From: Planctomycetes bacterium syqfu | GTDB taxonomy: Bacteria; Planctomycetota; Phycisphaerae; Phycisphaerales; Phycisphaeraceae | Reading direction: 5' to 3' | Length of the DNA stretch: 64,000 nt | Assembly: GCA_020974905.1 (NCBI GenBank) | Contig: CP087563.1 | Coordinates: forward strand, 558,001 to 622,000 | Shown: one piece after another, positions 1-64,000 of the stretch | Numbering within the stretch: the stretch's first letter is position 1 | Layout: every line of letters begins with the position of its first letter | Notes under the pieces: model-generated | What the model saw: only the letters and a program-made list of their open reading frames with translations | Told to the model about the DNA's origin: nothing | The model's database searches: none | Position numbers and translations under genes: made by a program

Positions 1-771
1 TGCCAAGGGGATGTTTCCCATGGAACCAATGAAAGTCGCAGCAGCGACAAAGGGAGCGATCGCAGCATTCTCCAGTGCTACCAGGAAACTGTCGGGATGT
101 GCTTTGGCGGTCTCTGCCAAAAACAAAGTCTTCCAAAAGGTCTGGGGAATGAAGACAGCAACAATTCCTGCGACAGTGAATCCGATGAGGATCTCCTGCC
201 AAACCATCTGCCATTCCATGACAAACTTGTTACCAACCTTGCTCCATCCCTCGAAACTACTGATTCGTTTTTTCCAGTCAAAGTCATCCGTGGAATCTTT
301 GTCTCCAGCTTCGACTTTATCTCTCGCATCCTTGAGCCATGCTTTGGGATAGGTCAGGTAGATCAAGATACTGCTGACGACAATCAGCAGCAGTCCGCCG
401 ACAATCTCAGCGACGAGAAATTGCCAACCCAGAAAAATGAGAATCAATGCGCCAAGTTCAATGACAAGATTGGTTGAAGCAAACATGAATGCGATCGCAC
501 AAATGAAATGAGCGCCTTTTTTCACCAATGCCCTTGCAGCGGAGAGAGCTGCAAACGAACAGGAACTGGAGATCATCCCAAACAGTGAAGCAAGGCTGAT
601 ACTCGTTGGATCGGCATCCCCCATTTTTGAAGCCAATCTGGAGCGTGGGACGAACACTTGAATCATCGCACTGATGGTGTAACCCAGCACAAAGGCCCAT
701 CCAGCTTTCCAAAAAAAACCAACTGATGTTCGAACAGCATCTCCCGATTGAATCCATATGTCATGTATCAC
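1..771 (-). CDS. Permease of the YraQ/DUF318 (ArsP_1-like) family, 3' end cut by window edge
   Basis: The minus strand is open from a GTG at 771 to the left edge without a stop, so the C-terminus lies outside the window. The 257 visible codons contain hydrophobic segments, the family-typical SSSCSFAALS stretch near residue 65-75, a charged cytoplasmic loop (about residues 135-180) and, at the edge, ENAAIAPFVAAATFIGSMGN, which matches the second repeat of PF03773 permeases. An AGGGA ribosome site lies nine bases before the GTG; an in-frame TGA lies just upstream, so no earlier start is possible. Such permeases are linked to metalloid or organic-arsenical export, but substrate cannot be told here. 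The next gene is on the same strand about 200 bases upstream and looks unrelated. Family call is fairly sure, function is not. Confidence 0.75.
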   Translation of the reverse strand, partial: MIHDIWIQSGDAVRTSVGFFWKAGWAFVLGYTISAMIQVFVPRSRLASKMGDADPTSISLASLFGMISSSCSFAALSAARALVKKGAHFICAIAFMFASTNLVIELGALILIFLGWQFLVAEIVGGLLLIVVSSILIYLTYPKAWLKDARDKVEAGDKDSTDDFDWKKRISSFEGWSKVGNKFVMEWQMVWQEILIGFTVAGIVAVFIPQTFWKTLFLAETAKAHPDSFLVALENAAIAPFVAAATFIGSMGNIPLA

Positions 772-968
772 GACATCATTTCCCTGATTAATTCAGAATC
801 CCTTTCATCCAACTATAAGGGATATGTACTGAACGACCAAACAAAGATTGGTACATCCGGGTTAACGGTTATGATGTCGTGTTGTTTGAAAATGCAAAAA
901 ATCGCATCATGACCACAGGTAGCAGTCATGTATTTCTTTACACTTGGATTGCGAATCAATGCATTGGA

Positions 969-2456
969 TCAGTTGAGTTTGCTGTCGGAGATACGTGACG
1001 CGTAGGTGTCGATCAGGCCGTTGAGGTTTTCGGTTGCTGCTGTGAGCGCTTCGACATCGTTGCTTCTTGCAGCCTGTGCCATGCGTGTGATACCACCCTG
1101 TTCACCTACCAGCGTCAAGACGGTCGCAGCCTGCTGACGCGCCAATTGCGTTAAGGTGTCGGCTTTCTGGATCAGTTCAACCTGCTTGCGTTGGATGTTT
1201 TCATAGGCACTCTGGAATGTGGCACGTCGGTCAGCCATTAAGCGATGTTGCCCGCTGCTGGCGCGATTGAGAATTTTTTGATACTTATCCCCCATATCAT
1301 GCAGGACCATGATCATGCTGGCCTGCATATTCAATGCGGTGACTTGTTTGACGAGTACTTCGATATCAACCAATTGCTGCTCACTGCCGGAAGTCATCGA
1401 ACGTGCCTTGTTGAGCATATCCAGAGCATTGGACATTTCATCAAGGATATCATCAAACTCAGAGACAATATTCGTTGAAAAACGCTGCGTGATGGCGTTG
1501 AATTCATTGATGAATTGCTCTTCGCGTTTGGTCAGATCACCTGCTGCCTTGGTGTGTTCGTTCTCATTGGCTTTCTGACGCTCACTGGCTTCTTCGACCT
1601 GACGTTCAAGTGAGTCCATGAATTCGAGCGTAAAATCGATCCGTTCGGTGAGCATGATTCGTTGTGCGTTGAGATTGGCAAGCTGGGCATCTTCCACCTG
1701 GCGACGTGCATCCAGAATGGCAGCCTGTCGGTTCACAGCCGATGCATCATCCAGAAGCTTGTACTTTTCCTTGCCTTTTGCAACAAAGGCCCTGGACTTG
1801 ATCTGCTGGGCCTGAGTATTGAGCGCATCGATCTGTTTTTGCAGATCGTCCATGTTCTTTTTGTGTTCTTTGATTTCGTCATTGACCTTGTCGGCCTGCT
1901 TCTCAATTTTCTCAAGATCAACCGTCGTATCACGGAGGGTTTTCTTGATCTGAGCAATGAGCTTGCCATCATCAATGAACTTGTTCTTAGCCAGTGATTG
2001 ACTGCGACCGACTGCAACGAGATAGCTCATCATAACCACACTATCGGACGAAATGGCGGTCCATTGGTCGATCATCTGTCGCATCTGATAACGCGCAGAA
2101 GATGTCAGGATATCTGAAGCCAGTCGATAGGCGTCGACTTTCTGAATATTCGTGCCATTGGTGAAGATGGGTTGTAGTGCATCATGAGCGAGCTTGAGTT
2201 GCTCTTGACGATAAAATTCCATTGACTGTCGATTGGATTCAACATTCTGGTTGTTGCTAGCCGCAATGACCTGCTCGGGGGAGGCAGTCACATAGCCGAT
2301 CTCAGCATCGCGGAGTGCTTTGAAGACATTATTAAAATGCTCTTGGCCTTCGGACTGCCTTGCGGACTCCTGGTCACAACCGCCGGTGATCAACAGGACG
2401 GTAATAAGCAATAAGCTGATGATTCTCACGTGTTTTTTCCTGACTGGCTGTGGCAT
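969..2456 (-). CDS. Predicted lipoprotein with long coiled coil, function unknown
   Basis: The 495-residue product starts with a basic N-terminus, a hydrophobic stretch and TGGC at about residues 25-28, read as a slightly off-consensus lipobox, so it is probably an exported lipoprotein. Residues about 150-330 are rich in heptad-like K/E/Q/L patterns (for example KIEKQADKVNDEIKEHKKN), predicting an extended coiled coil; the remainder is also alpha-helical and Q/A rich. No enzyme motif was seen. It starts 17 bases after the stop of the CX4CH protein gene and is almost certainly co-transcribed with it, which suggests a shared envelope function. I do not recognise a family. Confidence 0.8.
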   Translation of the reverse strand: MPQPVRKKHVRIISLLLITVLLITGGCDQESARQSEGQEHFNNVFKALRDAEIGYVTASPEQVIAASNNQNVESNRQSMEFYRQEQLKLAHDALQPIFTNGTNIQKVDAYRLASDILTSSARYQMRQMIDQWTAISSDSVVMMSYLVAVGRSQSLAKNKFIDDGKLIAQIKKTLRDTTVDLEKIEKQADKVNDEIKEHKKNMDDLQKQIDALNTQAQQIKSRAFVAKGKEKYKLLDDASAVNRQAAILDARRQVEDAQLANLNAQRIMLTERIDFTLEFMDSLERQVEEASERQKANENEHTKAAGDLTKREEQFINEFNAITQRFSTNIVSEFDDILDEMSNALDMLNKARSMTSGSEQQLVDIEVLVKQVTALNMQASMIMVLHDMGDKYQKILNRASSGQHRLMADRRATFQSAYENIQRKQVELIQKADTLTQLARQQAATVLTLVGEQGGITRMAQAARSNDVEALTAATENLNGLIDTYASRISDSKLN

Positions 2457-2473
2457 TAACTTTCAGATGAATG

Positions 2474-3784
2474 TCAGTTGGCTGGCATAACGGGTGCTGC
2501 ATCCGTAGCAGACGCTGGGGTTGCGGAAATCGGAACCCGGTAATCAATCCCATAATCGGGTGCTGGCGAATAAAGACTTTGAATCCAGTCGCGAACCATC
2601 TGGTACTGCCTGTCTTCCTGTCCGCGTGTGAACGCAGCTTGCATGCCACGTACAGGTGGGTGTGGGAAGACGGAATCTTCGGGATTCATTCCAAATTGCA
2701 ACAGCAATGAACGTTGCGGATCAGCACGGTCGATCATGTCATATCGCGTCCCTGCCTTGGTCGCACCATAGCTGTTGAGAATATAGAAATTGGTGTAAAC
2801 AATTTGATCTGGCGATAAGCCGGGACGTCGGTTAAACAGAAATAGCCCACGTGCTTCAGTACCGCCATGACAGTCGGTTGTGGCGCAGCGATTGAGAATA
2901 TAAGTTCGGTGAATGACCTTAAAATCCTTGAAGACCTCCGGGTCTCCCAGCACACGGGCCTTGCTGTAAAAATCACGCGCCTTGGCACGGAAAATAACAG
3001 CCAATTGCTCATAGCCTTCCATGCGCAAAAAGCGGTCTTTCTCACGTCGATTTTCCGGCACGCCTTCTTTACCCAGATTGCTCTTGACGAAGTCCTCAAG
3101 ATCCGTCCGTTTGATCATCACGCGCGGCCGTTGATTGAGATTGACTTCGTAGACCTTGATCAGATCAATTTGTTCATCCGTCAGAGCTTCCTGCGGGACA
3201 GGGATCAAGGCATTGCTGTACTGTTGTTGATTGCTTTGCGAATTGCCAGTTTTGTTGGATGTCGCGTTCTGCGTGATCTTGGGCGTGACGGTTGTGACAG
3301 GCGTGACTTTGCGGACGGTTGTGTTGGGTGACTTGCTTGAATCGTCAGCCTGAAGCGTTCGTTTGCTGCGGACAATACGAAGAAGCAGCGGTACACGTTG
3401 ATCCGACGGGAAATCCTTATTCAGAGAAACCAGTTCCTTCTCGGTCAGGTCGTAGGCTTTCTTTTCCTGGTACAGCCATGAGGCAAGTTTGTAACGGCCT
3501 TCCAGATCGTCGTCTTTCAACTCACCACGTTTTTTCTTGTACTCCTGGGCAGGTGTGAGAATCTCATGGTATTTCTTGATATTCGACAAACTGTAACGCG
3601 TCTCAAGTCCAGCGACTTTGACAATGACATTTTGAGAGTTCTTTGAAACAAGCTCACCTGTAATGACAGTGTCATTCTTGAGCGTTAATTCAACTTCCAC
3701 CGCGCTGACGACATGCGGGACTACCCAAAGCAGTCCTAGGGTCAAAACAAGGTTGAGTCTGCACAGCAGATGGCATTGTCGCAT
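2474..3784 (-). CDS. Secreted protein with N-terminal Sm-like segment and a CX4CH haem-like motif
   Basis: The start is placed at ATG 3784, which has AAGGAG about ten bases upstream and opens with a clear signal peptide (MRQCHLLCRLNLVLTLGLLW, cleavage after VSA). An in-frame extension to 3955 would overlap the next gene and lacks a signal. The 436-residue product has a short beta-rich segment (LKNDTVITGELVSKNSQNV) like those many planctomycete proteins carry after the signal, a Q/N/T-rich linker, and later CATTDCHGG. The Cys-x4-Cys-His pattern is a variant c-type haem motif rather than CxxCH. Downstream residues mention no other haem sites. It forms an operon with the following lipoprotein gene. 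Periplasmic or surface location is likely; redox function is only a suggestion. Confidence 0.8.
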   Translation of the reverse strand: MRQCHLLCRLNLVLTLGLLWVVPHVVSAVEVELTLKNDTVITGELVSKNSQNVIVKVAGLETRYSLSNIKKYHEILTPAQEYKKKRGELKDDDLEGRYKLASWLYQEKKAYDLTEKELVSLNKDFPSDQRVPLLLRIVRSKRTLQADDSSKSPNTTVRKVTPVTTVTPKITQNATSNKTGNSQSNQQQYSNALIPVPQEALTDEQIDLIKVYEVNLNQRPRVMIKRTDLEDFVKSNLGKEGVPENRREKDRFLRMEGYEQLAVIFRAKARDFYSKARVLGDPEVFKDFKVIHRTYILNRCATTDCHGGTEARGLFLFNRRPGLSPDQIVYTNFYILNSYGATKAGTRYDMIDRADPQRSLLLQFGMNPEDSVFPHPPVRGMQAAFTRGQEDRQYQMVRDWIQSLYSPAPDYGIDYRVPISATPASATDAAPVMPAN

Positions 3785-3929
3785 CAGGATCGAACTCCTT
3801 GTGAATTCACGTGCCTGTTTATGACATAAGTATAAGGTGTCCGCAGAGGCTTGCAAAGTTGATCCGTCATATACTGATTGGTCTAAGCAGTCTGTAAAAA
3901 GTAACTTAGACCAACACGGCACACGAATA

Positions 3930-4346
3930 TCACTCGGTCGGATCGTCCTTGGCAAGCAGTTCCTGAGCCAGGGTGATCAGACGTTCAAGACGCACCGGCT
4001 TAAGCAGGTAGCCATCGACACCCAGACCAATGGCATATTGCTGATGACGCTTGCCTTCATTGGCGGTCACCATGATGATGCGCGGCGGATTTTCGATCTG
4101 CTTGATCTTTTCGACCACCAGGAAACCGCTGCGCTTGGGCAGCATCATGTCGAGCACGACCAGTTCCGGCGGATCGGTTTCACAGATGCGGACAGCCGAG
4201 TTGCCATCACCGCAAATCTGGGTCAGGGCACCTTCAGCCTGTAAAGCCTGATCGATGCTTTCCTGAACTTCGCGGTCGTCATCGACGATTAAAATCTTAC
4301 GGTCTTCCAAACGTAATTCGGCGGTGTCTGGGCTGATATTTTCCAT
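3930..4346 (-). CDS. Single-domain response regulator (CheY-like receiver)
   Basis: A 138-residue receiver with no output domain. KILIVDDDRE supplies the acidic pocket (about residues 18-27), VVLDMMLPKRSG the phospho-acceptor Asp near residue 66, MVTAN the switch Thr and LLKPVRL the conserved Lys-Pro. It would pass a phosphoryl group to, or bind, a partner protein rather than DNA. No histidine kinase is adjacent, so the partner is unknown. It lies on the same strand as the downstream CX4CH-protein gene with a gap of about 145 bases, so linkage is weak. Confidence 0.9.
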   Translation of the reverse strand: MENISPDTAELRLEDRKILIVDDDREVQESIDQALQAEGALTQICGDGNSAVRICETDPPELVVLDMMLPKRSGFLVVEKIKQIENPPRIIMVTANEGKRHQQYAIGLGVDGYLLKPVRLERLITLAQELLAKDDPTE

Positions 4347-4487
4347 GGTGTCTGTCTCGTATTTACTGTCAATCCGTTGTGTTTGTCGGCCTGTTGCAGG
4401 TCGCTTGGGGTGGGATTTTATTATCTCAGACCTGATGGAGACTGTAAAGCTGCCATCTTCAAAAACAGTCTCTATTTATCGTACATT

Positions 4488-5516
4488 TCAATAGGCAGTT
4501 GGTTGCGGCAGGCCCTGCATCAGCGAGTCTATCTCCTCCTGCGTCATCCATGGCAAGGATTCAAGGCTCCGACGCAAACCCGAGGGGAAGGGTTTATCCA
4601 ATCGTTCGTGACGTGGCCTGCTCTTCCAACGTCGGTGCATCCAGAAATATTGCTCGGGCGCCAGTCGGACCATGGATTCAATCGCACGCATGTACCTTGC
4701 TGTCACGTAGTAAAGCGGATCGCTCTGCGATTGCCAATCCTCGGGGTAAATGATGTCCGTTGCGCCGAGTTCAAAGCGCATCTGATCATTAAGTCGCATT
4801 GCATACCCGCAAACAATCGGCACATTTTTCTGGATCGCCAATAACCCAATCGACTTGTACGAACTGGCCAACTTCCCGAAAAAGGGGACGAAGATCCCTC
4901 GATCCCCGGCATTTTGATCTGCAATAAATGCCAACGCGCCACCGCCATCAAGCACTTCGATCATGCGGTCCGTCGCATCCCATTTGGTGATCAATCGCAG
5001 GCCACGCTTTTCGCGAATCCCCACCATCCAATCGTAAATCAACGGATTATCAAATGGGCGAGCGATGGCATCCATGTCGTAACCCATCAATGCCATCATC
5101 GTGCCCATGATCTCCCAGTTACCAAAGTGGCCGGTGACCATGATCACGGGCTTGCGTTGGTTAAGCATTTCAACCGCAGGGGCAATGGACGGGGCCTGCA
5201 CCACAGCAAGACTGCCCCATGAATCGGGATGCAGTGCACGCGGGCTATGCAGGATTTCCATAAAAAGTTTGACGAGGTTTTCGGTCACCTGTGCGGACAT
5301 CGTCATGCGCTGCTGCTCGGTGAGATGCGGCATGGCAAAGCCAAGGTTGTAGAGAATGCGGCGACGGTTCTTGGAGTCCAATCGATTAAACAGGCGCCCG
5401 ACCAGCGCGCCGAAGCGCATGTTCGACTGCTGAGGCCACATGCACAAGGTCATCTCAACCGCCCGGATAGCAAGATATTGCGACCACATTGCGGCCTTGG
5501 TCTTGGGCTTGGCCAT
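4488..5516 (-). CDS. LpxL/HtrB-family lysophospholipid (lipid A) acyltransferase
   Basis: The 342-residue product carries the family HX4E catalytic pair in TGHFGNWEIMG (about residues 127-137), followed by IADQNAGDRGIFVPFFG, the acceptor/second motif, in normal order and spacing. Length is close to the usual 300-330. It probably transfers a secondary acyl chain onto lipid A or a related amphiphile at the inner-membrane face. No strong N-terminal membrane anchor is obvious beyond residues 10-35. It stands alone, with a repeat element separating it from the coiled-coil gene upstream. Exact acceptor cannot be told from sequence. Confidence 0.88.
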   Translation of the reverse strand: MAKPKTKAAMWSQYLAIRAVEMTLCMWPQQSNMRFGALVGRLFNRLDSKNRRRILYNLGFAMPHLTEQQRMTMSAQVTENLVKLFMEILHSPRALHPDSWGSLAVVQAPSIAPAVEMLNQRKPVIMVTGHFGNWEIMGTMMALMGYDMDAIARPFDNPLIYDWMVGIREKRGLRLITKWDATDRMIEVLDGGGALAFIADQNAGDRGIFVPFFGKLASSYKSIGLLAIQKNVPIVCGYAMRLNDQMRFELGATDIIYPEDWQSQSDPLYYVTARYMRAIESMVRLAPEQYFWMHRRWKSRPRHERLDKPFPSGLRRSLESLPWMTQEEIDSLMQGLPQPTAY

Positions 5517-5548
5517 GGTTAAAAGTGCTCTCCAGCGTGATTTTCTTT

Positions 5549-5681
5549 ACCACAGAGACACAAAGTCACAGAGGTAAAACACCGAGATTTAAATGGTCAT
5601 TCAATCCCCACCAGTAACATCGTCCTAATGTCAAAATCAGAAATCTCTGTCTTGAACTCGGTGTCTCTGTGACTCTGTGGT
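5549..5681. repeat. Dispersed inverted repeat, copy A (ACCACAGAG...CTCTGTGGT)
   Basis: Outer arms ACCACAGAGACACAAAGTCA (5549) and the inverse of ACCACAGAGTCACAGAGACA (ending 5681) enclose a spacer; a nested pair CACCGAG / CTCGGTG sits inside. The right half (CTGTCTTGAACTC then CTCTGTGACTCTGTGGT) is nearly identical to the right half of copy B at 9270-9354. It lies between two minus-strand genes and could fold as a long hairpin, possibly ending transcription of the coiled-coil gene. Confidence 0.8.
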
Positions 5682-5701
5682 GGATTCCCTCACGCAACGT
5701 C

Positions 5702-7090
5702 TTAGCGTTTGTAGTAACCGACCATCGACAGGAAGCGATTCTGGTTGAGGATCGGGATCGACAATTCCTTGGCCTGCTTGACGAGTCCGAAGTAGGCCTC
5801 GTAACGCTTCATGGCCTTGGCGTGGCGTTCGATGGCCGTTGGGTCCACTTCGTCTTCTGCCGGTGCCTGAGGGAACGCAGGTTCCTGACCGAGAATCAGG
5901 AAGTCCACGTCGTAAGTCAGCTTGGGATTGTCGCCCTGCTGCGTGGCATCAGAGACGAGAATGCCGCCCCACTTGAGGATCATGTTCTCAACACGACGAC
6001 GGTCGGTCACTGATAACTGGCCGATTTGATCAAGGTCAAATTCGCCATAAACGAAGAACTTGAACTTGAGTTCCGGATCGTAGATCAGGTTGGCAATAAG
6101 ATCACCGGTGAAGATCTGTTCATTGTCGGGGATACGAACCACGCGGGCGACACTGGTGGTTTCAAAGACGTTGATGACTTCGATGGTAGCCTTACCGCGG
6201 TAGTTGCCTTCGTTGTCTTTGACCACGCCGATTTTCGGATCGTAGATTTCAAACGTCATGCCGGGGATGACATGGCTTGATTGTCCGAGGTCGATGTAGA
6301 CTGCGTTCTGTTCGACGAGAATTGAAGCAACTTTACCATCAACCAACGTGGATGGGTCGATGTTGGCTTCCTGGCTCACGCGACCGGAGTGCTGACTTTC
6401 CAGACGGGCGATGCGTTGTTTATAGACTTCGATTTCAGACTTAAGCTGACCTTCGAGACTGTTGAACTTGGCTTTTTCGTCCTTGGCTTGATCACGTACT
6501 TTGGCAAGCTGCGAAGCGATGGACTTCTGTTCGCGTTCCGCCTTTTGCTGGAAAGCTTCATAGTCCTTCTCAAGCTTATCCAACTGTGCTTTGAGTTTGT
6601 TGACGGAGTTGCGGTATTCGTTTTCGACCTGGTTTTTGGCGGTCTCAGCAGCAGAAGCACGGCGCGTTGCCGTATCATACTTCTTGTTCAGTTCGTTCTG
6701 CAGTTCCTTTGCAGACTGTTCTTCAGCACGCAGACGTTCGATTTCAGGAATCAAAGCTTTGACTTCCAGGGCTTTCATGCGTCCGTCGATACCTTCGATG
6801 GGCGTTTCAGCCAAACCGATGAACCCCTTGAGTTGGCTGTTGACTTCCATCAATTCGCCGACGACGGATTTATTCTGATTCTGAAGCATGCCCCGAATCA
6901 CGTCATTGCCTGAACGCTCTGACGGACGGACATACCGATCGAGTTCCACAGATGCACTTTGTGCCTGCTGCTGGGCAACTTCAATCTTGGTATAGAAAAG
7001 AATTGCAAAAACCAAGCTGGTTAAAAATGCAATCCCCAACAGAACGATGGCCCAAATAGATCCACTTGAACCGCCACCTGAGCGCGCCAT
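5702..7090 (-). CDS. Membrane-anchored coiled-coil protein with BRCT-like C-terminal domain
   Basis: Start placed at ATG 7090 because AAGGAG precedes it by eight bases and it opens with MARSGGGSSGSIWAIVLLGI, a short cytoplasmic tail then one membrane segment (about residues 10-32); a longer in-frame start at 7177 lacks these. Residues 40-255 are charged heptad-rich coiled coil, residues 260-340 beta-rich (VDGKVASILVEQNAVYIDLG), and the last about 110 residues carry FFVYGEFD ... MILKWGGILVSD ... VDFLILGQEP, the order of elements in a BRCT fold (strand, helix, GG turn, D-[FY]-L-I/V-x-G). The BRCT resemblance is by eye. Function unknown; envelope or chromosome-envelope scaffold are options. Confidence 0.82.
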   Translation of the reverse strand: MARSGGGSSGSIWAIVLLGIAFLTSLVFAILFYTKIEVAQQQAQSASVELDRYVRPSERSGNDVIRGMLQNQNKSVVGELMEVNSQLKGFIGLAETPIEGIDGRMKALEVKALIPEIERLRAEEQSAKELQNELNKKYDTATRRASAAETAKNQVENEYRNSVNKLKAQLDKLEKDYEAFQQKAEREQKSIASQLAKVRDQAKDEKAKFNSLEGQLKSEIEVYKQRIARLESQHSGRVSQEANIDPSTLVDGKVASILVEQNAVYIDLGQSSHVIPGMTFEIYDPKIGVVKDNEGNYRGKATIEVINVFETTSVARVVRIPDNEQIFTGDLIANLIYDPELKFKFFVYGEFDLDQIGQLSVTDRRRVENMILKWGGILVSDATQQGDNPKLTYDVDFLILGQEPAFPQAPAEDEVDPTAIERHAKAMKRYEAYFGLVKQAKELSIPILNQNRFLSMVGYYKR

Positions 7091-7317
7091 AAACCGACTC
7101 CTTAATGCGTGGGAACAGGTTATCCATCCCTGTAGGTTTGTAAGTGTCTTAGGTTTCGACTGTTTCGTCAAGCTCAAAGCATGACCGGCTAGCGGTCAAA
7201 ATGTCACAAACCACTGATTTGCTCAGTTTGAGGGAGAATTTGGTCTTTAATATAGCATCTGACAAGTTATTTTGCACTGGTTTTCTGAACGTGCTTGGAT
7301 TTACACAATCTATATGA

Positions 7318-7385
7318 GGGGCTAGGGTTTGTTGATCTGTAACCTATTGGTTTTGACGATGACATTCTGTCTTTTGCCTAGCCCC
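7318..7385. repeat. 68-bp inverted-repeat element GGGGCTAGG...CCTAGCCCC
   Basis: Perfect 9-base inverted arms (7318-7326 and 7377-7385) flank a spacer that includes a smaller GGTT...AACC pair (7326-7344). It lies in the 323-base gap (7091-7413) between two minus-strand genes, where no gene was seen. It may be a processing or termination hairpin, a small structured RNA, or a tiny mobile remnant; nothing decides between them. Confidence 0.5.
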
Positions 7386-7413
7386 AAGCTCCTGGTCGCT
7401 AGTCCGTTGCCCA

Positions 7414-9363
7414 TCATTGCAGCGATCCAAGCACTTTGGAGACTTGGCTGATGGTGTAGCTGTCGGACTTGAAAACTTCCTTGCCGTTGGCATCGTAAAT
7501 CACCAGCAAGGGGATGGTGACCCGCCCTGCTTTTTCCAGCAAGGCAGAGCCTTGAGGGTTGGCACTGGTCAGGTCAACTTTCATGGGGATGACCTTGCCG
7601 GTACGCAGGAGTTGGACCACTTTCTCGCTGTGAAGCACCTGATGCTCCAACACCTGGCAGTTGAGGCACCATTGTGCGGTGAAGTCCACCATGACCGCTT
7701 TGCCGTCGGTTTGAGCTTGCTCGAATTTGGCGGGGGTGTACATGACCCAGTCAATGGGGCCTTTGTCCGTCAGTGATCGTCCCATGGCTATGCTCCCCCC
7801 AGCCATGATGAGTCCGATGATCGCCCATGTAATGGCAGCCGGACGCTTGGGGCCACCGAGTTTGATACTACGGATAGCCAGCCAGAAACCCGCAGCAGTG
7901 AGAATGCCGCAAACTAACCACCAATGCCAGAGTCCCGGTTCGTCAGGTGGTGTGGTCAGTAGACCGTTAAGTCCTACCCCCAGGAAATACGCCCCCGCAG
8001 CCAGCAGGCAAAGTCCAAGGATCTGCTTGACCAATAGACTCACCGGTCCTGCGGAGGGCATTTTCTTGGCCAAGGCTGGGAAGGCACTGAGAATCAGGTA
8101 TGGGATCGCCATCCCGGTACCGATGGCAGCAAACACCGCGACGGTGACCAATGGTGGTTGTGTAGCCGACCATGCCGCTGCTGCGCCCATGAAGGGTCCG
8201 GTGCAAGGTGTACTCAGGACCGCGGTCATGATGCCGAAGAGCACCGAGCCGGCGAAGGTGTCATGCTTTGGGGTGACGTTGTAGACCTTGGTGGGCAATT
8301 TGATATCAAACAGACCGCACATCCCGATTGCCAAAGCGCAGATCACCACGCCCATCCCGACGGTAAACATCGGATACTGGAAAAGCTGATTCACCTCGGA
8401 AAACCCGGACAATCCGGCAATGGCAATCCCCAGTGCAAGCCAGAATCCAAGCACACCCAGTGACATGAAAATGCCGAGTAACAAACCCTTGCCACGCGTC
8501 TGGGCGGACTTATGCAGCAACATGATTTTCAGGGGGATCACCGGCAAAACACACGGGGTGAGATTCAGTAGCGCCCCACCAAACATGGCAACCAAAAGCA
8601 GTCCGAGCATGCCCCCCAGACCACTGCCATCCAGCGAGAAACTCAGGCCAAAGGCGTCAAAAACCACCTTGCCATCACCTGTCGCAACTGTTGAGTCTGT
8701 ATTGGATGCGGTGAAGTTTTCAAGCAGATCGGTGTCAAACGAATTGAAGATATCCAACGTTTGAGCATCCGCAAAAACCTGCGAATCTCCCACCGTCATC
8801 GGCACGGAAATGATCTCGGTTTTAGGAGCTAGGCAGCTTTTATCATCACATGTCTGATACCGCACGGAGATGTCAATGTTGTACTGACCTGCAGCCACAT
8901 TCTCATTGACCATCACCGGCAGGTAGAACACGGACTTGCCCTCATACACCGGCAAATCAATGGGACTACCCGTATACGTCACCGGCAGGACATGCGCTTC
9001 AGGTCGTTGCAACTGCCCTGCTGTGAGCCAATCCGTCGAATCCGCCAGTTTCACCTGTGTGGGAATCAGGTAATTCAGTTCACTGGGAATCATGTCCGCA
9101 GCCCCATTGACATGCCAGGGTTTCTGGATGTCCAAGGTGATGGCAATGACGAATTTGCTTCCCGGCGCTGTCTGCTTAGCCATACTGACTGCAGAGATTT
9201 TGACGGGTTGAGGTTGCGCAAAGAGGTTCTGTGCATTTGCTTTAGGCGAGTTCAAGCTTGACAGGATTAACCACAGAGTCACAGTGACACAGAGATAAAA
9301 AGAAAAGTGATTTCTTACTCTGTCTTGAACTCCGTAGCTCTGTGACTCTGTGGTGAAAGCCAT
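7414..9363 (-). CDS. dsbD: DsbD-type thiol:disulfide interchange protein (DsbD alpha + DsbD TM + thioredoxin)
   Basis: A 649-residue protein when started at ATG 9363 (GGAG 11 bases upstream); starting at 9501 would run into fliM. Order: signal peptide ending near ANAQ (residue 44), an N-terminal DsbD-alpha/DsbC-like domain with the Cys pair in CDDKSCLAP, eight or so membrane helices with LTPCVLPVIPLK and STPCTGPFMG carrying the redox cysteines, then a thioredoxin domain with AQWCLNCQVL. It moves reducing equivalents from cytoplasmic thioredoxin to periplasmic proteins such as c-type cytochrome maturation factors. Odd feature: residues about 4-32, including much of the signal core, are encoded by repeat copy B. 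It is divergent from fliM, 117 bases away. Confidence 0.9.
   Translation of the reverse strand: MAFTTESQSYGVQDRVRNHFSFYLCVTVTLWLILSSLNSPKANAQNLFAQPQPVKISAVSMAKQTAPGSKFVIAITLDIQKPWHVNGAADMIPSELNYLIPTQVKLADSTDWLTAGQLQRPEAHVLPVTYTGSPIDLPVYEGKSVFYLPVMVNENVAAGQYNIDISVRYQTCDDKSCLAPKTEIISVPMTVGDSQVFADAQTLDIFNSFDTDLLENFTASNTDSTVATGDGKVVFDAFGLSFSLDGSGLGGMLGLLLVAMFGGALLNLTPCVLPVIPLKIMLLHKSAQTRGKGLLLGIFMSLGVLGFWLALGIAIAGLSGFSEVNQLFQYPMFTVGMGVVICALAIGMCGLFDIKLPTKVYNVTPKHDTFAGSVLFGIMTAVLSTPCTGPFMGAAAAWSATQPPLVTVAVFAAIGTGMAIPYLILSAFPALAKKMPSAGPVSLLVKQILGLCLLAAGAYFLGVGLNGLLTTPPDEPGLWHWWLVCGILTAAGFWLAIRSIKLGGPKRPAAITWAIIGLIMAGGSIAMGRSLTDKGPIDWVMYTPAKFEQAQTDGKAVMVDFTAQWCLNCQVLEHQVLHSEKVVQLLRTGKVIPMKVDLTSANPQGSALLEKAGRVTIPLLVIYDANGKEVFKSDSYTISQVSKVLGSLQ
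9270..9354. repeat. Dispersed inverted repeat, copy B, inside the dsbD signal-peptide codons
   Basis: Arms ACCACAGAGTCACAG (9270-9284) and its exact inverse (9340-9354) enclose a short spacer; the inner right part CTGTCTTGAACTC is shared with copy A at 5549-5681. The whole element lies in frame within dsbD and is read on the minus strand as FTTESQSYGVQ...CVTVTLW, providing the n-region and start of the hydrophobic core. Confidence 0.85.
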
Positions 9364-9480
9364 ATGTTTAAATACTCCAACTTGTCTGAACATGCTCGAT
9401 CCCGTAATTTGAAGCCAATCGGCCTGATGTGCCGATAACTGTATCAAAGTCTTACACCCGTTTGGACAGGTAGTTGCCAC

Positions 9481-10509
9481 ATGGCCGAAATTCTTGACCA
9501 ATCTGAAGTTGATGCCCTGTTAGCCGCCGTAGACGGTGGTGATGTCAATACGGGTGAAAGTGACGGTCCGGAGTATGTGTACACGTCGGTCAAAAAAGGC
9601 CGGTACCTGTACAACGCCGAAATCCGCCCGTATGACTTCAAACGCCCCGAACGCGTCAGTAAAGACCAGATGCGTGCCCTGGAGACACTCCACGAAGGAT
9701 TTGCCCGGGCATTTGGTGCAGGTCTGTCGGGGTTCATGCGGACGATTGTGGAGGTCAAGGTTGCCAACATCGAGCAGATGACCTTCAGCGAGTTCACGCA
9801 CAGCCTGCCCAACCCGACTTGTTTCAACCTGCTGGCGGTCCAACCGCTGGATGGCAATATTTGCCTGGAACTCTCGCCACTGATCGTGTATCCGATCATT
9901 GACCGACTTTTGGGGGGTTCCAATGCTGATCTTTTCATCCCGCAGCGTCCTTTGACGGCTATTGAACAACGTTTGGTACAAAAAGTAACCAATAAAGGCA
10001 TGATTGCACTCGAAGAAGCCTGGGAATCGATCACCAAGCTCTCCGTGTCCCATCAGGACATTGAGTCCAACCCGCAACTGGTCCAAATTGTTCCACCCAA
10101 TGAAGTGGTTGTGGTGGTCGGCTTTGAAATCAAGATGGGTGGGCGCGCAGGTACCGCCAGTTTGTGTATCCCCTACAACGTCATCGAACCGGTGATGGAG
10201 AAACTCAGCAACCAGACATGGGCACAGTACAAGCGTAACCGCCAGGACGCCCAACTCCGCCATCAGCTCTCCAAGCAATTGGATGTCGCCCGACTCACCG
10301 CTTCGACTTTGCTTGCTGAGACCACCATCAAACTCTCGGATCTGATGAACCTCCAACCCGGTGACCTGATCGTCACCGAAAAGCCGGCTTCAGGTCCATT
10401 GACTCTCTGCATCGAAGGCAAACGCAAATACATCGGCCACATCGGCCAACACAAGGGCAACCGTGCCTTCAAGGTCAAACGCAAGTACCACCCCAAAGAC
10501 CGCGTGTGA
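9481..10509 (+). CDS. fliM: Flagellar motor switch protein FliM
   Basis: The 342-residue product begins MAEILDQSEVDALLAAVDGG, the CheY-P-binding N-terminal peptide typical of FliM, followed by the CheC-like middle domain (with GLSGFMRTIVEVKVANIEQM and LLGGSN) and a C-terminal SpoA/FliN-like domain (LAETTIKLSDLMNLQPGDLI). It forms the C-ring that switches rotation and binds FliG and FliN at the cytoplasmic face. No other flagellar structural genes flank it; the only other motility-related gene seen is an FlgM-like gene at 54.5 kb. The SIR2-like gene begins 34 bases downstream on the same strand. Confidence 0.97.
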   Translation: MAEILDQSEVDALLAAVDGGDVNTGESDGPEYVYTSVKKGRYLYNAEIRPYDFKRPERVSKDQMRALETLHEGFARAFGAGLSGFMRTIVEVKVANIEQMTFSEFTHSLPNPTCFNLLAVQPLDGNICLELSPLIVYPIIDRLLGGSNADLFIPQRPLTAIEQRLVQKVTNKGMIALEEAWESITKLSVSHQDIESNPQLVQIVPPNEVVVVVGFEIKMGGRAGTASLCIPYNVIEPVMEKLSNQTWAQYKRNRQDAQLRHQLSKQLDVARLTASTLLAETTIKLSDLMNLQPGDLIVTEKPASGPLTLCIEGKRKYIGHIGQHKGNRAFKVKRKYHPKDRV

Positions 10510-10543
10510 TAATTCGTCATTTTAGAAAACCACAAGGGAGAAC

Positions 10544-11557
10544 GTGACTATCAATTACAAACTTACTAACTCTCGACGTCATGTTGTGTTGCTTGGAGCA
10601 GGTGCTAGTCGTGCAGCTTTCCCAAATGGAGAGGCAAATGGTAAAAAGCTTCCTCTGATGAATGATTTTATTTCAACGGTTGATGGGCTTCCTGAATATC
10701 TTGCCAAGAAAAATATTCAACATGATGGCAACATTGAACAGCTATATTCAAAGTTGCATAAAGTTAATAATCAAAAAGAGGTTCTCTCTGAAATTGAAAA
10801 TATAATATTCAGATATTTCAGCAATCTAACACTCCCAAGCAAGCCAACTTTATATGACCACCTTATACTTTCATTAAGAAGCAAAGATGTAATCGCCACA
10901 TTCAACTGGGACCCATTCCTGCTGATGGCATATAATCGTGTTGGAAGTATAATTGGCCAGGAACATCTTCCACACCTATCGTTCTTGCATGGCAATGTTG
11001 CATTAGGATTCTGTGTTGATAAATCTCACCAGAAAGTAATTGTCGGGTCCACTGGCCAGATTTGCAGATGTGGCAAACCTTTTCAAAAAAGCAAGCTCTT
11101 GTATCCAGTAGAAAAGAAAGAATACAGTACAGATCGTTTGCAGATGTGGCAAACGAGGGATCTAAAGTTAGCTTTAAATGATGCATATCTTTTCACAATT
11201 TTTGGATACAGCGCACCAGTGTCAGACATTGAGGCTATCGAAATGCTACAAGAAGGATGGGGGCCAACAGACAAACGAAATCTCGAACAAATTGAGATTA
11301 TCGATATAGCACCTTCCAACCAGATTGAAAAAAGTTGGGGAAATTTTATATTTAGCGACCACGTTACAACAATCAATAATTTATACGATAGTTATTTGTC
11401 AAGTTATCCAAGAAGAAGTTGTGACGCTTTTTGGGATATGACTATGGATTTAATTCCACGTCCTCAAAATGCCTTAGATAGAACAGCAACTTGGAATGAT
11501 TTGAAAAAATGGGTAACACCTTATATTGATTCAGAAAAAAGTTCAGACTTTCAGTAA
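10544..11557 (+). CDS. SIR2-like (SIR2_2-type) NAD-binding protein, stand-alone, AT-rich
   Basis: The 337-residue product starts at GTG 10544 with AAGGGAG five bases before it. It has the Rossmann start VVLLGAGASRAAFP (GAGAS at 18-22), IATFNWDPFLL at about 117-126 (the TT/F-N-Y/W-D motif), FLHGN with the candidate catalytic His near 149, a CRCG knuckle at 174-177 and FGYSAPVSD at 220-228, all in the order seen in SIR2-like proteins. Related domains cleave NAD in anti-phage systems; others deacylate proteins. Base use is visibly more AT-rich than fliM and miaA, suggesting transfer. It overlaps the convergent FkbM gene by 15 bases. No partner toxin, transporter or sensor gene is adjacent, so a defence role is inference only. 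Confidence 0.75.
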   Translation: MTINYKLTNSRRHVVLLGAGASRAAFPNGEANGKKLPLMNDFISTVDGLPEYLAKKNIQHDGNIEQLYSKLHKVNNQKEVLSEIENIIFRYFSNLTLPSKPTLYDHLILSLRSKDVIATFNWDPFLLMAYNRVGSIIGQEHLPHLSFLHGNVALGFCVDKSHQKVIVGSTGQICRCGKPFQKSKLLYPVEKKEYSTDRLQMWQTRDLKLALNDAYLFTIFGYSAPVSDIEAIEMLQEGWGPTDKRNLEQIEIIDIAPSNQIEKSWGNFIFSDHVTTINNLYDSYLSSYPRRSCDAFWDMTMDLIPRPQNALDRTATWNDLKKWVTPYIDSEKSSDFQ

Positions 11558-12499
11558 CAAATTCATCTGTTTGAGTCCGCCCAATGCATCAGGTTTGCGT
11601 CGACGAATGCGACTGCCGATGGTGTAGACTTTGTAAGCCGGCTGAATGTCACGAATGCGAGCGATCCATTCGTGAGGTGCAAAGCCTGCGATGCGTGCCT
11701 GGGTCGGATTGAACTCACCGATGATGATGGGCGGATTGGGTGCGAGCAGGGTTTGGAACATGCCTTCGACCAACATGGGTTCTGCACCTTCGACATCCAT
11801 TTTGATCAGGCGGGGAATCTCGCCATCTAATATCTCATCCAGCGCTTTGCATTCGACTTGGACACGTTGAGCGGACTCGGAGTGATCGGTGTAGAGTGAA
11901 CAGCAACCGTGATTGTGCTCGGGGTCGTCCTCCGGCCAACGGTATAAGCTGACCTTGCCCTGATGATCAGACAGGGCGCAGGAGTGCAGGTTGACCTGTT
12001 GTTCCAAGCCATTGATGGCGAGATGATTTTTCAAACGTTCGAAGTTACCCGACTCCGGTTCGATGGCATCGACACGACCATTGGCACCCACAACCTTAGC
12101 AGCATGCATGGTGAGATAGCCGATGTTGGCACCGGCATCAACGAAGTGATCACCGGACTTAAGCAGGCGACGAAACAATCGCACTGTTGACAATTCGTAA
12201 AGTCCATAGGCCATGCAGACGTCAGGATAGACACCGAGATTCAAATCCATCTCAAAGCCGTGTGGCGTGGTGAAACGGTCCTGCCAGCGTTGCGGGTTTC
12301 GGAACTTGCGAACCATTCGCGCAAGCCGATAGCCCCCACGTTCAGAACACGCGATCCGGCTGTAATAGCCAAACATCGTTTCAAAGGCGGTATTAGACAA
12401 ACGCGCGACTCTTTCTCCCCCAACCCGGTTTCTCTGATCTTCCCTGTCGATTGCTCGACTGATTGTGAACTGACCCAGCTTGATTCCAAACCGATGCAC
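11543..12499 (-). CDS. FkbM-family SAM-dependent methyltransferase
   Basis: The 318-residue protein carries the SAM-binding loop DHFVDAGANIGYLTMHAA (about residues 117-134), the acidic IEPE after the second strand, and RLIKMDVEGAEPMLVEGM, the FkbM hallmark motif. These enzymes methylate hydroxyls of sugars or polyketides; in planctomycetes they often sit with glycan genes, but no sugar gene is adjacent here. The N-terminal ~85 residues form a basic, non-catalytic extension. It is divergent from miaA with a 38-base gap and its 3' end overlaps the SIR2-like gene. Substrate unknown. Confidence 0.88.
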   Translation of the reverse strand: MHRFGIKLGQFTISRAIDREDQRNRVGGERVARLSNTAFETMFGYYSRIACSERGGYRLARMVRKFRNPQRWQDRFTTPHGFEMDLNLGVYPDVCMAYGLYELSTVRLFRRLLKSGDHFVDAGANIGYLTMHAAKVVGANGRVDAIEPESGNFERLKNHLAINGLEQQVNLHSCALSDHQGKVSLYRWPEDDPEHNHGCCSLYTDHSESAQRVQVECKALDEILDGEIPRLIKMDVEGAEPMLVEGMFQTLLAPNPPIIIGEFNPTQARIAGFAPHEWIARIRDIQPAYKVYTIGSRIRRRKPDALGGLKQMNLLLKV

Positions 12500-12537
12500 G
12501 TTTAGCAGATCACCGATGATCGGCTACAATCCCGGCC

Positions 12538-13518
12538 ATGCAAAGCCAAACGCCACAAACCCTACGCCCCATTGTCATCCTCGGCCCAACGGCTGGGGGC
12601 AAGAGTGAACTTGCTGTCCGACTGGCTGAACAACTCGGTGGCGAAATCCTCGGTGCCGACTCCATGCAGGTTTACCGACACATGGATGCGGGGACTGCCA
12701 AACCCGAACCGGCCTTAACCGACCGTGCCAAGCATCATTTAATTAACATTATTGAACCCACTGACAGCTTCTCCGTCAATGATTGGTTGAATTTAGCCAA
12801 CCCCTTGATTGAGCAATTGTTGTTACAAAACATCCGCCCCATCATCGTCGGCGGAACCAATCTCTATCTCAAAGCATTGCTCGAAGGGCTATTTGAAGGC
12901 CCTTCATCCGACCCAGAGTTGCGTGAAAAGCTTTCACAAACGCCAAACCCACAGCTTCATGAACAATTGCAACAGGTCGATCCAGAAGCGGCAAAGCGGA
13001 TTCACGTCAACGATCAAAAACGCCTGATCCGTGCATTGGAAGTCTTCCACACCACCGGTAAAACCATCACGCAAATGCAGCAGCAATGGTCCGACGCTGC
13101 CTCCACCGGGCAGACGACCTATCGCTTTAATCCCATTCTCATCGGACTGCAATGGGACGTGCCCAACATCAATAAACGGATCAACAAACGCGTCAAATAC
13201 ATGTTCCACCCGCCTGAGGATCAGACGGTATGGCCATGGACCGAGTCCTTACCTGATGAAACACAGCGCTTGGAAGACGCAGGTTTACTGGGTGATCAGG
13301 CACGCGAGGCACTGGGATACAAGCAGGTGCTCGAGCACTTTGCAGGTAAATACAGTCTGTCAGATGCCCAGGAAAAAACCAAGATTCTCACCCGTCGGTT
13401 TGCCAAGCAGCAGCGGACATGGTTAAAACGTTTCATGGGCGTCCACTGGTTACAGGCAGATCACGGTGATGCGGTCAAGTTGACCGAGCAAGCACTTTCA
13501 ATTGTGCAAACGAGTTAA
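12538..13518 (+). CDS. miaA: tRNA dimethylallyltransferase MiaA
   Basis: The 326-residue product has the P-loop GPTAGGKSE (residues 16-24), LGADSMQVYRHMDAGTAKP, where Asp acts in catalysis, and IIVGGTNLYLKALL, all diagnostic. It adds an isopentenyl group to A37 of tRNAs that read UNN codons. C-terminal elements (EALGYKQVLEHFAG, TRRFAKQQRTWLKRF) complete a normal-length enzyme. It starts 38 bases from the divergent FkbM gene and its stop overlaps, by four bases, the stop of the convergent 204-residue gene. Confidence 0.97.
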   Translation: MQSQTPQTLRPIVILGPTAGGKSELAVRLAEQLGGEILGADSMQVYRHMDAGTAKPEPALTDRAKHHLINIIEPTDSFSVNDWLNLANPLIEQLLLQNIRPIIVGGTNLYLKALLEGLFEGPSSDPELREKLSQTPNPQLHEQLQQVDPEAAKRIHVNDQKRLIRALEVFHTTGKTITQMQQQWSDAASTGQTTYRFNPILIGLQWDVPNINKRINKRVKYMFHPPEDQTVWPWTESLPDETQRLEDAGLLGDQAREALGYKQVLEHFAGKYSLSDAQEKTKILTRRFAKQQRTWLKRFMGVHWLQADHGDAVKLTEQALSIVQTS

Positions 13519-14129
13519 TGCTTTTGCTCTTTGTCTTCTGAAGTAAGCTGCTCCAGCCATTGTTCCAGATTCATGCTGGGTTTGTGATCGAAAATGACGT
13601 AGTCTGGATCATTGGGGCTAATCTCAGATGCGTGACGCAGGACAAGTTTGCGTTTGATGATGCCGTAGTTGACGTTGAACCAGAGTTGATTGTCATCCTT
13701 CATGATGACTGGAGCCAACAGGTATTCACCGTGTAACATGTATTCCCGCTTGAATTGAGCAAGCATGTTGGGCATCTCAGGGGTTTCCGGAAGCGGATGC
13801 ATTCGGCAAATCTGGCCAGACTGGTTCTGAGAATCTGACAACTGATCGGGCTCATTGGCCGAAATCCGAATCGTGTAGCCGGGCTGCTGCTCCGGAATAT
13901 CGCCTTCAATGATGGCGATACGGATTGAATCAGTCTTGTCCTCGTGTCCATTGACATCAATCCATTGCTGAAAAATCTCAACACCTTTTTCCCAGTCAGC
14001 AAACACCAAGCCCATGACAGGCGGAGCTGCACTTTCGGGATGCCAACGGTAGGTTGTTGCTAGCCAGATTGCTTCCTGCCAAGATTCAGGCTTAAGCATT
14101 TTACTTTTTTGTATTGTTTTGAAATTCAT
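13515..14129 (-). CDS. Hypothetical protein next to the Rhs-tip toxin locus
   Basis: A 204-residue soluble protein with no signal peptide or membrane segment and no recognised motif; acidic, tryptophan-rich N-terminal half (LKPESWQEAIWLATTYRWHP) and a beta-rich C-terminal half (QLWFNVNYGIIKRKLVLR). Two starts are possible: ATG 14129 (AAGG three bases before) or ATG 14099, which lies two bases after the stop of the upstream membrane gene and would shorten the protein by ten residues. Either way it is tightly linked to the immunity-like gene, so it may belong to the toxin cassette, for example as another immunity protein. That is inference. Confidence 0.65.
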   Translation of the reverse strand: MNFKTIQKSKMLKPESWQEAIWLATTYRWHPESAAPPVMGLVFADWEKGVEIFQQWIDVNGHEDKTDSIRIAIIEGDIPEQQPGYTIRISANEPDQLSDSQNQSGQICRMHPLPETPEMPNMLAQFKREYMLHGEYLLAPVIMKDDNQLWFNVNYGIIKRKLVLRHASEISPNDPDYVIFDHKPSMNLEQWLEQLTSEDKEQKH

Positions 14130-14490
14130 TAACCTTAGCTTTTTTATTGGACTTTTCTATTAGTACCAAGACAAAACAGAAGAAATAGCTAATTAAACCA
14201 ATCGCAACAGACATGCCGACCGTCAGCATGAAAATGACATTGTGAAAATTGTCTTTTAAATTGCCATGCAATCCATACCTGAGACTTGCACCGAAGTAAC
14301 ACATAGTTCCAATTAAAACACAAACTACTAAAATCCATTTTTTACATAAATTGATAACAATCAAATTTAAAACAATCATTGACGTCAATATAAAAAACAA
14401 TGCCCCAAAACCAAGACTTTCAGCTCCATATCCACACAGCATTGCAACAAGCAAAATAATTGTTAAATATACAAATGTTGACCTTTTCAT
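14101..14490 (-). CDS. Small four-helix membrane protein, candidate immunity protein 2
   Basis: The 129-residue product is almost all membrane: helices at about residues 6-22, 28-48, 52-70 and 84-110, with a charged K/N-rich tail. Its ATG overlaps the TGA of the broken toxin tail at 14487-14489 (ATGA), the coupling expected of a toxin/immunity pair. A segment after helix 3 (LRYGLHGNLKDNFHNVIFML) lines up with LRLWYVTHPIEGFNADLPAE of the membrane protein at 14645-15001, so the two are likely diverged paralogues. AT-rich. No known family recognised. Confidence 0.65.
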   Translation of the reverse strand: MKRSTFVYLTIILLVAMLCGYGAESLGFGALFFILTSMIVLNLIVINLCKKWILVVCVLIGTMCYFGASLRYGLHGNLKDNFHNVIFMLTVGMSVAIGLISYFFCFVLVLIEKSNKKAKVNEFQNNTKK

Positions 14491-14664
14491 TTAACAATTT
14501 CCAAATAGCTGTCGACTTCAGCTTGTGTCAAATCACGCCCCTCTACGGTCGTTGTGCCAATGGTGGATGTTGGCAGGTCAAAATGTTTCTTTCCGCATAT
14601 TCTTTTCAGTTAATACAAAGACATTGCCCATAGCGTCAAACCAATCAATTGTTACTTTTCGGAA
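14487..14664 (-). pseudogene. Orphan, frameshifted Rhs toxin C-terminal tail
   Basis: Between the two membrane genes, one frame reads VTIDWFDAMGNVFVLTEKNM...KETF then stops; a one-base shift at the TTTT run (14580-14583) continues as FDLPTSTIGTTTVEGRDLTQ...EVDSYLEIVK and stops at 14487. Its end matches the end of the intact Rhs-tip protein (STTSLEGRVMTQSEINDFIQ...IVD at 15004-15070): TT-x-x-EGR-x-x-TQ-x-E-x5-IV is shared. No start codon or Rhs core remains. It appears to be the leftover 3' end of a displaced toxin module, lying directly before its immunity-like gene. Confidence 0.7.
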
Positions 14665-15001
14665 TTACCAACAATCGTGTCAGATCAAAAAGAGAACCGA
14701 TACAGAAGCAATACCCCAAAGCAAACAAAATCACTTCGGCAGGCAAATCAGCATTAAAACCTTCAATGGGATGTGTGACATACCACAACCTGAGTCCCAG
14801 TAAATATAAAACCCCAAGCAACAATGTTCTTATCACCACCAAGCGTTTGTGGCTAATCCCAAGCCAAACACTGCATACCATGAGTGAAAACATACATATT
14901 ACGATGCCCCCCCATAAAAAATACGGGGTAGAAAATCCTGCAATAAAAACAAGAATATATGCAAAAATTGATAATTTACAGAAAATTTTACCTATAATCA
15001 T
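14645..15001 (-). CDS. Small four-helix membrane protein, candidate immunity protein 1
   Basis: A 118-residue integral membrane protein with helices near residues 9-27, 30-48, 56-74 and 88-104. Its ATG overlaps the stop of the Rhs-tip gene (TAATG), so translation is probably coupled to the toxin. Its own stop runs into the broken toxin tail. Similar length, topology and a shared loop segment suggest it is a paralogue of the 129-residue membrane protein downstream. If it is an immunity protein, a membrane location would point to a toxin acting at or across the inner membrane. Family unrecognised. Confidence 0.65.
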   Translation of the reverse strand: MIIGKIFCKLSIFAYILVFIAGFSTPYFLWGGIVICMFSLMVCSVWLGISHKRLVVIRTLLLGVLYLLGLRLWYVTHPIEGFNADLPAEVILFALGYCFCIGSLFDLTRLLVIPKSNN

Positions 15002-15924
15002 TAATCGACGATCTGAATAAAATCATTTATTTCACTTTGTGTCATGACACGGCCTTCAAGCGACGTAGTTGAATCAGAAACAATTTCTCCTCCTGATTTA
15101 TTTACGATATCTGTCAACATGTTTTTCCAAGTCAAAAGTTGGCCTTCAAGACCACCAAGATAAATTTTGGTGCTATCAATTCTAGTTGCAGCGTGATCCA
15201 ATGAAAAGGTTTCAATTTTGTTATCACCATTTGGCAAGGGAATAATTCGCCAAACCCGCCAACCGGCCAGTGGATGGCCTACTAATGTTTGGACAACAAC
15301 CAATCTTTCCTCCTTGCTGTATTTAGTGACCATCACTTGAAAATCACCTTGCCCTAACTCAAGGAAAGTCGCCCAGGCCCAATCTCCCAAACCTGCCCCC
15401 AATTGCCTCATATCAAAACTCACCACATCACCAAGACTATTAATATTGTTATATGTAACAACTGGATACATATTCAAGCTAGAAAACTGTGTCAGCTGGG
15501 AAAACAACTCATCTGCATCCATCCCACCTTTAATAATTACAGAGTTATACGTACCTTTTAATTTTGAACGTGTTACAGGCACAAAAACAGAACTACTAAC
15601 ACTACCAAAATGGGCAGATGGATTGCGAAATTGCGGGACGGTGTGTAATGCAATGAGCGAGCCGATAATACCTGCCGTTATTAGCTTTCCTGTTAAGCTT
15701 AATTCCTCACCACTCGGATCAATCCCCATAATCGGATTGTCATGAGCATACGTATACTTGTGCAGGCTCTGCGGATCATTGGGGTTGCCTGCAAAGGGAT
15801 CGAGCGTGCTAAATCGCCCTATCGAAGGATCATAGTTTCTGGCAAAGAGAAACAGATACCGATTTCGGATTTGTTCCGGGGTGAGTTCAATGGGCAGGCA
15901 TGTTTGCGTTGAGGTAGTCATCAT
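15001..15924 (-). CDS. Rhs-tip protein: truncated Rhs core fused to a variable C-terminal (candidate toxin)
   Basis: Residues 20-72 are the end of an Rhs-repeat-associated core: RNYDPSIGRFSTLDPFAG, LHKYTYAHDNPIMGIDPSG, including the DPxG-type hinge where the variable part begins. There are no upstream Rhs/YD repeats and no shell; the gene has its own ATG four bases after the transglutaminase-like stop. Residues 73-307 are variable, beginning with a hydrophobic stretch (LTGKLITAGIIGSLIALHTV) and containing no motif I know. A displaced Rhs-CT of this kind is a known outcome of toxin swapping. Downstream lies a coupled small membrane gene. Toxin activity is inferred from architecture only. Confidence 0.75.
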   Translation of the reverse strand: MMTTSTQTCLPIELTPEQIRNRYLFLFARNYDPSIGRFSTLDPFAGNPNDPQSLHKYTYAHDNPIMGIDPSGEELSLTGKLITAGIIGSLIALHTVPQFRNPSAHFGSVSSSVFVPVTRSKLKGTYNSVIIKGGMDADELFSQLTQFSSLNMYPVVTYNNINSLGDVVSFDMRQLGAGLGDWAWATFLELGQGDFQVMVTKYSKEERLVVVQTLVGHPLAGWRVWRIIPLPNGDNKIETFSLDHAATRIDSTKIYLGGLEGQLLTWKNMLTDIVNKSGGEIVSDSTTSLEGRVMTQSEINDFIQIVD

Positions 15925-15928
15925 GATC

Positions 15929-17065
15929 TCATTTCATTGTAACCGGCGTGAGTTTGAGTTGAGTGTTTTGTTTGTTTTGGTTGGCATATGGGTCCACCTG
16001 CAATTCCGGTGGATTGGGTAACAATAAATCAATTGTTGGCGGGATCGGCGTGCCTTTACAAACCATGTCAAGTACATGCCGAATCAAATCTGGCATGTTG
16101 GTGGGAGCAACACCAAATGCCTGGGGCATGGTCACCTGCGCGTCCTCTGCACAGACCAAACCGGATTGCACAAGCCAAGTTCTAAAAACCTGTGCTGGAT
16201 AGCCCATCTGCGGCATGATTGTTTCGGCTTTGTTGCGCATCGCTCGCCATGCAAAATGACGATAGCCTTTGTAGCAACCATCAAGTTCGTGGGCAGTCAG
16301 ATAGCAATGAATCGACTCATTGAACTGGCCCGTTTCTTCGAGCACAATCGCACGTTGACAAATCGAGCTGGCATGTTCCTGTAAGGGTGTGAACGTGTTG
16401 AGGTATTGGCAGTTCGGATCGCCCATTTGATGCTGTTTGCGTTGCCAATCAGGCCACTTGACGGGGAAGTCGTAGTATCGTTCATCAGGGTGAAAATCGA
16501 TGTGCCCGTGGAACTCGATATTGAATCGGTGCTGCCATGCCCTGGGGACATTGATGTCATCACGTGTGCCGTCCCATCGGCTGAAACAATGGGCCGGTGC
16601 ATGGGAGAGATACAGCGGATAGCCTAAGCGTCTACCGATGGCCACCACGAGAACGGGGAGTGTGATACATGTGCCGGTGCGACGCGAACCGAGCAGGCCG
16701 TGGAGCAATAAATCCTGTGCATCCGCCCAATCCGGTTGGCCGTTGATTCGATCAGGATTGTAAGTAATGCCATATTCCTGATTGAGCACGCGAGCCATGG
16801 CCAACATGCGCCAGATTGGTTCACAGTGATCATAAGGTTCAGGATTGGCATGGAAAAGATGAATGTGCTCGTCAGTTCGCTGCTTGATCCGTTTGGCCCA
16901 GATGTCCAAACGTTGTAGGCTCAGATCAATGTCCAAATCCGCTGCCTTCCCGTCAAGTCCTTGAGCACAAAGCAGACTCACACGGGCAATATCAATCGTC
17001 AGCTTTTGATCCGTATCCAGTTCAAGGTAAGCACTAAGTGTATCTGGTTGAATGACTTGTACCAT
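15929..17065 (-). CDS. Transglutaminase-fold (SirB1/Transglut_core2-like) protein
   Basis: The 378-residue protein carries RRTGTCITLPVLVVAIGRRL with candidate nucleophile Cys133, YPLYLSHAPAHCFSRWDG with candidate His159, and FNIEFHG for the third residue, the order of a transglutaminase/peptidase-like core with a SirB1-type context. No signal peptide. The stop is four bases before the Rhs-tip start, so both are one transcription unit. It might process, amidate or cross-link the Rhs protein, or simply be carried with it. Residues 230-330 are Cys-containing and TPR-like in spacing (AIVLEETGQFNESIHCYLTA). Confidence 0.78.
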   Translation of the reverse strand: MVQVIQPDTLSAYLELDTDQKLTIDIARVSLLCAQGLDGKAADLDIDLSLQRLDIWAKRIKQRTDEHIHLFHANPEPYDHCEPIWRMLAMARVLNQEYGITYNPDRINGQPDWADAQDLLLHGLLGSRRTGTCITLPVLVVAIGRRLGYPLYLSHAPAHCFSRWDGTRDDINVPRAWQHRFNIEFHGHIDFHPDERYYDFPVKWPDWQRKQHQMGDPNCQYLNTFTPLQEHASSICQRAIVLEETGQFNESIHCYLTAHELDGCYKGYRHFAWRAMRNKAETIMPQMGYPAQVFRTWLVQSGLVCAEDAQVTMPQAFGVAPTNMPDLIRHVLDMVCKGTPIPPTIDLLLPNPPELQVDPYANQNKQNTQLKLTPVTMK

Positions 17066-17394
17066 CTACCCCCCGCTGAATGGACGATATCGTATAATCG
17101 AGTACTCAGTGTAAGGAGGTGCGACATTTTGTCAAGCCTAACGTTTTATCCAGTGTTTTCATGCACTGATGGGCTTTCCAACCATATGACGTATAATTAA
17201 GGTTTGCGAATAAGCTTTTATTAATGAAATTTCTCAAAATCACTACACCGACATTGTCATCTCAAACAATTGATTTGCCATCAATTTCCAGATTGCACTT
17301 GACAAAACCGAAAATCCCTGTTCAAGTTACCGCCCGTTTTCGTGTCGATACTGACAGCGATACAAACATAAGATTTTGACGATTAAGCGAGCTT
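17066..17394 (+). other. Intergenic region before topA with possible leader ORF
   Basis: This 329-base gap has TATAAT-like hexamers at 17093 and 17192 without a good -35 at standard spacing, and an almost perfect AAGGAGG at 17113-17119. It may hold the topA promoter and a long leader. Apart from the short ORF listed separately, no gene or RNA was recognised. Confidence 0.4.
17129..17200 (+). CDS. Possible 23-codon leader ORF with strong Shine-Dalgarno
   Basis: TTG at 17129 follows AAGGAGG (17113-17119) by nine bases, and the frame runs 23 codons to TAA at 17198. The peptide would read MSSLTFYPVFSCTDGLSNHM then three more residues. It is the best ribosome site in the gap and lies about 195 bases before topA. 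The peptide itself has no known relative, and the site could be coincidental. Confidence 0.25.
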   Translation: MSSLTFYPVFSCTDGLSNHMTYN

Positions 17395-19998
17395 ATGGCT
17401 AAGAAAAAGACCACTACTAAAAAGAAGTCCACCACCAAGGCTGTTAATACTGATGGCAAGCACCTGGTGATTGTGGAAAGTCCGACCAAGGCCAAGACCA
17501 TCAACAAATATCTTGGGCCTGAATATGTGGTTATGGCCAGTGTGGGGCATGTGCGTGATTTGCCCTCCCGTGCCCCCAAGGGTGTGAAGCAACCGGTTCC
17601 CGGTGTCGACCTGGAGAACCGCTTTGAGCCGACATATGAGATCCTGCCGACCAAAAAGAAGACGGTCAGTGATCTGAAGAAGGCTGCCAAGAACGCATCT
17701 GACGTCTGGTTCGCAACCGACCTCGACCGCGAGGGGGAAGCCATTGCATGGCATCTGGCCCAATCTCTGGGTGTCCCCTCCAACGAAGCCAAGCGTGTGG
17801 TGTTTAACGCCATCACCAAAACGGAAATCACCAACGCCTTTTCCAAACCGCGTAATATTGATGAGAACCGCGTCAACGCCCAGCAGGCCCGACGCATTCT
17901 CGACCGCATCGTCGGTTACCAGGTCTCGCCACTGCTTTGGAAGAAAGTCGCAGGCGGACTCAGCGCAGGCCGTGTGCAGTCGGTGGCAGTGCGTCTTGTT
18001 GTCGAACGCGAACGTGATATTGATGCGTTTATCCCTGATGAATACTGGCGTATTGGCGGACTTTTCTCCGTTGATCCAACCAAGGCCGGTGACCTTGCCA
18101 AGCAGTGGCAGGCGTGGTTAGCTCAGGCTGAAGAAGGCAAGAGTCGCACACAAAAAGAACGCGTCGCATGGGCGTCTGACACCCAGTGTATGATCGCTGA
18201 ACTCGTTGACTTTAATGGCGAAAGCTTTAAGCCGAACAATCGTGAAGCAGCTATCGCAGCAGCGACCAAACTTGGCTTTGTCATTGATGACACGCAGGAA
18301 CAAAACAATCCCAAGGCCAAGGGCCCTGCGCAGAACACCGTGGTTTATGTCGGCCATGTCGACAATGCACCTGATTACCGCATCAGCAGCATCACCACCA
18401 AGCGCACACAGCGTCGCCCACCAGCCCCGTTTATCACCAGTACGCTTCAGCAGGCTGCAGCCAACCGACTCGGATTCCCGTTGCAGCGGACCATGCGTAT
18501 TGCTCAGCAGTTGTACGAAGGTATCGACATTCACGGCCGTGAAGGCCAGACCGGTTTGATCACCTACATGCGTACCGACTCGACGCACCTTTCCGGCGAA
18601 GCCATCAACATGGCGCGGAACTATATTGATGGTGAATGGGGAGCCGACTACCTGCCGGGGAAACCCAACTTCTTCACGTCGTCCAACAAGGCTGCTCAGG
18701 AAGCACACGAAGCCATCCGCCCCACCGATGTGAACATCACGCCCAAGCGCGTTCGCAATGAACTGACCGATGAGCAGTTCAAGCTGTACAAACTCATCTG
18801 GGAACGCTTCATGGCCTGTCAGTGTACGCCTGCCCAATGGGATCAGACGACGGTGACGATCACAGCTGAAGCAGCAGGTTCAACAGCCAACTTCCGTGCG
18901 ACGGGTCGCACGCTGGTGTTCGACGGTTTCTACAAGGCCACGGGTGTTCCCAATAGTGGTGAAGATGCGATCCTGCCCCCGCTGAATGAAAATCAGCCGG
19001 TGGGTCCGGTTGAGATTCAGCCGACGCAGCATTTCACGTCACCGCCACCGCGATACACCGAAGCTTCCTTGCAGAAGAAACTCGAAGAAGAAGGCATCGG
19101 TCGCCCGTCAACGTATGCAGCGATCATCCAGACCATCCAGGATCGCAAGTATGTCGAGCAGGTTGCCCCACGTGACCGTCGACTCATGGCAACGGACCTG
19201 GGCATGGTGGTCACCGATAAACTCATCCAGGGTTTCCCACGCATTATGGATGTGGCATACACCCGTGAGATGGAAAGTGAACTGGACAAGATCGAAGACG
19301 AGCATCACGACTGGATCACGATGCTTGAACAGTTCTATGCACGGTTCAAGACCAACCTGGAAAAAGCGCATGAAGTGATGACGCATGCCAAGGCCGAAAC
19401 CGAGCCCGCCCCGCACAAGTGTCCGGAGTGTGGGGGTGGCACGATGTACCGCTTTGGCAAGAATGGTCGCTTCCTTTCCTGTGCCAATTATCCCGACTGT
19501 AAATTCGCTGCACCGATTGACCGTGAAGGCAATCCCATGCAGCCGGAGATGTCGGACATCGTTTGCCCTGAGTGTGGCAAAGGCATGACCAAGCGCACCG
19601 GTCGCTTCGGCCCGTTCCTGGGTTGCGTCGATTACCCGACGTGCAAAGGCATTGTGAATCTCGATCCCAGGAAGGGATTCGTGAAACTGCCCAAGGTTCC
19701 GCCGCTGCTGACGGATCTGCCGTGTCCAAAGTGTGAAGCACCATTGAATATGCGTGACTCCAAACGCGGCTTCTGGCTGAGTTGTTCCAAGTTCCCCAAG
19801 TGTCGCGGACGCTCGGGCTGGACCACCATCGAAGAAGACAAGCAGAAGGAACTCGAAGCAGCATGGGAAAAACATGTTGCAGAAAACCCCGTCCCGCAAC
19901 TCAAAAACACGCAGGGACAAGTCATCGGCGAAGAATACATTCCCAACATCCAATCAGCGGATAGCAGCAATGGGGATGATTCAGAGAGCCTCGATTAA
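17395..19998 (+). CDS. topA: DNA topoisomerase I (type IA) with three C-terminal zinc ribbons
   Basis: The 867-residue enzyme has the Toprim start HLVIVESPTKAKTINKYLG after a lysine-rich N-terminus, the acidic triad ATDLDREGEA, and the active-site GLITYMRTDST with Tyr391. Three four-cysteine ribbons follow (starting CPECGGG, CPECGKG and CPKCEAP, about residues 675-805). It relaxes negative supercoils by single-strand passage. A basic, Thr-rich leader (MAKKKTTTKKKSTTK) precedes the Toprim domain. A strong hairpin terminator lies at 20121-20157. Confidence 0.97.
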   Translation: MAKKKTTTKKKSTTKAVNTDGKHLVIVESPTKAKTINKYLGPEYVVMASVGHVRDLPSRAPKGVKQPVPGVDLENRFEPTYEILPTKKKTVSDLKKAAKNASDVWFATDLDREGEAIAWHLAQSLGVPSNEAKRVVFNAITKTEITNAFSKPRNIDENRVNAQQARRILDRIVGYQVSPLLWKKVAGGLSAGRVQSVAVRLVVERERDIDAFIPDEYWRIGGLFSVDPTKAGDLAKQWQAWLAQAEEGKSRTQKERVAWASDTQCMIAELVDFNGESFKPNNREAAIAAATKLGFVIDDTQEQNNPKAKGPAQNTVVYVGHVDNAPDYRISSITTKRTQRRPPAPFITSTLQQAAANRLGFPLQRTMRIAQQLYEGIDIHGREGQTGLITYMRTDSTHLSGEAINMARNYIDGEWGADYLPGKPNFFTSSNKAAQEAHEAIRPTDVNITPKRVRNELTDEQFKLYKLIWERFMACQCTPAQWDQTTVTITAEAAGSTANFRATGRTLVFDGFYKATGVPNSGEDAILPPLNENQPVGPVEIQPTQHFTSPPPRYTEASLQKKLEEEGIGRPSTYAAIIQTIQDRKYVEQVAPRDRRLMATDLGMVVTDKLIQGFPRIMDVAYTREMESELDKIEDEHHDWITMLEQFYARFKTNLEKAHEVMTHAKAETEPAPHKCPECGGGTMYRFGKNGRFLSCANYPDCKFAAPIDREGNPMQPEMSDIVCPECGKGMTKRTGRFGPFLGCVDYPTCKGIVNLDPRKGFVKLPKVPPLLTDLPCPKCEAPLNMRDSKRGFWLSCSKFPKCRGRSGWTTIEEDKQKELEAAWEKHVAENPVPQLKNTQGQVIGEEYIPNIQSADSSNGDDSESLD

Positions 19999-20000
19999 AG

Positions 20001-20083
20001 CATCATTAATCGCCCCCCCCACTCCGTCACTCCCGAGCAGGCGGGAATGACGAAAGCATAGACGACAAGGCGATGAATGATTA
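20001..20083. repeat. REP/dRS3-like repeat, copy 1
   Basis: Core GTCACTCCCGAGCAGGCGGG AATGAC forms an inverted repeat (20026-20050). It is flanked by outer arms CATCATTAATCGCC and GGCGATGAATGATTA, which recur around copy 3. It lies after topA. Confidence 0.75.
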
Positions 20084-20120
20084 AGAATGCTCGAATGACG
20101 CAACACAATCAATCAAATGT

Positions 20121-20157
20121 AAACATGTCCAGTAGGTGATGCCGACTGGACATGTTT
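20121..20157 (+). terminator. Rho-independent terminator after topA
   Basis: AAACATGTCCAGT and its exact inverse ACTGGACATGTTT form a 13-base-pair stem with an 11-base loop, followed by TTTATTTT. Confidence 0.9.
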
Positions 20158-20231
20158 TTATTTTGAGATAGGATTGTTATGTTGTACTACTGTAAATGTT
20201 TATACATTTTACCCCTTGTTTGGAGAGAGAA

Positions 20232-20801
20232 ATGAACCTTAAAGCCATTTTGCCCGCACTTGTTTTAATCTGCATGACCACCCTTTCGACATGGGCTGGC
20301 GAAGGCCGCGCACGCATTGATCTGTACGCCAATGCCAAGATCAAAATCGAAGCTTCGGCTGATAAGAAAGTCCGCGTCAATCATCCGGGTTGGCTCAAGG
20401 AAGAACTCAAGAAATCACAGAGTCTATCGGCTGACATCTTCGCTCCTGACGATCAATGGAAGCAGATCACCATCAGCTTCACACCTGAAGAAGATGGCTA
20501 TGGTTCATTGCAATTCAAAGGTCAGTGGGACAAGACCAAAATGAATTGGGCCTACTTTGACAATGTTGTCGTGGAAGGAACGCAATTGAAAAACGGTGAC
20601 TTTGAAACGACAGACGGCTGGCAACACATCGAAGGTGCTTTCATCACCGACGAATCCAAGGCAAAGTCCGGCAAAGGACTCATCCACGTCTGGCACGACC
20701 AATATGTCAAGCAACCCATCAAACTCACCGCAGGTCAGACTGTCACCATCACCGCGTGGGTCAAGTTCGATAAACGCGAAGACAAACCTGCCAAAAAATG
20801 A
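20232..20801 (+). CDS. Small secreted CBM-like protein, paralogue 1 of 3
   Basis: Start set at ATG 20232, preceded by GGAGAGAG; a longer start at 20196 would spoil the signal peptide. The 189-residue product has a signal (MNLKAILPALVLICMTTLST, cleavage near WAG) and one beta-sandwich-like domain ending in LKNGDFETTDGW, SGKGLIHVWHD and AGQTVTITAWVKF, a pattern resembling CenC/CBM4_9 carbohydrate-binding modules. No catalytic residues. It starts a tandem set of three similar genes, each with its own ribosome site, before a sialate O-acetylesterase. Likely cell-surface or secreted glycan binding; ligand unknown. Confidence 0.82.
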   Translation: MNLKAILPALVLICMTTLSTWAGEGRARIDLYANAKIKIEASADKKVRVNHPGWLKEELKKSQSLSADIFAPDDQWKQITISFTPEEDGYGSLQFKGQWDKTKMNWAYFDNVVVEGTQLKNGDFETTDGWQHIEGAFITDESKAKSGKGLIHVWHDQYVKQPIKLTAGQTVTITAWVKFDKREDKPAKK

Positions 20802-20864
20802 ACTGATGTCACAGTCAATTCGTAACACACCTATAGCGATTATTTTTTACCTATTGGAGAAATC

Positions 20865-21443
20865 ATGTCCATCAAAACCATTTGCACCGCCCTCATGGCA
20901 TTACTGATCACCGCAAGTCTTGCCCAGGCTGCAGAACACAGTGCTGCCCGCATCGACATCTCAGTAAAGAACGGCAAAGTCGAATTCAAAAAACCTGAGG
21001 ACAAAGCTGTCCGCGTTTACTATGCACACTGGGTCAAAGATGAAGCCCAGAAAGTCAAACGTGTCTGTGCTGAGAAAAAAATCACCGATGGTGAATGGGT
21101 TAAATTTTCCTACACTTTGACTCCTACGGAAGACGGGCCATTGACCATGTCGATCAAAGGTCGTTACAGCAAAACACTGAAAAACTGGGTTTACTATGAC
21201 GATGTCACCGTCGAAGGCGCAGCCAAGGAAGTGGTCAACGGCAGCTTCGAGGAGACCGGCGGATGGAAATTCTCCAAGGGCCAGCAAGTTCTCGATGAGT
21301 CGTTGGCACACACCGGCAAAGGCGCTGTCCTCGTCTGGCATGACAAACCTGCTTACCAGACCGTCCAAGTCAAAGCCGGTGAACCTGTCACCATCACCGC
21401 ATGGGTCAAGTTCTGTAAGCAGGAAGACAAGGAACCCAAATAA
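20865..21443 (+). CDS. Small secreted CBM-like protein, paralogue 2 of 3
   Basis: A 192-residue protein with signal peptide (MSIKTICTALMALLITASLA, cleavage after AQA) and the same fold signature as its neighbours: YYDDVTVEG, NGSFEETGGW, DESLAHTGKGAVLVWHD, GEPVTITAWVKFC. TTGGAGA precedes the ATG. The stretch encoding AHTGKGAVLVWHD is nearly base-identical to paralogue 3, implying recent duplication or conversion. A terminator follows at 21490. Confidence 0.85.
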   Translation: MSIKTICTALMALLITASLAQAAEHSAARIDISVKNGKVEFKKPEDKAVRVYYAHWVKDEAQKVKRVCAEKKITDGEWVKFSYTLTPTEDGPLTMSIKGRYSKTLKNWVYYDDVTVEGAAKEVVNGSFEETGGWKFSKGQQVLDESLAHTGKGAVLVWHDKPAYQTVQVKAGEPVTITAWVKFCKQEDKEPK

Positions 21444-21489
21444 ACCTGCTGATTCGCTTCAAGAACACGGATCTCAAAACACAATCATC

Positions 21490-21523
21490 AAACCGGTGGC
21501 GTTGTCGTTGTCACCGGTTTTTT
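21490..21523 (+). terminator. Rho-independent terminator after CBM-like paralogue 2
   Basis: AAACCGGTG (21490-21498) pairs with CACCGGTTT (21512-21520), and the stem runs into TTTTTT. Confidence 0.85.
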
Positions 21524-21555
21524 AAATCCAGAACCCTATACAGGAGACAATCATC

Positions 21556-22125
21556 ATGCAATTCAAATGGATCACCGCCTGTCTGTTGGCAACCACCATG
21601 CTCTGTTCCTACACCTATGCCGGTCAAGGTCGCGGGCGCATTGACATGTACGTCAAAAATGGCGAACTGAAATTCCACGCAGAGGATAGTGGCAAATACA
21701 CCATGTCCTATGCCCACTGGGTCAAGGAGGAAGCTGCCAAGAAACGTTACCTGACTTCTAACCTCGTGGTCAGTGACGAAAAATGGACCGAAGTCAAACT
21801 CGTCGTCTCATGCACGGAAGATGCTGATCTGAAAATCGGTCTGCGGGGCCAATGGGACAAAAAAATGCGCAACTGGACTTACTTTGATGATGTCACCGCG
21901 GAAGGTGCCACCATCAAAAACTCCGGCTTTGAAGAAAAAGGCGGATGGGACTTTGCCAAGAGTCAGCAGGTTCTTGATGAATCCCTGGCGCACACCGGCA
22001 AAGGGGCTGTCCTCGTCTGGCATGACAAAGGCGCATCGCAGTTCGTGAAAATCAAGGCTGGTGAAAAAGTCACGCTCACCGCCTGGGTCAAGTTCTGCAA
22101 GCAGGAACCCAAAGAAGCCGAGTAA
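21556..22125 (+). CDS. Small secreted CBM-like protein, paralogue 3 of 3
   Basis: A 189-residue protein: signal peptide (MQFKWITACLLATTMLCSYT, cleavage after YAG), then the same domain with YFDDVTAEG, NSGFEEKGGW, DESLAHTGKGAVLVWHD and GEKVTLTAWVKFC. AGGAGA lies before the ATG. Shares the paired Cys near the C-terminus (WVKFCKQE) with paralogue 2 but not paralogue 1. A terminator hairpin follows, then the esterase gene. Confidence 0.85.
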   Translation: MQFKWITACLLATTMLCSYTYAGQGRGRIDMYVKNGELKFHAEDSGKYTMSYAHWVKEEAAKKRYLTSNLVVSDEKWTEVKLVVSCTEDADLKIGLRGQWDKKMRNWTYFDDVTAEGATIKNSGFEEKGGWDFAKSQQVLDESLAHTGKGAVLVWHDKGASQFVKIKAGEKVTLTAWVKFCKQEPKEAE

Positions 22126-22170
22126 ACAAACACAGCAGTCGTGGCTGCATATGACCTATTAAATCAACCC

Positions 22171-22207
22171 AAGGGCGATTTTTCATATCCTGAAAAGTCG
22201 CCTTTTT
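22171..22207 (+). terminator. Rho-independent terminator after CBM-like paralogue 3
   Basis: AAGGGCGATTTTTCA pairs imperfectly with TGAAAAGTCGCCTT across a short loop, followed by TTTT. Confidence 0.75.
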
Positions 22208-22321
22208 ACTTAGGATGATCCATCAATCAATTTGGAAATATTCGGATAGATGGATAGGATGCCTGTACGCATAATCTCCAGTTCACAGTCTGATGATCTA
22301 CTCTCGGGAAGGGTTCGATTC

Positions 22322-24514
22322 ATGAAACATCTTGCAAAATCTTTGGCGGTCCTCTGTCTTGTCCTGTTGATGACAGGTCTGACTTACGCCGCAGAACTCA
22401 AACTGCCTTTGGTCTTCTCCGACCACATGGTCCTGCAAAACGGCACCAAGGCTCCGATCTGGGGTTGGGCTGATCCGGGCAGTGATGTCACCGTCACGTT
22501 CCAGGGCCAGACACTGACTGCCAAAGCCGACGACAACGGCAAATGGATGACGGCGTTTGAGCCGTTGAAAATCTCCGCGGAATCTGATGTATTGACAGTG
22601 AAAACTGGCGATCAAACATTAACCGTGTCCGACGTATTGGTCGGTGAAGTCTGGCTTTGTTCCGGCCAATCCAACATGGAATGGTCCGTGCGTAACTCTG
22701 ATAATCCAGATGAGGAAATCGCCAACGCCAATTACCCGTTGATCCGTCACATCAAACCGGCACGCAATCCGCAGATGTTCCCGCAGGATGCATTCAAAGC
22801 TGCGACGTGGACAGTATGCACGCCGGAAAATGTGCCCAACTGGACTGCCGTCGGATACTACTTCGGCCGTCACCTGCACAAGCAACTCAACAACGTTCCG
22901 ATTGGCCTACTCAACTGCTCATGGGGCGGCACACGCATCGAACCCTGGACCCCGCGTATCGGTTTTAAACTGATCTCTGAAACGCATGACATCTACAACG
23001 ACCTGTTGGTCAAAGATCCAGCGACACCGCAGTACAAAGCGCTGGCTGACGATTATCTCAACGCCGTACAGTCATGGGCTGCTGATTCTCAGAAAGCCGT
23101 CAAGAACAACCAGATCATCTCAGAACCCCCTGCTTTCCCGCAACAAATCAAACCCTACACCAACCATCAATCTCCGACGATGCTCTACAACGGCATGGTG
23201 AATCCACTGGTCCCGTTCGCCATCAAAGGCAGCATCTGGTATCAAGGCGAATCCAATCACGGCGAAGGCATGCGTTATGTCGACAAGACCAAAGCACTCG
23301 TCGCAGGTTGGCGTGAAGTCTGGGACATCCAAGATCTGCCCTACTACTATGTCCAGATCGCGCCCTACCAATACGGTAATTCTGACCCCACCCGCTTACC
23401 CAAGTTCTGGCTCGCCCAGGCCGAAATCGAAAAACAGATTCCCAACACCGGCATGGTCGTCGTCTCCGACATCGGTAATCTGCAAAACATTCATCCCAAA
23501 AACAAGCAGGATGTCGGTCAGCGTCTTGCCAACTTCGCATTGGTCAAGGACTACGGCAAAACCGGGATCGTCTATCACGGCCCCGTCTTCAAATCCATGC
23601 AACCCCAGGCAGACAAAATCATCCTGACGTTTGACCATGTCGGATCGGGCCTTGCATCACGTGACGGACATGCACTTAACGAATTTCAGATCGGCTCAGC
23701 GGAAAAAACATGGACCGATGCCACCGCAACCATCACCGGCAAAGACACCATCGAAGTCTCCGCTGAAGGTGTCACCAACCCTGTCGTCGTCCGCTTTGCT
23801 TTTCACAAGTTGGCAACACCGAATCTGATGAACAAGGAAGGTCTTCCTGCCCAGACATTTATGGCTGGCGAAATCCCTGAATGGGATAACCTGTCCAAGA
23901 ATGTCGAAGAGAGCACCAAGTATGAACTGCTCTATGACATCGATCTGACCAAACTCAACAAAGATGTGAATTACGATGTGAACTTTGCCAACGATTACAA
24001 GAACAAGTTCAGCCGCATCGCATATTACCTGGAAATCGGTACCACGCAGGATGACATGAAATGGGTTTACGTGTCCATGGACGCCTTTACGGATGATGCC
24101 AAAAAAATCGGTATCCCCAAATTCGGCACCGATGCGGTGTTCCAGCAGGCTGCCAAAAACATGAACATCTATTCCAATGTCGAAGGTTTGAAGACAGGCA
24201 TGAACATCGATGGCAACATTGAATTCTGGTCCCACAATTACGCGACCAACAACGCAGCCAAAGTCCCCGGTGCTGACAACAACACCTACGATTTTGGTGA
24301 TGAGTACCGTCCACCTGCTGATGGTTACGGCTCCATGCAGGTACACAACACCAAGCAGAAACAGACCGTCTTCGCATTAAATAAATGGTCCAACGGCAAC
24401 AATGCGGACCTTGGCATCGGTAACAGTGACGGCAAAGCCAAAGACTGGACGTTTACCAATGCTGCCAGGAATTACAGCATCAAGCGTCTGCGTGTGCTGG
24501 TGCTGCCTGAGTGA
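22322..24514 (+). CDS. Secreted sialate O-acetylesterase-like SGNH hydrolase with C-terminal extension
   Basis: ATG 22322 is chosen: GGAAGGG precedes it and the protein opens with a signal peptide (MKHLAKSLAVLCLVLLMTGL, cleavage after TYA); the in-frame start at 22250 does not. The 730-residue product has GEVWLCSGQSNMEW with the nucleophilic Ser (about residue 120), IGLLNCSWGGTRIEPW and GSIWYQGESNHGEG, as in SASA/DUF303 esterases. These remove acetyl groups from sialic acids or other acetylated sugars. About 200 extra C-terminal residues (from NLSKNVEESTKYELLYDIDL) form a further domain of unknown role. Its N-terminus and upstream CBM-like genes point to extracellular glycan work. Confidence 0.9.
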   Translation: MKHLAKSLAVLCLVLLMTGLTYAAELKLPLVFSDHMVLQNGTKAPIWGWADPGSDVTVTFQGQTLTAKADDNGKWMTAFEPLKISAESDVLTVKTGDQTLTVSDVLVGEVWLCSGQSNMEWSVRNSDNPDEEIANANYPLIRHIKPARNPQMFPQDAFKAATWTVCTPENVPNWTAVGYYFGRHLHKQLNNVPIGLLNCSWGGTRIEPWTPRIGFKLISETHDIYNDLLVKDPATPQYKALADDYLNAVQSWAADSQKAVKNNQIISEPPAFPQQIKPYTNHQSPTMLYNGMVNPLVPFAIKGSIWYQGESNHGEGMRYVDKTKALVAGWREVWDIQDLPYYYVQIAPYQYGNSDPTRLPKFWLAQAEIEKQIPNTGMVVVSDIGNLQNIHPKNKQDVGQRLANFALVKDYGKTGIVYHGPVFKSMQPQADKIILTFDHVGSGLASRDGHALNEFQIGSAEKTWTDATATITGKDTIEVSAEGVTNPVVVRFAFHKLATPNLMNKEGLPAQTFMAGEIPEWDNLSKNVEESTKYELLYDIDLTKLNKDVNYDVNFANDYKNKFSRIAYYLEIGTTQDDMKWVYVSMDAFTDDAKKIGIPKFGTDAVFQQAAKNMNIYSNVEGLKTGMNIDGNIEFWSHNYATNNAAKVPGADNNTYDFGDEYRPPADGYGSMQVHNTKQKQTVFALNKWSNGNNADLGIGNSDGKAKDWTFTNAARNYSIKRLRVLVLPE

Positions 24515-24551
24515 TTCGCGTATACAGTTGATGCAATGAATCCCCATACTC

Positions 24552-24644
24552 TGTCACTCACGCGTCCCTGGAAGGCGTGAGTCCAGAGACAACTGCAAAC
24601 GTCAACTGCATACCACTGGATTCCCGCCTGCGCGGGAATGACGA
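24552..24644. repeat. REP/dRS3-like repeat, copy 2
   Basis: The right arm holds CCACTGGATTCCCGCCTGCG CGGGAATGACG (24613-24643). The left arm (GTCACTCACGCG...GGCGTGAGTCCAG) keeps a hairpin although its bases differ, with CTCACGC pairing GCGTGAG. It lies in the 328-base gap 24515-24842, which otherwise holds only the terminator listed next. Confidence 0.75.
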
Positions 24645-24741
24645 GATGAGAGAGCATCTAGAGATCGTTTGTTTGACATTTGACTTTTTAGCAGGCATCG
24701 ACGTCACGCTTCGATGTCTGTTTTCTTTCACGGCATCCAGA

Positions 24742-24784
24742 CAAAAAATCAAAGTCCTGGCCACCCCCTCGAGGCCAGGACTTT
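24742..24784 (-). terminator. Terminator for the minus-strand FHA gene
   Basis: AAAGTCCTGGCC (24751-24762) pairs with GGCCAGGACTTT (24773-24784). On the minus strand the stem is followed by GATTTTTTGT; there is no T-run on the plus strand. Confidence 0.85.
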
Positions 24785-24842
24785 GTTATGTATCAGGTCG
24801 CGTCTGATGATGACGCAATGATGAAATGGATGTCAGGTTGGT

Positions 24843-26057
24843 TTACTGTGCTTGAGCCATCTGCAAGGAGGCATCCTTCTCGGTGACAGCTACAATCCGT
24901 CGTTGGCCTGTGTCCGGGTCCACCGTCAGGCGTAATGCAGCATGCGTCTTGCCACAGTCTGTACAAACGGATGGGTCAGGAATTTCCTCGCCGGGATATT
25001 TCTGTGAAAACGAATCCGGATGCATCATGAAAAACGAGAGCTTTTCAAAACGCTGAAGTTTCATTTCGCTTTCATGGTTACATTCTGAACAGTTGACAAC
25101 AAACTCAGACGGTGCATTTTCGACATTGGATAAATTCCCACTGCCACCGCCAAGGAAGATTCGAATGGAGAGGAATCCGACCATGACCATGAACAAGGCT
25201 GCGACATGCCAGCGTTGGATGGGGAAGGTCGGATCTTTGAGTTTGCTGTACTGCAAGGTGAATTGAATCAGAACCTTGCTGTAAAGTTTATCCAGTGGAT
25301 TGCGGTCATCGCGGAACAGTTCGCGTTTGATCTCTGCCTTGCGCAATTGACGCATGGCCTGGGCCTGGTCTTTTGCAGCTTCCTTGTGTGTTTCGACCTG
25401 CTGCGGGGTGACATCTGCAAACTCATCATGCAGGTCATCGAGTGTGACCTTTTCTTCAGACGCAGAGTCATGAGCCTTGTTTTCAAGCAGCGATTTCATT
25501 TCGCCGGACTTGATGAGCAGTGTCTGTTCGTTGGGTTCTTCAACGAGTTTCAGCGGTGAATCGGGACGCGATTTACGTTTGCGACTTGATTTTCCAATGA
25601 CGCCGGGGACACGGACAATTTCATCACAGTGATGACACTGTACACGACGACCAACATGCTTGGCCATGGCTTTGAGCGTGTGATCGCAATGGGAACACTT
25701 AAAGCGAATACGGTGGTCGTAATCACGTCGGTCTTTAAGTCGTTTGACGCCATCTGGAATATCCTGACTGTCCATGAATTGGAGTCGGACATTACCCAGG
25801 CGGATGCGGTCACCGGGGTGGATCTCTTTTTTGCCAACGAGTTTTTTGTTATTGAGCTTGGTGCCGTTGGATGAGCCCAGGTCCCGGATGAACCATTGGT
25901 TATTTTTGATCGAGATAGATGCATGCACCTTGGAGACGCGGGTCATCGGTAACGGCATGTCATTGCCGGGATCACGACCGATGGTGATCTGTTTCTTATC
26001 CGATTTGAGGATAAAACCGGCGGTCTTGTTTTTGTAACTTGCCAGTAGGACAGGCAT
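24843..26057 (-). CDS. FHA-domain membrane protein with two zinc ribbons
   Basis: Start placed at ATG 26057 (AAGGGG seven bases before; in-frame 26126 overlaps the pseudopilin gene). The 404-residue protein has an FHA domain (IGRDPGNDMPLP, RVSKVHASI, DLGSSNGTKLN, residues 1-95), a ribbon with Cys121/124/141/144, an acidic helical linker, one membrane helix (WHVAALFMVMVGFLSIRIFL) near residue 300 and a second CxxC pair set (CSECNHE, CTDCGKTH). FHA domains bind phosphothreonine, so it may link Ser/Thr kinase signalling to the envelope. It follows the pseudopilin gene by 14 bases. Confidence 0.88.
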   Translation of the reverse strand: MPVLLASYKNKTAGFILKSDKKQITIGRDPGNDMPLPMTRVSKVHASISIKNNQWFIRDLGSSNGTKLNNKKLVGKKEIHPGDRIRLGNVRLQFMDSQDIPDGVKRLKDRRDYDHRIRFKCSHCDHTLKAMAKHVGRRVQCHHCDEIVRVPGVIGKSSRKRKSRPDSPLKLVEEPNEQTLLIKSGEMKSLLENKAHDSASEEKVTLDDLHDEFADVTPQQVETHKEAAKDQAQAMRQLRKAEIKRELFRDDRNPLDKLYSKVLIQFTLQYSKLKDPTFPIQRWHVAALFMVMVGFLSIRIFLGGGSGNLSNVENAPSEFVVNCSECNHESEMKLQRFEKLSFFMMHPDSFSQKYPGEEIPDPSVCTDCGKTHAALRLTVDPDTGQRRIVAVTEKDASLQMAQAQ

Positions 26058-26071
26058 GAGGTAACCCCTTG

Positions 26072-26896
26072 TTATGGTGCAACAGACTGTTTGACATCCC
26101 CTGTCGCCTGGAGATTGCGATACCAATTGCGGATTTTGATCCAGTCTTCATTGCCTGAATCAGTGAGGAAAAACAATTCGTTTTTGGAAGCGAAGTTCGT
26201 GTCTTCGTCCTGCCAATATTCAAATTGAACATGGCCGTCAGCAAAGGAGAGTGTTGTCCCGCGTGAGTGAAACTGAGCCATGTAATCGATCCAGGAATAT
26301 TTCTGTGCATCACGGACGTACATGATCCACGAGCCGATATTCCAGCCACGCGCATCGAGTTCTTCCAAAGCCAGTAACTGGCTGGAAGGGATGATGATGT
26401 CATCGAAACTATCAGTGCCGAATTGTGCCCATGAGTGATTGGGATCGGAAAGATGTTTATCCCAGTGTTCACCATGCAATGGTGCGGCAATGGAGTAGCT
26501 GCGTTCGTTACCAGTTGGATCGGATGGGCAATGCCAGACACCGATGGTCCGGACATAGGGATAGAGCTTGCCCTCCTTGATCGGCGTCCACCCTGCACCA
26601 CGCTTGACCCAGCCGTCGGTGTCGTCAGGCAGGGAGTTGACCAGTTGCTGATCGTGATCCGTAGGGAACACCGTCCATGCGATGGCAAGCTGGCGCAGTG
26701 AATTTTCACACATGCGACGGCGTGCCTGTTCACGGGCACCGTGCAAGGTCGGTTGAAGCAGAGCAATGAGCATGGTGATGATGGAAATCGACACCAACAA
26801 CTCAATGAGACTAAATCCAGAACACCCCCGGAGAAATTGCCCCCGTAAGGCAGTTGGACATTCTTTGACAGATTTTGAATGATCCAGCGATGTCAT
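26072..26896 (-). CDS. Pseudopilin-like protein with prepilin N-terminus and H-x9-DG-type end
   Basis: The 274-residue protein has a basic leader, then [20 protein letters not shown], the prepilin peptidase site and helix (G/F cleavage, Glu at +5), and a C-terminal [13 protein letters not shown], the H-x9-DG region common in planctomycete type II pseudopilin-like proteins. It would be processed by prepilin peptidase and sit in the inner membrane or a filament. The FHA gene follows by 14 bases in the same operon. An earlier part of the leader (about 25 residues) is longer than usual. Confidence 0.88.
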
Positions 26897-27303
26897 GGGT
26901 CAGATTGACCTTTTTCATCACCGACGCGAACAATTGCTTTATCCAAAGAAACCGACAGCAAAAAAGACTGTCAGTCTTCACCGGATGGGCTCATCAGCAA
27001 GCAATTGCTTTCTCCGTTGTCTCGAACGTATTTCGACGTATGAGACAGTGATTGGTCGGTCAGGTGTGTGGCAAACAACGACAACACCTGCATGACGGTT
27101 CTGCACAAGGGCCTGCTTGACCACCCCCTCAGGCGGCATCAGCAGCGGTCATTTTGCATGACTTTCTACTGTACAGAACTGGGACAAGTGTAACATTCCG
27201 GGACGCCGCTGCCAAACATTTTTTCCTAATTTTTTTCGGACCTTGCTCAAATCGAGTATGATGCTTCGCTTGATCCGGGCCGAATACGTTTTTTTTAGAA
27301 AGT
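26897..27303. other. Intergenic region between divergent genes, with hairpins
   Basis: No gene is seen in these 407 bases. AAGACTGACAGTCTTTTTT on the minus strand (26961-26978) looks like a short terminator though no minus-strand gene ends there, and GTCTC...GAGAC with inner ACGT pairs (27018-27045) forms another hairpin. A small minus-strand RNA is possible but unproven. Confidence 0.35.
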
Positions 27304-28746
27304 TTGAACCGCTTGAGCGAATCCACCCCATCGTTTGATGATCTGAACCTGGCAGAACCGTTACGTCGTGCCTTGCATCGCCAGGGATACACCACCCCGA
27401 CCCCGATCCAAGCCGAGGCCATTCCTGTGGTGATGGACCGCAAGGACGTGCTGGGTTGCGCCCAGACAGGTACCGGCAAGACCGCCGCCTTTGCCCTGCC
27501 GATCCTCCATCAACTCTGCCCGCCACCCTCTGAAGGCAAACCCAGGAAACACAAACCGGCACTCCGCGCCCTGATTCTGGCACCAACCCGGGAACTGGCA
27601 GCACAAATTCACGAGAGTTTCAAGGAGTACGGCCACTACACCAAGCTCAAAACAGCCGTCATCTTCGGCGGCGTCAGCCAACATCCGCAGGTCAAAGCCC
27701 TGATTAACGGCGTGGACATTCTCATCGCCACCCCCGGTCGCCTGATGGACCTTTACGACCAGGGCGCTGTCGGACTGGATCACATTGAAACGTTTGTCCT
27801 GGACGAAGCCGACCGCATGCTCGATATGGGCTTTATCAAGGATATCCGCCGGATCATCACCTACATGCCCAAGCAGCGTCAGAATCTGCTGTTCTCAGCA
27901 ACCATGCCCAAGCCGATCCGTGAGTTGGCTGACGCAATCCTTGTTGATCCGGTGTCGATTCAGGTCGCCCCCCAGACTTCCAGTGCTGCTGAAACTGTCA
28001 AACAATTCATCTGCCTGGTTGAAAATTCAAAGAAGTCTGATCTGCTCAGTCACCTGCTGCACACCGTCAGTGTATCGCGTGCCATCGTCTTCACACGAAC
28101 CAAAATCCGTGCGGATCGTCTGACCCGGTCACTCAAACGCTTGAACATCGAAGCCGAAGCCATTCACTCGGATAAGTCGCAGCAGGCAAGAACACGAGCG
28201 TTATCCCGGTTTAAGCGGGGTGATCTGCATATCCTCGTTGCAAGCGACATTGCAGCGCGTGGCGTGGATGTCGATGACATCTCCCATGTGTTTAACTTCG
28301 ACATGCCCGGCGACTCGGAAACCTATGTCCATCGCATCGGCCGAACTGGACGTGCAGGGCTTGAAGGAACTGCGATCACCTTTGTCAGTGAAGCGGATGA
28401 AAAACAGCTTCGTGCCATCGAACGTCTGCTGGGTAATCCCATTGAGGAAATGTATCACCCTTATGACAAGCCCACGTTCACGCCACAGCCCAAGGGCTCG
28501 GGTAAAGGGCGTCGTAAGCCTCAGAGAAAGCGTGCAGCCCATCCATTAAAGAAAAATGAGGCCAGAAAGGCCATCTCAGAAGTCGGTGAAGAGACTTCAG
28601 AGAAGCCTTCAAACCAACGCCGCAAGAAAAATGTCACCAAGAAGCCCAGGGGCGGCAAAAAGCCCAATACCTTTGGCAATCAGAGCACCAATCCCAAGAA
28701 AAAGCCCAAAAACAACAAGCGCAGACGCCCGCCACGTCAGGATTGA
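27304..28746 (+). CDS. DEAD-box ATP-dependent RNA helicase (RhlE-like)
   Basis: The 480-residue helicase has motif I AQTGTGKT (53-60), PTRELA (94-99), TPGRLMD (143-149), DEAD (167-170), SAT (198-200) and HRIGRTGR late in the second RecA domain. A basic tail (about residues 395-480, rich in K/R/P such as KKKPKNNKRRRPPRQD) probably binds RNA. The start is TTG 27304: an in-frame stop at 27271 rules out longer versions and the reading begins with the Q-motif region (SFDDLNL...GYTTPTPIQ). The ribosome site is weak. Likely cold or ribosome-assembly RNA remodelling. Confidence 0.93.
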   Translation: MNRLSESTPSFDDLNLAEPLRRALHRQGYTTPTPIQAEAIPVVMDRKDVLGCAQTGTGKTAAFALPILHQLCPPPSEGKPRKHKPALRALILAPTRELAAQIHESFKEYGHYTKLKTAVIFGGVSQHPQVKALINGVDILIATPGRLMDLYDQGAVGLDHIETFVLDEADRMLDMGFIKDIRRIITYMPKQRQNLLFSATMPKPIRELADAILVDPVSIQVAPQTSSAAETVKQFICLVENSKKSDLLSHLLHTVSVSRAIVFTRTKIRADRLTRSLKRLNIEAEAIHSDKSQQARTRALSRFKRGDLHILVASDIAARGVDVDDISHVFNFDMPGDSETYVHRIGRTGRAGLEGTAITFVSEADEKQLRAIERLLGNPIEEMYHPYDKPTFTPQPKGSGKGRRKPQRKRAAHPLKKNEARKAISEVGEETSEKPSNQRRKKNVTKKPRGGKKPNTFGNQSTNPKKKPKNNKRRRPPRQD

Positions 28747-28869
28747 GTGACCGACGTTGAATCCCTGCCCAGTCTTTGCGATGATACGTCTCTGACAAGT
28801 GACATCAAAACCTCATGAAACCACTGAGATCGGCATCGCTTGGCCAACATCTCAGATACGGAGAACCCC

Positions 28870-29613
28870 ATGCGTCCACAACGCCCCATGCCCGAGAAAC
28901 CCGATATTGTCGAACACGGCTCGCCCATCGAAGGTCAGCCCCAGACGATGGATCGTCGCCTGTTCATACAATTGCTGGCTTTCACGGATTGTGCGGACTC
29001 AGGCGAAGTGGTCGAAGCCATGGAAAAAGCAGGCGTCACCGGAGCGGTCTACGAAGACATGCACGATCCCAACGGCATCGCGGTCCTGGGTATGCACGAA
29101 GATCCAAACTTCTTCGTCACCACATGGCGTTCGCTTCTTAAAGGCAATCCGTTTGACCTGATGACACCGGTCCCTGAATTGACCATGTTCGGCCGCACGT
29201 ACAGCATCGGCTACGAACCGGATCTCCAGGAAGTGCTCTTTAACCGTCCCATCAACACGGGGACCAACCCCGATTGGCCCTGGGCGGTTTGGTATCCGCT
29301 GCGTCGCAAGGGTGCGTTCAACAAACTCTCTGCGGAAGAACAACGCGCGGTTCTCATGGAACATGGCACGATCGGTATGGCGTTCGGTTCCCACGACATG
29401 GCCCACGACATCCGCCTGATGTGTCATGGCATGGATCGCAATGACAACGACTTTGTCGTCGGACTCATGGGTAAAGACCTTCACCCGCTGTCCGCTGTCG
29501 TCCAGACGATGCGCAAAACCAAACAGACTTCCGAACTGCTCCAATGCCTCGGCCCGTTCTTTGTCGGGAAGGCCATCTGGCAAAGCAAGGAAAACACCGC
29601 GGAAATCAAGTAA
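28870..29613 (+). CDS. hemQ: Chlorite dismutase-family haem enzyme (HemQ-like coproheme decarboxylase)
   Basis: ATG 28870 is favoured over TTG 28840 because GGAGA lies five bases before it. The 247-residue protein ends in the family's conserved half: WYPLRRKGAFNKLSAEEQ then LMEHGTIGMAFG and FVVGLMGKDL...FFVGKAIW. Tyr142 corresponds to the catalytic Tyr of HemQ (YPMSK-type motif) and His165 to the proximal haem ligand. HemQ converts coproheme to haem b in the coproporphyrin-dependent pathway. The loop between these residues is about four shorter than in Firmicutes. The UDP-sugar pyrophosphorylase follows by 65 bases. Family is sure; enzymatic role is probable. Confidence 0.8.
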   Translation: MRPQRPMPEKPDIVEHGSPIEGQPQTMDRRLFIQLLAFTDCADSGEVVEAMEKAGVTGAVYEDMHDPNGIAVLGMHEDPNFFVTTWRSLLKGNPFDLMTPVPELTMFGRTYSIGYEPDLQEVLFNRPINTGTNPDWPWAVWYPLRRKGAFNKLSAEEQRAVLMEHGTIGMAFGSHDMAHDIRLMCHGMDRNDNDFVVGLMGKDLHPLSAVVQTMRKTKQTSELLQCLGPFFVGKAIWQSKENTAEIK

Positions 29614-29678
29614 CACCTCATCACCAAACTCCAACCCGCCCAATTTTTTAACCACGCATTACCAAGAGAAAGTTCATC

Positions 29679-31133
29679 ATGGCAACGCAGACACTTACCC
29701 TTGAACAGCGCCTGGAAAATGCCAAGGCTGCTTTGGAAAAGGCGGATCAGGCACACGTCCTCAAATATTACGATCAACTCGACGACGATCAGAAAGAACA
29801 GATTCTCGGGCAGATCGAATCCATCGACTGGGTCGAATGCACCCGTCTGGTTCAGACGCACGTGCTCAACAAACCTGAGTTCAAAGCACCCGAGTCCATC
29901 GAACCCGATCCCTACCTGCCCCGCATCCCCGGCAAAGACCTGGCGGACCGATACAAGAAAGCCAAAAAAGCTGGCGAAAAACTCCTCCGCGAAGGCAAAG
30001 TCGCAGCCTTCACCGTTGCAGGTGGTCAAGGGACACGTCTTGGCTGGGACGGCCCCAAGGGTTCATATCCGGCAACGGCGATCCGCAAGGTGCCTCTGTT
30101 CTGCTGCTTCGCTGAGTTCATCCGCAAAGCCGAACAGAAGTTCAATACCACCATCCCCTGGTACATCATGACCAGCCCGATCAATGACGCTGCAACCCGC
30201 GCGTTTTTCGAAGAGCATGGCAACTTCGGTCTGCGCCCGGACAACATCATGATTTTCCCCCAGGGCATGATGCCTGCCTTCGATGCCAAGACCGGTAAAG
30301 CATTGCTCGAAACACCCGATTCACTTGCCATGGCCCCAAATGGTCACGGTGGATCACTCAAAGCGCTCTACACGTCCGGCGCTTTGGAAGACATGAAGCA
30401 ACGCGGCATTGAACAACTCAGCTATGTCCAGGTCGATAACCCGCTGGTTAAAGTCATCGACCCCCTGTTCATCGGACTTCATGCTGAAGCCAATGGCGAT
30501 ATGTCTTCCAAGGCATTGCCCAAGGCCTATCCCAAGGAAAAGGTCGGCGTGTTCTGCATCGTCGATGGCAAGCATTCCGTCATTGAATACTCCAACCTGC
30601 CTGATGAATTGGCTGAGTTGCGTGATGACGAAGGTGAACTGGTTTACAAGGGTGGGAGTATTGCCATCCACGTGATCTCCACCGACTTCATCGAACGGAT
30701 CAACACGAAGGACGAAGGCTTCAGCTTGCCCTACAACCGTGCGGACAAGAAGGTCGGATACTGGGACGAAGCGAATCAAGTCACCGTCAAACCCGAAGAA
30801 CCCAATGCAGTGAAGCTTGAGACGTTTGTGTTTGACGCCCTGCCGATGTGTGAGGAATCGATTATTCTCGAAACCGATCGCATTGAAGAGTTCAGCCCGA
30901 TCAAGAATGCCGACGAACCCGGCGCACTGGATTGCCCTGCTACGTGTAAGCAAGGTCAGACCGAACGTGCCGCCCGTTGGCTTGAAGAGTACGGCGTGGT
31001 CATTCCCCGCAAGGAAGATGGCAGTGTCGATGCGGTGATCGAACTGAGTCACATGAAAGCCATTGACCCCGAAGACCTCAAGGATCTGGACCTGCCCAAG
31101 GAAATTGATGCAGGGACCGAAGTGCTTATCTGA
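29679..31133 (+). CDS. UDP-sugar pyrophosphorylase (UDPGP/UAP family)
   Basis: The 484-residue enzyme has FTVAGGQGTRLGWDGPKGSY (about residues 109-128), the nucleotide-binding loop of the UDPGP family, then GNFGLRPDNIMIFPQGMMPA, PNGHGGSLKAL and VDNPLVKVIDP, closest by eye to eukaryote-type UDP-N-acetylglucosamine pyrophosphorylases. It would join UTP and a sugar-1-phosphate. AGAGAAAG lies before the ATG. A terminator follows, making this the last gene of a unit beginning with hemQ. Confidence 0.9.
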   Translation: MATQTLTLEQRLENAKAALEKADQAHVLKYYDQLDDDQKEQILGQIESIDWVECTRLVQTHVLNKPEFKAPESIEPDPYLPRIPGKDLADRYKKAKKAGEKLLREGKVAAFTVAGGQGTRLGWDGPKGSYPATAIRKVPLFCCFAEFIRKAEQKFNTTIPWYIMTSPINDAATRAFFEEHGNFGLRPDNIMIFPQGMMPAFDAKTGKALLETPDSLAMAPNGHGGSLKALYTSGALEDMKQRGIEQLSYVQVDNPLVKVIDPLFIGLHAEANGDMSSKALPKAYPKEKVGVFCIVDGKHSVIEYSNLPDELAELRDDEGELVYKGGSIAIHVISTDFIERINTKDEGFSLPYNRADKKVGYWDEANQVTVKPEEPNAVKLETFVFDALPMCEESIILETDRIEEFSPIKNADEPGALDCPATCKQGQTERAARWLEEYGVVIPRKEDGSVDAVIELSHMKAIDPEDLKDLDLPKEIDAGTEVLI

Positions 31134-31159
31134 TCGTTTTGAACTGAACAGAAAATTCC

Positions 31160-31193
31160 AAAGAACACCAGCGATTGTTGGTGTTCTTTTTTA
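31160..31193 (+). terminator. Rho-independent terminator after UDP-sugar pyrophosphorylase
   Basis: AAAGAACACCA pairs with TGGTGTTCTTT around an 8-base loop and leads into TTTTTT. Confidence 0.9.
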
Positions 31194-31210
31194 TTGGATC
31201 TGACCGGTAT

Positions 31211-31347
31211 GCGTCATTAATCGCCAAGCAGAATTTAGATTCGTCATTCCCGCGAAGGCCCGAATCCAGTGGCATTCTGCTGACGCTTGCAGGTTCCACT
31301 GGACTCCCGCCTGCGCGGGAGTGACGAAAGTGGGCGATTGATTATGC
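31211..31347. repeat. REP/dRS3-like repeat, copy 3 (most complete)
   Basis: Left arm CGTCATTCCCGCGAAGGCCC GAATCCAGTGG (31242-31272) and right arm CCACTGGACTCCCGCCTGCG CGGGAGTGACG (31297-31327) form a 31-base imperfect inverted repeat, each arm also a small hairpin. Outer sequences TCATTAATCGCC and GGGCGATTGATTATG recall copy 1. Confidence 0.85.
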
Positions 31348-31391
31348 AATTTGCCATAAGACAGGCATAGTGATTAATGACTGGAACTGCT

Positions 31392-33446
31392 TTAAAGTCG
31401 CTTGATGATCACGGCCGTCTGATCGTCCTTGGTCTTACAACCTTGAGCAAATTCGGCAACGGCTGACTTGATTGCGAGGGAGATGGCAGTAGCGCCTTGA
31501 TGATGGTGTTCACGAATTACCTGCTGCACACGCTCCATGCCAAACATCTCGCCCCCCAGTTGCATGGCTTCGTAGATACCGTCAGAGAAGACGATAAACA
31601 GATCACCTTTCTCAAGCGAAAAGACATTGCGGTTTTCAATGGGTAACGGTGCCATCACACCCAATGGCGGAGTATCCGCGTCAAGGACATCGTAGCTATC
31701 CGTTTGAGCATGATAGTGCAGTAACGGTGCCTGTCCTGCGCAGAACGACATGAGTTGATTCGTAATGGTATCCAGACTGCCTAACCAGGCGGTGACAAAG
31801 CGACCTTCCGGCAAATCACGGATCATCTGGTCATTGATATGCTGGATCGTGTTAATGTCCAGCACATTGGACCAAACCGTCATCCGTAACATCGCTCGCA
31901 ACTGCGTCACACTCAAAGCTGGGCCAATCCCATGACCGGTCGCATCAGCCAGGAGAAACAGGATCTTCTCCGGCTGATCCTCACAAATCACAAGTTGATC
32001 ATCCTGAACTTTCAAGCCGATGATGTCATAGGTATCCCCGCCGGTTTCATCTGCAGGTTGACTCCAGGCATCAATCTCAAAACCGTTGACTTTAGGCAAG
32101 ACACTGGGAAAGGTCTTCTGCTGAATCTGTCGGGCAAGTTGCATGTCACGTTCGAGTTTCATCAGTGATTGCAGACTCTGGCGCATGTTCTCATGCGCGC
32201 CAGCTAACGAGCGAAACTCGCGCACGTCTGACTTGACGCGACAGGGCTCGTCGAGCACGCCACGACTCACACGTTTCATGTCCTGCACCAGACATTCAAT
32301 GGGTTGTGAGAATTGACGGGCAAGCCTGGTCACGTGATAAACACTGACGACAAAAATCAAAACAAGGATGGCCCAGACAACTTTCTGGACCCATTGAATC
32401 TCACCCATGATGTCGGACTCGGGAATGAGAATGGCGGTGGCAACATGTAACTGTTCACCCAATGGTGACAATTGCCCTGTCCCCCACCAATACTCGCCAC
32501 TGCTGTAGAACCGAATGGACTTACCCGGTTGCGCAGGATGTTCTTTCATGGTCTGAATCGCATCATTGAGCACTGTCAGATCAAGTTCCTCAGGACGCTT
32601 GAGCAGGTATTGATCCTGATCCTGAACGTTGAGAAACTTCTTGGCATGAGGCAAACCAATGACGGACAAATCGGATTGAAAATTCTCATCCACACCGGTT
32701 AAGACCATCACCATCCCGCGCGTGCCGACCACCATTTTCGTGGTGTATCGGGAGATGTCTTTTAACGTCAGATCAATGGCAATGACATACATCTGCCCAT
32801 CAGGATTCTTCGTCGTGATCGATGCGGTCACACCGGGCAGTTGTGTCGTAAAAAAACGATAGGGATTGGTCCAATGGACCAGTTGATTGTTGGTTATTGG
32901 CTCATGGGGTTGATCAAGCGATTGACGAACTTGCAACGCGCCTTCAAACCAGGGACGCTTGCGCGGATCATATTCCAGGACTTCGTTTTTTATCTCAGGC
33001 GACCGTGGATTTTTGTCCCATCGCCAAATGATAAACAAGTGATCTGCAACATCCCCCTGCGTCCGACGCATCTGCCAGGAAGACTGATTTTTCAAAAGCA
33101 TGTGTTCCCGCCCCGCCTGGTTGGCAATGACGATGGCAGCGATTTGATCCTGCTGTTTGAAGGAGGCTTTTAGCAGTCGGTTGAGTTCATCGGGTTGATC
33201 CAGATCAACCAGGCCTTGATCGACCCATGTGGCAATGCGATCCAGTTCGTTGGTCACATCCGTAAAAAGTGTCTGGACCTGCAACTGAATATTGGCTTGA
33301 GTTTTATCAATAATGGAAGTTGCCAGATAGGAGACAACATAGCGCGAACCAAAGAACATCAACGCCAAAAGCAAACCAAGCGACACCAGATTCAACGTCA
33401 AAACACTGACAAGCAGACTGCGGCGGATGGTCATCGGTGAGCGCAT
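31392..33446 (-). CDS. SpoIIE/RsbU-type serine phosphatase with extracytoplasmic sensor and HAMP
   Basis: The 684-residue protein has a membrane helix at about 9-31, a large periplasmic sensor of dCache type (about 40-325, with NPDGQMYVIAIDLTL), a second helix (VVWAILVLIFVVSVYHVTRL), a HAMP-like linker and a C-terminal PP2C/SpoIIE domain: LFLLADATGHGIGPALSV, LPEGRFVTAWLG, DLFIVFSDGIYEAM and DDQTAVIIK supply metal-binding Asp residues. It would dephosphorylate an anti-anti-sigma factor or similar, but none is nearby. Starts at ATG 33446 or 33434 are both possible. Confidence 0.9.
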   Translation of the reverse strand: MRSPMTIRRSLLVSVLTLNLVSLGLLLALMFFGSRYVVSYLATSIIDKTQANIQLQVQTLFTDVTNELDRIATWVDQGLVDLDQPDELNRLLKASFKQQDQIAAIVIANQAGREHMLLKNQSSWQMRRTQGDVADHLFIIWRWDKNPRSPEIKNEVLEYDPRKRPWFEGALQVRQSLDQPHEPITNNQLVHWTNPYRFFTTQLPGVTASITTKNPDGQMYVIAIDLTLKDISRYTTKMVVGTRGMVMVLTGVDENFQSDLSVIGLPHAKKFLNVQDQDQYLLKRPEELDLTVLNDAIQTMKEHPAQPGKSIRFYSSGEYWWGTGQLSPLGEQLHVATAILIPESDIMGEIQWVQKVVWAILVLIFVVSVYHVTRLARQFSQPIECLVQDMKRVSRGVLDEPCRVKSDVREFRSLAGAHENMRQSLQSLMKLERDMQLARQIQQKTFPSVLPKVNGFEIDAWSQPADETGGDTYDIIGLKVQDDQLVICEDQPEKILFLLADATGHGIGPALSVTQLRAMLRMTVWSNVLDINTIQHINDQMIRDLPEGRFVTAWLGSLDTITNQLMSFCAGQAPLLHYHAQTDSYDVLDADTPPLGVMAPLPIENRNVFSLEKGDLFIVFSDGIYEAMQLGGEMFGMERVQQVIREHHHQGATAISLAIKSAVAEFAQGCKTKDDQTAVIIKRL

Positions 33447-33476
33447 AGGCTAACGGTCCATTGCATTGAAGACAGG

Positions 33477-34211
33477 TCAATTCACGACATTGTGTTCGCT
33501 GTGACGCAGGGCATAGCCACCGGGTTCGTCCAAATCGACATAACCGTCCTTGAGGCGTAACACACGTTGACACCGATCTGCAATGCCTTCGTCGTGCGTG
33601 ACCATGATCAAGGTCATGCCCTGCTCGTGGAGTTCATCAAAGAGCTTGAGAATCGACTCACCGGTCTTGGAGTCGAGGTTACCTGTGGGTTCATCTGCAA
33701 AAAGCAGTGACGGTTTATTGACCAGGGCGCGGGCGATGGCAACACGCTGCTGCTGACCGCCGGAGAGTTCTGACGGGCGATGATGGACACGGTCAGTCAA
33801 CCCGACACGCTCGATGGCTTCCATGGCATCACGGTTACGATTCTGACGTGGCATGCCCTGGTAAAACAAGGGGACCTGTACATTCTGGATCACAGTCAAT
33901 TGCGGGATGAGGTTAAATGCCTGGAAGACGAACCCCAGATTCTCTCGGCGGACACGCGACAGATCATTGTCAGGCATGCGGGCGACGTCTTTACCTTCAA
34001 GCAGATACTGCCCGGAAGTCGGACGGTCCAGGCAGCCGAGAATGTTCATCAGTGTACTCTTGCCACTGCCGGAGGGTCCCATGATGGCCAGGTACTGACC
34101 GCGTGGCACCTGCATATCCATTTCCCGTAATGCATGCACTGCCAACTCGGATTTACCGCGCTGGTAGATTTTGCAAATGCCTTTGAGTTCTGCAACAAAG
34201 TCCTGTGCCAT
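33477..34211 (-). CDS. ABC transporter ATP-binding protein (MacB/LolD-like)
   Basis: Start at ATG 34211, giving a normal 244-residue subunit; the open frame continues far upstream but that part is low-complexity translation of the next gene's opposite strand. Walker [10 protein letters not shown] (45-53), signature [15 protein letters not shown] and Walker [14 protein letters not shown] are intact, and the protein resembles LolD/MacB ATPases that drive lipoprotein release or macrolide/peptide export. No permease gene is next to it: the SpoIIE gene follows and an AEC carrier is divergent. Its partner must lie elsewhere. Confidence 0.92.
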
Positions 34212-34313
34212 GTGACATAGTTTACGAACTTGCTTCAAACATTGCATCTGGATTGGCGAAAAAGCATCATCTCGCTGGCAATTGTGCACAAACCTGATAA
34301 TCTTTGACCCCTT

Positions 34314-35327
34314 ATGCTCGATCAAGCAACCATCATGGGACTTGTCTTTGCCGTCTTCCTGGTGCTGGGGATTGGAGCCTGTCTGCGTCAGTTCAATTGG
34401 CTGACGCATGAGGCGGATGAGAGTCTGCTCAAAGTTGTCATTCGCGTGTTGATGCCTTGCTTTTTTATCAATCACGTGGTTGCCAATCCCAAGTTCATGC
34501 ATTTTACAGACGCCTGGCTTCCCCCGACCATCGGCTTTGGGAGCACCGTTGTCGGATACATCATCGCCCTGATCTTTGCCAAGCTTTTTGGTAAATGGGT
34601 CGGTTTGAAATCGCATGTCGCTCAGCACACTTTTGCCCTGTGTGTCGGGACGTTTAACTATGGCTACATCCCCATGCCACTGGTCGAAGCGATGTTCCCC
34701 AATGACAACGGCGCGACCATGGGGACGTTGATCGTACACAACCTTGGCGTTGAGATTGCAATCTGGACCGTGGGGCTGCTGGTACTTCAAGGCAAGTTGG
34801 ATCGCAACAGTTGGAAGCGCGTGATGAACCCGCCGTTTTTTGCCATCCTGTTTTCACTGTTGATCAATCAGTTCCGCTTGTATGAAGTCGTGCCAAACGC
34901 GATTGGGGTGGACCTGTCATTTTTGAGCATGCCGATCAAGCTGCTGGCACAGGCAACAATCCCGATGGGCTTGATCATGGTGGGCGCGACGATGGCAGAC
35001 CAATTTGCCCAGGCCCGGACACAATTACTTACAAGTTGGCAATCCGCTTTTGCAGGGATCGTGCTGCGGTTGGTTGCCCTGCCGATCTTGTTCATTCTTG
35101 TCGCGTCATGGCTGCCACAGGTGTTTCACGGATTTGATCTCAAGGAACTCAAGACCGTGATGGTGATCCAGGCAGCGATGCCCTGTGCAGTCTTCCCGAT
35201 CGTCCTGGCCAAGCACTACGGCGGAGATACGGCGGTGGCGCTGCGGGTGGTCTTTGCAACCAGCATCATTGCCATCCTCACCATCCCGACGGTGATCGCC
35301 CAGGGTTTGAGTTTTGTCTTTGGTTAA
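34314..35327 (+). CDS. AEC-family (auxin efflux carrier-like) membrane transporter
   Basis: The 337-residue protein is about ten membrane helices with the family's central broken-helix pattern, e.g. FNYGYIPMPLVEAM and IPMGLIMVGATMADQ (about 220-234), and a C-terminal VMVIQAAMPCAVFPIVLAKH. Bacterial members move organic acids such as malonate or malate, but substrate is not readable. Translated divergently from the ABC ATPase. The small three-helix gene follows by 30 bases and is likely co-transcribed. Confidence 0.88.
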   Translation: MLDQATIMGLVFAVFLVLGIGACLRQFNWLTHEADESLLKVVIRVLMPCFFINHVVANPKFMHFTDAWLPPTIGFGSTVVGYIIALIFAKLFGKWVGLKSHVAQHTFALCVGTFNYGYIPMPLVEAMFPNDNGATMGTLIVHNLGVEIAIWTVGLLVLQGKLDRNSWKRVMNPPFFAILFSLLINQFRLYEVVPNAIGVDLSFLSMPIKLLAQATIPMGLIMVGATMADQFAQARTQLLTSWQSAFAGIVLRLVALPILFILVASWLPQVFHGFDLKELKTVMVIQAAMPCAVFPIVLAKHYGGDTAVALRVVFATSIIAILTIPTVIAQGLSFVFG

Positions 35328-35357
35328 TCGCCACTTTGTCTCTAAAATACATGTCTC

Positions 35358-35831
35358 ATGAACAAACTCACACCCGATCAGGAATACAATCGCATTATGT
35401 CCGTGTATGGCAAGGACGATCCGCTGGATGCACTCAATCTTGTCGAACGACAGCTCCACACGTTAACCCAACGCGCCCAGATGCTCCTTGGCTTATGTGG
35501 CATTGTGATTACCGTCACCGGCTTTTCAGGTCGCATCATTGCAGGGACCAACCGCATCGCGCAAGTGCTCATCGTCTCCGGCGTGGGGATCACCCTGCTT
35601 GCTGCTGGACTGGTGGTCGGGGGCGTGATGAAGCTGCGTTGGATCACGCAACAGCCGCCGGAAAGCGATCTGCCCGAACTGATCCGCAGTTCATTGGCCT
35701 ATCGTGATCGGAAGATGCGCTACTATCAGAAAGCAGTGTTCGTGCTGCTGCTGGGATTGACCTGTTACGTCATTGCCATCGCCATCATGCTGCTTAACCC
35801 GCATGCTTCAACCGTCTCACCTGCTCGTTAG
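35358..35831 (+). CDS. Small three-helix membrane protein, unknown
   Basis: A 157-residue protein with helices near 42-60 (MLLGLCGIVITVTGF), 70-92 (VLIVSGVGITLLAAGLVVGG) and 125-145 (AVFVLLLGLTCYVIAIAIML), and soluble N-terminal and middle segments. It follows the AEC gene closely; its stop overlaps by four bases the stop of the convergent FAD oxidoreductase. Resembles generic planctomycete membrane proteins; no family recognised. Confidence 0.7.
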   Translation: MNKLTPDQEYNRIMSVYGKDDPLDALNLVERQLHTLTQRAQMLLGLCGIVITVTGFSGRIIAGTNRIAQVLIVSGVGITLLAAGLVVGGVMKLRWITQQPPESDLPELIRSSLAYRDRKMRYYQKAVFVLLLGLTCYVIAIAIMLLNPHASTVSPAR

Positions 35832-37201
35832 ACCTGCTTGAGTCCCCACATTTTTTCCAGTTCGGGAAATACAACATCACCATAGGCAAGCTCTGCAAGT
35901 TTGGTATTCTGCTTGATGGCAACGGCTGCAGCAGCACCAGCACCTTCACCCAAGGCAACACTGTTGCCGGTGACGCGATAGCTTGAGTGTGCAAAGAAAT
36001 CACCGCTGATACATCGACCTGCAAAAAGTAAGCCATCAACTTCGGCAGAGACCAACGCACGGTAAGGGATGTCATACGGCTGGGTCTTGCCAACGGGTTT
36101 GTCCTCGATACCACCACCTGCGTTGGTCTTGCGCGTTGCATGGACATCAATACCAAAAGTGCAGCGACAGACCGCATCATCAAAACGCGCGCCTTCGACC
36201 ATGTCATCAAGCGAGACCGTGTACACACCCAGGGGTCTGCGACTTTCACGGACACCAATTTGCGATGCCGTTGCAACGATGCGAATCTTCGACCAACATC
36301 CGCCTTGCTTACGCAATGCTGCAATCATGTCATGCACTTCCTTGCGACTCTGAATGGTGGCATCAGAAATATCCTGTGCATTCAGGCCACTAAAGCCGTA
36401 CTCATGGTTGGCCATCATCGTGAACAGGTCCGGGTAGATCTCAAACAGCGTCGGCTTGCCATACGATGGGTCCGCACCGCCTGCTCGCATCGCAGCACGC
36501 AGGTTCTCCTTGGGTGTTCCCCAATCATAAAGTTCACGATCGTGATACGGCTTGGTTAAATCACGTTCCAAACCGGTCAGCAAACAAAGCATGGAAAATG
36601 GCTGAGCCTGAATTTTCGACGGATCGTCTGGATCAGGACGACCATATTCACAAGTGCATCCTGCCTGTGCAGCAAGATCACCATCACCGGTGCAGTCAAT
36701 GAACACCTTGCCCCCAATCGCCTGCCGACCGGATTTGTTTTCAACGATCACATGCGTGAGTTTTTTCTGTTCATCAACATGGGCACCAACCACCCGCGTG
36801 TGAAGCAGCACCTTGACACCTGCTTTAACGCACATCTGTTCAAGCAGCAGCTTCATCTGTTCAACGTCATAGGGACAGCCCGTTTTCACCGGCGGTTCTT
36901 CACCCATCTGGGCACGCTTGGCATTGATCTTTTCAAGTAACTCCGACATCACGCCATGTTTGTTCCCAGCATCAATGATCCAGCTCAGCAAACCCGTCGT
37001 CCAGACACCGCCGAGTTGCCCGTGGACTTCAAGCAGCCGGACATTGGGTTTTTGACCCAGTTGCCTCTGCATGCGAGCAGCACCCAATGCAGCAGCAACA
37101 CCGGCAGGACCACCGCCACAGACAACAATATCAGCTTCCTCAGCAATCGGAGTCGGCTTGGCAATCTCATTGAGAAACGATGATGGGTTGAGTGTATTCA
37201 T
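35828..37201 (-). CDS. FAD-dependent oxidoreductase (FAD_oxidored family, PF12831-like)
   Basis: The 457-residue protein starts at ATG 37201. It has a FAD-binding VVCGGGPAGVAAALGAARM (about 26-44), VFIDCTGDGDLAAQAGCTCE (second FAD contact) and a C-terminal DGLLFAGRCISGD ... YRVTGNSVALGEGAGAAAA. Members are often adjacent to sugar-use genes and act as uncharacterised oxidases or dehydrogenases. It follows the PocR/AraC regulator gene by 58 bases on the same strand, suggesting regulator and enzyme are one unit. Substrate unknown. Confidence 0.88.
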   Translation of the reverse strand: MNTLNPSSFLNEIAKPTPIAEEADIVVCGGGPAGVAAALGAARMQRQLGQKPNVRLLEVHGQLGGVWTTGLLSWIIDAGNKHGVMSELLEKINAKRAQMGEEPPVKTGCPYDVEQMKLLLEQMCVKAGVKVLLHTRVVGAHVDEQKKLTHVIVENKSGRQAIGGKVFIDCTGDGDLAAQAGCTCEYGRPDPDDPSKIQAQPFSMLCLLTGLERDLTKPYHDRELYDWGTPKENLRAAMRAGGADPSYGKPTLFEIYPDLFTMMANHEYGFSGLNAQDISDATIQSRKEVHDMIAALRKQGGCWSKIRIVATASQIGVRESRRPLGVYTVSLDDMVEGARFDDAVCRCTFGIDVHATRKTNAGGGIEDKPVGKTQPYDIPYRALVSAEVDGLLFAGRCISGDFFAHSSYRVTGNSVALGEGAGAAAAVAIKQNTKLAELAYGDVVFPELEKMWGLKQV

Positions 37202-37259
37202 GCTCAAAGTATAGACCACGACGAAAAAAGCAGGTAGACAATCCGTACCCTTGCTGTGG

Positions 37260-38213
37260 TCATTTTAGAACCCGACTGTTCTTGAGACAGGATGCCTGAT
37301 ATGCACCAGGTGACATGGACATGACTTTCCGAAACGCCCTGCCGAAGTTGCTTTTGTCTTCATACCCGACTTCCATACCGACAGCCGTGACATCCATCCG
37401 ACCAAGTCGCAGCAAACGACAGGCATGGTCAATACGCGTCCGACGGAGATAATCTGCCATCGGCATACCAACCTGTTGACGAAACAGACGACTCAGATAA
37501 CCGGGATGACATCGTTGAGACTGAGCAATCATCGCCAGATTCAAGGGCTTGTGATGCTGCTCACGGATCATTCGTAATGCTCGATGCACCAATGGATGCA
37601 TGATTCGGACATGCTGCTCAGCCGTTCGGTTACTGGCATGCGTCTCATAAAGTCCGGAGGGAATCCCAAGCCCCTGCAGAATCAATTCCACCGTCTGAAT
37701 CAATTCGCTTAATTGTCTGGTTGCAGCTTTAATCTTCGTATGACTCAGACATGGCACCTGGCTCAATCGTCTGAACAATGCTGCTCGCACTTTAGGTTGG
37801 TTGGGTGTGAACTGGCGGATTTGTTCGCGAGCCTGTTCCAGTTGCCCCTTGCGAATCACCGAGCCAAAGTAAAACACACCCATGACGCGGTTTTCAAATC
37901 GTAATGCCTGAAAGATGTCGGTCAGTCCAAGGTAACAACACCCCACATGTGTTTGCATTTCGGATTTGACGGCAACTTGATTGGCAAGCGACTTACTCAA
38001 CGGACATTGATGTGTGCCCTTGATGTGATGCTTGGCATAATCACAGAAAGGCCGGACATGACGTCGCAGCCTTTCTGGGAGTTGCAATTGTTTGTAGTCA
38101 TAGGTGATACCGGAGAGATCCTCGAAACTCAGCAGTAAATCCGTCTGTGATTGCATCCAATCCATCAGATTGGCAAGAATCGGTGTCGTCTGAGTTTCCG
38201 CTTGCGTGGTCAT
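37260..38213 (-). CDS. AraC-family regulator with PocR ligand-binding domain
   Basis: The 317-residue protein has an N-terminal PocR-like domain with spaced Cys/His (FCDYAKHH, QCPLSKSLA, GCCYLGLTDIFQALRF, VMGVFYFGSV) and a C-terminal AraC DNA-binding domain (LAMIAQSQRCHPGYLSRLFR, then VAVGMEVGYEDKSNFGRAFR). PocR-type domains sense hydrocarbon or diol-type ligands. It probably controls the FAD oxidoreductase immediately downstream, but no operator was assigned. Confidence 0.88.
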   Translation of the reverse strand: MTTQAETQTTPILANLMDWMQSQTDLLLSFEDLSGITYDYKQLQLPERLRRHVRPFCDYAKHHIKGTHQCPLSKSLANQVAVKSEMQTHVGCCYLGLTDIFQALRFENRVMGVFYFGSVIRKGQLEQAREQIRQFTPNQPKVRAALFRRLSQVPCLSHTKIKAATRQLSELIQTVELILQGLGIPSGLYETHASNRTAEQHVRIMHPLVHRALRMIREQHHKPLNLAMIAQSQRCHPGYLSRLFRQQVGMPMADYLRRTRIDHACRLLRLGRMDVTAVGMEVGYEDKSNFGRAFRKVMSMSPGAYQASCLKNSRVLK

Positions 38214-38267
38214 AACACAACCATGATACCGACCACCATCAAGTTAACCAAGTGTTATTCAAACCAA

Positions 38268-38873
38268 TCAGTTGCCACAACCACAGGACTTGGAACCTTT
38301 ACCAGAGTCAATGGAGCAACTGGTGACCGTTTGATCCTTGAACTTGACCTGATTCCAGGGCATCTTGGCAAGCATCATCGCCATCCCGCAGTATCCGGTG
38401 AGACCTGCAAAGAGCAGGCCGCATCCCGCGAAACCGGCAAGTAACAACCATGCCGGATGAACAAAATGACCGAGGATGACACCGCTGAGAATCATGATGC
38501 TCACAACGATGAACACCTGCTGCTGCAAGGGCAAGGTCTTGGATGCAGATCGGACGACAGGAAGATTGGCTGCAACCCAGGCATCGGTCCCACCGTCGAC
38601 GGAGATCACCTTTTCAAAACCGGCATCAATAAACTTCTGACCTGCAGTCTTGGCGCGACCGCCTGATTTACAGATCACATAGATGGGGTCCTGTTTGGAT
38701 AAACCATGTTTGGCAGCAGTCTTCTCCGGATCGAGTTGATCAAGCGGCTCGTGGACCGCCTGCTGCGCGTGAACCTGGGCATACTCCACCGGTGTACGGA
38801 CATCGAACAAAACGGTCTTCTGGTTCTCAGAGAGTTGATTCAATTCAGTTGGGGAAATTAGTGACAGTGTCAT
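38268..38873 (-). CDS. Rhodanese fused to a YgaP-like membrane tail
   Basis: The 201-residue protein has a rhodanese domain with active CKSGGRA (Cys about 68) and GFEKVISVDGG, then a membrane tail (VFIVVSIMILSGVILGHFVH, LLLAGFAGCGLLFAGLTGYC) as in YgaP/DUF2892 proteins, and a Cys-rich end (CSIDSGKGSKSCGCGN). It would carry sulfane sulfur at the membrane. Its ATG overlaps the stop of the CoA-disulfide-reductase-like gene (ATGA), a clear operon. Confidence 0.9.
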   Translation of the reverse strand: MTLSLISPTELNQLSENQKTVLFDVRTPVEYAQVHAQQAVHEPLDQLDPEKTAAKHGLSKQDPIYVICKSGGRAKTAGQKFIDAGFEKVISVDGGTDAWVAANLPVVRSASKTLPLQQQVFIVVSIMILSGVILGHFVHPAWLLLAGFAGCGLLFAGLTGYCGMAMMLAKMPWNQVKFKDQTVTSCSIDSGKGSKSCGCGN

Positions 38874-40537
38874 TTGACTTGTTCCTGTATTTGGCGTTTC
38901 TTTTCCTGGTGTGGTCGCATCATCATGCCACCGGACATGGTTTTGATTTGTTTAAATCCGTTCTGACGCAAAATGCGCGATGCATAGTAAGCGCGCTGTC
39001 CACCACGACAAACCACCGTGGTCGGCATGCCAGCGTCAAGTTCGCTGACACGTTCGCGGATTTCGTGTAACGGCATGTGCACAGCATTGGGCAGGTGACC
39101 TGCATCCCATTCAGCTTGCGTACGGACATCGACAATCTGATCACCTTCAGGCGGATCAGCAACGAATGATTCGAGATTGCGCAGATCATTTTGTGCTGCA
39201 AAGGCAGCCAAATGGACAGCATCCTTGGCGTTGCCGAAGGGAGGTGCGTAGGAAAGGTCCAGGCCTGCAAGGTCATCGATTGTGCCACCGAATCGAATGA
39301 CCGTTGCGATGACATCAATGCGTTTATCCACGCCGTCTCCGCCAACGATTTGGGCGCCGATGATCTTGCCATCCACCGGTTGGTAGATGAGCTTGATCAC
39401 CATTTCCTGAGCACCCGGATAATAACCTGCATGATTCTTGGCAGGAATGATTACATGATGCGTCTTGTAATCCATGGCATCAATGCATCGCTGATTACAG
39501 CCGGTCACTGCAGCCACTTTATCAAACGCCCGGACAATGGCGGTACCTAAAACGGAAGGAATCGGCGGAGATTGATCCGATGCAGCATGTTCACCTGCAA
39601 CGCGACCCGCACGATTGGCAGGACCGGCCAACGGGATCCGCTGGAGAATGTCCGTCACACCATTGCGATACTCCACAGCATCTCCGACAGCATAAATGTC
39701 GGGATCGGAAGTCTGGGCATAGTCGTTGATCGCAATCCCGCCAGTCTTCCCAATTTCCAGTTGAGCAGCGTGTGCAAGTTCCGTACTCGGACGGACACCA
39801 ATGGCAAGAATGACCAGGTCAGCAGGCAATGATGTCCCATCGTTAAGTTGGACAGCAGTCGCTTTGTCACCATCGGTTTCAAACCCCTTCAAGCCATTAC
39901 CGATATGAAGCTTCACACCCTTGGCTTGCAGTTCCTCCTCGACCATGTGCGCCATTTCAGGATCAAGCGGTGGCAGAACCTGCGGAGCAAGTTCCACCAG
40001 CGAGACATCCATCCCAAGATGATGAAGCATCTCCACCATCTCCAGACCAATGAACCCCGCACCAATGACGACTGCCTTGGCTTGGTGATTCAGGTCAACA
40101 TAGGACTTGATGCGATCGGTATCAGCGACATTACGCAACGTGAAAATATTGGATGAGTGAATACCGTCCATGGACGGAACAATCGGCGAAGCACCGGGGG
40201 CCAGGATCAACTTGTCATATTCGACGGTCTTTGTGGTTTCGGCTTTGCGATCCAGCACCGTCACGGTCTTGGCAGCACGGTCAATGGAGGTGACCAGATG
40301 GTTGGTCCAGACGCGGACATTAAACCATGTTTCAAATTTCTCAGGCGTAGCAACGAGTAATTTCTTGCGATCGGTGATTTCCCCGCCGATGTAATACGGC
40401 AAACCGCAGTTGGCAAAGGAGACGTACTCATCCTTCTCAATCATGAGAATCTCGGCATCCTCGTTACAACGACGTGCCCTGGCTGCGGCACTGGCTCCAC
40501 CAGCGACACCCCCGACGATGACTATTTTCCGTGCCAT
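38870..40537 (-). CDS. CoA-disulfide reductase-like flavoenzyme fused to rhodanese
   Basis: ATG 40537 is preceded by AAGGATT and starts MARKIVIVGGVAGGASAAAR; an upstream in-frame extension lacks a ribosome site. The 555-residue protein has single redox Cys44 in FANCGLPYYIGGE, FAD and NAD(P) motifs (IGAGFIGLEMVEMLHHLG, VGDAVEYRN) and a C-terminal rhodanese with TTVVCRGGQRAYYASR. Such fusions reduce CoA-persulfide or polysulfide and detoxify sulfane sulfur. It leads the operon with the membrane rhodanese and is divergent from an ArsR gene. Confidence 0.92.
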   Translation of the reverse strand: MARKIVIVGGVAGGASAAARARRCNEDAEILMIEKDEYVSFANCGLPYYIGGEITDRKKLLVATPEKFETWFNVRVWTNHLVTSIDRAAKTVTVLDRKAETTKTVEYDKLILAPGASPIVPSMDGIHSSNIFTLRNVADTDRIKSYVDLNHQAKAVVIGAGFIGLEMVEMLHHLGMDVSLVELAPQVLPPLDPEMAHMVEEELQAKGVKLHIGNGLKGFETDGDKATAVQLNDGTSLPADLVILAIGVRPSTELAHAAQLEIGKTGGIAINDYAQTSDPDIYAVGDAVEYRNGVTDILQRIPLAGPANRAGRVAGEHAASDQSPPIPSVLGTAIVRAFDKVAAVTGCNQRCIDAMDYKTHHVIIPAKNHAGYYPGAQEMVIKLIYQPVDGKIIGAQIVGGDGVDKRIDVIATVIRFGGTIDDLAGLDLSYAPPFGNAKDAVHLAAFAAQNDLRNLESFVADPPEGDQIVDVRTQAEWDAGHLPNAVHMPLHEIRERVSELDAGMPTTVVCRGGQRAYYASRILRQNGFKQIKTMSGGMMMRPHQEKKRQIQEQVK

Positions 40538-40667
40538 ATCCAATCCTTTTCGTGCGTGACTTAAAATTGCATTACAAAAAAAAATCTCACAGGCCCAGAT
40601 GTATTTTGTCAGACAACTTGCGTTTATTGACAAACCGTAGACAATCATCTTGACTTGTTTGACAACC

Positions 40668-40697
40668 TATAATATCATTAAATTGCCACATAGCAAT
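40668..40697 (+). promoter_or_regulatory. -10 hexamer and inverted repeat before arsR-type gene
   Basis: TATAAT at 40668-40673 has no clear -35 at 17 bases. ATTGC (40682-40686) and GCAAT (40693-40697) form a short inverted repeat just before the regulator's ATG, a plausible ArsR-type operator in the shared 174-base divergent region. Confidence 0.45.
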
Positions 40698-40711
40698 ATG
40701 GAAATATAAAA

Positions 40712-41065
40712 ATGTCAAAAAAATCCCCGCCCATGTCCCCACAGCAAATCAAGACCGTCGCCCGTATGTTCAAGGTGCTCGGCGATCCGACACGCCTTGC
40801 CATTTTAAAAATGCTCTTTGATCAACCGTTAACGGTGACTGAAATGGTTGATGCACTTGAAGCCAAGCAAGCTAATATTTCCAAGCACCTGGGGATGCTC
40901 CATGATGCTGGTCTGGTCAGCCGAGAACGCAATGGCAATCAGGTCACCTATGCTATCTGCGAACCGATGGTCTTTGATCTTTGCCAACTGGTCTGCTGCA
41001 AACTCCAGAAAGATGCTGTCCAGCAAGCCAAGGACATGGGGATCAAGGCCTCCGCTTTACGCTAG
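40712..41065 (+). CDS. ArsR-family repressor, likely of the adjacent sulfur operon
   Basis: The 117-residue winged-helix protein has FKVLGDPTRLAILKML (20-35), the recognition segment AKQANISKHLGMLHDAGLV (51-69) and QVTYAICEP wing. Its only cysteines (83, 91, 95, 96) cluster near the C-terminal helix; the SqrR/BigR pair in helix 2 is absent. Divergent gene order with the CoA-disulfide reductase/rhodanese operon suggests a sulfane-sulfur or metal-sensing repressor. The sensor chemistry is a guess. Confidence 0.9.
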   Translation: MSKKSPPMSPQQIKTVARMFKVLGDPTRLAILKMLFDQPLTVTEMVDALEAKQANISKHLGMLHDAGLVSRERNGNQVTYAICEPMVFDLCQLVCCKLQKDAVQQAKDMGIKASALR

Positions 41066-41460
41066 TGTGGTTTATTGCAGTTGTTTTGAAGGGCATCATT
41101 CCAAGGCAACCGAGTCAAGATGGCTCGGCTATTTGTACATAGTCCGGTCATCTTGGCCGGGTCTCAAACGCAACAGTGAGCCGGTCCGGGCCGACACGAC
41201 CCGACTCACGAAAACATTGCATGTAACATACATTCCAGGTGCAACGAACCGCAAGTGTTTCTTTCACCTGGAATGAGGGACAGCATTTCAAGACAACCAA
41301 ATCACGATGACTCGACGATAGACACACGGCCCGACAATGAACTCTGATCCGAGTAATACCCCTCCCGTCTAAAACGCGTGCCTCGATGAGCGCCGGGTGT
41401 CTATGTGGTGCAGGCCAGAAAATCCATCAATGCACTTGTTGTTAGCGGGATTGTTATGCC
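41066..41460. other. Intergenic region with nested hairpins, no gene seen
   Basis: This 395-base stretch between converging genes holds a layered hairpin (CAAGATG 41116-41122 with CATCTTG 41149-41155, inside it CGGCTAT with ATAG-t-CCG, loop TTGTAC) and an 11-base-pair stem CATTCCAGGTG/CACCTGGAATG (41231-41275). GC-rich arms (GAGCCGGTCCGGGCC) lie between. Possibly a structured RNA or repeat remnant; no coding frame was credible. Confidence 0.4.
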
Positions 41461-42522
41461 TCAACGCACAGCTTTGATTCGCTGTGTGCGATAGCGTCCG
41501 GGTGACATCCCGCTCCAACGTTTGAATGCGACACTGAAGGCAGCTTCGGAACTGTAGCCGAGTTGTCTTGCCAGTGATTTGAGATTGGTATGCGGGTTGG
41601 TCATCAGGATGGCAGCACGACGCATGCGACACTGCGTGACATAAGACATGGGCGTCTCACCCACCATATCCACAAACCGTGCAGCAAAGGCTGAGCGTGA
41701 CATCCCCACGCGCTCTGCCATGTTCTCCACCGACCATGGTAAACCAGGATGAACATGCACCAGTGTGATCAGCGGTCCGATTTCAGGATCCGCCAGACTC
41801 GTGAGCTGTTCTACAGCATCAATCCCCACCGTCTGTAAAAACGCACGGTATGCCAGGATAAAAACCATTTGCAACAAACTGGCTTTGAGACTGACGTGGC
41901 CGGGTTCGACTTGCGTGGATTCAAATTCGAGAAGTTCAAAAATCTGCTTGAGTGTATGCGATTGCTCAATGACATCTGCAGACAAATGAATGTAATCAGG
42001 TAAGGCAGGCATCAACGAAACCTGATCGCGGTAATGACAGATGAGAATGCCTGTGAGCAGGTTGGTGGTGGCCCCCTGAGGATCACCAAAATGAACCGCC
42101 CTGCCGCTTTCCAATTCATCGACGGTCACCTGTTCAATGACAGACCTGGCCTGTGCGATATCCACATCACCATCACTGAGCACCAGTTCCGAAGGCTGCG
42201 TGAGGACAAACAGGTCACCTCGGTTGAGTTTAAGGTGTTGCTTTTTTTCAGCGACGTAGATATTACATTGACCGGATTTGACCAGAAAGAAACTGATCGG
42301 TCCCCGAACCAAACGAACAGCCCACGGCCGTCCCAGATACCACGGACCACTGCTGCGGCCGATGAGTTGGGCACGGATTAAGGCTTCACTGAGAACATCA
42401 CGAATGGTTGGGCATGTTATATTGGCATCCATATCGGGGTTGCCAAAGCGATCAAAACTGATCAGGCTTTCCACTGCTGGCAGGTCTGGACATTCGTCAA
42501 TGGTTTCATTTACGGGTGGCAT
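41461..42522 (-). CDS. AraC-family regulator with N-terminal cupin-like (PF12852) domain
   Basis: The 353-residue protein has an N-terminal cupin region (PISFFLVKSGQCNIYVAEKK, LNRGDLFVLTQPSELVLSDG) and a C-terminal AraC domain (MAERVGMSRSAFAARFVDMV, LARQLGYSSEAAFSVAFKRW). AGGTG precedes the ATG. A near-perfect palindrome at 42536-42572 lies 14 bases before the start and may be its own operator. It may control nearby genes or glycan genes downstream; the ligand is unknown. Confidence 0.88.
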   Translation of the reverse strand: MPPVNETIDECPDLPAVESLISFDRFGNPDMDANITCPTIRDVLSEALIRAQLIGRSSGPWYLGRPWAVRLVRGPISFFLVKSGQCNIYVAEKKQHLKLNRGDLFVLTQPSELVLSDGDVDIAQARSVIEQVTVDELESGRAVHFGDPQGATTNLLTGILICHYRDQVSLMPALPDYIHLSADVIEQSHTLKQIFELLEFESTQVEPGHVSLKASLLQMVFILAYRAFLQTVGIDAVEQLTSLADPEIGPLITLVHVHPGLPWSVENMAERVGMSRSAFAARFVDMVGETPMSYVTQCRMRRAAILMTNPHTNLKSLARQLGYSSEAAFSVAFKRWSGMSPGRYRTQRIKAVR

Positions 42523-42535
42523 TGTACTTCACCTG

Positions 42536-42572
42536 ATATACCTAACCCCATACAAGATTATGGGTTGGATAT
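42536..42572. promoter_or_regulatory. Palindromic candidate operator upstream of AraC gene
   Basis: ATATACCTAACCCCATA and TATGGGTTGGATAT are inverted copies with small bulges, centred 32 bases before the AraC start codon. The rest of the 288-base gap to the next gene is AT-rich and holds only a terminator. Confidence 0.5.
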
Positions 42573-42751
42573 TATGGCGCAATATTTGAACACCAATATG
42601 AATAATGGGGTTTTAAAGACGAACTCTAAATTTTTATCATGCTTTTACCTGATGGGATTTGGGTATAGTTGGCATGAAATTTCCCCTTGGATTAACAGGT
42701 TTTTTCAGCCGGATGTCTTGGGAACATTCTTAAATGACAATCATGTAACGA

Positions 42752-42784
42752 ATAAAAAAGCAGAGACGATCCACATCTCTGCTT
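42752..42784 (-). terminator. Terminator after the 935-residue secreted protein gene
   Basis: On the minus strand AAGCAGAGA pairs with TCTCTGCTT, followed by TTTTTTATT. Confidence 0.85.
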
Positions 42785-42810
42785 GTACCTTGAGTTATTT
42801 TGAGTGTGAA

Positions 42811-45618
42811 TCAGTTTTGAGCAGGTGAGGTGGGTCTGAGCGTATATTTTAGTGTATGCGTCTGACCGGACTTCCATTTTACGGGCAATGACAGCTCGAC
42901 ACGACACATCTGCAAGCTATGGCGACGCAATCCCGGGTTGGCAAAAGTCAGCGTTTGATCGCCGTCAAAATGGATGCGAATCCCGTTGCCTGTTTTATCA
43001 GTGATCTGCAATTGATCTGTTGACACCTGGCCTTTTGATTTCCCATCAGCCGTGACGATCACGCCATTGGATTTGACCTGCCCCATTGGATACGGGAAAA
43101 CTTCGATGAGTCGCTTGAGGTCCAGGTCTTTGGTTGCCGTCAACTCCAATGTGACGTCCATGGATTCGGGGTTAAAGCGATAGGTTCGCTTGTATTGCAG
43201 GGGTTGATTTTCAATCTTGCCATCAACGATCAACAGTCTTGCCTTGTCGTTGAATTTAAAGTCGTTGGCAAAGTAATCTTCCCAATACCGCATATCGTCA
43301 TTCTCCTGAGCCACCAGGCCGTGACGATACACCGGCGACCAGTTGGTACTCATGATGGCTGAGCCATACTCAGGCGTCCAGAACAAGGACATCCCGCCAC
43401 CGACATACGGCGTGACTTGACGGTTGTTGACGTTAGACGGTTTGTTCTCCGCGTTGTTGGCATAGGGCATACGATAATCATGCCGTTTACTGATGTAGTG
43501 ATCCGAAGGCGCAGGATGCCCGACGTAGACCACCGCATAGTAGCCAGGCTGACGGACGGTGATTAATTCATCGTTGTGATTTTCGATAAAGGGTGTATCC
43601 GATTCAGCAGGGAATTTCGCTGAGGTATCCGGGTTATCCGAGTAGTACAAATAACGCGCGGTATTGAGATTCGAATGATGCGATTTGGGCGGATTGTTCA
43701 AAGCCTTGGTGATCATCTCCGCGTCCTGTTGTCTCTGTTCTTCATCACTCAAACCGATGCGAGACCAGACTCCGACTTCCGGCAGGACATCACTGACGAT
43801 GCCCTTGGCCCCGCCCCATTGTTCGAAGTAGAAACCGTCACCTACTCGGTGATTGAAATTAAAACCACCGAGCATCCGCGTGTTACCCGGTTCCGGTGCA
43901 ACGGTCTTGTTGAAGAAACCGTAGCTGTCACGCAAAGCATCAAGGATGGTCGGATCCTTACTCATCTGGTAGTACACCGCTTCATGCCAATGGGTCATGC
44001 CGATGTAGCTGGCGTCAGGACCGCATTGTTCGATCTGGTAACCACTGGGATGCGCCTCATCACGGAATCGCTTGGCATACTCGCGTGAGAGTTGTTCATA
44101 GCGAGGCAAGCCCGACCCCTGTGCAAAGGCTTCAAAGGCAATCAGGTAATGTGACGACTGGTTCCGACAGGTGACCATGTTTTCGGTGTACATGCGATCG
44201 ACAATTCGACGCAGACCTTCGGTCCAGACTTCACGCACTTCGGGAGACATGTACTTGGCGACTTCGGCATAAGGCGGGAACGTTTTCTGAGCGACCGCAA
44301 ATGCCATCATGCCAGCATAGTCCGTGTTATCTGCACCGACACCGCGCATGTTTTCGTCTTCACCCAGAACCATCAAGTCACGCAGACAGGCTGCTGCGAC
44401 ACGATAGAGCAATTCCTTTTTGCCATGATAGGGATTGATGGAAGATTCAATTTCATAGGCATGGCTCAAGCTTTCAGGCCATGACCGGCCGGGTGATGTC
44501 CCTGCATAGAGACCTTTGATACTGCCGAGTGTGTCCCAACGGTTTTGCGGGAAGGGTTTGTCGATGCGCGTTTGCCAACCGTATTGATCATCCCCGAGGC
44601 TGCCACCCCAGTGGCTATCGGGATCGACATTTTGCCCACGCAGAATGTCCGCAACACCAAGCATGAAAGCGTGATGTCCAAGCAGGTAGCGGTTACGGCT
44701 GGGGTTGGCCAAGTAGCCGTCACGGTAATTCTCAAGGGGCTTGATCAGTGCTTGAGCATCACCGACATTTTCCGGCTTGAGTAATTCCTTTAACAGTGCG
44801 GGAATCCTGGTCTGGAACTTGTGTGTAACGACCGTGCCGTCGTCCATCTGAATGACGGACGCCTTGATGGCGTTGGCAGCTTCTTTGGTCGGGCAGAGAA
44901 TGACCGGGAAGCCCGAAGCACGGAATTTAAATCCGTCACTGCTGGGCAGATCGAATGTCAATAGTGTTTTGTGGGACTTGATGTCAACGTCCTGACGTTT
45001 GGCCTTCTCATTGGCATCGAGAAGCTTCTTGCCACCCGCATCATGCACGGTCAGCGGCATGCCGGTGATGGTCAGGTATTGGGCATGCGGCGGGACATAG
45101 GCATAGGCCTTGGTGAGATTGGTATCCCATGGGGTGTACCAACCGTTTTGAAAACTAATGCCGTAGTTGACGGGCTTGGAAAAATGCAGTGTTGCCACGG
45201 AGTTTCGCGCTCCTGCAACGAGTCTGATTTGATGCACACCTTTGCCTTTGAGAATGAGCGTGGTGTCGTACATCAACTCCTGCGGCTTGGGCTTGACGGG
45301 AATCTGCAGCGGGATGCCATAGACTTCCATATCACCGGGGCCCAATGCATCATGGACCTGACCGGGCTTGACGAATTGCCAGAAGGTGAGATTTTCATCC
45401 GGATCATATGCACGGACGATGACGCGATCCCCCTCCTTGCGATGACCTTTGTTGATGGTCAATCGGACATTCACCGGTTCGTCCCCGACCACGACATAGA
45501 CGGCTGCGGCCGGGTCAACGGCGAAGGGGCCGACGGTCATGGGTTGGGTTGCTGATTGCGCCCAGAGCGTTGTTGCCAGACACAGGGAGAATAACGTTGC
45601 GAACCAATACTTCATCAT
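42811..45618 (-). CDS. Large secreted toroid/beta-sandwich protein, candidate polysaccharide lyase, paralogue 1
   Basis: The 935-residue protein has a signal peptide (MMKYWFATLFSLCLATTLWA). An N-terminal beta domain (VYVVVGDEPVNVRLTINKGH) is followed by a helix-rich middle (about 330-600: NQSSHYLIAFEAFAQGSG, PSGYQIEQCGPDASYIGMTH) and a beta-sandwich C-terminus (LQMCRVELSLPVKWKSGQTH). This order resembles alpha/alpha-toroid polysaccharide lyases and hydrolases, but I cannot name a family. It starts 18 bases after its paralogue's stop, in a LacI-led operon. Candidate catalytic His/Tyr residues cannot be assigned. Confidence 0.8.
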   Translation of the reverse strand: MMKYWFATLFSLCLATTLWAQSATQPMTVGPFAVDPAAAVYVVVGDEPVNVRLTINKGHRKEGDRVIVRAYDPDENLTFWQFVKPGQVHDALGPGDMEVYGIPLQIPVKPKPQELMYDTTLILKGKGVHQIRLVAGARNSVATLHFSKPVNYGISFQNGWYTPWDTNLTKAYAYVPPHAQYLTITGMPLTVHDAGGKKLLDANEKAKRQDVDIKSHKTLLTFDLPSSDGFKFRASGFPVILCPTKEAANAIKASVIQMDDGTVVTHKFQTRIPALLKELLKPENVGDAQALIKPLENYRDGYLANPSRNRYLLGHHAFMLGVADILRGQNVDPDSHWGGSLGDDQYGWQTRIDKPFPQNRWDTLGSIKGLYAGTSPGRSWPESLSHAYEIESSINPYHGKKELLYRVAAACLRDLMVLGEDENMRGVGADNTDYAGMMAFAVAQKTFPPYAEVAKYMSPEVREVWTEGLRRIVDRMYTENMVTCRNQSSHYLIAFEAFAQGSGLPRYEQLSREYAKRFRDEAHPSGYQIEQCGPDASYIGMTHWHEAVYYQMSKDPTILDALRDSYGFFNKTVAPEPGNTRMLGGFNFNHRVGDGFYFEQWGGAKGIVSDVLPEVGVWSRIGLSDEEQRQQDAEMITKALNNPPKSHHSNLNTARYLYYSDNPDTSAKFPAESDTPFIENHNDELITVRQPGYYAVVYVGHPAPSDHYISKRHDYRMPYANNAENKPSNVNNRQVTPYVGGGMSLFWTPEYGSAIMSTNWSPVYRHGLVAQENDDMRYWEDYFANDFKFNDKARLLIVDGKIENQPLQYKRTYRFNPESMDVTLELTATKDLDLKRLIEVFPYPMGQVKSNGVIVTADGKSKGQVSTDQLQITDKTGNGIRIHFDGDQTLTFANPGLRRHSLQMCRVELSLPVKWKSGQTHTLKYTLRPTSPAQN

Positions 45619-45636
45619 CTTTTCCGATACTTATTT

Positions 45637-48474
45637 TCAGTTGATCTGTTCAATACGGACACCTGCAAAATCACCATTGTTTGACAGGGGAATCTGCAAA
45701 CACTGGACCATCTTGTGGGTCGTGGGACGCGGTTCGGTGAGTTTGAGTGGTTGACCATTAAGACTGATCATCTGCATCACGGCATCACCGTTTTTAATCT
45801 CCAACGTTTGTGGCGAGATCAATGTCGCCTGTAAATCGGCAGCCTCGGTGTACAACGGCAAGTTAATCCAACCTTCCGTCATCATGTTTGAATCAATTGC
45901 AGCAGAGACAATCACAGCGTTGTCTTCCAGCGTGTACTGCCAAGTTAATTCGCCACGAGGCTTGCGCAGTGAACTGGTCAACTGGAAAGTTTTACCCGGC
46001 AAGGTCCACTTGAACGTGGGCACTTCATCACCGGTGTAAAAATGCTTGGTCTTCTGAATGGTGCCAAACACACAGCTACGTGTCAGATCATTCTCATCGT
46101 CAATCTTGTTGCGTTTGGTGTTCATCATGGAGCCAATGACCATGCCAAAGTCGCGTGCCCAGAGCACGGTTGGACCACCACCGAATTTGCCCTGGAGACT
46201 GGCATGTGAATCGCGTCCGTCGACCGCATAGAAAACCGTGCCGAAGAGTTTGCCACGTTTAAATGCGATGTGACCGGGGAGTTCCCACGTGTTATTCGGT
46301 CCGTCACAGGGAAGCGTTACCATCTTCGGTTTTTCGGGCTGCTCAAAATAGGCTTCCATAATATGTGGCGTCCAACAGCCGGACATACTCGGGCGGTCAA
46401 ACGCGCGAGGACCACGCGGGAGCATGGTACGAACCTGCAATTCCGCCCATTGGGGATTGTTGGCTTGATGCGGCATGATGATTGCGCCACCTGCAGAACC
46501 TTCCGGTGTGCGAACCATGGCCCAACGCGTGTATGCCAAGTCGAACATGCCTTTAGCAAGGTAGTCACCGGGATAACTCGGATGCGAAAGTAGTGACGTG
46601 GTGCGACAGTCAAACGCATTGGGACATACCATGCCATTATCTGGTTGCTGAAGCCAATAAAAACGCTTGAGTTCAAGGTTTTTCTGAATACCGTCGTGAT
46701 AAAGCTTCACCAATACAGGGTCCGCTTCCTTGAGTTTACGGTATTCCATGTATGCTGCCACGATGCAGTATTGGTTGAGATGATCGTAGTTGCCATCTGG
46801 GCCGTACTGTTCGAGGTAGTATCCGGTGGGATGTTGACCGAACTTGGCATTGCGGCCGTAGGCACCGGTGAGAAATGCACGTGCTTGTCGTTCGAAGTAA
46901 CCCAGGAAGCGTTTTTCACCGGTTGCCAGGTAGGTGTTGAGGTGACCAAGAATCATGTGTTGCCACTGATTGGATTGGTAAGCCTGGTAGTCTGCGATTT
47001 TGTCACCTGCTGCGATGAGTGCTTCACGCCACAGCGCATAGGTTTCTTTGTCGAGTTTGTCTTTGAGAAGTACCAACGGATGTGCCATCGCACCGTCATA
47101 GGAAAAGAACACATGTGTCAATGGATAGTTGTTTGACCGGAACGTACCTTCACGCATCAGGTCATCGCCCTGCATGGAGACGAAGTGATAAAACGAACTG
47201 ATGATCGCACGATTGATGATCGCCGGATTGTCGTAATAGACATTAAACTGCGAAGGGACCGTCGCCACGGCTGCCAGAGAGGAAGCATCACCAAAAGAAC
47301 GAACACCGCCATGCAGGAACTCACGCCAATCCACTGGCGGTGTACCATCCGGTCGAATGGCGACTTTTTCCGTCGCACCCATGTACGGATCGTTGATGTC
47401 GATGATCTGATGTGCCAACTGATCACCGATGGTGGACAAGGCTGCATACTTGCCAAACATCAGACACTCGCGCATCGGATCATCAATTTTCTCCGGCACG
47501 GTTGTCGGGTGTTCCACATCAACTTCAAAGTCCTTTGGCTGACGCGATGCCATCCATTGCCGGACGCGAGCTTGCAACGGGCCTGCAACAAGAAAGCCAT
47601 CGGCTTCCACGGTGCCACCTGTAAGGGTACGCGCTGCTTTTTCCGTCGGACATAACAGTGCAGGCACACCATCCATGATGAAGGCTGCGCCCTGACGGTC
47701 ACACAAGTCCAATTGCAGGACGGTGTCCGCAGGTGCATCCGTGTCAATCATGTAGCGTCCCTGCTTGTTGCGTGCAGCCATTGCCAGGACTTTGCCATGT
47801 GCGTCACTGATGCTGATCGGTTTTTCGGTTTGACCAAACTGTTCGAGGATGATGGTTTTGACGGTTCTGGGCGTGTAGAGATAGGGCTTAACAGGCGTCG
47901 TGTCCGAAATACCCAAGGCCATCTCGCCACGGACACCCCAGATGTCGGTTTGGGGTAAGCCAATCGTAAACAGATCACCATTGCGTCCGCCCATGATCGA
48001 AACGCGATAGATGCCCGGGCCAGCAGATGGAACCGTGAGGATGTAGGACTGCTGTTTTTCTTTTTGCTCCGTGAGTTCGATGACAGCAAGCTGATTGCCC
48101 TGCGGTGAAACCACTTTGGCAATGCAGATCGGTGTGTAAGGTTCACTGCGTGAGTTATCCGTGCTTCGCTTGATGAGCACCTTGCCCGGACCTGGTTGGC
48201 CATATTGTGCCAGCATGCCAAAACCACGAACGCCTCCCCCCAATGCGTGATTGAAGGTGCGTTGCAGGACAGGAAAAGCTTTGCGTTGGTCCGCGGGTAG
48301 CGCATCCAGTTGCACCACATGGCTATTGGAAGTTGTGACCGCGGGACCAGCATCAGTGATGTCATTGAGCTGAGCGGGCGGAACTGCCAGAGTTTGTGAA
48401 CAGGCGACATGCATACTGGTAAACACGATCAGAGAAAAACAAAGCAGGACATTGAGTGAGTGTTTGAACTTCAC
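45637..48474 (-). CDS. Large secreted toroid/beta-sandwich protein, candidate polysaccharide lyase, paralogue 2
   Basis: GTG 48474, with AAGG eight bases upstream, starts a signal-bearing protein (MKFKHSLNVLLCFSLIVFTS); ATG 48540 would add 22 hydrophilic residues ahead of the signal. The 945-residue product parallels its neighbour: LLCPTEKAART versus ILCPTKEAANA, NQWQHMILGHLNTYLATGEK, and PTGYYLEQYGPDGNYDHLNQ versus PSGYQIEQCGPDASYIGMTH. C-terminus also beta-rich. A Cys after the signal (HVACSQ) might be lipidated but the lipobox is poor. Part of the LacI-led operon. Confidence 0.8.
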   Translation of the reverse strand: MKFKHSLNVLLCFSLIVFTSMHVACSQTLAVPPAQLNDITDAGPAVTTSNSHVVQLDALPADQRKAFPVLQRTFNHALGGGVRGFGMLAQYGQPGPGKVLIKRSTDNSRSEPYTPICIAKVVSPQGNQLAVIELTEQKEKQQSYILTVPSAGPGIYRVSIMGGRNGDLFTIGLPQTDIWGVRGEMALGISDTTPVKPYLYTPRTVKTIILEQFGQTEKPISISDAHGKVLAMAARNKQGRYMIDTDAPADTVLQLDLCDRQGAAFIMDGVPALLCPTEKAARTLTGGTVEADGFLVAGPLQARVRQWMASRQPKDFEVDVEHPTTVPEKIDDPMRECLMFGKYAALSTIGDQLAHQIIDINDPYMGATEKVAIRPDGTPPVDWREFLHGGVRSFGDASSLAAVATVPSQFNVYYDNPAIINRAIISSFYHFVSMQGDDLMREGTFRSNNYPLTHVFFSYDGAMAHPLVLLKDKLDKETYALWREALIAAGDKIADYQAYQSNQWQHMILGHLNTYLATGEKRFLGYFERQARAFLTGAYGRNAKFGQHPTGYYLEQYGPDGNYDHLNQYCIVAAYMEYRKLKEADPVLVKLYHDGIQKNLELKRFYWLQQPDNGMVCPNAFDCRTTSLLSHPSYPGDYLAKGMFDLAYTRWAMVRTPEGSAGGAIIMPHQANNPQWAELQVRTMLPRGPRAFDRPSMSGCWTPHIMEAYFEQPEKPKMVTLPCDGPNNTWELPGHIAFKRGKLFGTVFYAVDGRDSHASLQGKFGGGPTVLWARDFGMVIGSMMNTKRNKIDDENDLTRSCVFGTIQKTKHFYTGDEVPTFKWTLPGKTFQLTSSLRKPRGELTWQYTLEDNAVIVSAAIDSNMMTEGWINLPLYTEAADLQATLISPQTLEIKNGDAVMQMISLNGQPLKLTEPRPTTHKMVQCLQIPLSNNGDFAGVRIEQIN

Positions 48475-48563
48475 AATAACAGCCTTGCCAATGGGATGGC
48501 TTTGAAGGTTAATTTTCAGAAAATGATTTGAGCCGGACAAGGGATGGATGTCGGACAGTTGGA

Positions 48564-49232
48564 TTAGAATTTGTACTTACGTTTGCTATGCAGCCACCAT
48601 TGCTTGTCATTGTTGACATAGCTACTGTCTTTATTTTCTGACGTCGCATGTCCATCAAGGAACCACATGTTGTAAGTTCCATTGTGGCGTTGTTTGTCGA
48701 ACCCATCGACCCACCATTCCGGTTTGGCATAGACGCCACCATCCGTGAAATCCGAGTCCCAGAAAATGCTCGACTTACCATGTATGAAATAGTAATCGTA
48801 GTGGTTGCGTTCGTAGCCCCAACGCTGAGAGATCATCGTATGTCCCAACGTGGTTGTTGATACAGGGTTATCCTTGTTTGCCGGACAACGTTCAACTGCA
48901 ACTGCCGGCATGAATTCGTGTGACGCATTCCACCACATCCGACCATCATCACGCGGGCCGGAATAATATGGACGGTACAACAATAGACCGGGGATGGTGT
49001 GTCCTTCGCGTGTGACACCACCGGTTGTTGTAAAAAGCATATCGAAATCGTCCATGTACATGATCGCAGCGGTACCAATCGTGCGATGGTTTGAGAGACA
49101 TTGCATCATCTGAGCGCGCTTCCGTGCGGCCCCCAATGCGGGCAAGAGAATACTGATCAACAGCGAAATAATGCTGATCACAACCAATAACTCGATGAGG
49201 GTGAAGGCTTGTTTGGCTGTTGAACGTTTCAT
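48564..49232 (-). CDS. Pseudopilin-like protein (prepilin N-terminus, H-x9-DG-type end)
   Basis: A 222-residue protein starting MKRSTAKQAFTLIELLVVIS, the textbook prepilin site and helix, with a C-terminal NMWFLDGHATSENKD segment. Aromatic-rich middle (YYFIHGKSSIFWDSDF) is typical of planctomycete pseudopilins found in polysaccharide clusters. It lies between the LamG protein and the lyase-like pair; role in display or secretion of the glycan machinery is inferred. Confidence 0.9.
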   Translation of the reverse strand: MKRSTAKQAFTLIELLVVISIISLLISILLPALGAARKRAQMMQCLSNHRTIGTAAIMYMDDFDMLFTTTGGVTREGHTIPGLLLYRPYYSGPRDDGRMWWNASHEFMPAVAVERCPANKDNPVSTTTLGHTMISQRWGYERNHYDYYFIHGKSSIFWDSDFTDGGVYAKPEWWVDGFDKQRHNGTYNMWFLDGHATSENKDSSYVNNDKQWWLHSKRKYKF

Positions 49233-49258
49233 GGCAAATCCTTTCAGTGAAGGCGTTC

Positions 49259-50059
49259 TTATGGTGCGAGCGTGTCGAATGTTGTGCGTGCAATCTTGCT
49301 GAAGCGGACATCATCAATGATGCCTTTGAAGGGATCAGAACCGGTCTGACCTTCTTCACCGAGACGGAAGACAAAACGGCCTGTGTCGAACTTGAACTTT
49401 TCAAGATGCAATTCAACAAGTGGCTTGGGCGAAGTTTCCGTTACGGTTTGTGGGTTGAAATAGAGCTTGACCAGTGTGCCCTGATCCTTGGGTTCGATGG
49501 TGTATGCCACGTGATACCACTGCCCAGGTTCGGGAATCTTGTCCAGATACCATGTGACGTATTCCATTTGGGCTTCGTGTGTTTTCTTGGCATCGCGCAG
49601 CAGCAGGGTCAATTCAGTATCACCGTCTTTGTCCTTGAGAAAGTAAAAGTGAAGCGGTGTCCGCGAGCCGGCATTACGCCAGAGAGTCTGACGGACGCGA
49701 CCGGGTAAATCCTTTTTGTCAGGCCAGCAAACCCAGGTTTCAAAAGTCTGCGTTCCGGGATTGTCAAGCTTGTACTCAGGCGGCTGGAGATAGCGATTAT
49801 CCTTATTGCCCTGCGGATCAAAACCGTCTACGGCTTTTCCAAAGAGTCCGTCGACAAACTTAAGCGAACCTTCGCCATTGACTGTCATATCCATCTTGTG
49901 GCCACTGGCATCCTTGACGAGAACAGGATCCGTATCGACCTCGTTCATGGTCCATAATGCAAGGGTGTTTTCATCAGCCTTCTGTGCAGTGGCAGCAAAT
50001 GCCCGGGCCGAAGCGACAAGGAGTAAACACCCAACAAACAATACGAAAAATCTATGCAT
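49259..50059 (-). CDS. Secreted LamG/concanavalin A-like lectin-domain protein
   Basis: The 266-residue product has a signal peptide (MHRFFVLFVGCLLLVASARA, cleavage after AFA) and one LamG-like domain: LALWTMNEVD at the start, FKFDTGRFVFRLGEEG and FKGIIDDVRFSKIARTTFD at the end, the last being the family's signature strand. Probable glycan binding at the surface. It follows the LacI gene by 54 bases and precedes the pseudopilin gene by 26. Confidence 0.88.
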   Translation of the reverse strand: MHRFFVLFVGCLLLVASARAFAATAQKADENTLALWTMNEVDTDPVLVKDASGHKMDMTVNGEGSLKFVDGLFGKAVDGFDPQGNKDNRYLQPPEYKLDNPGTQTFETWVCWPDKKDLPGRVRQTLWRNAGSRTPLHFYFLKDKDGDTELTLLLRDAKKTHEAQMEYVTWYLDKIPEPGQWYHVAYTIEPKDQGTLVKLYFNPQTVTETSPKPLVELHLEKFKFDTGRFVFRLGEEGQTGSDPFKGIIDDVRFSKIARTTFDTLAP

Positions 50060-50113
50060 AAAAATGCATCCTCAATATATAGAACAAAGAGCAAAAACAC
50101 CTGTTATTCAGGC

Positions 50114-51211
50114 TCAACTACGGGCAGGTCCAAGGGACCGGCCATCGAGAAAATCTGTTTCAAGTTGCATACTCACCGGCAGTGCTTTGGGATCTGCCAG
50201 GCGTCGGCGAATGAGCTCGGGAATCGCTTTACCGATTGCTGCCATCGGCAGAACCACACTTGCGATTTCCGGGATGTTATTCTGTTGGTTGAATGTACCG
50301 CCATAACTGATGACACTGACATCTTCAGGAACCTTCAGACCGCGTTGCTTGAGAAGGTCAATCATCGTCAATCCGATTTCATCAGCGGGGGTGACAATGG
50401 CGGTGGGCTGTGGACGTAATTGCAGGAACTGGTCCACGGCATCACGGACCACATCATCAAGCGACTGAATCCGCCAATCACGTTCCACGAGAATCATGGG
50501 CTGCTTGAAACGACTGACCTGACAGTAGGCAAGGTTGGCCCAGGCGGCATAGCGCACAGCATGGATCGAACAACACAGACGATCAACGAGACAATTGCTT
50601 TCAAACATTTCGCCCCACTGGTGTGTTGCCGAGTGTCGGTCAACGATGCCAAACCAACCGATCTCACGATGCCCCAACCCCGTAAGCTTGTTGTAAATCA
50701 TGGCAGCGGAACGATGCTCGTTGGTATAAACCGAATCCACACCCGATTGATGGTCGTAGGACACGGCATAAACAATCGGGAGCATTTCGCGCAACACATC
50801 CAACCAATCCGTGGGAATCGGCTGACGTAATACCAATCCATGCGGCTTGTTTTTTTGAACGTCACTGACAATCTGATCCAGACTTTCAAGTTCAGTCATC
50901 ATTAACTTGCCGCCGGTGACTTCCAGTTGCTTTTGAAGTTCCCCAGCCAACTGATGATGAAGATTGCCTTTGACAGGATGGCATGTGGTTTGGTCCTTGA
51001 TATGGATCTTGTCTTCGCCAATCATCACCCGTAGATGCAGATCAGAACCAGCCTGACCGTTTGCAAGCTTGCGATACCCAAGACGCTGGGCAATCTCAAC
51101 CACTTTTTCTCGTGTCTGCGGGTTGACACGCCCCATCCCTCGCAGAACACGGGAAGCCGTCATGGTGCTGACGCCGGCATGTTTGGCAATATCTTGGAGT
51201 GTTGCAGCCAT
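50114..51211 (-). CDS. LacI/GalR-family transcriptional regulator
   Basis: The 365-residue protein begins MAATLQDIAKHAGVSTMTAS, the LacI helix-turn-helix, and continues RVLRGMGRVNPQTREKVVEI, then a periplasmic-binding-protein-like sugar domain (ISYGGTFNQQNNIPEIASVV near residue 310). Leads a minus-strand run of five genes to 42811, so it likely controls the operon in response to a sugar released by it. No matching operator was picked out in the 334-base gap upstream (51212-51545). Confidence 0.93.
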   Translation of the reverse strand: MAATLQDIAKHAGVSTMTASRVLRGMGRVNPQTREKVVEIAQRLGYRKLANGQAGSDLHLRVMIGEDKIHIKDQTTCHPVKGNLHHQLAGELQKQLEVTGGKLMMTELESLDQIVSDVQKNKPHGLVLRQPIPTDWLDVLREMLPIVYAVSYDHQSGVDSVYTNEHRSAAMIYNKLTGLGHREIGWFGIVDRHSATHQWGEMFESNCLVDRLCCSIHAVRYAAWANLAYCQVSRFKQPMILVERDWRIQSLDDVVRDAVDQFLQLRPQPTAIVTPADEIGLTMIDLLKQRGLKVPEDVSVISYGGTFNQQNNIPEIASVVLPMAAIGKAIPELIRRRLADPKALPVSMQLETDFLDGRSLGPARS

Positions 51212-51545
51212 AATGTTATTCTACCATCCTGTATTGCTTGATTCTAGGATACCAACCTGAAAGAAATCAACCCAAGCCCTATAAAAAAGTTAGTTTATCA
51301 CTATCGACAAAGAAAAATGGGCCAACAAACCGCATCATTCCCATCAAACTGACATATAAGCCCCTGTGAACAAAGGCATAGCAGCTGAATGACACATCGT
51401 TCCATGCCTCTGAAGATCACTTGTCAAGATGGAATTTTTGCCAAAAGTACAATAGACACAAGACAGTGCGAAGTTCAACTGTTAAATTACCCTCAACATT
51501 TCAAGTAAAAATGTTACATGCTGTGTCATGCAAGGATGCAAGTAC
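51212..51545. other. Gap between divergent LacI and PAS-kinase genes
   Basis: No gene, RNA or convincing operator found in these 334 bases. The sequence is AT-rich and presumably holds promoters for both flanking genes. Confidence 0.3.
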
Positions 51546-53456
51546 ATGTCTGAGGTCTCACCAGAGAACCCAAACCCAATGGCAAGTCCACTTACGACCA
51601 ATCAACTTGAATCTGATCATTTCAAGCAGATTCTCAATACGCTGACAACACAGGTTTGGTTTAAGGATACCCTGGAAAATGTCCGTTGGGTCAACCAGGC
51701 CGTCTGCGATTTCATGGGGATGCCATTTGACCATATCGTTGGAAGAAACATGGCTGACCTTCTTTTGAAAGGTGACTTACAGAAGGTCAAGGAAGCCACA
51801 CAAACCATCGTTGAAACCGGCCAGCCGATACTCGGGCGCATTGTCCAAACGCAATATCACGCCGATGGTAAAATGCGTTGTTTGAAAATTGATCGTATTC
51901 CATTTCTATCTGATCAAAAACAAGTCCAAGGCATACTCGTCTTCTGCTCGGACATTACCGAACTCCACGAGACGCAGTCCAAGCTCCAACGCGCAACGCG
52001 TCTGTTTGAAAGCTTCCAGCATCATTCTCCCATCATGAAATGGGCGCAGGATGAACATGAACGCTACATCATGATCAATCGTGCATATGAAGATTTTCTT
52101 CAGGTGAAAGCATCGGACTTGATCGGCAAGACACCGGCGGATTCCAGATCACCCGTGATCAATTCTGCTGTCATCGGCAAAGCCGTTGAAACCACGCGTC
52201 AGATTCTAAATAGTGACCAAGCCATGGAATTTGAAATCCAGATGACGCGAAACGGCATGGTCCATACGCTGCTGGTCACCAAATTCCCCATGGATCTGGG
52301 CAACCATCAAAAAGCCGTCGGGGGCCTGGCGATTGATATCACCAATCAAAAGGAAACTCAGGAACAGTTGTTGAAGGTCAAGCAACGATACGAGTTTGCC
52401 ATCAACGGCACAACCGATGGCTTGTGGGATTGGGACATTGGTCCGTTCTGCTGGTATTCCCAGCGTTATAAGGAAATTCTTGGCTACAGTGAAACGGATC
52501 ACTTTTCCAATAAAATTGAGGACTCAACGGAACTGATTCACGTCGATGATCGGCCGTATGTCTGGGAACAGGTTCGCAAATGTCTCGAAGAAGACGCTCA
52601 GTATGATGTCGAATTTCGTATGAAGTGCAAGGACGGCTCGTTCCGGTGGGTTCGTGCCCGCGCCAAAGCGATGCGCGATAAAAACGGCAAGGCGATACGC
52701 ATGAGCGGTTCGATTCAGGACGTACACGATCGCGTTACCGCCCAGATGCAATTGGCTAAAACCAATGAATTGCTATCAATCCGTAATCAGGAATTGGATC
52801 ATTTTGCCCATCTTGCAGCTCATGATTTACGATCACCACTTCGTACCATTGCCGGATTCGGGGGGTTCCTCCAGGAAATGATGCAGGAGCAATGGGACAA
52901 TCCGCAGGCCCGCGAATATCTCAGTCGCTTGTTGGGTGCAGCCGAACGCATGGAAGGACTCATCGACTCCCTGCTGACCTTTTCACGCGTGGGGCGTAGC
53001 GAACTGGACTTCTCCGCCACGAACCTCAACGAAGTTTTGGAATTGGTTTGCCAGGACCTGAAAAATGAAATCGATGAGTCCAATGCTCGAATTGACAGTC
53101 AAACCCTGCCTTCGCTTGAATGCGATGCCATGCTCATCGGGTTGGTCTTTCAGAATCTGCTGAGCAACAGTATCAAATATTGTGTGGATCAATCCCCCGT
53201 GATTGAAATTCAAAACTTATCCAATGAGAAGCAGCATATCATCTGCATCAAAGACAATGGAGTTGGTTTTTCTCAAAAGGATGTCACACAAATCTTTGAG
53301 CCATTTAAACGTTTGAACAATCCTTCGCGAAAAGGTTCATCCGGATATGGTGTTGGGCTTTCCATATGCAAACGCATTATCGAGCGTCATCATGGTCGAA
53401 TCGAAGCTCAATCCACCCCAGGTGAAGGTGCGACTTTTTATATCCATCTTCCGTAG
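51546..53456 (+). CDS. PAS-domain sensor histidine kinase, soluble
   Basis: ATG 51546 is chosen as AAGGA lies eight bases before it; ATG 51528 is possible. The 636-residue protein has three PAS domains (about 18-135, 150-270, 280-400; the third with IGPFCWYSQRYKEILGYSET and a PAC strand), HisKA with DHFAHLAAHDLRSPLRTIAG (phospho-accepting His), and an ATPase domain with NLLSNSIKYC, CIKDNGVGFSQ and GSSGYGVGLSICKR. No membrane helices. It likely partners with the LuxR-type regulator 237 bases downstream. Confidence 0.93.
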   Translation: MSEVSPENPNPMASPLTTNQLESDHFKQILNTLTTQVWFKDTLENVRWVNQAVCDFMGMPFDHIVGRNMADLLLKGDLQKVKEATQTIVETGQPILGRIVQTQYHADGKMRCLKIDRIPFLSDQKQVQGILVFCSDITELHETQSKLQRATRLFESFQHHSPIMKWAQDEHERYIMINRAYEDFLQVKASDLIGKTPADSRSPVINSAVIGKAVETTRQILNSDQAMEFEIQMTRNGMVHTLLVTKFPMDLGNHQKAVGGLAIDITNQKETQEQLLKVKQRYEFAINGTTDGLWDWDIGPFCWYSQRYKEILGYSETDHFSNKIEDSTELIHVDDRPYVWEQVRKCLEEDAQYDVEFRMKCKDGSFRWVRARAKAMRDKNGKAIRMSGSIQDVHDRVTAQMQLAKTNELLSIRNQELDHFAHLAAHDLRSPLRTIAGFGGFLQEMMQEQWDNPQAREYLSRLLGAAERMEGLIDSLLTFSRVGRSELDFSATNLNEVLELVCQDLKNEIDESNARIDSQTLPSLECDAMLIGLVFQNLLSNSIKYCVDQSPVIEIQNLSNEKQHIICIKDNGVGFSQKDVTQIFEPFKRLNNPSRKGSSGYGVGLSICKRIIERHHGRIEAQSTPGEGATFYIHLP

Positions 53457-53693
53457 GAAAGCGTTTAGGGGGACGGGCACCTACCTGCTACACGAAAGTT
53501 ATATGTTTTTATACCCTGCATCAGGGACGATTTAGTGTAGTCACAGATAAATTAACCTATTATGATATAGGCATGTAACAATGGATTGTTTACACTGCAT
53601 ATAACGTAATGGTATGCATATCTCATATATCAAAGGCATGTTTCGTACATGCCACTGGTCAATAATGCATACACAGGATAAGAACCGAATTAA

Positions 53694-54347
53694 ATGATAC
53701 CCCAGAACCAACTCAGCACGCTCATACTTGATGATGATGATGATCACGCTCGTCTTCTGGAACTTTCGCTTGCAAAACTCAGCGATTACCAGTTTTCCGT
53801 CAACAAGTGCTCCAACATTGATCAGGCGACACAACTGATCGACACGCATGAATTTGACCTGATTTTTGTGGATTATCGCTTGGGGGGTGAAACTGGCGAA
53901 AGCTTTGTGAATACTGTCCGCCAAAAAGGATTGGATGTCCCGATCATCTGTATTACGGCAGTGGGTGACCACTACGCTGCTGCCGATGTCACCCGTGCAG
54001 GTGCTCAACGTTTTATGCTTAAAAGCGACATCCAATCACCGTTACTCAAGACCATGATTGAAGAATCACTTGAAACGGTCCGGGAATCACGTGACCAGAT
54101 GGCACCGCAAATCCAGGCCAAGGAATTGATCGAACGTCTGACTCCTCGCGAGAAGCAGGTTTTGGAACTGATTGTCGAAGGCTTGTTGTCCAAGCAGATT
54201 GCCTTGAAACTTGGTTGCGCTGAGGGGACCATCAAACTCCACCGTTCCCGCATGCTCGATAAGACTGGATCTCAAACCACAGGTGAATTGGTTCGCATTG
54301 CCATGTTGGCGCGTGGGCACCTGACGAATGAGACTCAAGTGTCTTAA
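53694..54347 (+). CDS. Response regulator with LuxR/FixJ-type DNA-binding domain
   Basis: The 217-residue protein has a receiver (LILDDDDDHARLLELSLAKL, LIFVDYRLGGETG with the phospho-Asp, CITAVGD, FMLKSD) and a C-terminal GerE/LuxR domain (LTPREKQVLELIVEGLLSKQ). Its neighbour upstream is the PAS kinase on the same strand. GGCATGTttcgtACATGCC (53635-53653) is a perfect hairpin/palindrome before the gene and could be an operator. DNA targets unknown. Confidence 0.92.
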   Translation: MIPQNQLSTLILDDDDDHARLLELSLAKLSDYQFSVNKCSNIDQATQLIDTHEFDLIFVDYRLGGETGESFVNTVRQKGLDVPIICITAVGDHYAAADVTRAGAQRFMLKSDIQSPLLKTMIEESLETVRESRDQMAPQIQAKELIERLTPREKQVLELIVEGLLSKQIALKLGCAEGTIKLHRSRMLDKTGSQTTGELVRIAMLARGHLTNETQVS

Positions 54348-54478
54348 TACAAGGCCTCCACCAAAGTTATATAGCCAAACGCCCAGGATCGTCCGATAAT
54401 AATATCACATCACGGTTAAGTCAGAGAGGCAATTATTGAGGGACGGGGTCCTGACATGTCCTGAGAAGGAGCTTGCAC

Positions 54479-54682
54479 ATGTCTCTGATGACCGAAGACA
54501 AACGCTGTAGTGGAATGGATAGCTACACAGGGAATCTACAGCCAGTTCGTTCAGAACTGGTCAACCGTATCCGTAAACAGATTCAGGACGGTACCTACGA
54601 TACTGATTTGAAAATGGAAGTCTGTATAGAAAAACTGCTTCATGTTTTTCAAAGTACTGCATCTATCGATGAAGGTGTTTGA
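54479..54682 (+). CDS. FlgM-like anti-sigma-28 factor (small)
   Basis: ATG 54479 has AAGGAGC eight bases before it. The 67-residue protein has VRSELVNRIRKQIQDGTYDT then KMEVCIEKLLHVF, the pattern of the C-terminal sigma-binding helices of FlgM. FlgM binds FliA (sigma-28) until the hook is complete. No fliA is in the window. It follows the kinase/regulator pair by 131 bases, which might link them to motility. Fit is reasonable but the protein is short. Confidence 0.65.
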   Translation: MSLMTEDKRCSGMDSYTGNLQPVRSELVNRIRKQIQDGTYDTDLKMEVCIEKLLHVFQSTASIDEGV

Positions 54683-54956
54683 AAAACATCAAACAGTTTG
54701 TTCTTCCAGCCTATTTGGCTGGACTCACCATCCATAATGGAAGATAGAGCGGAATTCATTCTGGACATCCCCCCCGGGTTGCCCAGACGATGTTCGGCTC
54801 AATGTTGGATAGACGCCTGTTTGCCCGTTGCGTCATATCACGTTGATCGTACTATCGACAAATTTGAGATGTTTCAAAATACAACTTTGGTTTAAGTTCC
54901 TTTCTCAATCCGACTTACCATTTTACCCCAATGCACTTATTTTACCGTCTGGCAAG

Positions 54957-56861
54957 TTATTTGAACGTTGGTGGGCATATCAGAACCGAAAACTCGGTTT
55001 CTGATCCACGGTTTTCAAGACGTAGCAAAAGTCGGTTATAGCCCTTCTTGAAAAATACCTTTCTGGATCCCTCACCGATACGCCAGTCACTGTGACTCCT
55101 GTCATCCCAGACCACCAGGTCATTGATCCATAATTTGGATGAATCATCGCTGGCGACGGCTAACAGCATGTCGGTGTTCTCTTCAAAATGGACTTCGGTA
55201 TAGGCATAGTAGACCGCATTACTCCGTTCATTTGGCGGGACGACCTGTATCCGACCGGATTGGGTAAACTGCCATTTGAGCTTCATGGGCTTTCCCTTAT
55301 CCGGTCCACTTGTCTGCTTTTTACCGAGATACTCAGCATCAAAATCAACCGAAAGTTCCGGCGGGAAAATGTCACGGTGATCAAGCTTCCCGTGATTCTC
55401 CCACGGTCCAATGATGTACCAGGTATCAAGATACAACCAGCCGTGACGGGGGGAGTCCTTGTTGAACTTCTGCCCGGGCAAAGCCTGAGCCATGACCTTG
55501 TTCCCCGGAATGTTGATCCCCTCCATGTTCTTGGGTGCCACATCATCCGGATCAGAATAGGTGCCTGTCCCACCTTCCGTTTGCCGGTGATCCCCCATGC
55601 CTGCAGACGTTGCTGTCGAGAGCCCCATGGCCATCTGTCGCATGATCGATGACATATCCACATTGGCCTGACTGCCTGCAGCAAATTTGCTCATCATGGC
55701 ACGGGCGCGATACATCTGTTGCGGTGACTGACTCCCCAGTGCCTTACTGAGTTGGGTCATGCCCTGAGCCTGGGAAACTTTATCCGCAGTCGCCACCTTC
55801 ATCTCGTCGACTTTCTTGACGGTATCCTGCAACTGCTTACGGAACGTTTTCAAATCGTCGCGTGTTTTTAGAGTCTCCTTCTGCTGGGCAAGTTGTTTGC
55901 CTAACTCCGGGCGTTGTGGGGGTGTGTGACTGAGATTCTTTTTGGCTTCCTCAAGTGTGGCATTCTGCTGCTGCGATAACTCGGCAGTTTTGATATCACT
56001 GAAGGTCTGATCCGCTTTCTCCTCCAACGCCTTGGCACGATCGTAAAGCGCTTCAGGTGGCATTTGCTCAAGCTCTTGTGTTGACATTTGTTCGGTGGGC
56101 TCAGGTGCGTTGGCTAACATTTCCTGTGCCTGTTGGATATTACTGTTCTGATCCTGCCCATCCAGGGATTGAAGATCCTCATCCAGGGCCTTGCTCATCT
56201 CAAGCAATTCCTCAGCAACACGTTTATCATCGCGTTTGGCATCTTTGTCTTCAAGAACGGCATTGGCCATATCCTGAAATTCCTGGGTCTGATTCTTGAT
56301 CCATTCGTCACGTTCTTCGGCTCTGGGATCTTCCTCATCCGCAACCATCATCCGGGCAGTGGTGTTCATCTTCACTGCCTGCTGTCTGAGTTCGTAAGAG
56401 GTTTTATCTTTCTTGTGCTTGTTAATCTCAACAGCACGTTTCATCAGTTCGTTGGTCTTTTGGCGAATACGATCCAAAACAGCATCACGTGGTTCTTCAG
56501 TGATCTCCTTGAGTTTGGTTTCACGGATTTCCTCGAGTTCCTGATTCTGCTCCTGAAGTTCCTTGACCATTTTGACCATGTCGCGAACAGAGTGTTTTTC
56601 CTCTTCCTTGACCAGTTTCTCAACGTGTTCTTCGGGGAGTTCCTGCGTGCGTTGGCGTTCTTTTTTTTCCTTGAGTCGTTCGATGGCAATTTCGCGCAAC
56701 GGCTGTTCTTCCATCGGCTCGGTATCCAGCTTGGTGACACCCAGAAATTCAAACTGCCACATCGCCCCGACAATCAGCAGGTGTATGCCAAGGGAGATGA
56801 TAAGAAACCATCCCCCGCGGTGCTGACTCTTGATTTCATCGGCTATTGTAGTGTTTGTCAT
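54957..56861 (-). CDS. Coiled-coil membrane protein with PA14-like C-terminal domain, partner of ExbBD
   Basis: ATG 56861 chosen; a longer in-frame start at 56906 lies deeper in the ExbD gene. The 634-residue protein has an N-terminal membrane helix (WFLIISLGIHLLIVGAMWQF), where TonB would have its own, then charged heptad-rich coiled coil (about 50-350) and a C-terminal beta domain (GWLYLDTWYIIGPWENHGKL, LAVASDDSSKLWINDLVVWD, RKVFFKKGYNRLLLRLENRG) resembling PA14. Overlaps ExbD's end by 26 bases: same operon. It takes TonB's place in gene order but lacks a TonB C-domain. Confidence 0.8.
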   Translation of the reverse strand: MTNTTIADEIKSQHRGGWFLIISLGIHLLIVGAMWQFEFLGVTKLDTEPMEEQPLREIAIERLKEKKERQRTQELPEEHVEKLVKEEEKHSVRDMVKMVKELQEQNQELEEIRETKLKEITEEPRDAVLDRIRQKTNELMKRAVEINKHKKDKTSYELRQQAVKMNTTARMMVADEEDPRAEERDEWIKNQTQEFQDMANAVLEDKDAKRDDKRVAEELLEMSKALDEDLQSLDGQDQNSNIQQAQEMLANAPEPTEQMSTQELEQMPPEALYDRAKALEEKADQTFSDIKTAELSQQQNATLEEAKKNLSHTPPQRPELGKQLAQQKETLKTRDDLKTFRKQLQDTVKKVDEMKVATADKVSQAQGMTQLSKALGSQSPQQMYRARAMMSKFAAGSQANVDMSSIMRQMAMGLSTATSAGMGDHRQTEGGTGTYSDPDDVAPKNMEGINIPGNKVMAQALPGQKFNKDSPRHGWLYLDTWYIIGPWENHGKLDHRDIFPPELSVDFDAEYLGKKQTSGPDKGKPMKLKWQFTQSGRIQVVPPNERSNAVYYAYTEVHFEENTDMLLAVASDDSSKLWINDLVVWDDRSHSDWRIGEGSRKVFFKKGYNRLLLRLENRGSETEFSVLICPPTFK

Positions 56862-57258
56862 AGGTACGAATCCCAACGTCTTTAAGGCCTCTGAACTGGC
56901 AGGCATTCATCACTTCAACGACACGGTGAAACGGCGTCTGCTGATCCACATCAAGCCGGATACTACGATCGGGCTGACTGGCAGCAACATCACGGAGTCG
57001 ATCGTGAAGTTGGTTAAGTGTTGTCGCATCCCCCTGCCAGTAAAAACCACCGTCTTTATCCACACCGATGACCAGGACATCATCACGCGGGGGCAACTTC
57101 ACTGCGGCCTCGGAGATCGGTGGGTTGATGTCTATGTCATAGTCGTCCTTCTTGAGCATGGTGGCAACAAGAAAGAAAATCAATAACAGGAAGACACAGT
57201 CGATGAGCGGGCCCATCGAGATTTCTTCATCTTCATCAGTGTCGAGTTTCAATCGCAT
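56836..57258 (-). CDS. ExbD/TolR-family protein (copy 1)
   Basis: The 140-residue protein has SMGPLIDCVFLLLIFFLVAT, the membrane helix with the essential Asp (MxPLIDxxFLLLIFF), and a periplasmic RSIRLDVDQQTPFHRVVEVM segment. Works with ExbB to turn proton flow into envelope work. Ends overlapping the PA14-like coiled-coil gene. Confidence 0.93.
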   Translation of the reverse strand: MRLKLDTDEDEEISMGPLIDCVFLLLIFFLVATMLKKDDYDIDINPPISEAAVKLPPRDDVLVIGVDKDGGFYWQGDATTLNQLHDRLRDVAASQPDRSIRLDVDQQTPFHRVVEVMNACQFRGLKDVGIRTYDKHYNSR

Positions 57259-57308
57259 GGATTAAATCGTGTCCCTATACATTCGCCTGTAAACCACTTG
57301 TCCTCTAC

Positions 57309-57749
57309 CTATTTGGCAGGGTTTCGCGTTTTGACCTCAACCTTGGTGTATTCCTGTAACTGGGCGATGTCCAATGCCTTGATCACAGTTTGGAAGGGTG
57401 TGTCGCGATCTGCTGCAAATTGCAACGGGCGATCCTTGCCACGAATCTTGCCCAGTTCATTGAGAAACGCGGACAGGTCATCAAGACGTTCCCATTTACG
57501 TGAACCATTTCGATTGGCACCAACCACTTTGAGATACTCGCCATTGACATCAATACCGATGACGTACACATCACTGTTGGCTTCTTCCGATAGACTCGTT
57601 GTCGGATCAGGCAACGTGATTGGAATCTGCTTTTCCTTGAACTTGAGCATGGTGGTTACCAGGAAAAAGATCAACAGCAAGAACACACAATCAATCAATG
57701 GCGATAAAGGCACCTGTGCATCGTCTTCACTTGTCAATTCAATTCGCAT
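57309..57749 (-). CDS. ExbD/TolR-family protein (copy 2)
   Basis: The 146-residue paralogue has PLSPLIDCVFLLLIFFLVTT with the conserved Asp and RPLQFAADRDTPFQTVIKAL in the periplasmic part. Two ExbD genes in tandem may form a mixed ExbD dimer. It lies between the other ExbD gene and ExbB. Confidence 0.93.
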   Translation of the reverse strand: MRIELTSEDDAQVPLSPLIDCVFLLLIFFLVTTMLKFKEKQIPITLPDPTTSLSEEANSDVYVIGIDVNGEYLKVVGANRNGSRKWERLDDLSAFLNELGKIRGKDRPLQFAADRDTPFQTVIKALDIAQLQEYTKVEVKTRNPAK

Positions 57750-57770
57750 GATCGACTTCTTCCTGATGGC

Positions 57771-58670
57771 TTAGTGTTTGGACGTTGAACTACTTGAGCG
57801 TTTTGCCTGCTTCTCAGCAAGCTTGATCTGCTTGGCACGGGCTCGGGCGGTGCCGATGGGCTTGAGGAACCAGGCATCAATCAGACCTTCAATGGAGGTT
57901 TCCAGATCAGCCATGTACCCCATGATTCGCTGTTTGAGATAGTAGTAAATCCCCATGGCAGGAATGGCGATGGCAAGCCCGACTGCTGTAGTGATCAGCG
58001 CCTTGGCAATGGAATCTGCCAACAAGGATGCGCCACCTTCATCACCATAGATGGCAACCAGGGCAAAGGCTTCAATCATGCCAATCATGGTACCCAGCAA
58101 ACCCAGCAAGGGTTCAAGTGAACCGACAACGGCTAGCGGATAAACGCGCTGGAGTTCATGACGCATTTCACGGACGCCAATATCACCCGCTCCCTGCTGA
58201 ATGTGTTGCAGTTCGTTATGCCGATGGTCTGAGATAAAGCGAATGATTTTAGCCACGACTGATGGGTCATTTTCCACCAGCTCTTCGACTTCTCGCCAAC
58301 GACCTTTCTCACCGAGTTCCATAGCCTGTTCGACAAGATCAAGCGGGGCAAAGTTTCGCTGTCGAATGTGAATCAGACGTTGGATGGCAACGCCCACACC
58401 GACGACGGAAAGAATCAACTGAGCAACAACGATCAGACCGCCTTTGTAAAGTTCAGCAATCCAATCAATCTCAGCTTCAATGGGTTGGTTGGAATCCAGT
58501 GCAACATCGGTTGTTGCATTGGTATCTGTCTGCACAGTCTCCTGATCCGGTGCCTGGTCCTGCGCAAAGACCTGATGCCGTTGAGCAAAGAACAACAGAA
58601 TCAAAAGGAATGTTACAGAAAACAACACCAAGCGAAATGGCAAAAACCTCACACATGTCTCCTTGTCCAT
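57771..58670 (-). CDS. ExbB/MotA/TolQ-family proton channel protein with signal peptide
   Basis: The 299-residue protein starts with a signal (MDKETCVRFLPFRLVLFSVT), a periplasmic Q/D/T-rich stretch, then three membrane helices, with LEPLLGLLGTMIGMIEAFAL and ADSIAKALITTAVGLAIAIP, the MotA/TolQ/ExbB channel core. It powers ExbD-coupled work across the envelope. First gene of the four-gene minus-strand operon. Confidence 0.93.
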   Translation of the reverse strand: MDKETCVRFLPFRLVLFSVTFLLILLFFAQRHQVFAQDQAPDQETVQTDTNATTDVALDSNQPIEAEIDWIAELYKGGLIVVAQLILSVVGVGVAIQRLIHIRQRNFAPLDLVEQAMELGEKGRWREVEELVENDPSVVAKIIRFISDHRHNELQHIQQGAGDIGVREMRHELQRVYPLAVVGSLEPLLGLLGTMIGMIEAFALVAIYGDEGGASLLADSIAKALITTAVGLAIAIPAMGIYYYLKQRIMGYMADLETSIEGLIDAWFLKPIGTARARAKQIKLAEKQAKRSSSSTSKH

Positions 58671-58809
58671 GGGATTCGGTCGCTATCAGGTAGGGTGCGG
58701 TGGGAGCGACCAAAGCTTTAACCATGGATTTTGACATATTTGATAACAAATGCCAAGTGCAATTTTCAAATCAACTCAGATGATGCGGTTTATGCCATGA
58801 AATAGTTGA

Positions 58810-59607
58810 TCATGGCAGGCAATATTGATCCGCTTTGAGGTCCGTCACAAAGCCATGTGCTGGGGCATGCGTGATCATCAGGGATGGCTTGGCGGCCTTG
58901 GCGGTAAATTGTGGGGTCACCCCACAGGCCCAGAACACCGGCACGATATCGCTGGGAATCGCGTCCACCGGTTTGCCCCATATCGGGTTGGTCAGATCAG
59001 CACCAATCTCCTCCGGATCACCAATGTGAATCGGCGCACCATGATTCCAGGCAAAGCGAGCGGTCAACTGCGTGGCAATGATCGCTTCAGCAGCCTTCAT
59101 CCATCGCATCGTCACGATCAACGGCCCTTCGAACTTCCCGGACCTGGCGGTGGGGATCGACGTGTTGAGCACCCAGACTTCCGGCGAGGGTTTGACGCCT
59201 GCGCGTTCAATGGCATGGTCGAATGTCAGTGACGAACCCATCAGTAATGCAACACTGTCATCCGACCATAAATCCGTAATGTCCGTCACCGTCCCCTGAT
59301 CTTCACCATAGCGCGAGACAGCATAACGCGAGAGATCCGTTCGCATGTCCGCGCCAGGTGCAGCCAATCGCGAGATCGGATCACCTGCATCAAAGACTTC
59401 AATCACCGGGCAGGGCTTGGGATTGCGCATGCAGTAAACCAGAAAGTCATACGCATCAACCTTGGGTAAGACCACCAGGTTACACAAAACATTTTCAGGA
59501 ATCAGACCACCAGTCGGACCACTATATCGCCCTTCCCGACAGGCTTGGCGGTGTTGCTCGGCATTTTCAAAAACAGGTTGGTTCACGTCACTCATTAAAA
59601 ATCTCAT
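58810..59607 (-). CDS. DUF1445 putative hydro-lyase / D-glutamate cyclase-like protein
   Basis: The 265-residue protein has LLMGSSLTFDHAIERAGVKP, VPVFWACGVTPQFTAKAA and ITHAPAHGFVTDLK, the conserved stretches of PF07286. Mammalian relatives act as D-glutamate cyclases; bacterial ones are called hydro-lyases. Start is ATG 59607, sharing TAATG with the esterase stop, or 59595. It is the last gene of the fucosidase unit. Confidence 0.85.
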   Translation of the reverse strand: MRFLMSDVNQPVFENAEQHRQACREGRYSGPTGGLIPENVLCNLVVLPKVDAYDFLVYCMRNPKPCPVIEVFDAGDPISRLAAPGADMRTDLSRYAVSRYGEDQGTVTDITDLWSDDSVALLMGSSLTFDHAIERAGVKPSPEVWVLNTSIPTARSGKFEGPLIVTMRWMKAAEAIIATQLTARFAWNHGAPIHIGDPEEIGADLTNPIWGKPVDAIPSDIVPVFWACGVTPQFTAKAAKPSLMITHAPAHGFVTDLKADQYCLP

Positions 59608-61961
59608 TAATCCGTGGGGTTAAACGTCACACCTTCACTTGCTAAAGGCCAGTCATCGGTTCGGAAAGTCGGTGCGGGTAATCCGACACCATTAAACAGA
59701 TTCGCATTGCGATAGCCTGACCAACCATATCTTACCGCGATCGGGCTGGCGACTTGATCGGATGTCACGATGACCTGCTGCCCATCGATCTTTGCGTCCG
59801 CCCAATGCCATTGCTTATCTGCTCCGGCGATGGCAAAGCCATTGAGCTGTTCACCTTTGATTTTCAAACCACCCTCAGCATGTTTGAAGTGAACCCGCGC
59901 TTGATTGCCTTCAATGGATAACGCATCAAACTCCGGGCCATGATACAGGACATCCTTGCCATAGATCTCCGCCTGCGCAGCCAGGGCCAACCGACGTCCG
60001 ACAGGCAGTTTATCCAGGTAATGAACATTATCTGCCGGTCGCATCAAATCGTGACTGGCAACCATGTAGACGTCGGGCAAGCTGGCGCATTTCAATTGCA
60101 TCTGACGCAACTCCGCGCCGTAGTCCACATCGGGGGAGCCTTTGTGATACCTCCCCGAACCATATGAAATCTGCACAGTGATAAACGGCATGTTCGGGTT
60201 GCCCCATGCCTTTCGCCAATCCGTAATCATGCGCTTGAACTTGGCTGGATAAATCGCAGCCATCTTGCTGTCCGATTCACCCTGATACCATAAGACACCC
60301 CGCATTGCATAAGGTGCGCAAGGCTCAATCAAACTGTGATAATGCTGCCCTGGCTTGTTACGCCACGCCATATCCGGCTTGAGAGTCGGCGGCGCTGGCT
60401 TTTTACCATCACCTGTTTTTTCGAGTTTCTTTTTCCACTTGCGGATATCAGAAGCAAGCTCGACCAGGTAGCGATTCTGGCGATTGGCAGGTGCATTGTA
60501 GATCCAGAACTGATCGTAGAACGCCTTGAAAGCAGGATCATTCTTTGCACTGGATTCAGGCACCCACGTGGAGATCACCGTCCCCCCACGATTGGCTGCA
60601 ATAAGTCCGATGGGTACATTGAGCGATTCGTGCAAGGCTTTGCCAAAGGCATAATGGATCGCGATCCAGCGTTTGAGATGATTGGGATTCCCATCATGTG
60701 CAACGGCCTGCATCCATCCCACGTCAGCGATTTGTCCCGATTCATTCTGACCATAAACAAACCCTAACCGGACATCAGGCATGTTGGCATGGGATGCTGC
60801 TTCTTTCCCGCCAAGACACTGCAAAATGGGCCCCCCCATGTTGGATTGGCCGGAAAGCAACCAGACTTCACCGATGAGAATATCTCTGCGTTTGATGATT
60901 GTTTTGCTATCAGTCACGGTGAGTTCATGCGGACCACCTGCCTGCATGGGGGCAAAGATAACATGCCAATTACCATTTAAATCTGCCGTGGTGGACTTTT
61001 TCTGATCTGCAAGTTCAACGATCAAGGTATCACCAGATGGTGCTTTTCCCCAAACCGGTAAAGGTTTGTCACGTTGAAGAACTGCGCGGTCTGTGAACAA
61101 CCCATTTAGCGATAAGTCTGAAACAGACGTTGTCCTGTTCTGATCATCTTTCAGTGGTGTCGCAAGAACATATCCTGCTTTCATATCTGACGGGCGCAGT
61201 GATTGGCCATTAACTTTGGCTGTGATCAGATAAAAACCTTCATGCGTCAGTGGTACCTGTACGGTCTGCATCACGGGCGTCATGGATTGAGGAATATCAA
61301 TGGACGGCCCATCAATCACCTTACCTGTGATCTGGTCGGTGAGTTTGAGTTGATAGGTTACAGGCTGATAAGCCGATGCAGTGAGTTCCAAAGTAACGGT
61401 ATGCCCAGGGGGGACAATACGCGAACTCGTGATGATACCTGCAACACATTGTTCTGGTTGCTGATCAGCTAAACGCAACTGCCAGGCACTGGGTAAGGCA
61501 CCGGGGAATCCCAATCGTTCAAAGCGTAACGTATGCTGTCCAGCCTGAAGGTAAAGGTTGACTTCTTTGAAATCGACCTTGGATCGACGTCGTTGATCAA
61601 TAGGCAGAACGTCATCCTGAGAACCGACACCTTCAACGAAGATCGGCTTGCCATCCACATAAAGGTTCCGACTCCATTCGGTTGGTACGCCACCCACCCA
61701 CAACTCATACCAGTTGGACCTCTCGATAGCGACATCAAATTCAAGATAACCATTGGCGCCGCGAAAATTGCCTTGCTTTTTAGACTTTTGAGGATCCGAC
61801 CAATCAGGCCAATTTAAATCCGCACGATCATAATCCCAACCCATTCGCTCGATGACCTGGCCTTGAACAGGAAGATGACTGAGCCCCAGAACCCCAAACA
61901 TCAACCAGACGATCGGCAAAGGTTTACACATGTCTGCTGCTTTCTTTGAATGTTTATCCAT
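59607..61961 (-). CDS. Secreted SGNH sialate O-acetylesterase-like hydrolase 2
   Basis: The 784-residue protein has a signal in MCKPLPIVWLMFGVLGLSHL (if started at 61961 a ten-residue leader precedes it), an N-terminal beta domain (LEFDVAIERSNWYELWVGGV) and the esterase core: IGEVWLLSGQSNMGG with the Ser nucleophile, VPIGLIAANRGGTVISTW and RGVLWYQGESDSKMAA. It overlaps the fucosidase stop by eight bases, showing tight coupling. Probably removes acetyl groups from fucose- or sialic-containing glycans. Confidence 0.88.
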   Translation of the reverse strand: MDKHSKKAADMCKPLPIVWLMFGVLGLSHLPVQGQVIERMGWDYDRADLNWPDWSDPQKSKKQGNFRGANGYLEFDVAIERSNWYELWVGGVPTEWSRNLYVDGKPIFVEGVGSQDDVLPIDQRRRSKVDFKEVNLYLQAGQHTLRFERLGFPGALPSAWQLRLADQQPEQCVAGIITSSRIVPPGHTVTLELTASAYQPVTYQLKLTDQITGKVIDGPSIDIPQSMTPVMQTVQVPLTHEGFYLITAKVNGQSLRPSDMKAGYVLATPLKDDQNRTTSVSDLSLNGLFTDRAVLQRDKPLPVWGKAPSGDTLIVELADQKKSTTADLNGNWHVIFAPMQAGGPHELTVTDSKTIIKRRDILIGEVWLLSGQSNMGGPILQCLGGKEAASHANMPDVRLGFVYGQNESGQIADVGWMQAVAHDGNPNHLKRWIAIHYAFGKALHESLNVPIGLIAANRGGTVISTWVPESSAKNDPAFKAFYDQFWIYNAPANRQNRYLVELASDIRKWKKKLEKTGDGKKPAPPTLKPDMAWRNKPGQHYHSLIEPCAPYAMRGVLWYQGESDSKMAAIYPAKFKRMITDWRKAWGNPNMPFITVQISYGSGRYHKGSPDVDYGAELRQMQLKCASLPDVYMVASHDLMRPADNVHYLDKLPVGRRLALAAQAEIYGKDVLYHGPEFDALSIEGNQARVHFKHAEGGLKIKGEQLNGFAIAGADKQWHWADAKIDGQQVIVTSDQVASPIAVRYGWSGYRNANLFNGVGLPAPTFRTDDWPLASEGVTFNPTD

Positions 61962-64000
61962 TGATGATCATTTTCAGATCACCAGGATCCGATAGACGGC
62001 AGGTAAACCAGTTGGCTGTGCTGCCCGGGTGTGATTTAATGAGTAGAACGTTTTGTCCTTTGCGCAATTGGATCATGGCGGGACGTGGTTTCCAGCCATT
62101 AAACATGGCACCATCGATGGCAAGTTCCTCTGCATCACGGTTTGTTACAACCATCCGGCCGTTAATCCATGCATTGGCCCACCAGTCACAACCAATGAGT
62201 AACTGCGCCTGTCGATCTTCAGGACAGTGGATCACCGTACGGGCAAAGCAGACACCGGAGAACTGATCACCGCAGTGATATGGGAAATTTACCCCGGTCT
62301 CACTATGCTGCCCCACACACGCACACGTGTGTTGCCAGCGAATGGGAATGTCACGGACACCTTTATAGATTGCTTCAGGATGAAACGCTGTCTGTGGCGG
62401 GTAGACTTTTTGCATCGCGTCCAACACTTCGGTTAGGGGCTTCTGCGGAGCAAAGTTGGTTGCAAACGGCCCAAGTGTCCACCAGTTTTCAGCAGGCATG
62501 GCACGCCAACAGGGATTCAATCGGATAGCATAAAAACCAAACGGCTCATCGGCCTGAAGACAAATTGTCTGCTCACCAGCCTCCAGCACCAACTTCTTTA
62601 ATGACCATGTATCAGGCAAACCCGGATGAGACACCTCAAACGTCTCGGGTAATGTTTGCCCATTAATCGTGATCCGTATCGAGATGAACGAAGCTGCAAC
62701 CAATCCGATATCCAGTAAATATATGTTTTTAACGGGAACCTTGATTTTAAAGATCAGTTGGTTCTGCTGATTGCTGGTATAAACATCCCATGCTTTCCAT
62801 CCCGGACACCAGTCATCTGACACAGTGGCAGCTGAAGGGGTATCTGTTTGCTGGATATGCTCCGCCAAAGCATGGCCTAAGATCACAGGATTAACCGGCG
62901 GCGCGTAGTGATCGGAATCATAACCCAATACCGGGGCATTCCCCGCAGTAATCCGCAGTACATCACCGCCACCCAACCAGTTTGCAGTTGAGGTGGCCTG
63001 ATTATCCGTTGTCACCTTTAAAACCAATGGCCCATTTTGCCAAGGCAAATCTTCATTGAATCCGCTGACTTCCAAAGCATCATTGAAGATAGGCTTATAT
63101 GTCAATGCAATGTCACAGCCAAGTAAAGTCACTTCGGTTGCATGCCCCAAACCATCCAGCCGGATCATTGGGCCCGCGTATTCTGAGAGATGAAAGTAGT
63201 ACGTGTTACCACGTTGTGTCACAGGCCCAGCAACATGTTCAGCTTCCGTGTAATCGGTTCTTCGGGAATGACGAATGGCCTGTTCATTGATTTGCAGCCA
63301 ATCACCAATGGTTTGAAGTCGTATGACAAATTCATCCTGAATGGTCCCGTCTGCACGTGGTCCTATCCCCAGCAATAAATTACCCCCATATCGCGCACAT
63401 CGAATCAATGCTTTTTTGAGCGTATGCGTTGATTTAAACTGCCGATCGTGAATGTTGTAACCCCAGTTCTGATTGACTGTCATACAAGATTCCCAGCGAC
63501 GCCCGCTGGCTGGCGGATTGACACGTTGCTCAGGCGTGCTGAAGTCTTCGGGTAAACCTGAACGGTCATTGATGATGATGTGAGGTTGGTGTGAACGAAT
63601 CATGCTGTTAAGTTCACTTGACCGCCAGTAACGCGCGCGAATTTGATTGTCCTGAACACCAGGAACGACGCAACCGTCGTACCAAAGCAAATCGATACGA
63701 CCATAATTGCTCATCAACTCACGAAGTTGTTCATGCGTTTCGTTAACCATTTTCTCCCAACCATCAGGATCTGCACCAGGCCCATGATTGATGGCAGGCC
63801 ATTGCCAGCTTTTGATTGAGTAATACAGGCCAACACGTAAACCTTCCTGTCGCAAAGCGGCAATATACTCAGCGATCAAATCACGACCCGCTGCGGTTTG
63901 GACGGAATTAAACGATGTTGTCTTTGTATCAAAAAGACAAAAGCCATCATGATGACGTGTGGTTAAAACGACGTATTTCATACCCGCGCACTTAGCTAAC
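61954..64000 (-). CDS. GH29 alpha-L-fucosidase with C-terminal extension, N-terminus cut by window edge
   Basis: The frame continues past the right edge: upstream codons read LAKCAG before MKYVVLTTRHHDGFCLFD, a GH29 core segment, so the start lies outside. LLWYDGCV holds the likely catalytic nucleophile Asp. WESCMTVNQNWGYNI and YGGNLLLGIGPRADGTIQ are further GH29 strands. After the barrel come about 350 residues with two beta-domains (NQQNQLIFKIKVPVKNIYLL, GCDWWANAWINGRMVVTNRD), possibly CBM- or PA14-like. It removes alpha-L-fucose from glycans outside the cell and heads the esterase/DUF1445 unit. Confidence 0.9.
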   Translation of the reverse strand, partial: LAKCAGMKYVVLTTRHHDGFCLFDTKTTSFNSVQTAAGRDLIAEYIAALRQEGLRVGLYYSIKSWQWPAINHGPGADPDGWEKMVNETHEQLRELMSNYGRIDLLWYDGCVVPGVQDNQIRARYWRSSELNSMIRSHQPHIIINDRSGLPEDFSTPEQRVNPPASGRRWESCMTVNQNWGYNIHDRQFKSTHTLKKALIRCARYGGNLLLGIGPRADGTIQDEFVIRLQTIGDWLQINEQAIRHSRRTDYTEAEHVAGPVTQRGNTYYFHLSEYAGPMIRLDGLGHATEVTLLGCDIALTYKPIFNDALEVSGFNEDLPWQNGPLVLKVTTDNQATSTANWLGGGDVLRITAGNAPVLGYDSDHYAPPVNPVILGHALAEHIQQTDTPSAATVSDDWCPGWKAWDVYTSNQQNQLIFKIKVPVKNIYLLDIGLVAASFISIRITINGQTLPETFEVSHPGLPDTWSLKKLVLEAGEQTICLQADEPFGFYAIRLNPCWRAMPAENWWTLGPFATNFAPQKPLTEVLDAMQKVYPPQTAFHPEAIYKGVRDIPIRWQHTCACVGQHSETGVNFPYHCGDQFSGVCFARTVIHCPEDRQAQLLIGCDWWANAWINGRMVVTNRDAEELAIDGAMFNGWKPRPAMIQLRKGQNVLLIKSHPGSTANWFTCRLSDPGDLKMIING

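Follow-up and report, generated by a model that had tools for sequence, protein, structure and literature searches.

A short, gene-less palindromic repeat apparently related to GxxExxY nuclease elements has probably become part of the predicted signal peptide of dsbD, in frame with the gene, and its kin probably serve three other genes. The repeat lies in a 64,000-nucleotide stretch (G000:C1:558001-622000, the window hereafter) of the planctomycete source genome G000, a single contig of 7.38 Mb, which was compared with three genus mates, G001, G002, and G003. Sequence comparison supports the original prediction that a noncoding repeat was taken into a predicted export leader, the evidence being the in-frame repeat itself, a further repeat copy at the equivalent position in G001, and a DNA relic in G003.

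The dsbD Gene and Its Palindromic Repeat

The dsbD gene occupies positions 7414-9393 on the minus strand and encodes 659 residues (MFRQVG...) from its most likely start, the ATG at 9391-9393; the divergent upstream neighbor is fliM (9481-10509, plus strand). Pfam domains DsbD_TM and thioredoxin are recognized in the product, and the frame is open across the repeat and continuous with DsbD. Alternative starts on the same strand are ATG 9361-9363 and GTG 9280-9282. The ATG at 9393, ten codons 5′ of ATG 9363, aligns together with its surroundings in all four genus members, and ATG 9363 was rejected as a genus-wide start because G001 and G003 have no ATG there. On this alignment, translation more likely begins at ATG 9393, ten codons above ATG 9363. 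The G001 dsbD gene is followed directly by a different inverted repeat, of the GTGATTAGGGATTTGGGATT type (L002:1385-1495).

The element copy in the leader spans 98 nt on the minus strand (9264-9361; gene-sense GGCTTTCACC...GGTTAATCC), equivalent to nucleotides 33-130 and codons 11-44 of the ORF, with the assignment of its last six bases (TAATCC) being tentative. Its arms, described as intact in the original prediction, are exact inverses over 15 nt: ACCACAGAGTCACAG, read on the plus strand at 9270-9284, is the gene-sense 3′ arm (codons 37-42, encoding VTLW), and CTGTGACTCTGTGGT, read on the plus strand at 9340-9354, is the gene-sense 5′ arm (codons 14-18, encoding TTESQ). Longer arms at 9267-9299 and 9325-9357 are 79% complementary over 33 nt, and the element reaches beyond the 5′ arm (GGCTTT). 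The RNA fold of the element strand has a predicted energy of -41.9 kcal/mol (z -5.8), and none of 200 shuffled sequences was as stable.

That the repeat is dispersed was borne out by a covariance model built from 26 copies, including that of dsbD, which yielded 95 matches at 51 distinct places in G000 when 150 of 1701 first-look candidates were scored. The dsbD copy reached 86.5 bits (E 3e-18), and the weaker matches include the kindred word families CGCAGAG and ACACAGATG. A search with the arm pattern gave 35 matches versus 0 with the reversed control. Being short, gene-less, bounded by terminal inverted repeats, and present at these 51 places, the repeat resembles a MITE in these respects. 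Copies often end in GGCTTT or in ATGA beside ACCACAG. Of the 102 ends of the 51 copies, 81 were readable, and 9 of these have ATGGC no more than 14 nt from the arm, compared with a background of 1.8%, indicating that the repeat sometimes brings an ATG. A second, longer copy in the window (5544-5686) is located some 20 nt beyond the stop codon of the ORF at 5702-7177, and G001 also carries a copy at the matching site. Elsewhere, the flank GCTTAAAACGATGAACC is common to copies L122, L123, and L125, suggesting that they sit within a larger repeated unit.

Composition of the dsbD Leader

The leader of G000 DsbD (9232-9393, minus strand) reads MFRQVGVFKHMAFTTESQSYGVQDRVRNHFSFYLCVTVTLWLILSSLNSPKANA|Q, with cleavage proposed at ANA|Q after residue 54; the AQ following the leader is aligned in all four dsbD orthologues, as it is in the four orthologues of a WD40 protein described below. 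Counted from ATG 9393, the repeat supplies approximately residues 11-41 (to 44 with its tail), which amount to the polar n-region together with much of the hydrophobic core. Native sequence outside the repeat (9232-9263, minus strand) provides the last part of the core and the ANA|Q cleavage region, as judged from alignment with G003 and G002. The repeat had been predicted to encode about residues 4-32, including much of the signal core: the in-frame coding and the contribution to the predicted core stand, while the residue numbers, which count from ATG 9363, become 14-42 for the arms when counted from 9393, and the leader as a whole does not derive from the repeat. Features of a Sec signal peptide, judged by hydropathy and by eye, are four K/R and two D/E before the core, a best 12-residue hydropathy of 2.29 at LCVTVTLWLILS, and the ANA|Q site, and DsbD would accordingly be exported through a repeat-containing signal peptide. 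Counted against recruitment are the length of the leader (54 residues, about 30 of them mostly polar and including acidic ones) and the strong hairpin. Initiation 3′ of the repeat is disfavored: after the arm, a TTG at codon 47 is the sole ATG, GTG, or TTG codon before the conserved AQ is reached, and a protein begun there would have no hydrophobic core.

Comparison across the Genus and Outgroups

DsbD is 91%, 73%, and 67% identical to the G000 protein in G001, G003, and G002, respectively, and internal stops are absent. G001 dsbD contains another repeat copy at the same place and in frame (TTETQSHRDRKR...SISVPLWF). G003 dsbD retains a left-arm relic at the DNA level, scoring 30 versus 24 for the best of 2000 shuffles (0 of 2000 as good), for which the consensus was picked after the alignment had been seen. 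The right arm gave no significant match in G003 (P 0.19-0.45 against shuffles), and TGATAGCCAT, which resembles the end of the element (P 0.19), sits about where such an end is expected. The G002 leader looks ordinary and was rejected as a relic holder, no relic being detectable against shuffles (P 0.42-0.75). This pattern is not that of orthologues sharing the residues without DNA similarity, the outcome that would have spoken against the original prediction. Outside the genus, none of the 13 dsbD leaders examined among 26 outgroup loci contains an exact CACAGAG or CTCTGTG, and most of these leaders look ordinary by eye.

Whichever orientation is compared, identity between the dsbD copies of G000 and G001 is only 68%, versus 88% and 95% for their flanks, so simple descent fails at dsbD. 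Neither copy is closer to the other than to copies elsewhere (best 77% and 76%). One of the two would thus have been exchanged, re-inserted, or changed very fast, which is the main unexplained point of this analysis.

Other Probable Repeat-Derived Leaders

An ORF and coding-score scan covered 111 copy loci (51 in G000, 40 in G003, and 20 in G001). Thirty ORFs extend at least 210 nt past the element, of which 14 with the best coding score of the six frames were kept and 16 dropped. G000 is the source of nine of the 14, and the element is needed for the start and leader in four of these nine: dsbD, the WD40 protein, a GspH-type prepilin, and an N_methyl prepilin. A search for further genes with such starts thus places dsbD among at least four repeat-derived leaders in G000. 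The repeat family appears to provide the leaders of the WD40 protein and the two prepilins at the sequence level, and these would function as such. Five others, hisD (L128), a DUF1549 protein (L133), pyrF (L149), GH4 (L153), and GT4 (L154), were rejected as leader cases by judgment because each has a plausible start or signal 3′ of the element. In G003, an exported protein (VVKKAFCLNLCLSMLLCGSFLGQSTVHAQ; L192:1-1128) may be initiated at a GTG on the edge of an element.

The WD40 leader in G000 reads MLYTTHHAKFNLPQLCLLALCLCVSVVHPLRLHA|Q, with its core largely within the 3′ arm, and best 12-residue hydropathies range from 2.2 to 3.3 across the eight dsbD and WD40 leaders scored. Orthologues with the element at the leader were found in G001 and G003 for both the WD40 protein and GspH, and in G001 only for the N_methyl prepilin, which had no match in G003 or G002. 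Identity between the G000 and G001 elements is 94% for WD40, 92% for GspH, 73% for N_methyl, and 68% for dsbD, and the WD40 and GspH elements look inherited. Among the leader genes, each of the three frames of the 3′ arm is used at least once. In both prepilins an ATG abuts the element, and the upstream gene stops about two codons ahead of the ATG/element in the N_methyl case and about 7 to 25 codons ahead in the GspH case; either prepilin may alternatively start within the element.

Coding Bias and Frame Maintenance

Random sequences can act as secretion signals. The coding potential of the repeat was evaluated in 50 G000 copies read on both strands in three frames, giving 300 readings that are not independent of one another. 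A 12-residue window with hydropathy of at least 1.6 was present in 157 of 300 copy readings versus 32 of 300 shuffles and 79 of 900 flank readings. Open readings numbered 77 of 300 for copies, 39 of 300 for shuffles, and 409 of 900 for flanks, copies thus being open less often than flanks; readings both open and hydrophobic numbered 56 of 300, 7 of 300, and 52 of 900, respectively. The palindrome tends to encode peptides that are polar first and hydrophobic second. Polar codons come from the purine-rich arm and hydrophobic ones from its complement, so the order of n-region followed by core comes free.

Length changes between G000 and G001 at the four leader sites are 0, 0, 0, and +3. Multiples of three were found at 4/4 leader sites versus 3/11 other copies in G001 (Fisher one-sided, 0.026) and at 3/3 versus 2/6 in G003; pooling both mates gives 7/7 versus 5/17 (Fisher one-sided, 0.0023), the comparisons not being independent. 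Leader sites were chosen on G000 alone, and their orthologues were found by protein search whereas other sites were found through their repeat, so the two sets are sampled differently. The length table of 30 rows (20 G001, 10 G003) reduces to 15 and 9 sites after removal of five rows that repeat a G001 site already listed and of the row L145-L181, whose flanks match over 33 and 41 nt. Pairing is less sure for L136 and L150, which adjoin another copy with the same G001 target; without these two, multiples of three at other sites in G001 amount to 2/9. Substitution ratios are 0.32 (WD40) and 0.89 (GspH) for the leaders, values based on few sites and indecisive, and 0.18 and 0.32 for the respective mature parts.

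Probable Relation to GxxExxY Genes

The four genus genomes contain nine GxxExxY genes at six distinct places, as determined from flank matches, and all nine are bracketed by inverted word repeats with scores of 21-41 versus shuffle maxima of 11-13. A control of 208 mock genes drawn from the 64,000-nt window reached a maximum of 13. The three members scanned belong to PDDEXK_3 (Pfam). At one place, held in common by G001 (L103) and G003 (L104), the bracket words are those of the dsbD repeat (AACCACAGAG(T/G)CACAGAGACACAGAG). In G000, no GxxExxY gene was found within 1.5 kb of a dsbD-type repeat, and its own four genes have other words. A clean empty site was sought at the G000 position matching L103/L104 and not found, because G000 holds a different insert. 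That insert (L266:1780-2280), located where G001 and G003 have the GxxExxY element beside a dnaJ-like gene, carries GGGGTT-type words and an ORF whose product we take to resemble a four-helix-bundle protein.

Beyond the genus, the GxxExxY family occurs in 27 of 59 sampled planctomycete genomes. Among L236-L264, brackets exceed their own shuffle maximum in 18 of 23 full-length loci, with 5 not doing so; these 23 derive from 29 new loci, 6 of which are cut by contig ends and were left uncounted. The bracket words often differ between genomes (CACGGAG, CACGAAG, ACACAGAT), and a few brackets are of another make, such as the purine run in L256. Taken together, the short palindrome looks like the gene-less form of a GxxExxY element whose gene-bearing form may be autonomous. 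The elements would be mobile, with the nuclease presumably taking part in their movement, and the 98-nt dsbD copy, which lacks a GxxExxY gene, is classed as a likely derivative.

Proposed Origin and Alternatives

We propose that the dsbD leader received, in frame, a short palindromic, gene-less relative of the GxxExxY element. This insertion probably predates the divergence of G000, G001, and G003, a date suggested by the shared position and the G003 relic. Translation from the upstream ATG would proceed through the element, its purine-rich 5′ arm giving the polar stretch and its pyrimidine-rich 3′ arm the hydrophobic one, which would join the remains of the native core to form a long signal peptide of the Sec type with cleavage at ANA|Q. 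Kindred repeats would likewise form the WD40 leader and two prepilin-like leaders. The inheritance component competes with independent hits at a hot spot in different species, which we consider unlikely even though the dsbD copies of G000 and G001 are as divergent as unrelated ones and the G002 WD40 leader resembles the right arm of the other word family, the ACACAGATG type (score 34 versus a maximum of 22 among 1000 shuffles; left arm P 0.03). Against repeated insertion, the G000 and G001 copies at the WD40 and GspH genes seem to have been inherited, and GTTGGA and GGCTTT on the 5′ side of dsbD are common to G000 and G003.

A similarly unlikely reading holds that the element is merely tolerated between the real start and a native core that works alone, nothing having been recruited. 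The native leader end and cleavage site are indeed kept, and the best hydrophobic window of G003, VLIAMVLILLSL, straddles the likely element end. In G000, however, the best window has 8 of its 12 residues before the end of the 3′ arm, removal of codons 11-44 would leave 20 leader residues with no full core, and the position of the WD40 core also points to the repeat. Initiation at the GTG within the 3′ arm (9280-9282), which would yield MTLWLILSSLNSPKANA and reduce the contribution of the repeat to a start codon and a short core, appears improbable: an in-frame GTG exists there in G000 and G001, with an ATG nearby in G003, but a basic n-region would be absent, the start codon would fall in the hairpin stem, and the upstream ATG has an aligned counterpart in each of the four species. 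Least credible is that DsbD is not exported or is nonfunctional and that the open frame is chance. Although 77 of the 300 repeat readings are open by chance, the conservation of DsbD, its lack of internal stops, and the frame kept at four genes argue against it. The preferred reading remains recruitment of the repeat into the predicted signal peptide.

Known Systems and Implications

Palindromes inserted in frame are already in print for Rickettsia, as are predicted signal peptides of MITE origin for Yersinia. Rickettsia palindromic elements (RPEs; Ogata et al., as described in PMC2229807 and PMC10969869) are palindromes of about 105-150 bp that lie in frame in conserved protein genes and are kept; the inserts are described there as neutral or slightly detrimental. 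The dsbD palindrome resembles them in being in frame and kept in a conserved gene, a likeness in the way of working alone; the difference is that N-terminal leaders and a nuclease-bearing partner of the repeat are involved here. For the Yersinia repeat RU-2/YPAL, the signal peptide predicted for YPO1552 is partly MITE-made, and similar proteins of other genera have unrelated signals (Delihas 2007, PMC2759123, PMC2229807). That case concerns putative proteins and predictions, with YPO1552 conserved in two close species. The present case, in contrast, involves the conserved DsbD and three more genes, with the frame kept between more distant species. Like prokaryotic MITEs, the repeat is short and gene-less, has inverted ends and many copies, and appears to share its ends with a gene-bearing form. 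That form is a member of the GxxExxY/PDDEXK_3 family (TIGR04256, PF13366) bracketed by the dsbD repeat at one place in two genomes; the dsbD copy differs in lacking the gene, and the family may be mobile. Among the matches listed in open-licence PMC, no title concerned a GxxExxY-repeat link, the dsbD-type repeat, or its leaders.

More broadly, GxxExxY-type palindromes may be a recurring source of ready-made leaders, a generalization for which we see the case as evenly balanced. Encoding polar-then-hydrophobic peptides in about half of their frames and sometimes bringing a start codon at their ends, they could, by inserting ahead of a gene, create or restore a signal peptide or a prepilin leader in a single event, to be refreshed later by copy exchange. 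Backed by comparison between species, the dsbD leader would be a specific example of small palindromic repeats joining conserved proteins in a region whose role many hydrophobic sequences can fill. The reason may be a simple one of sequence, as a palindrome of such makeup encodes its own polar and hydrophobic halves. With the GxxExxY family tied to inverted word repeats, what moves these repeats becomes testable.
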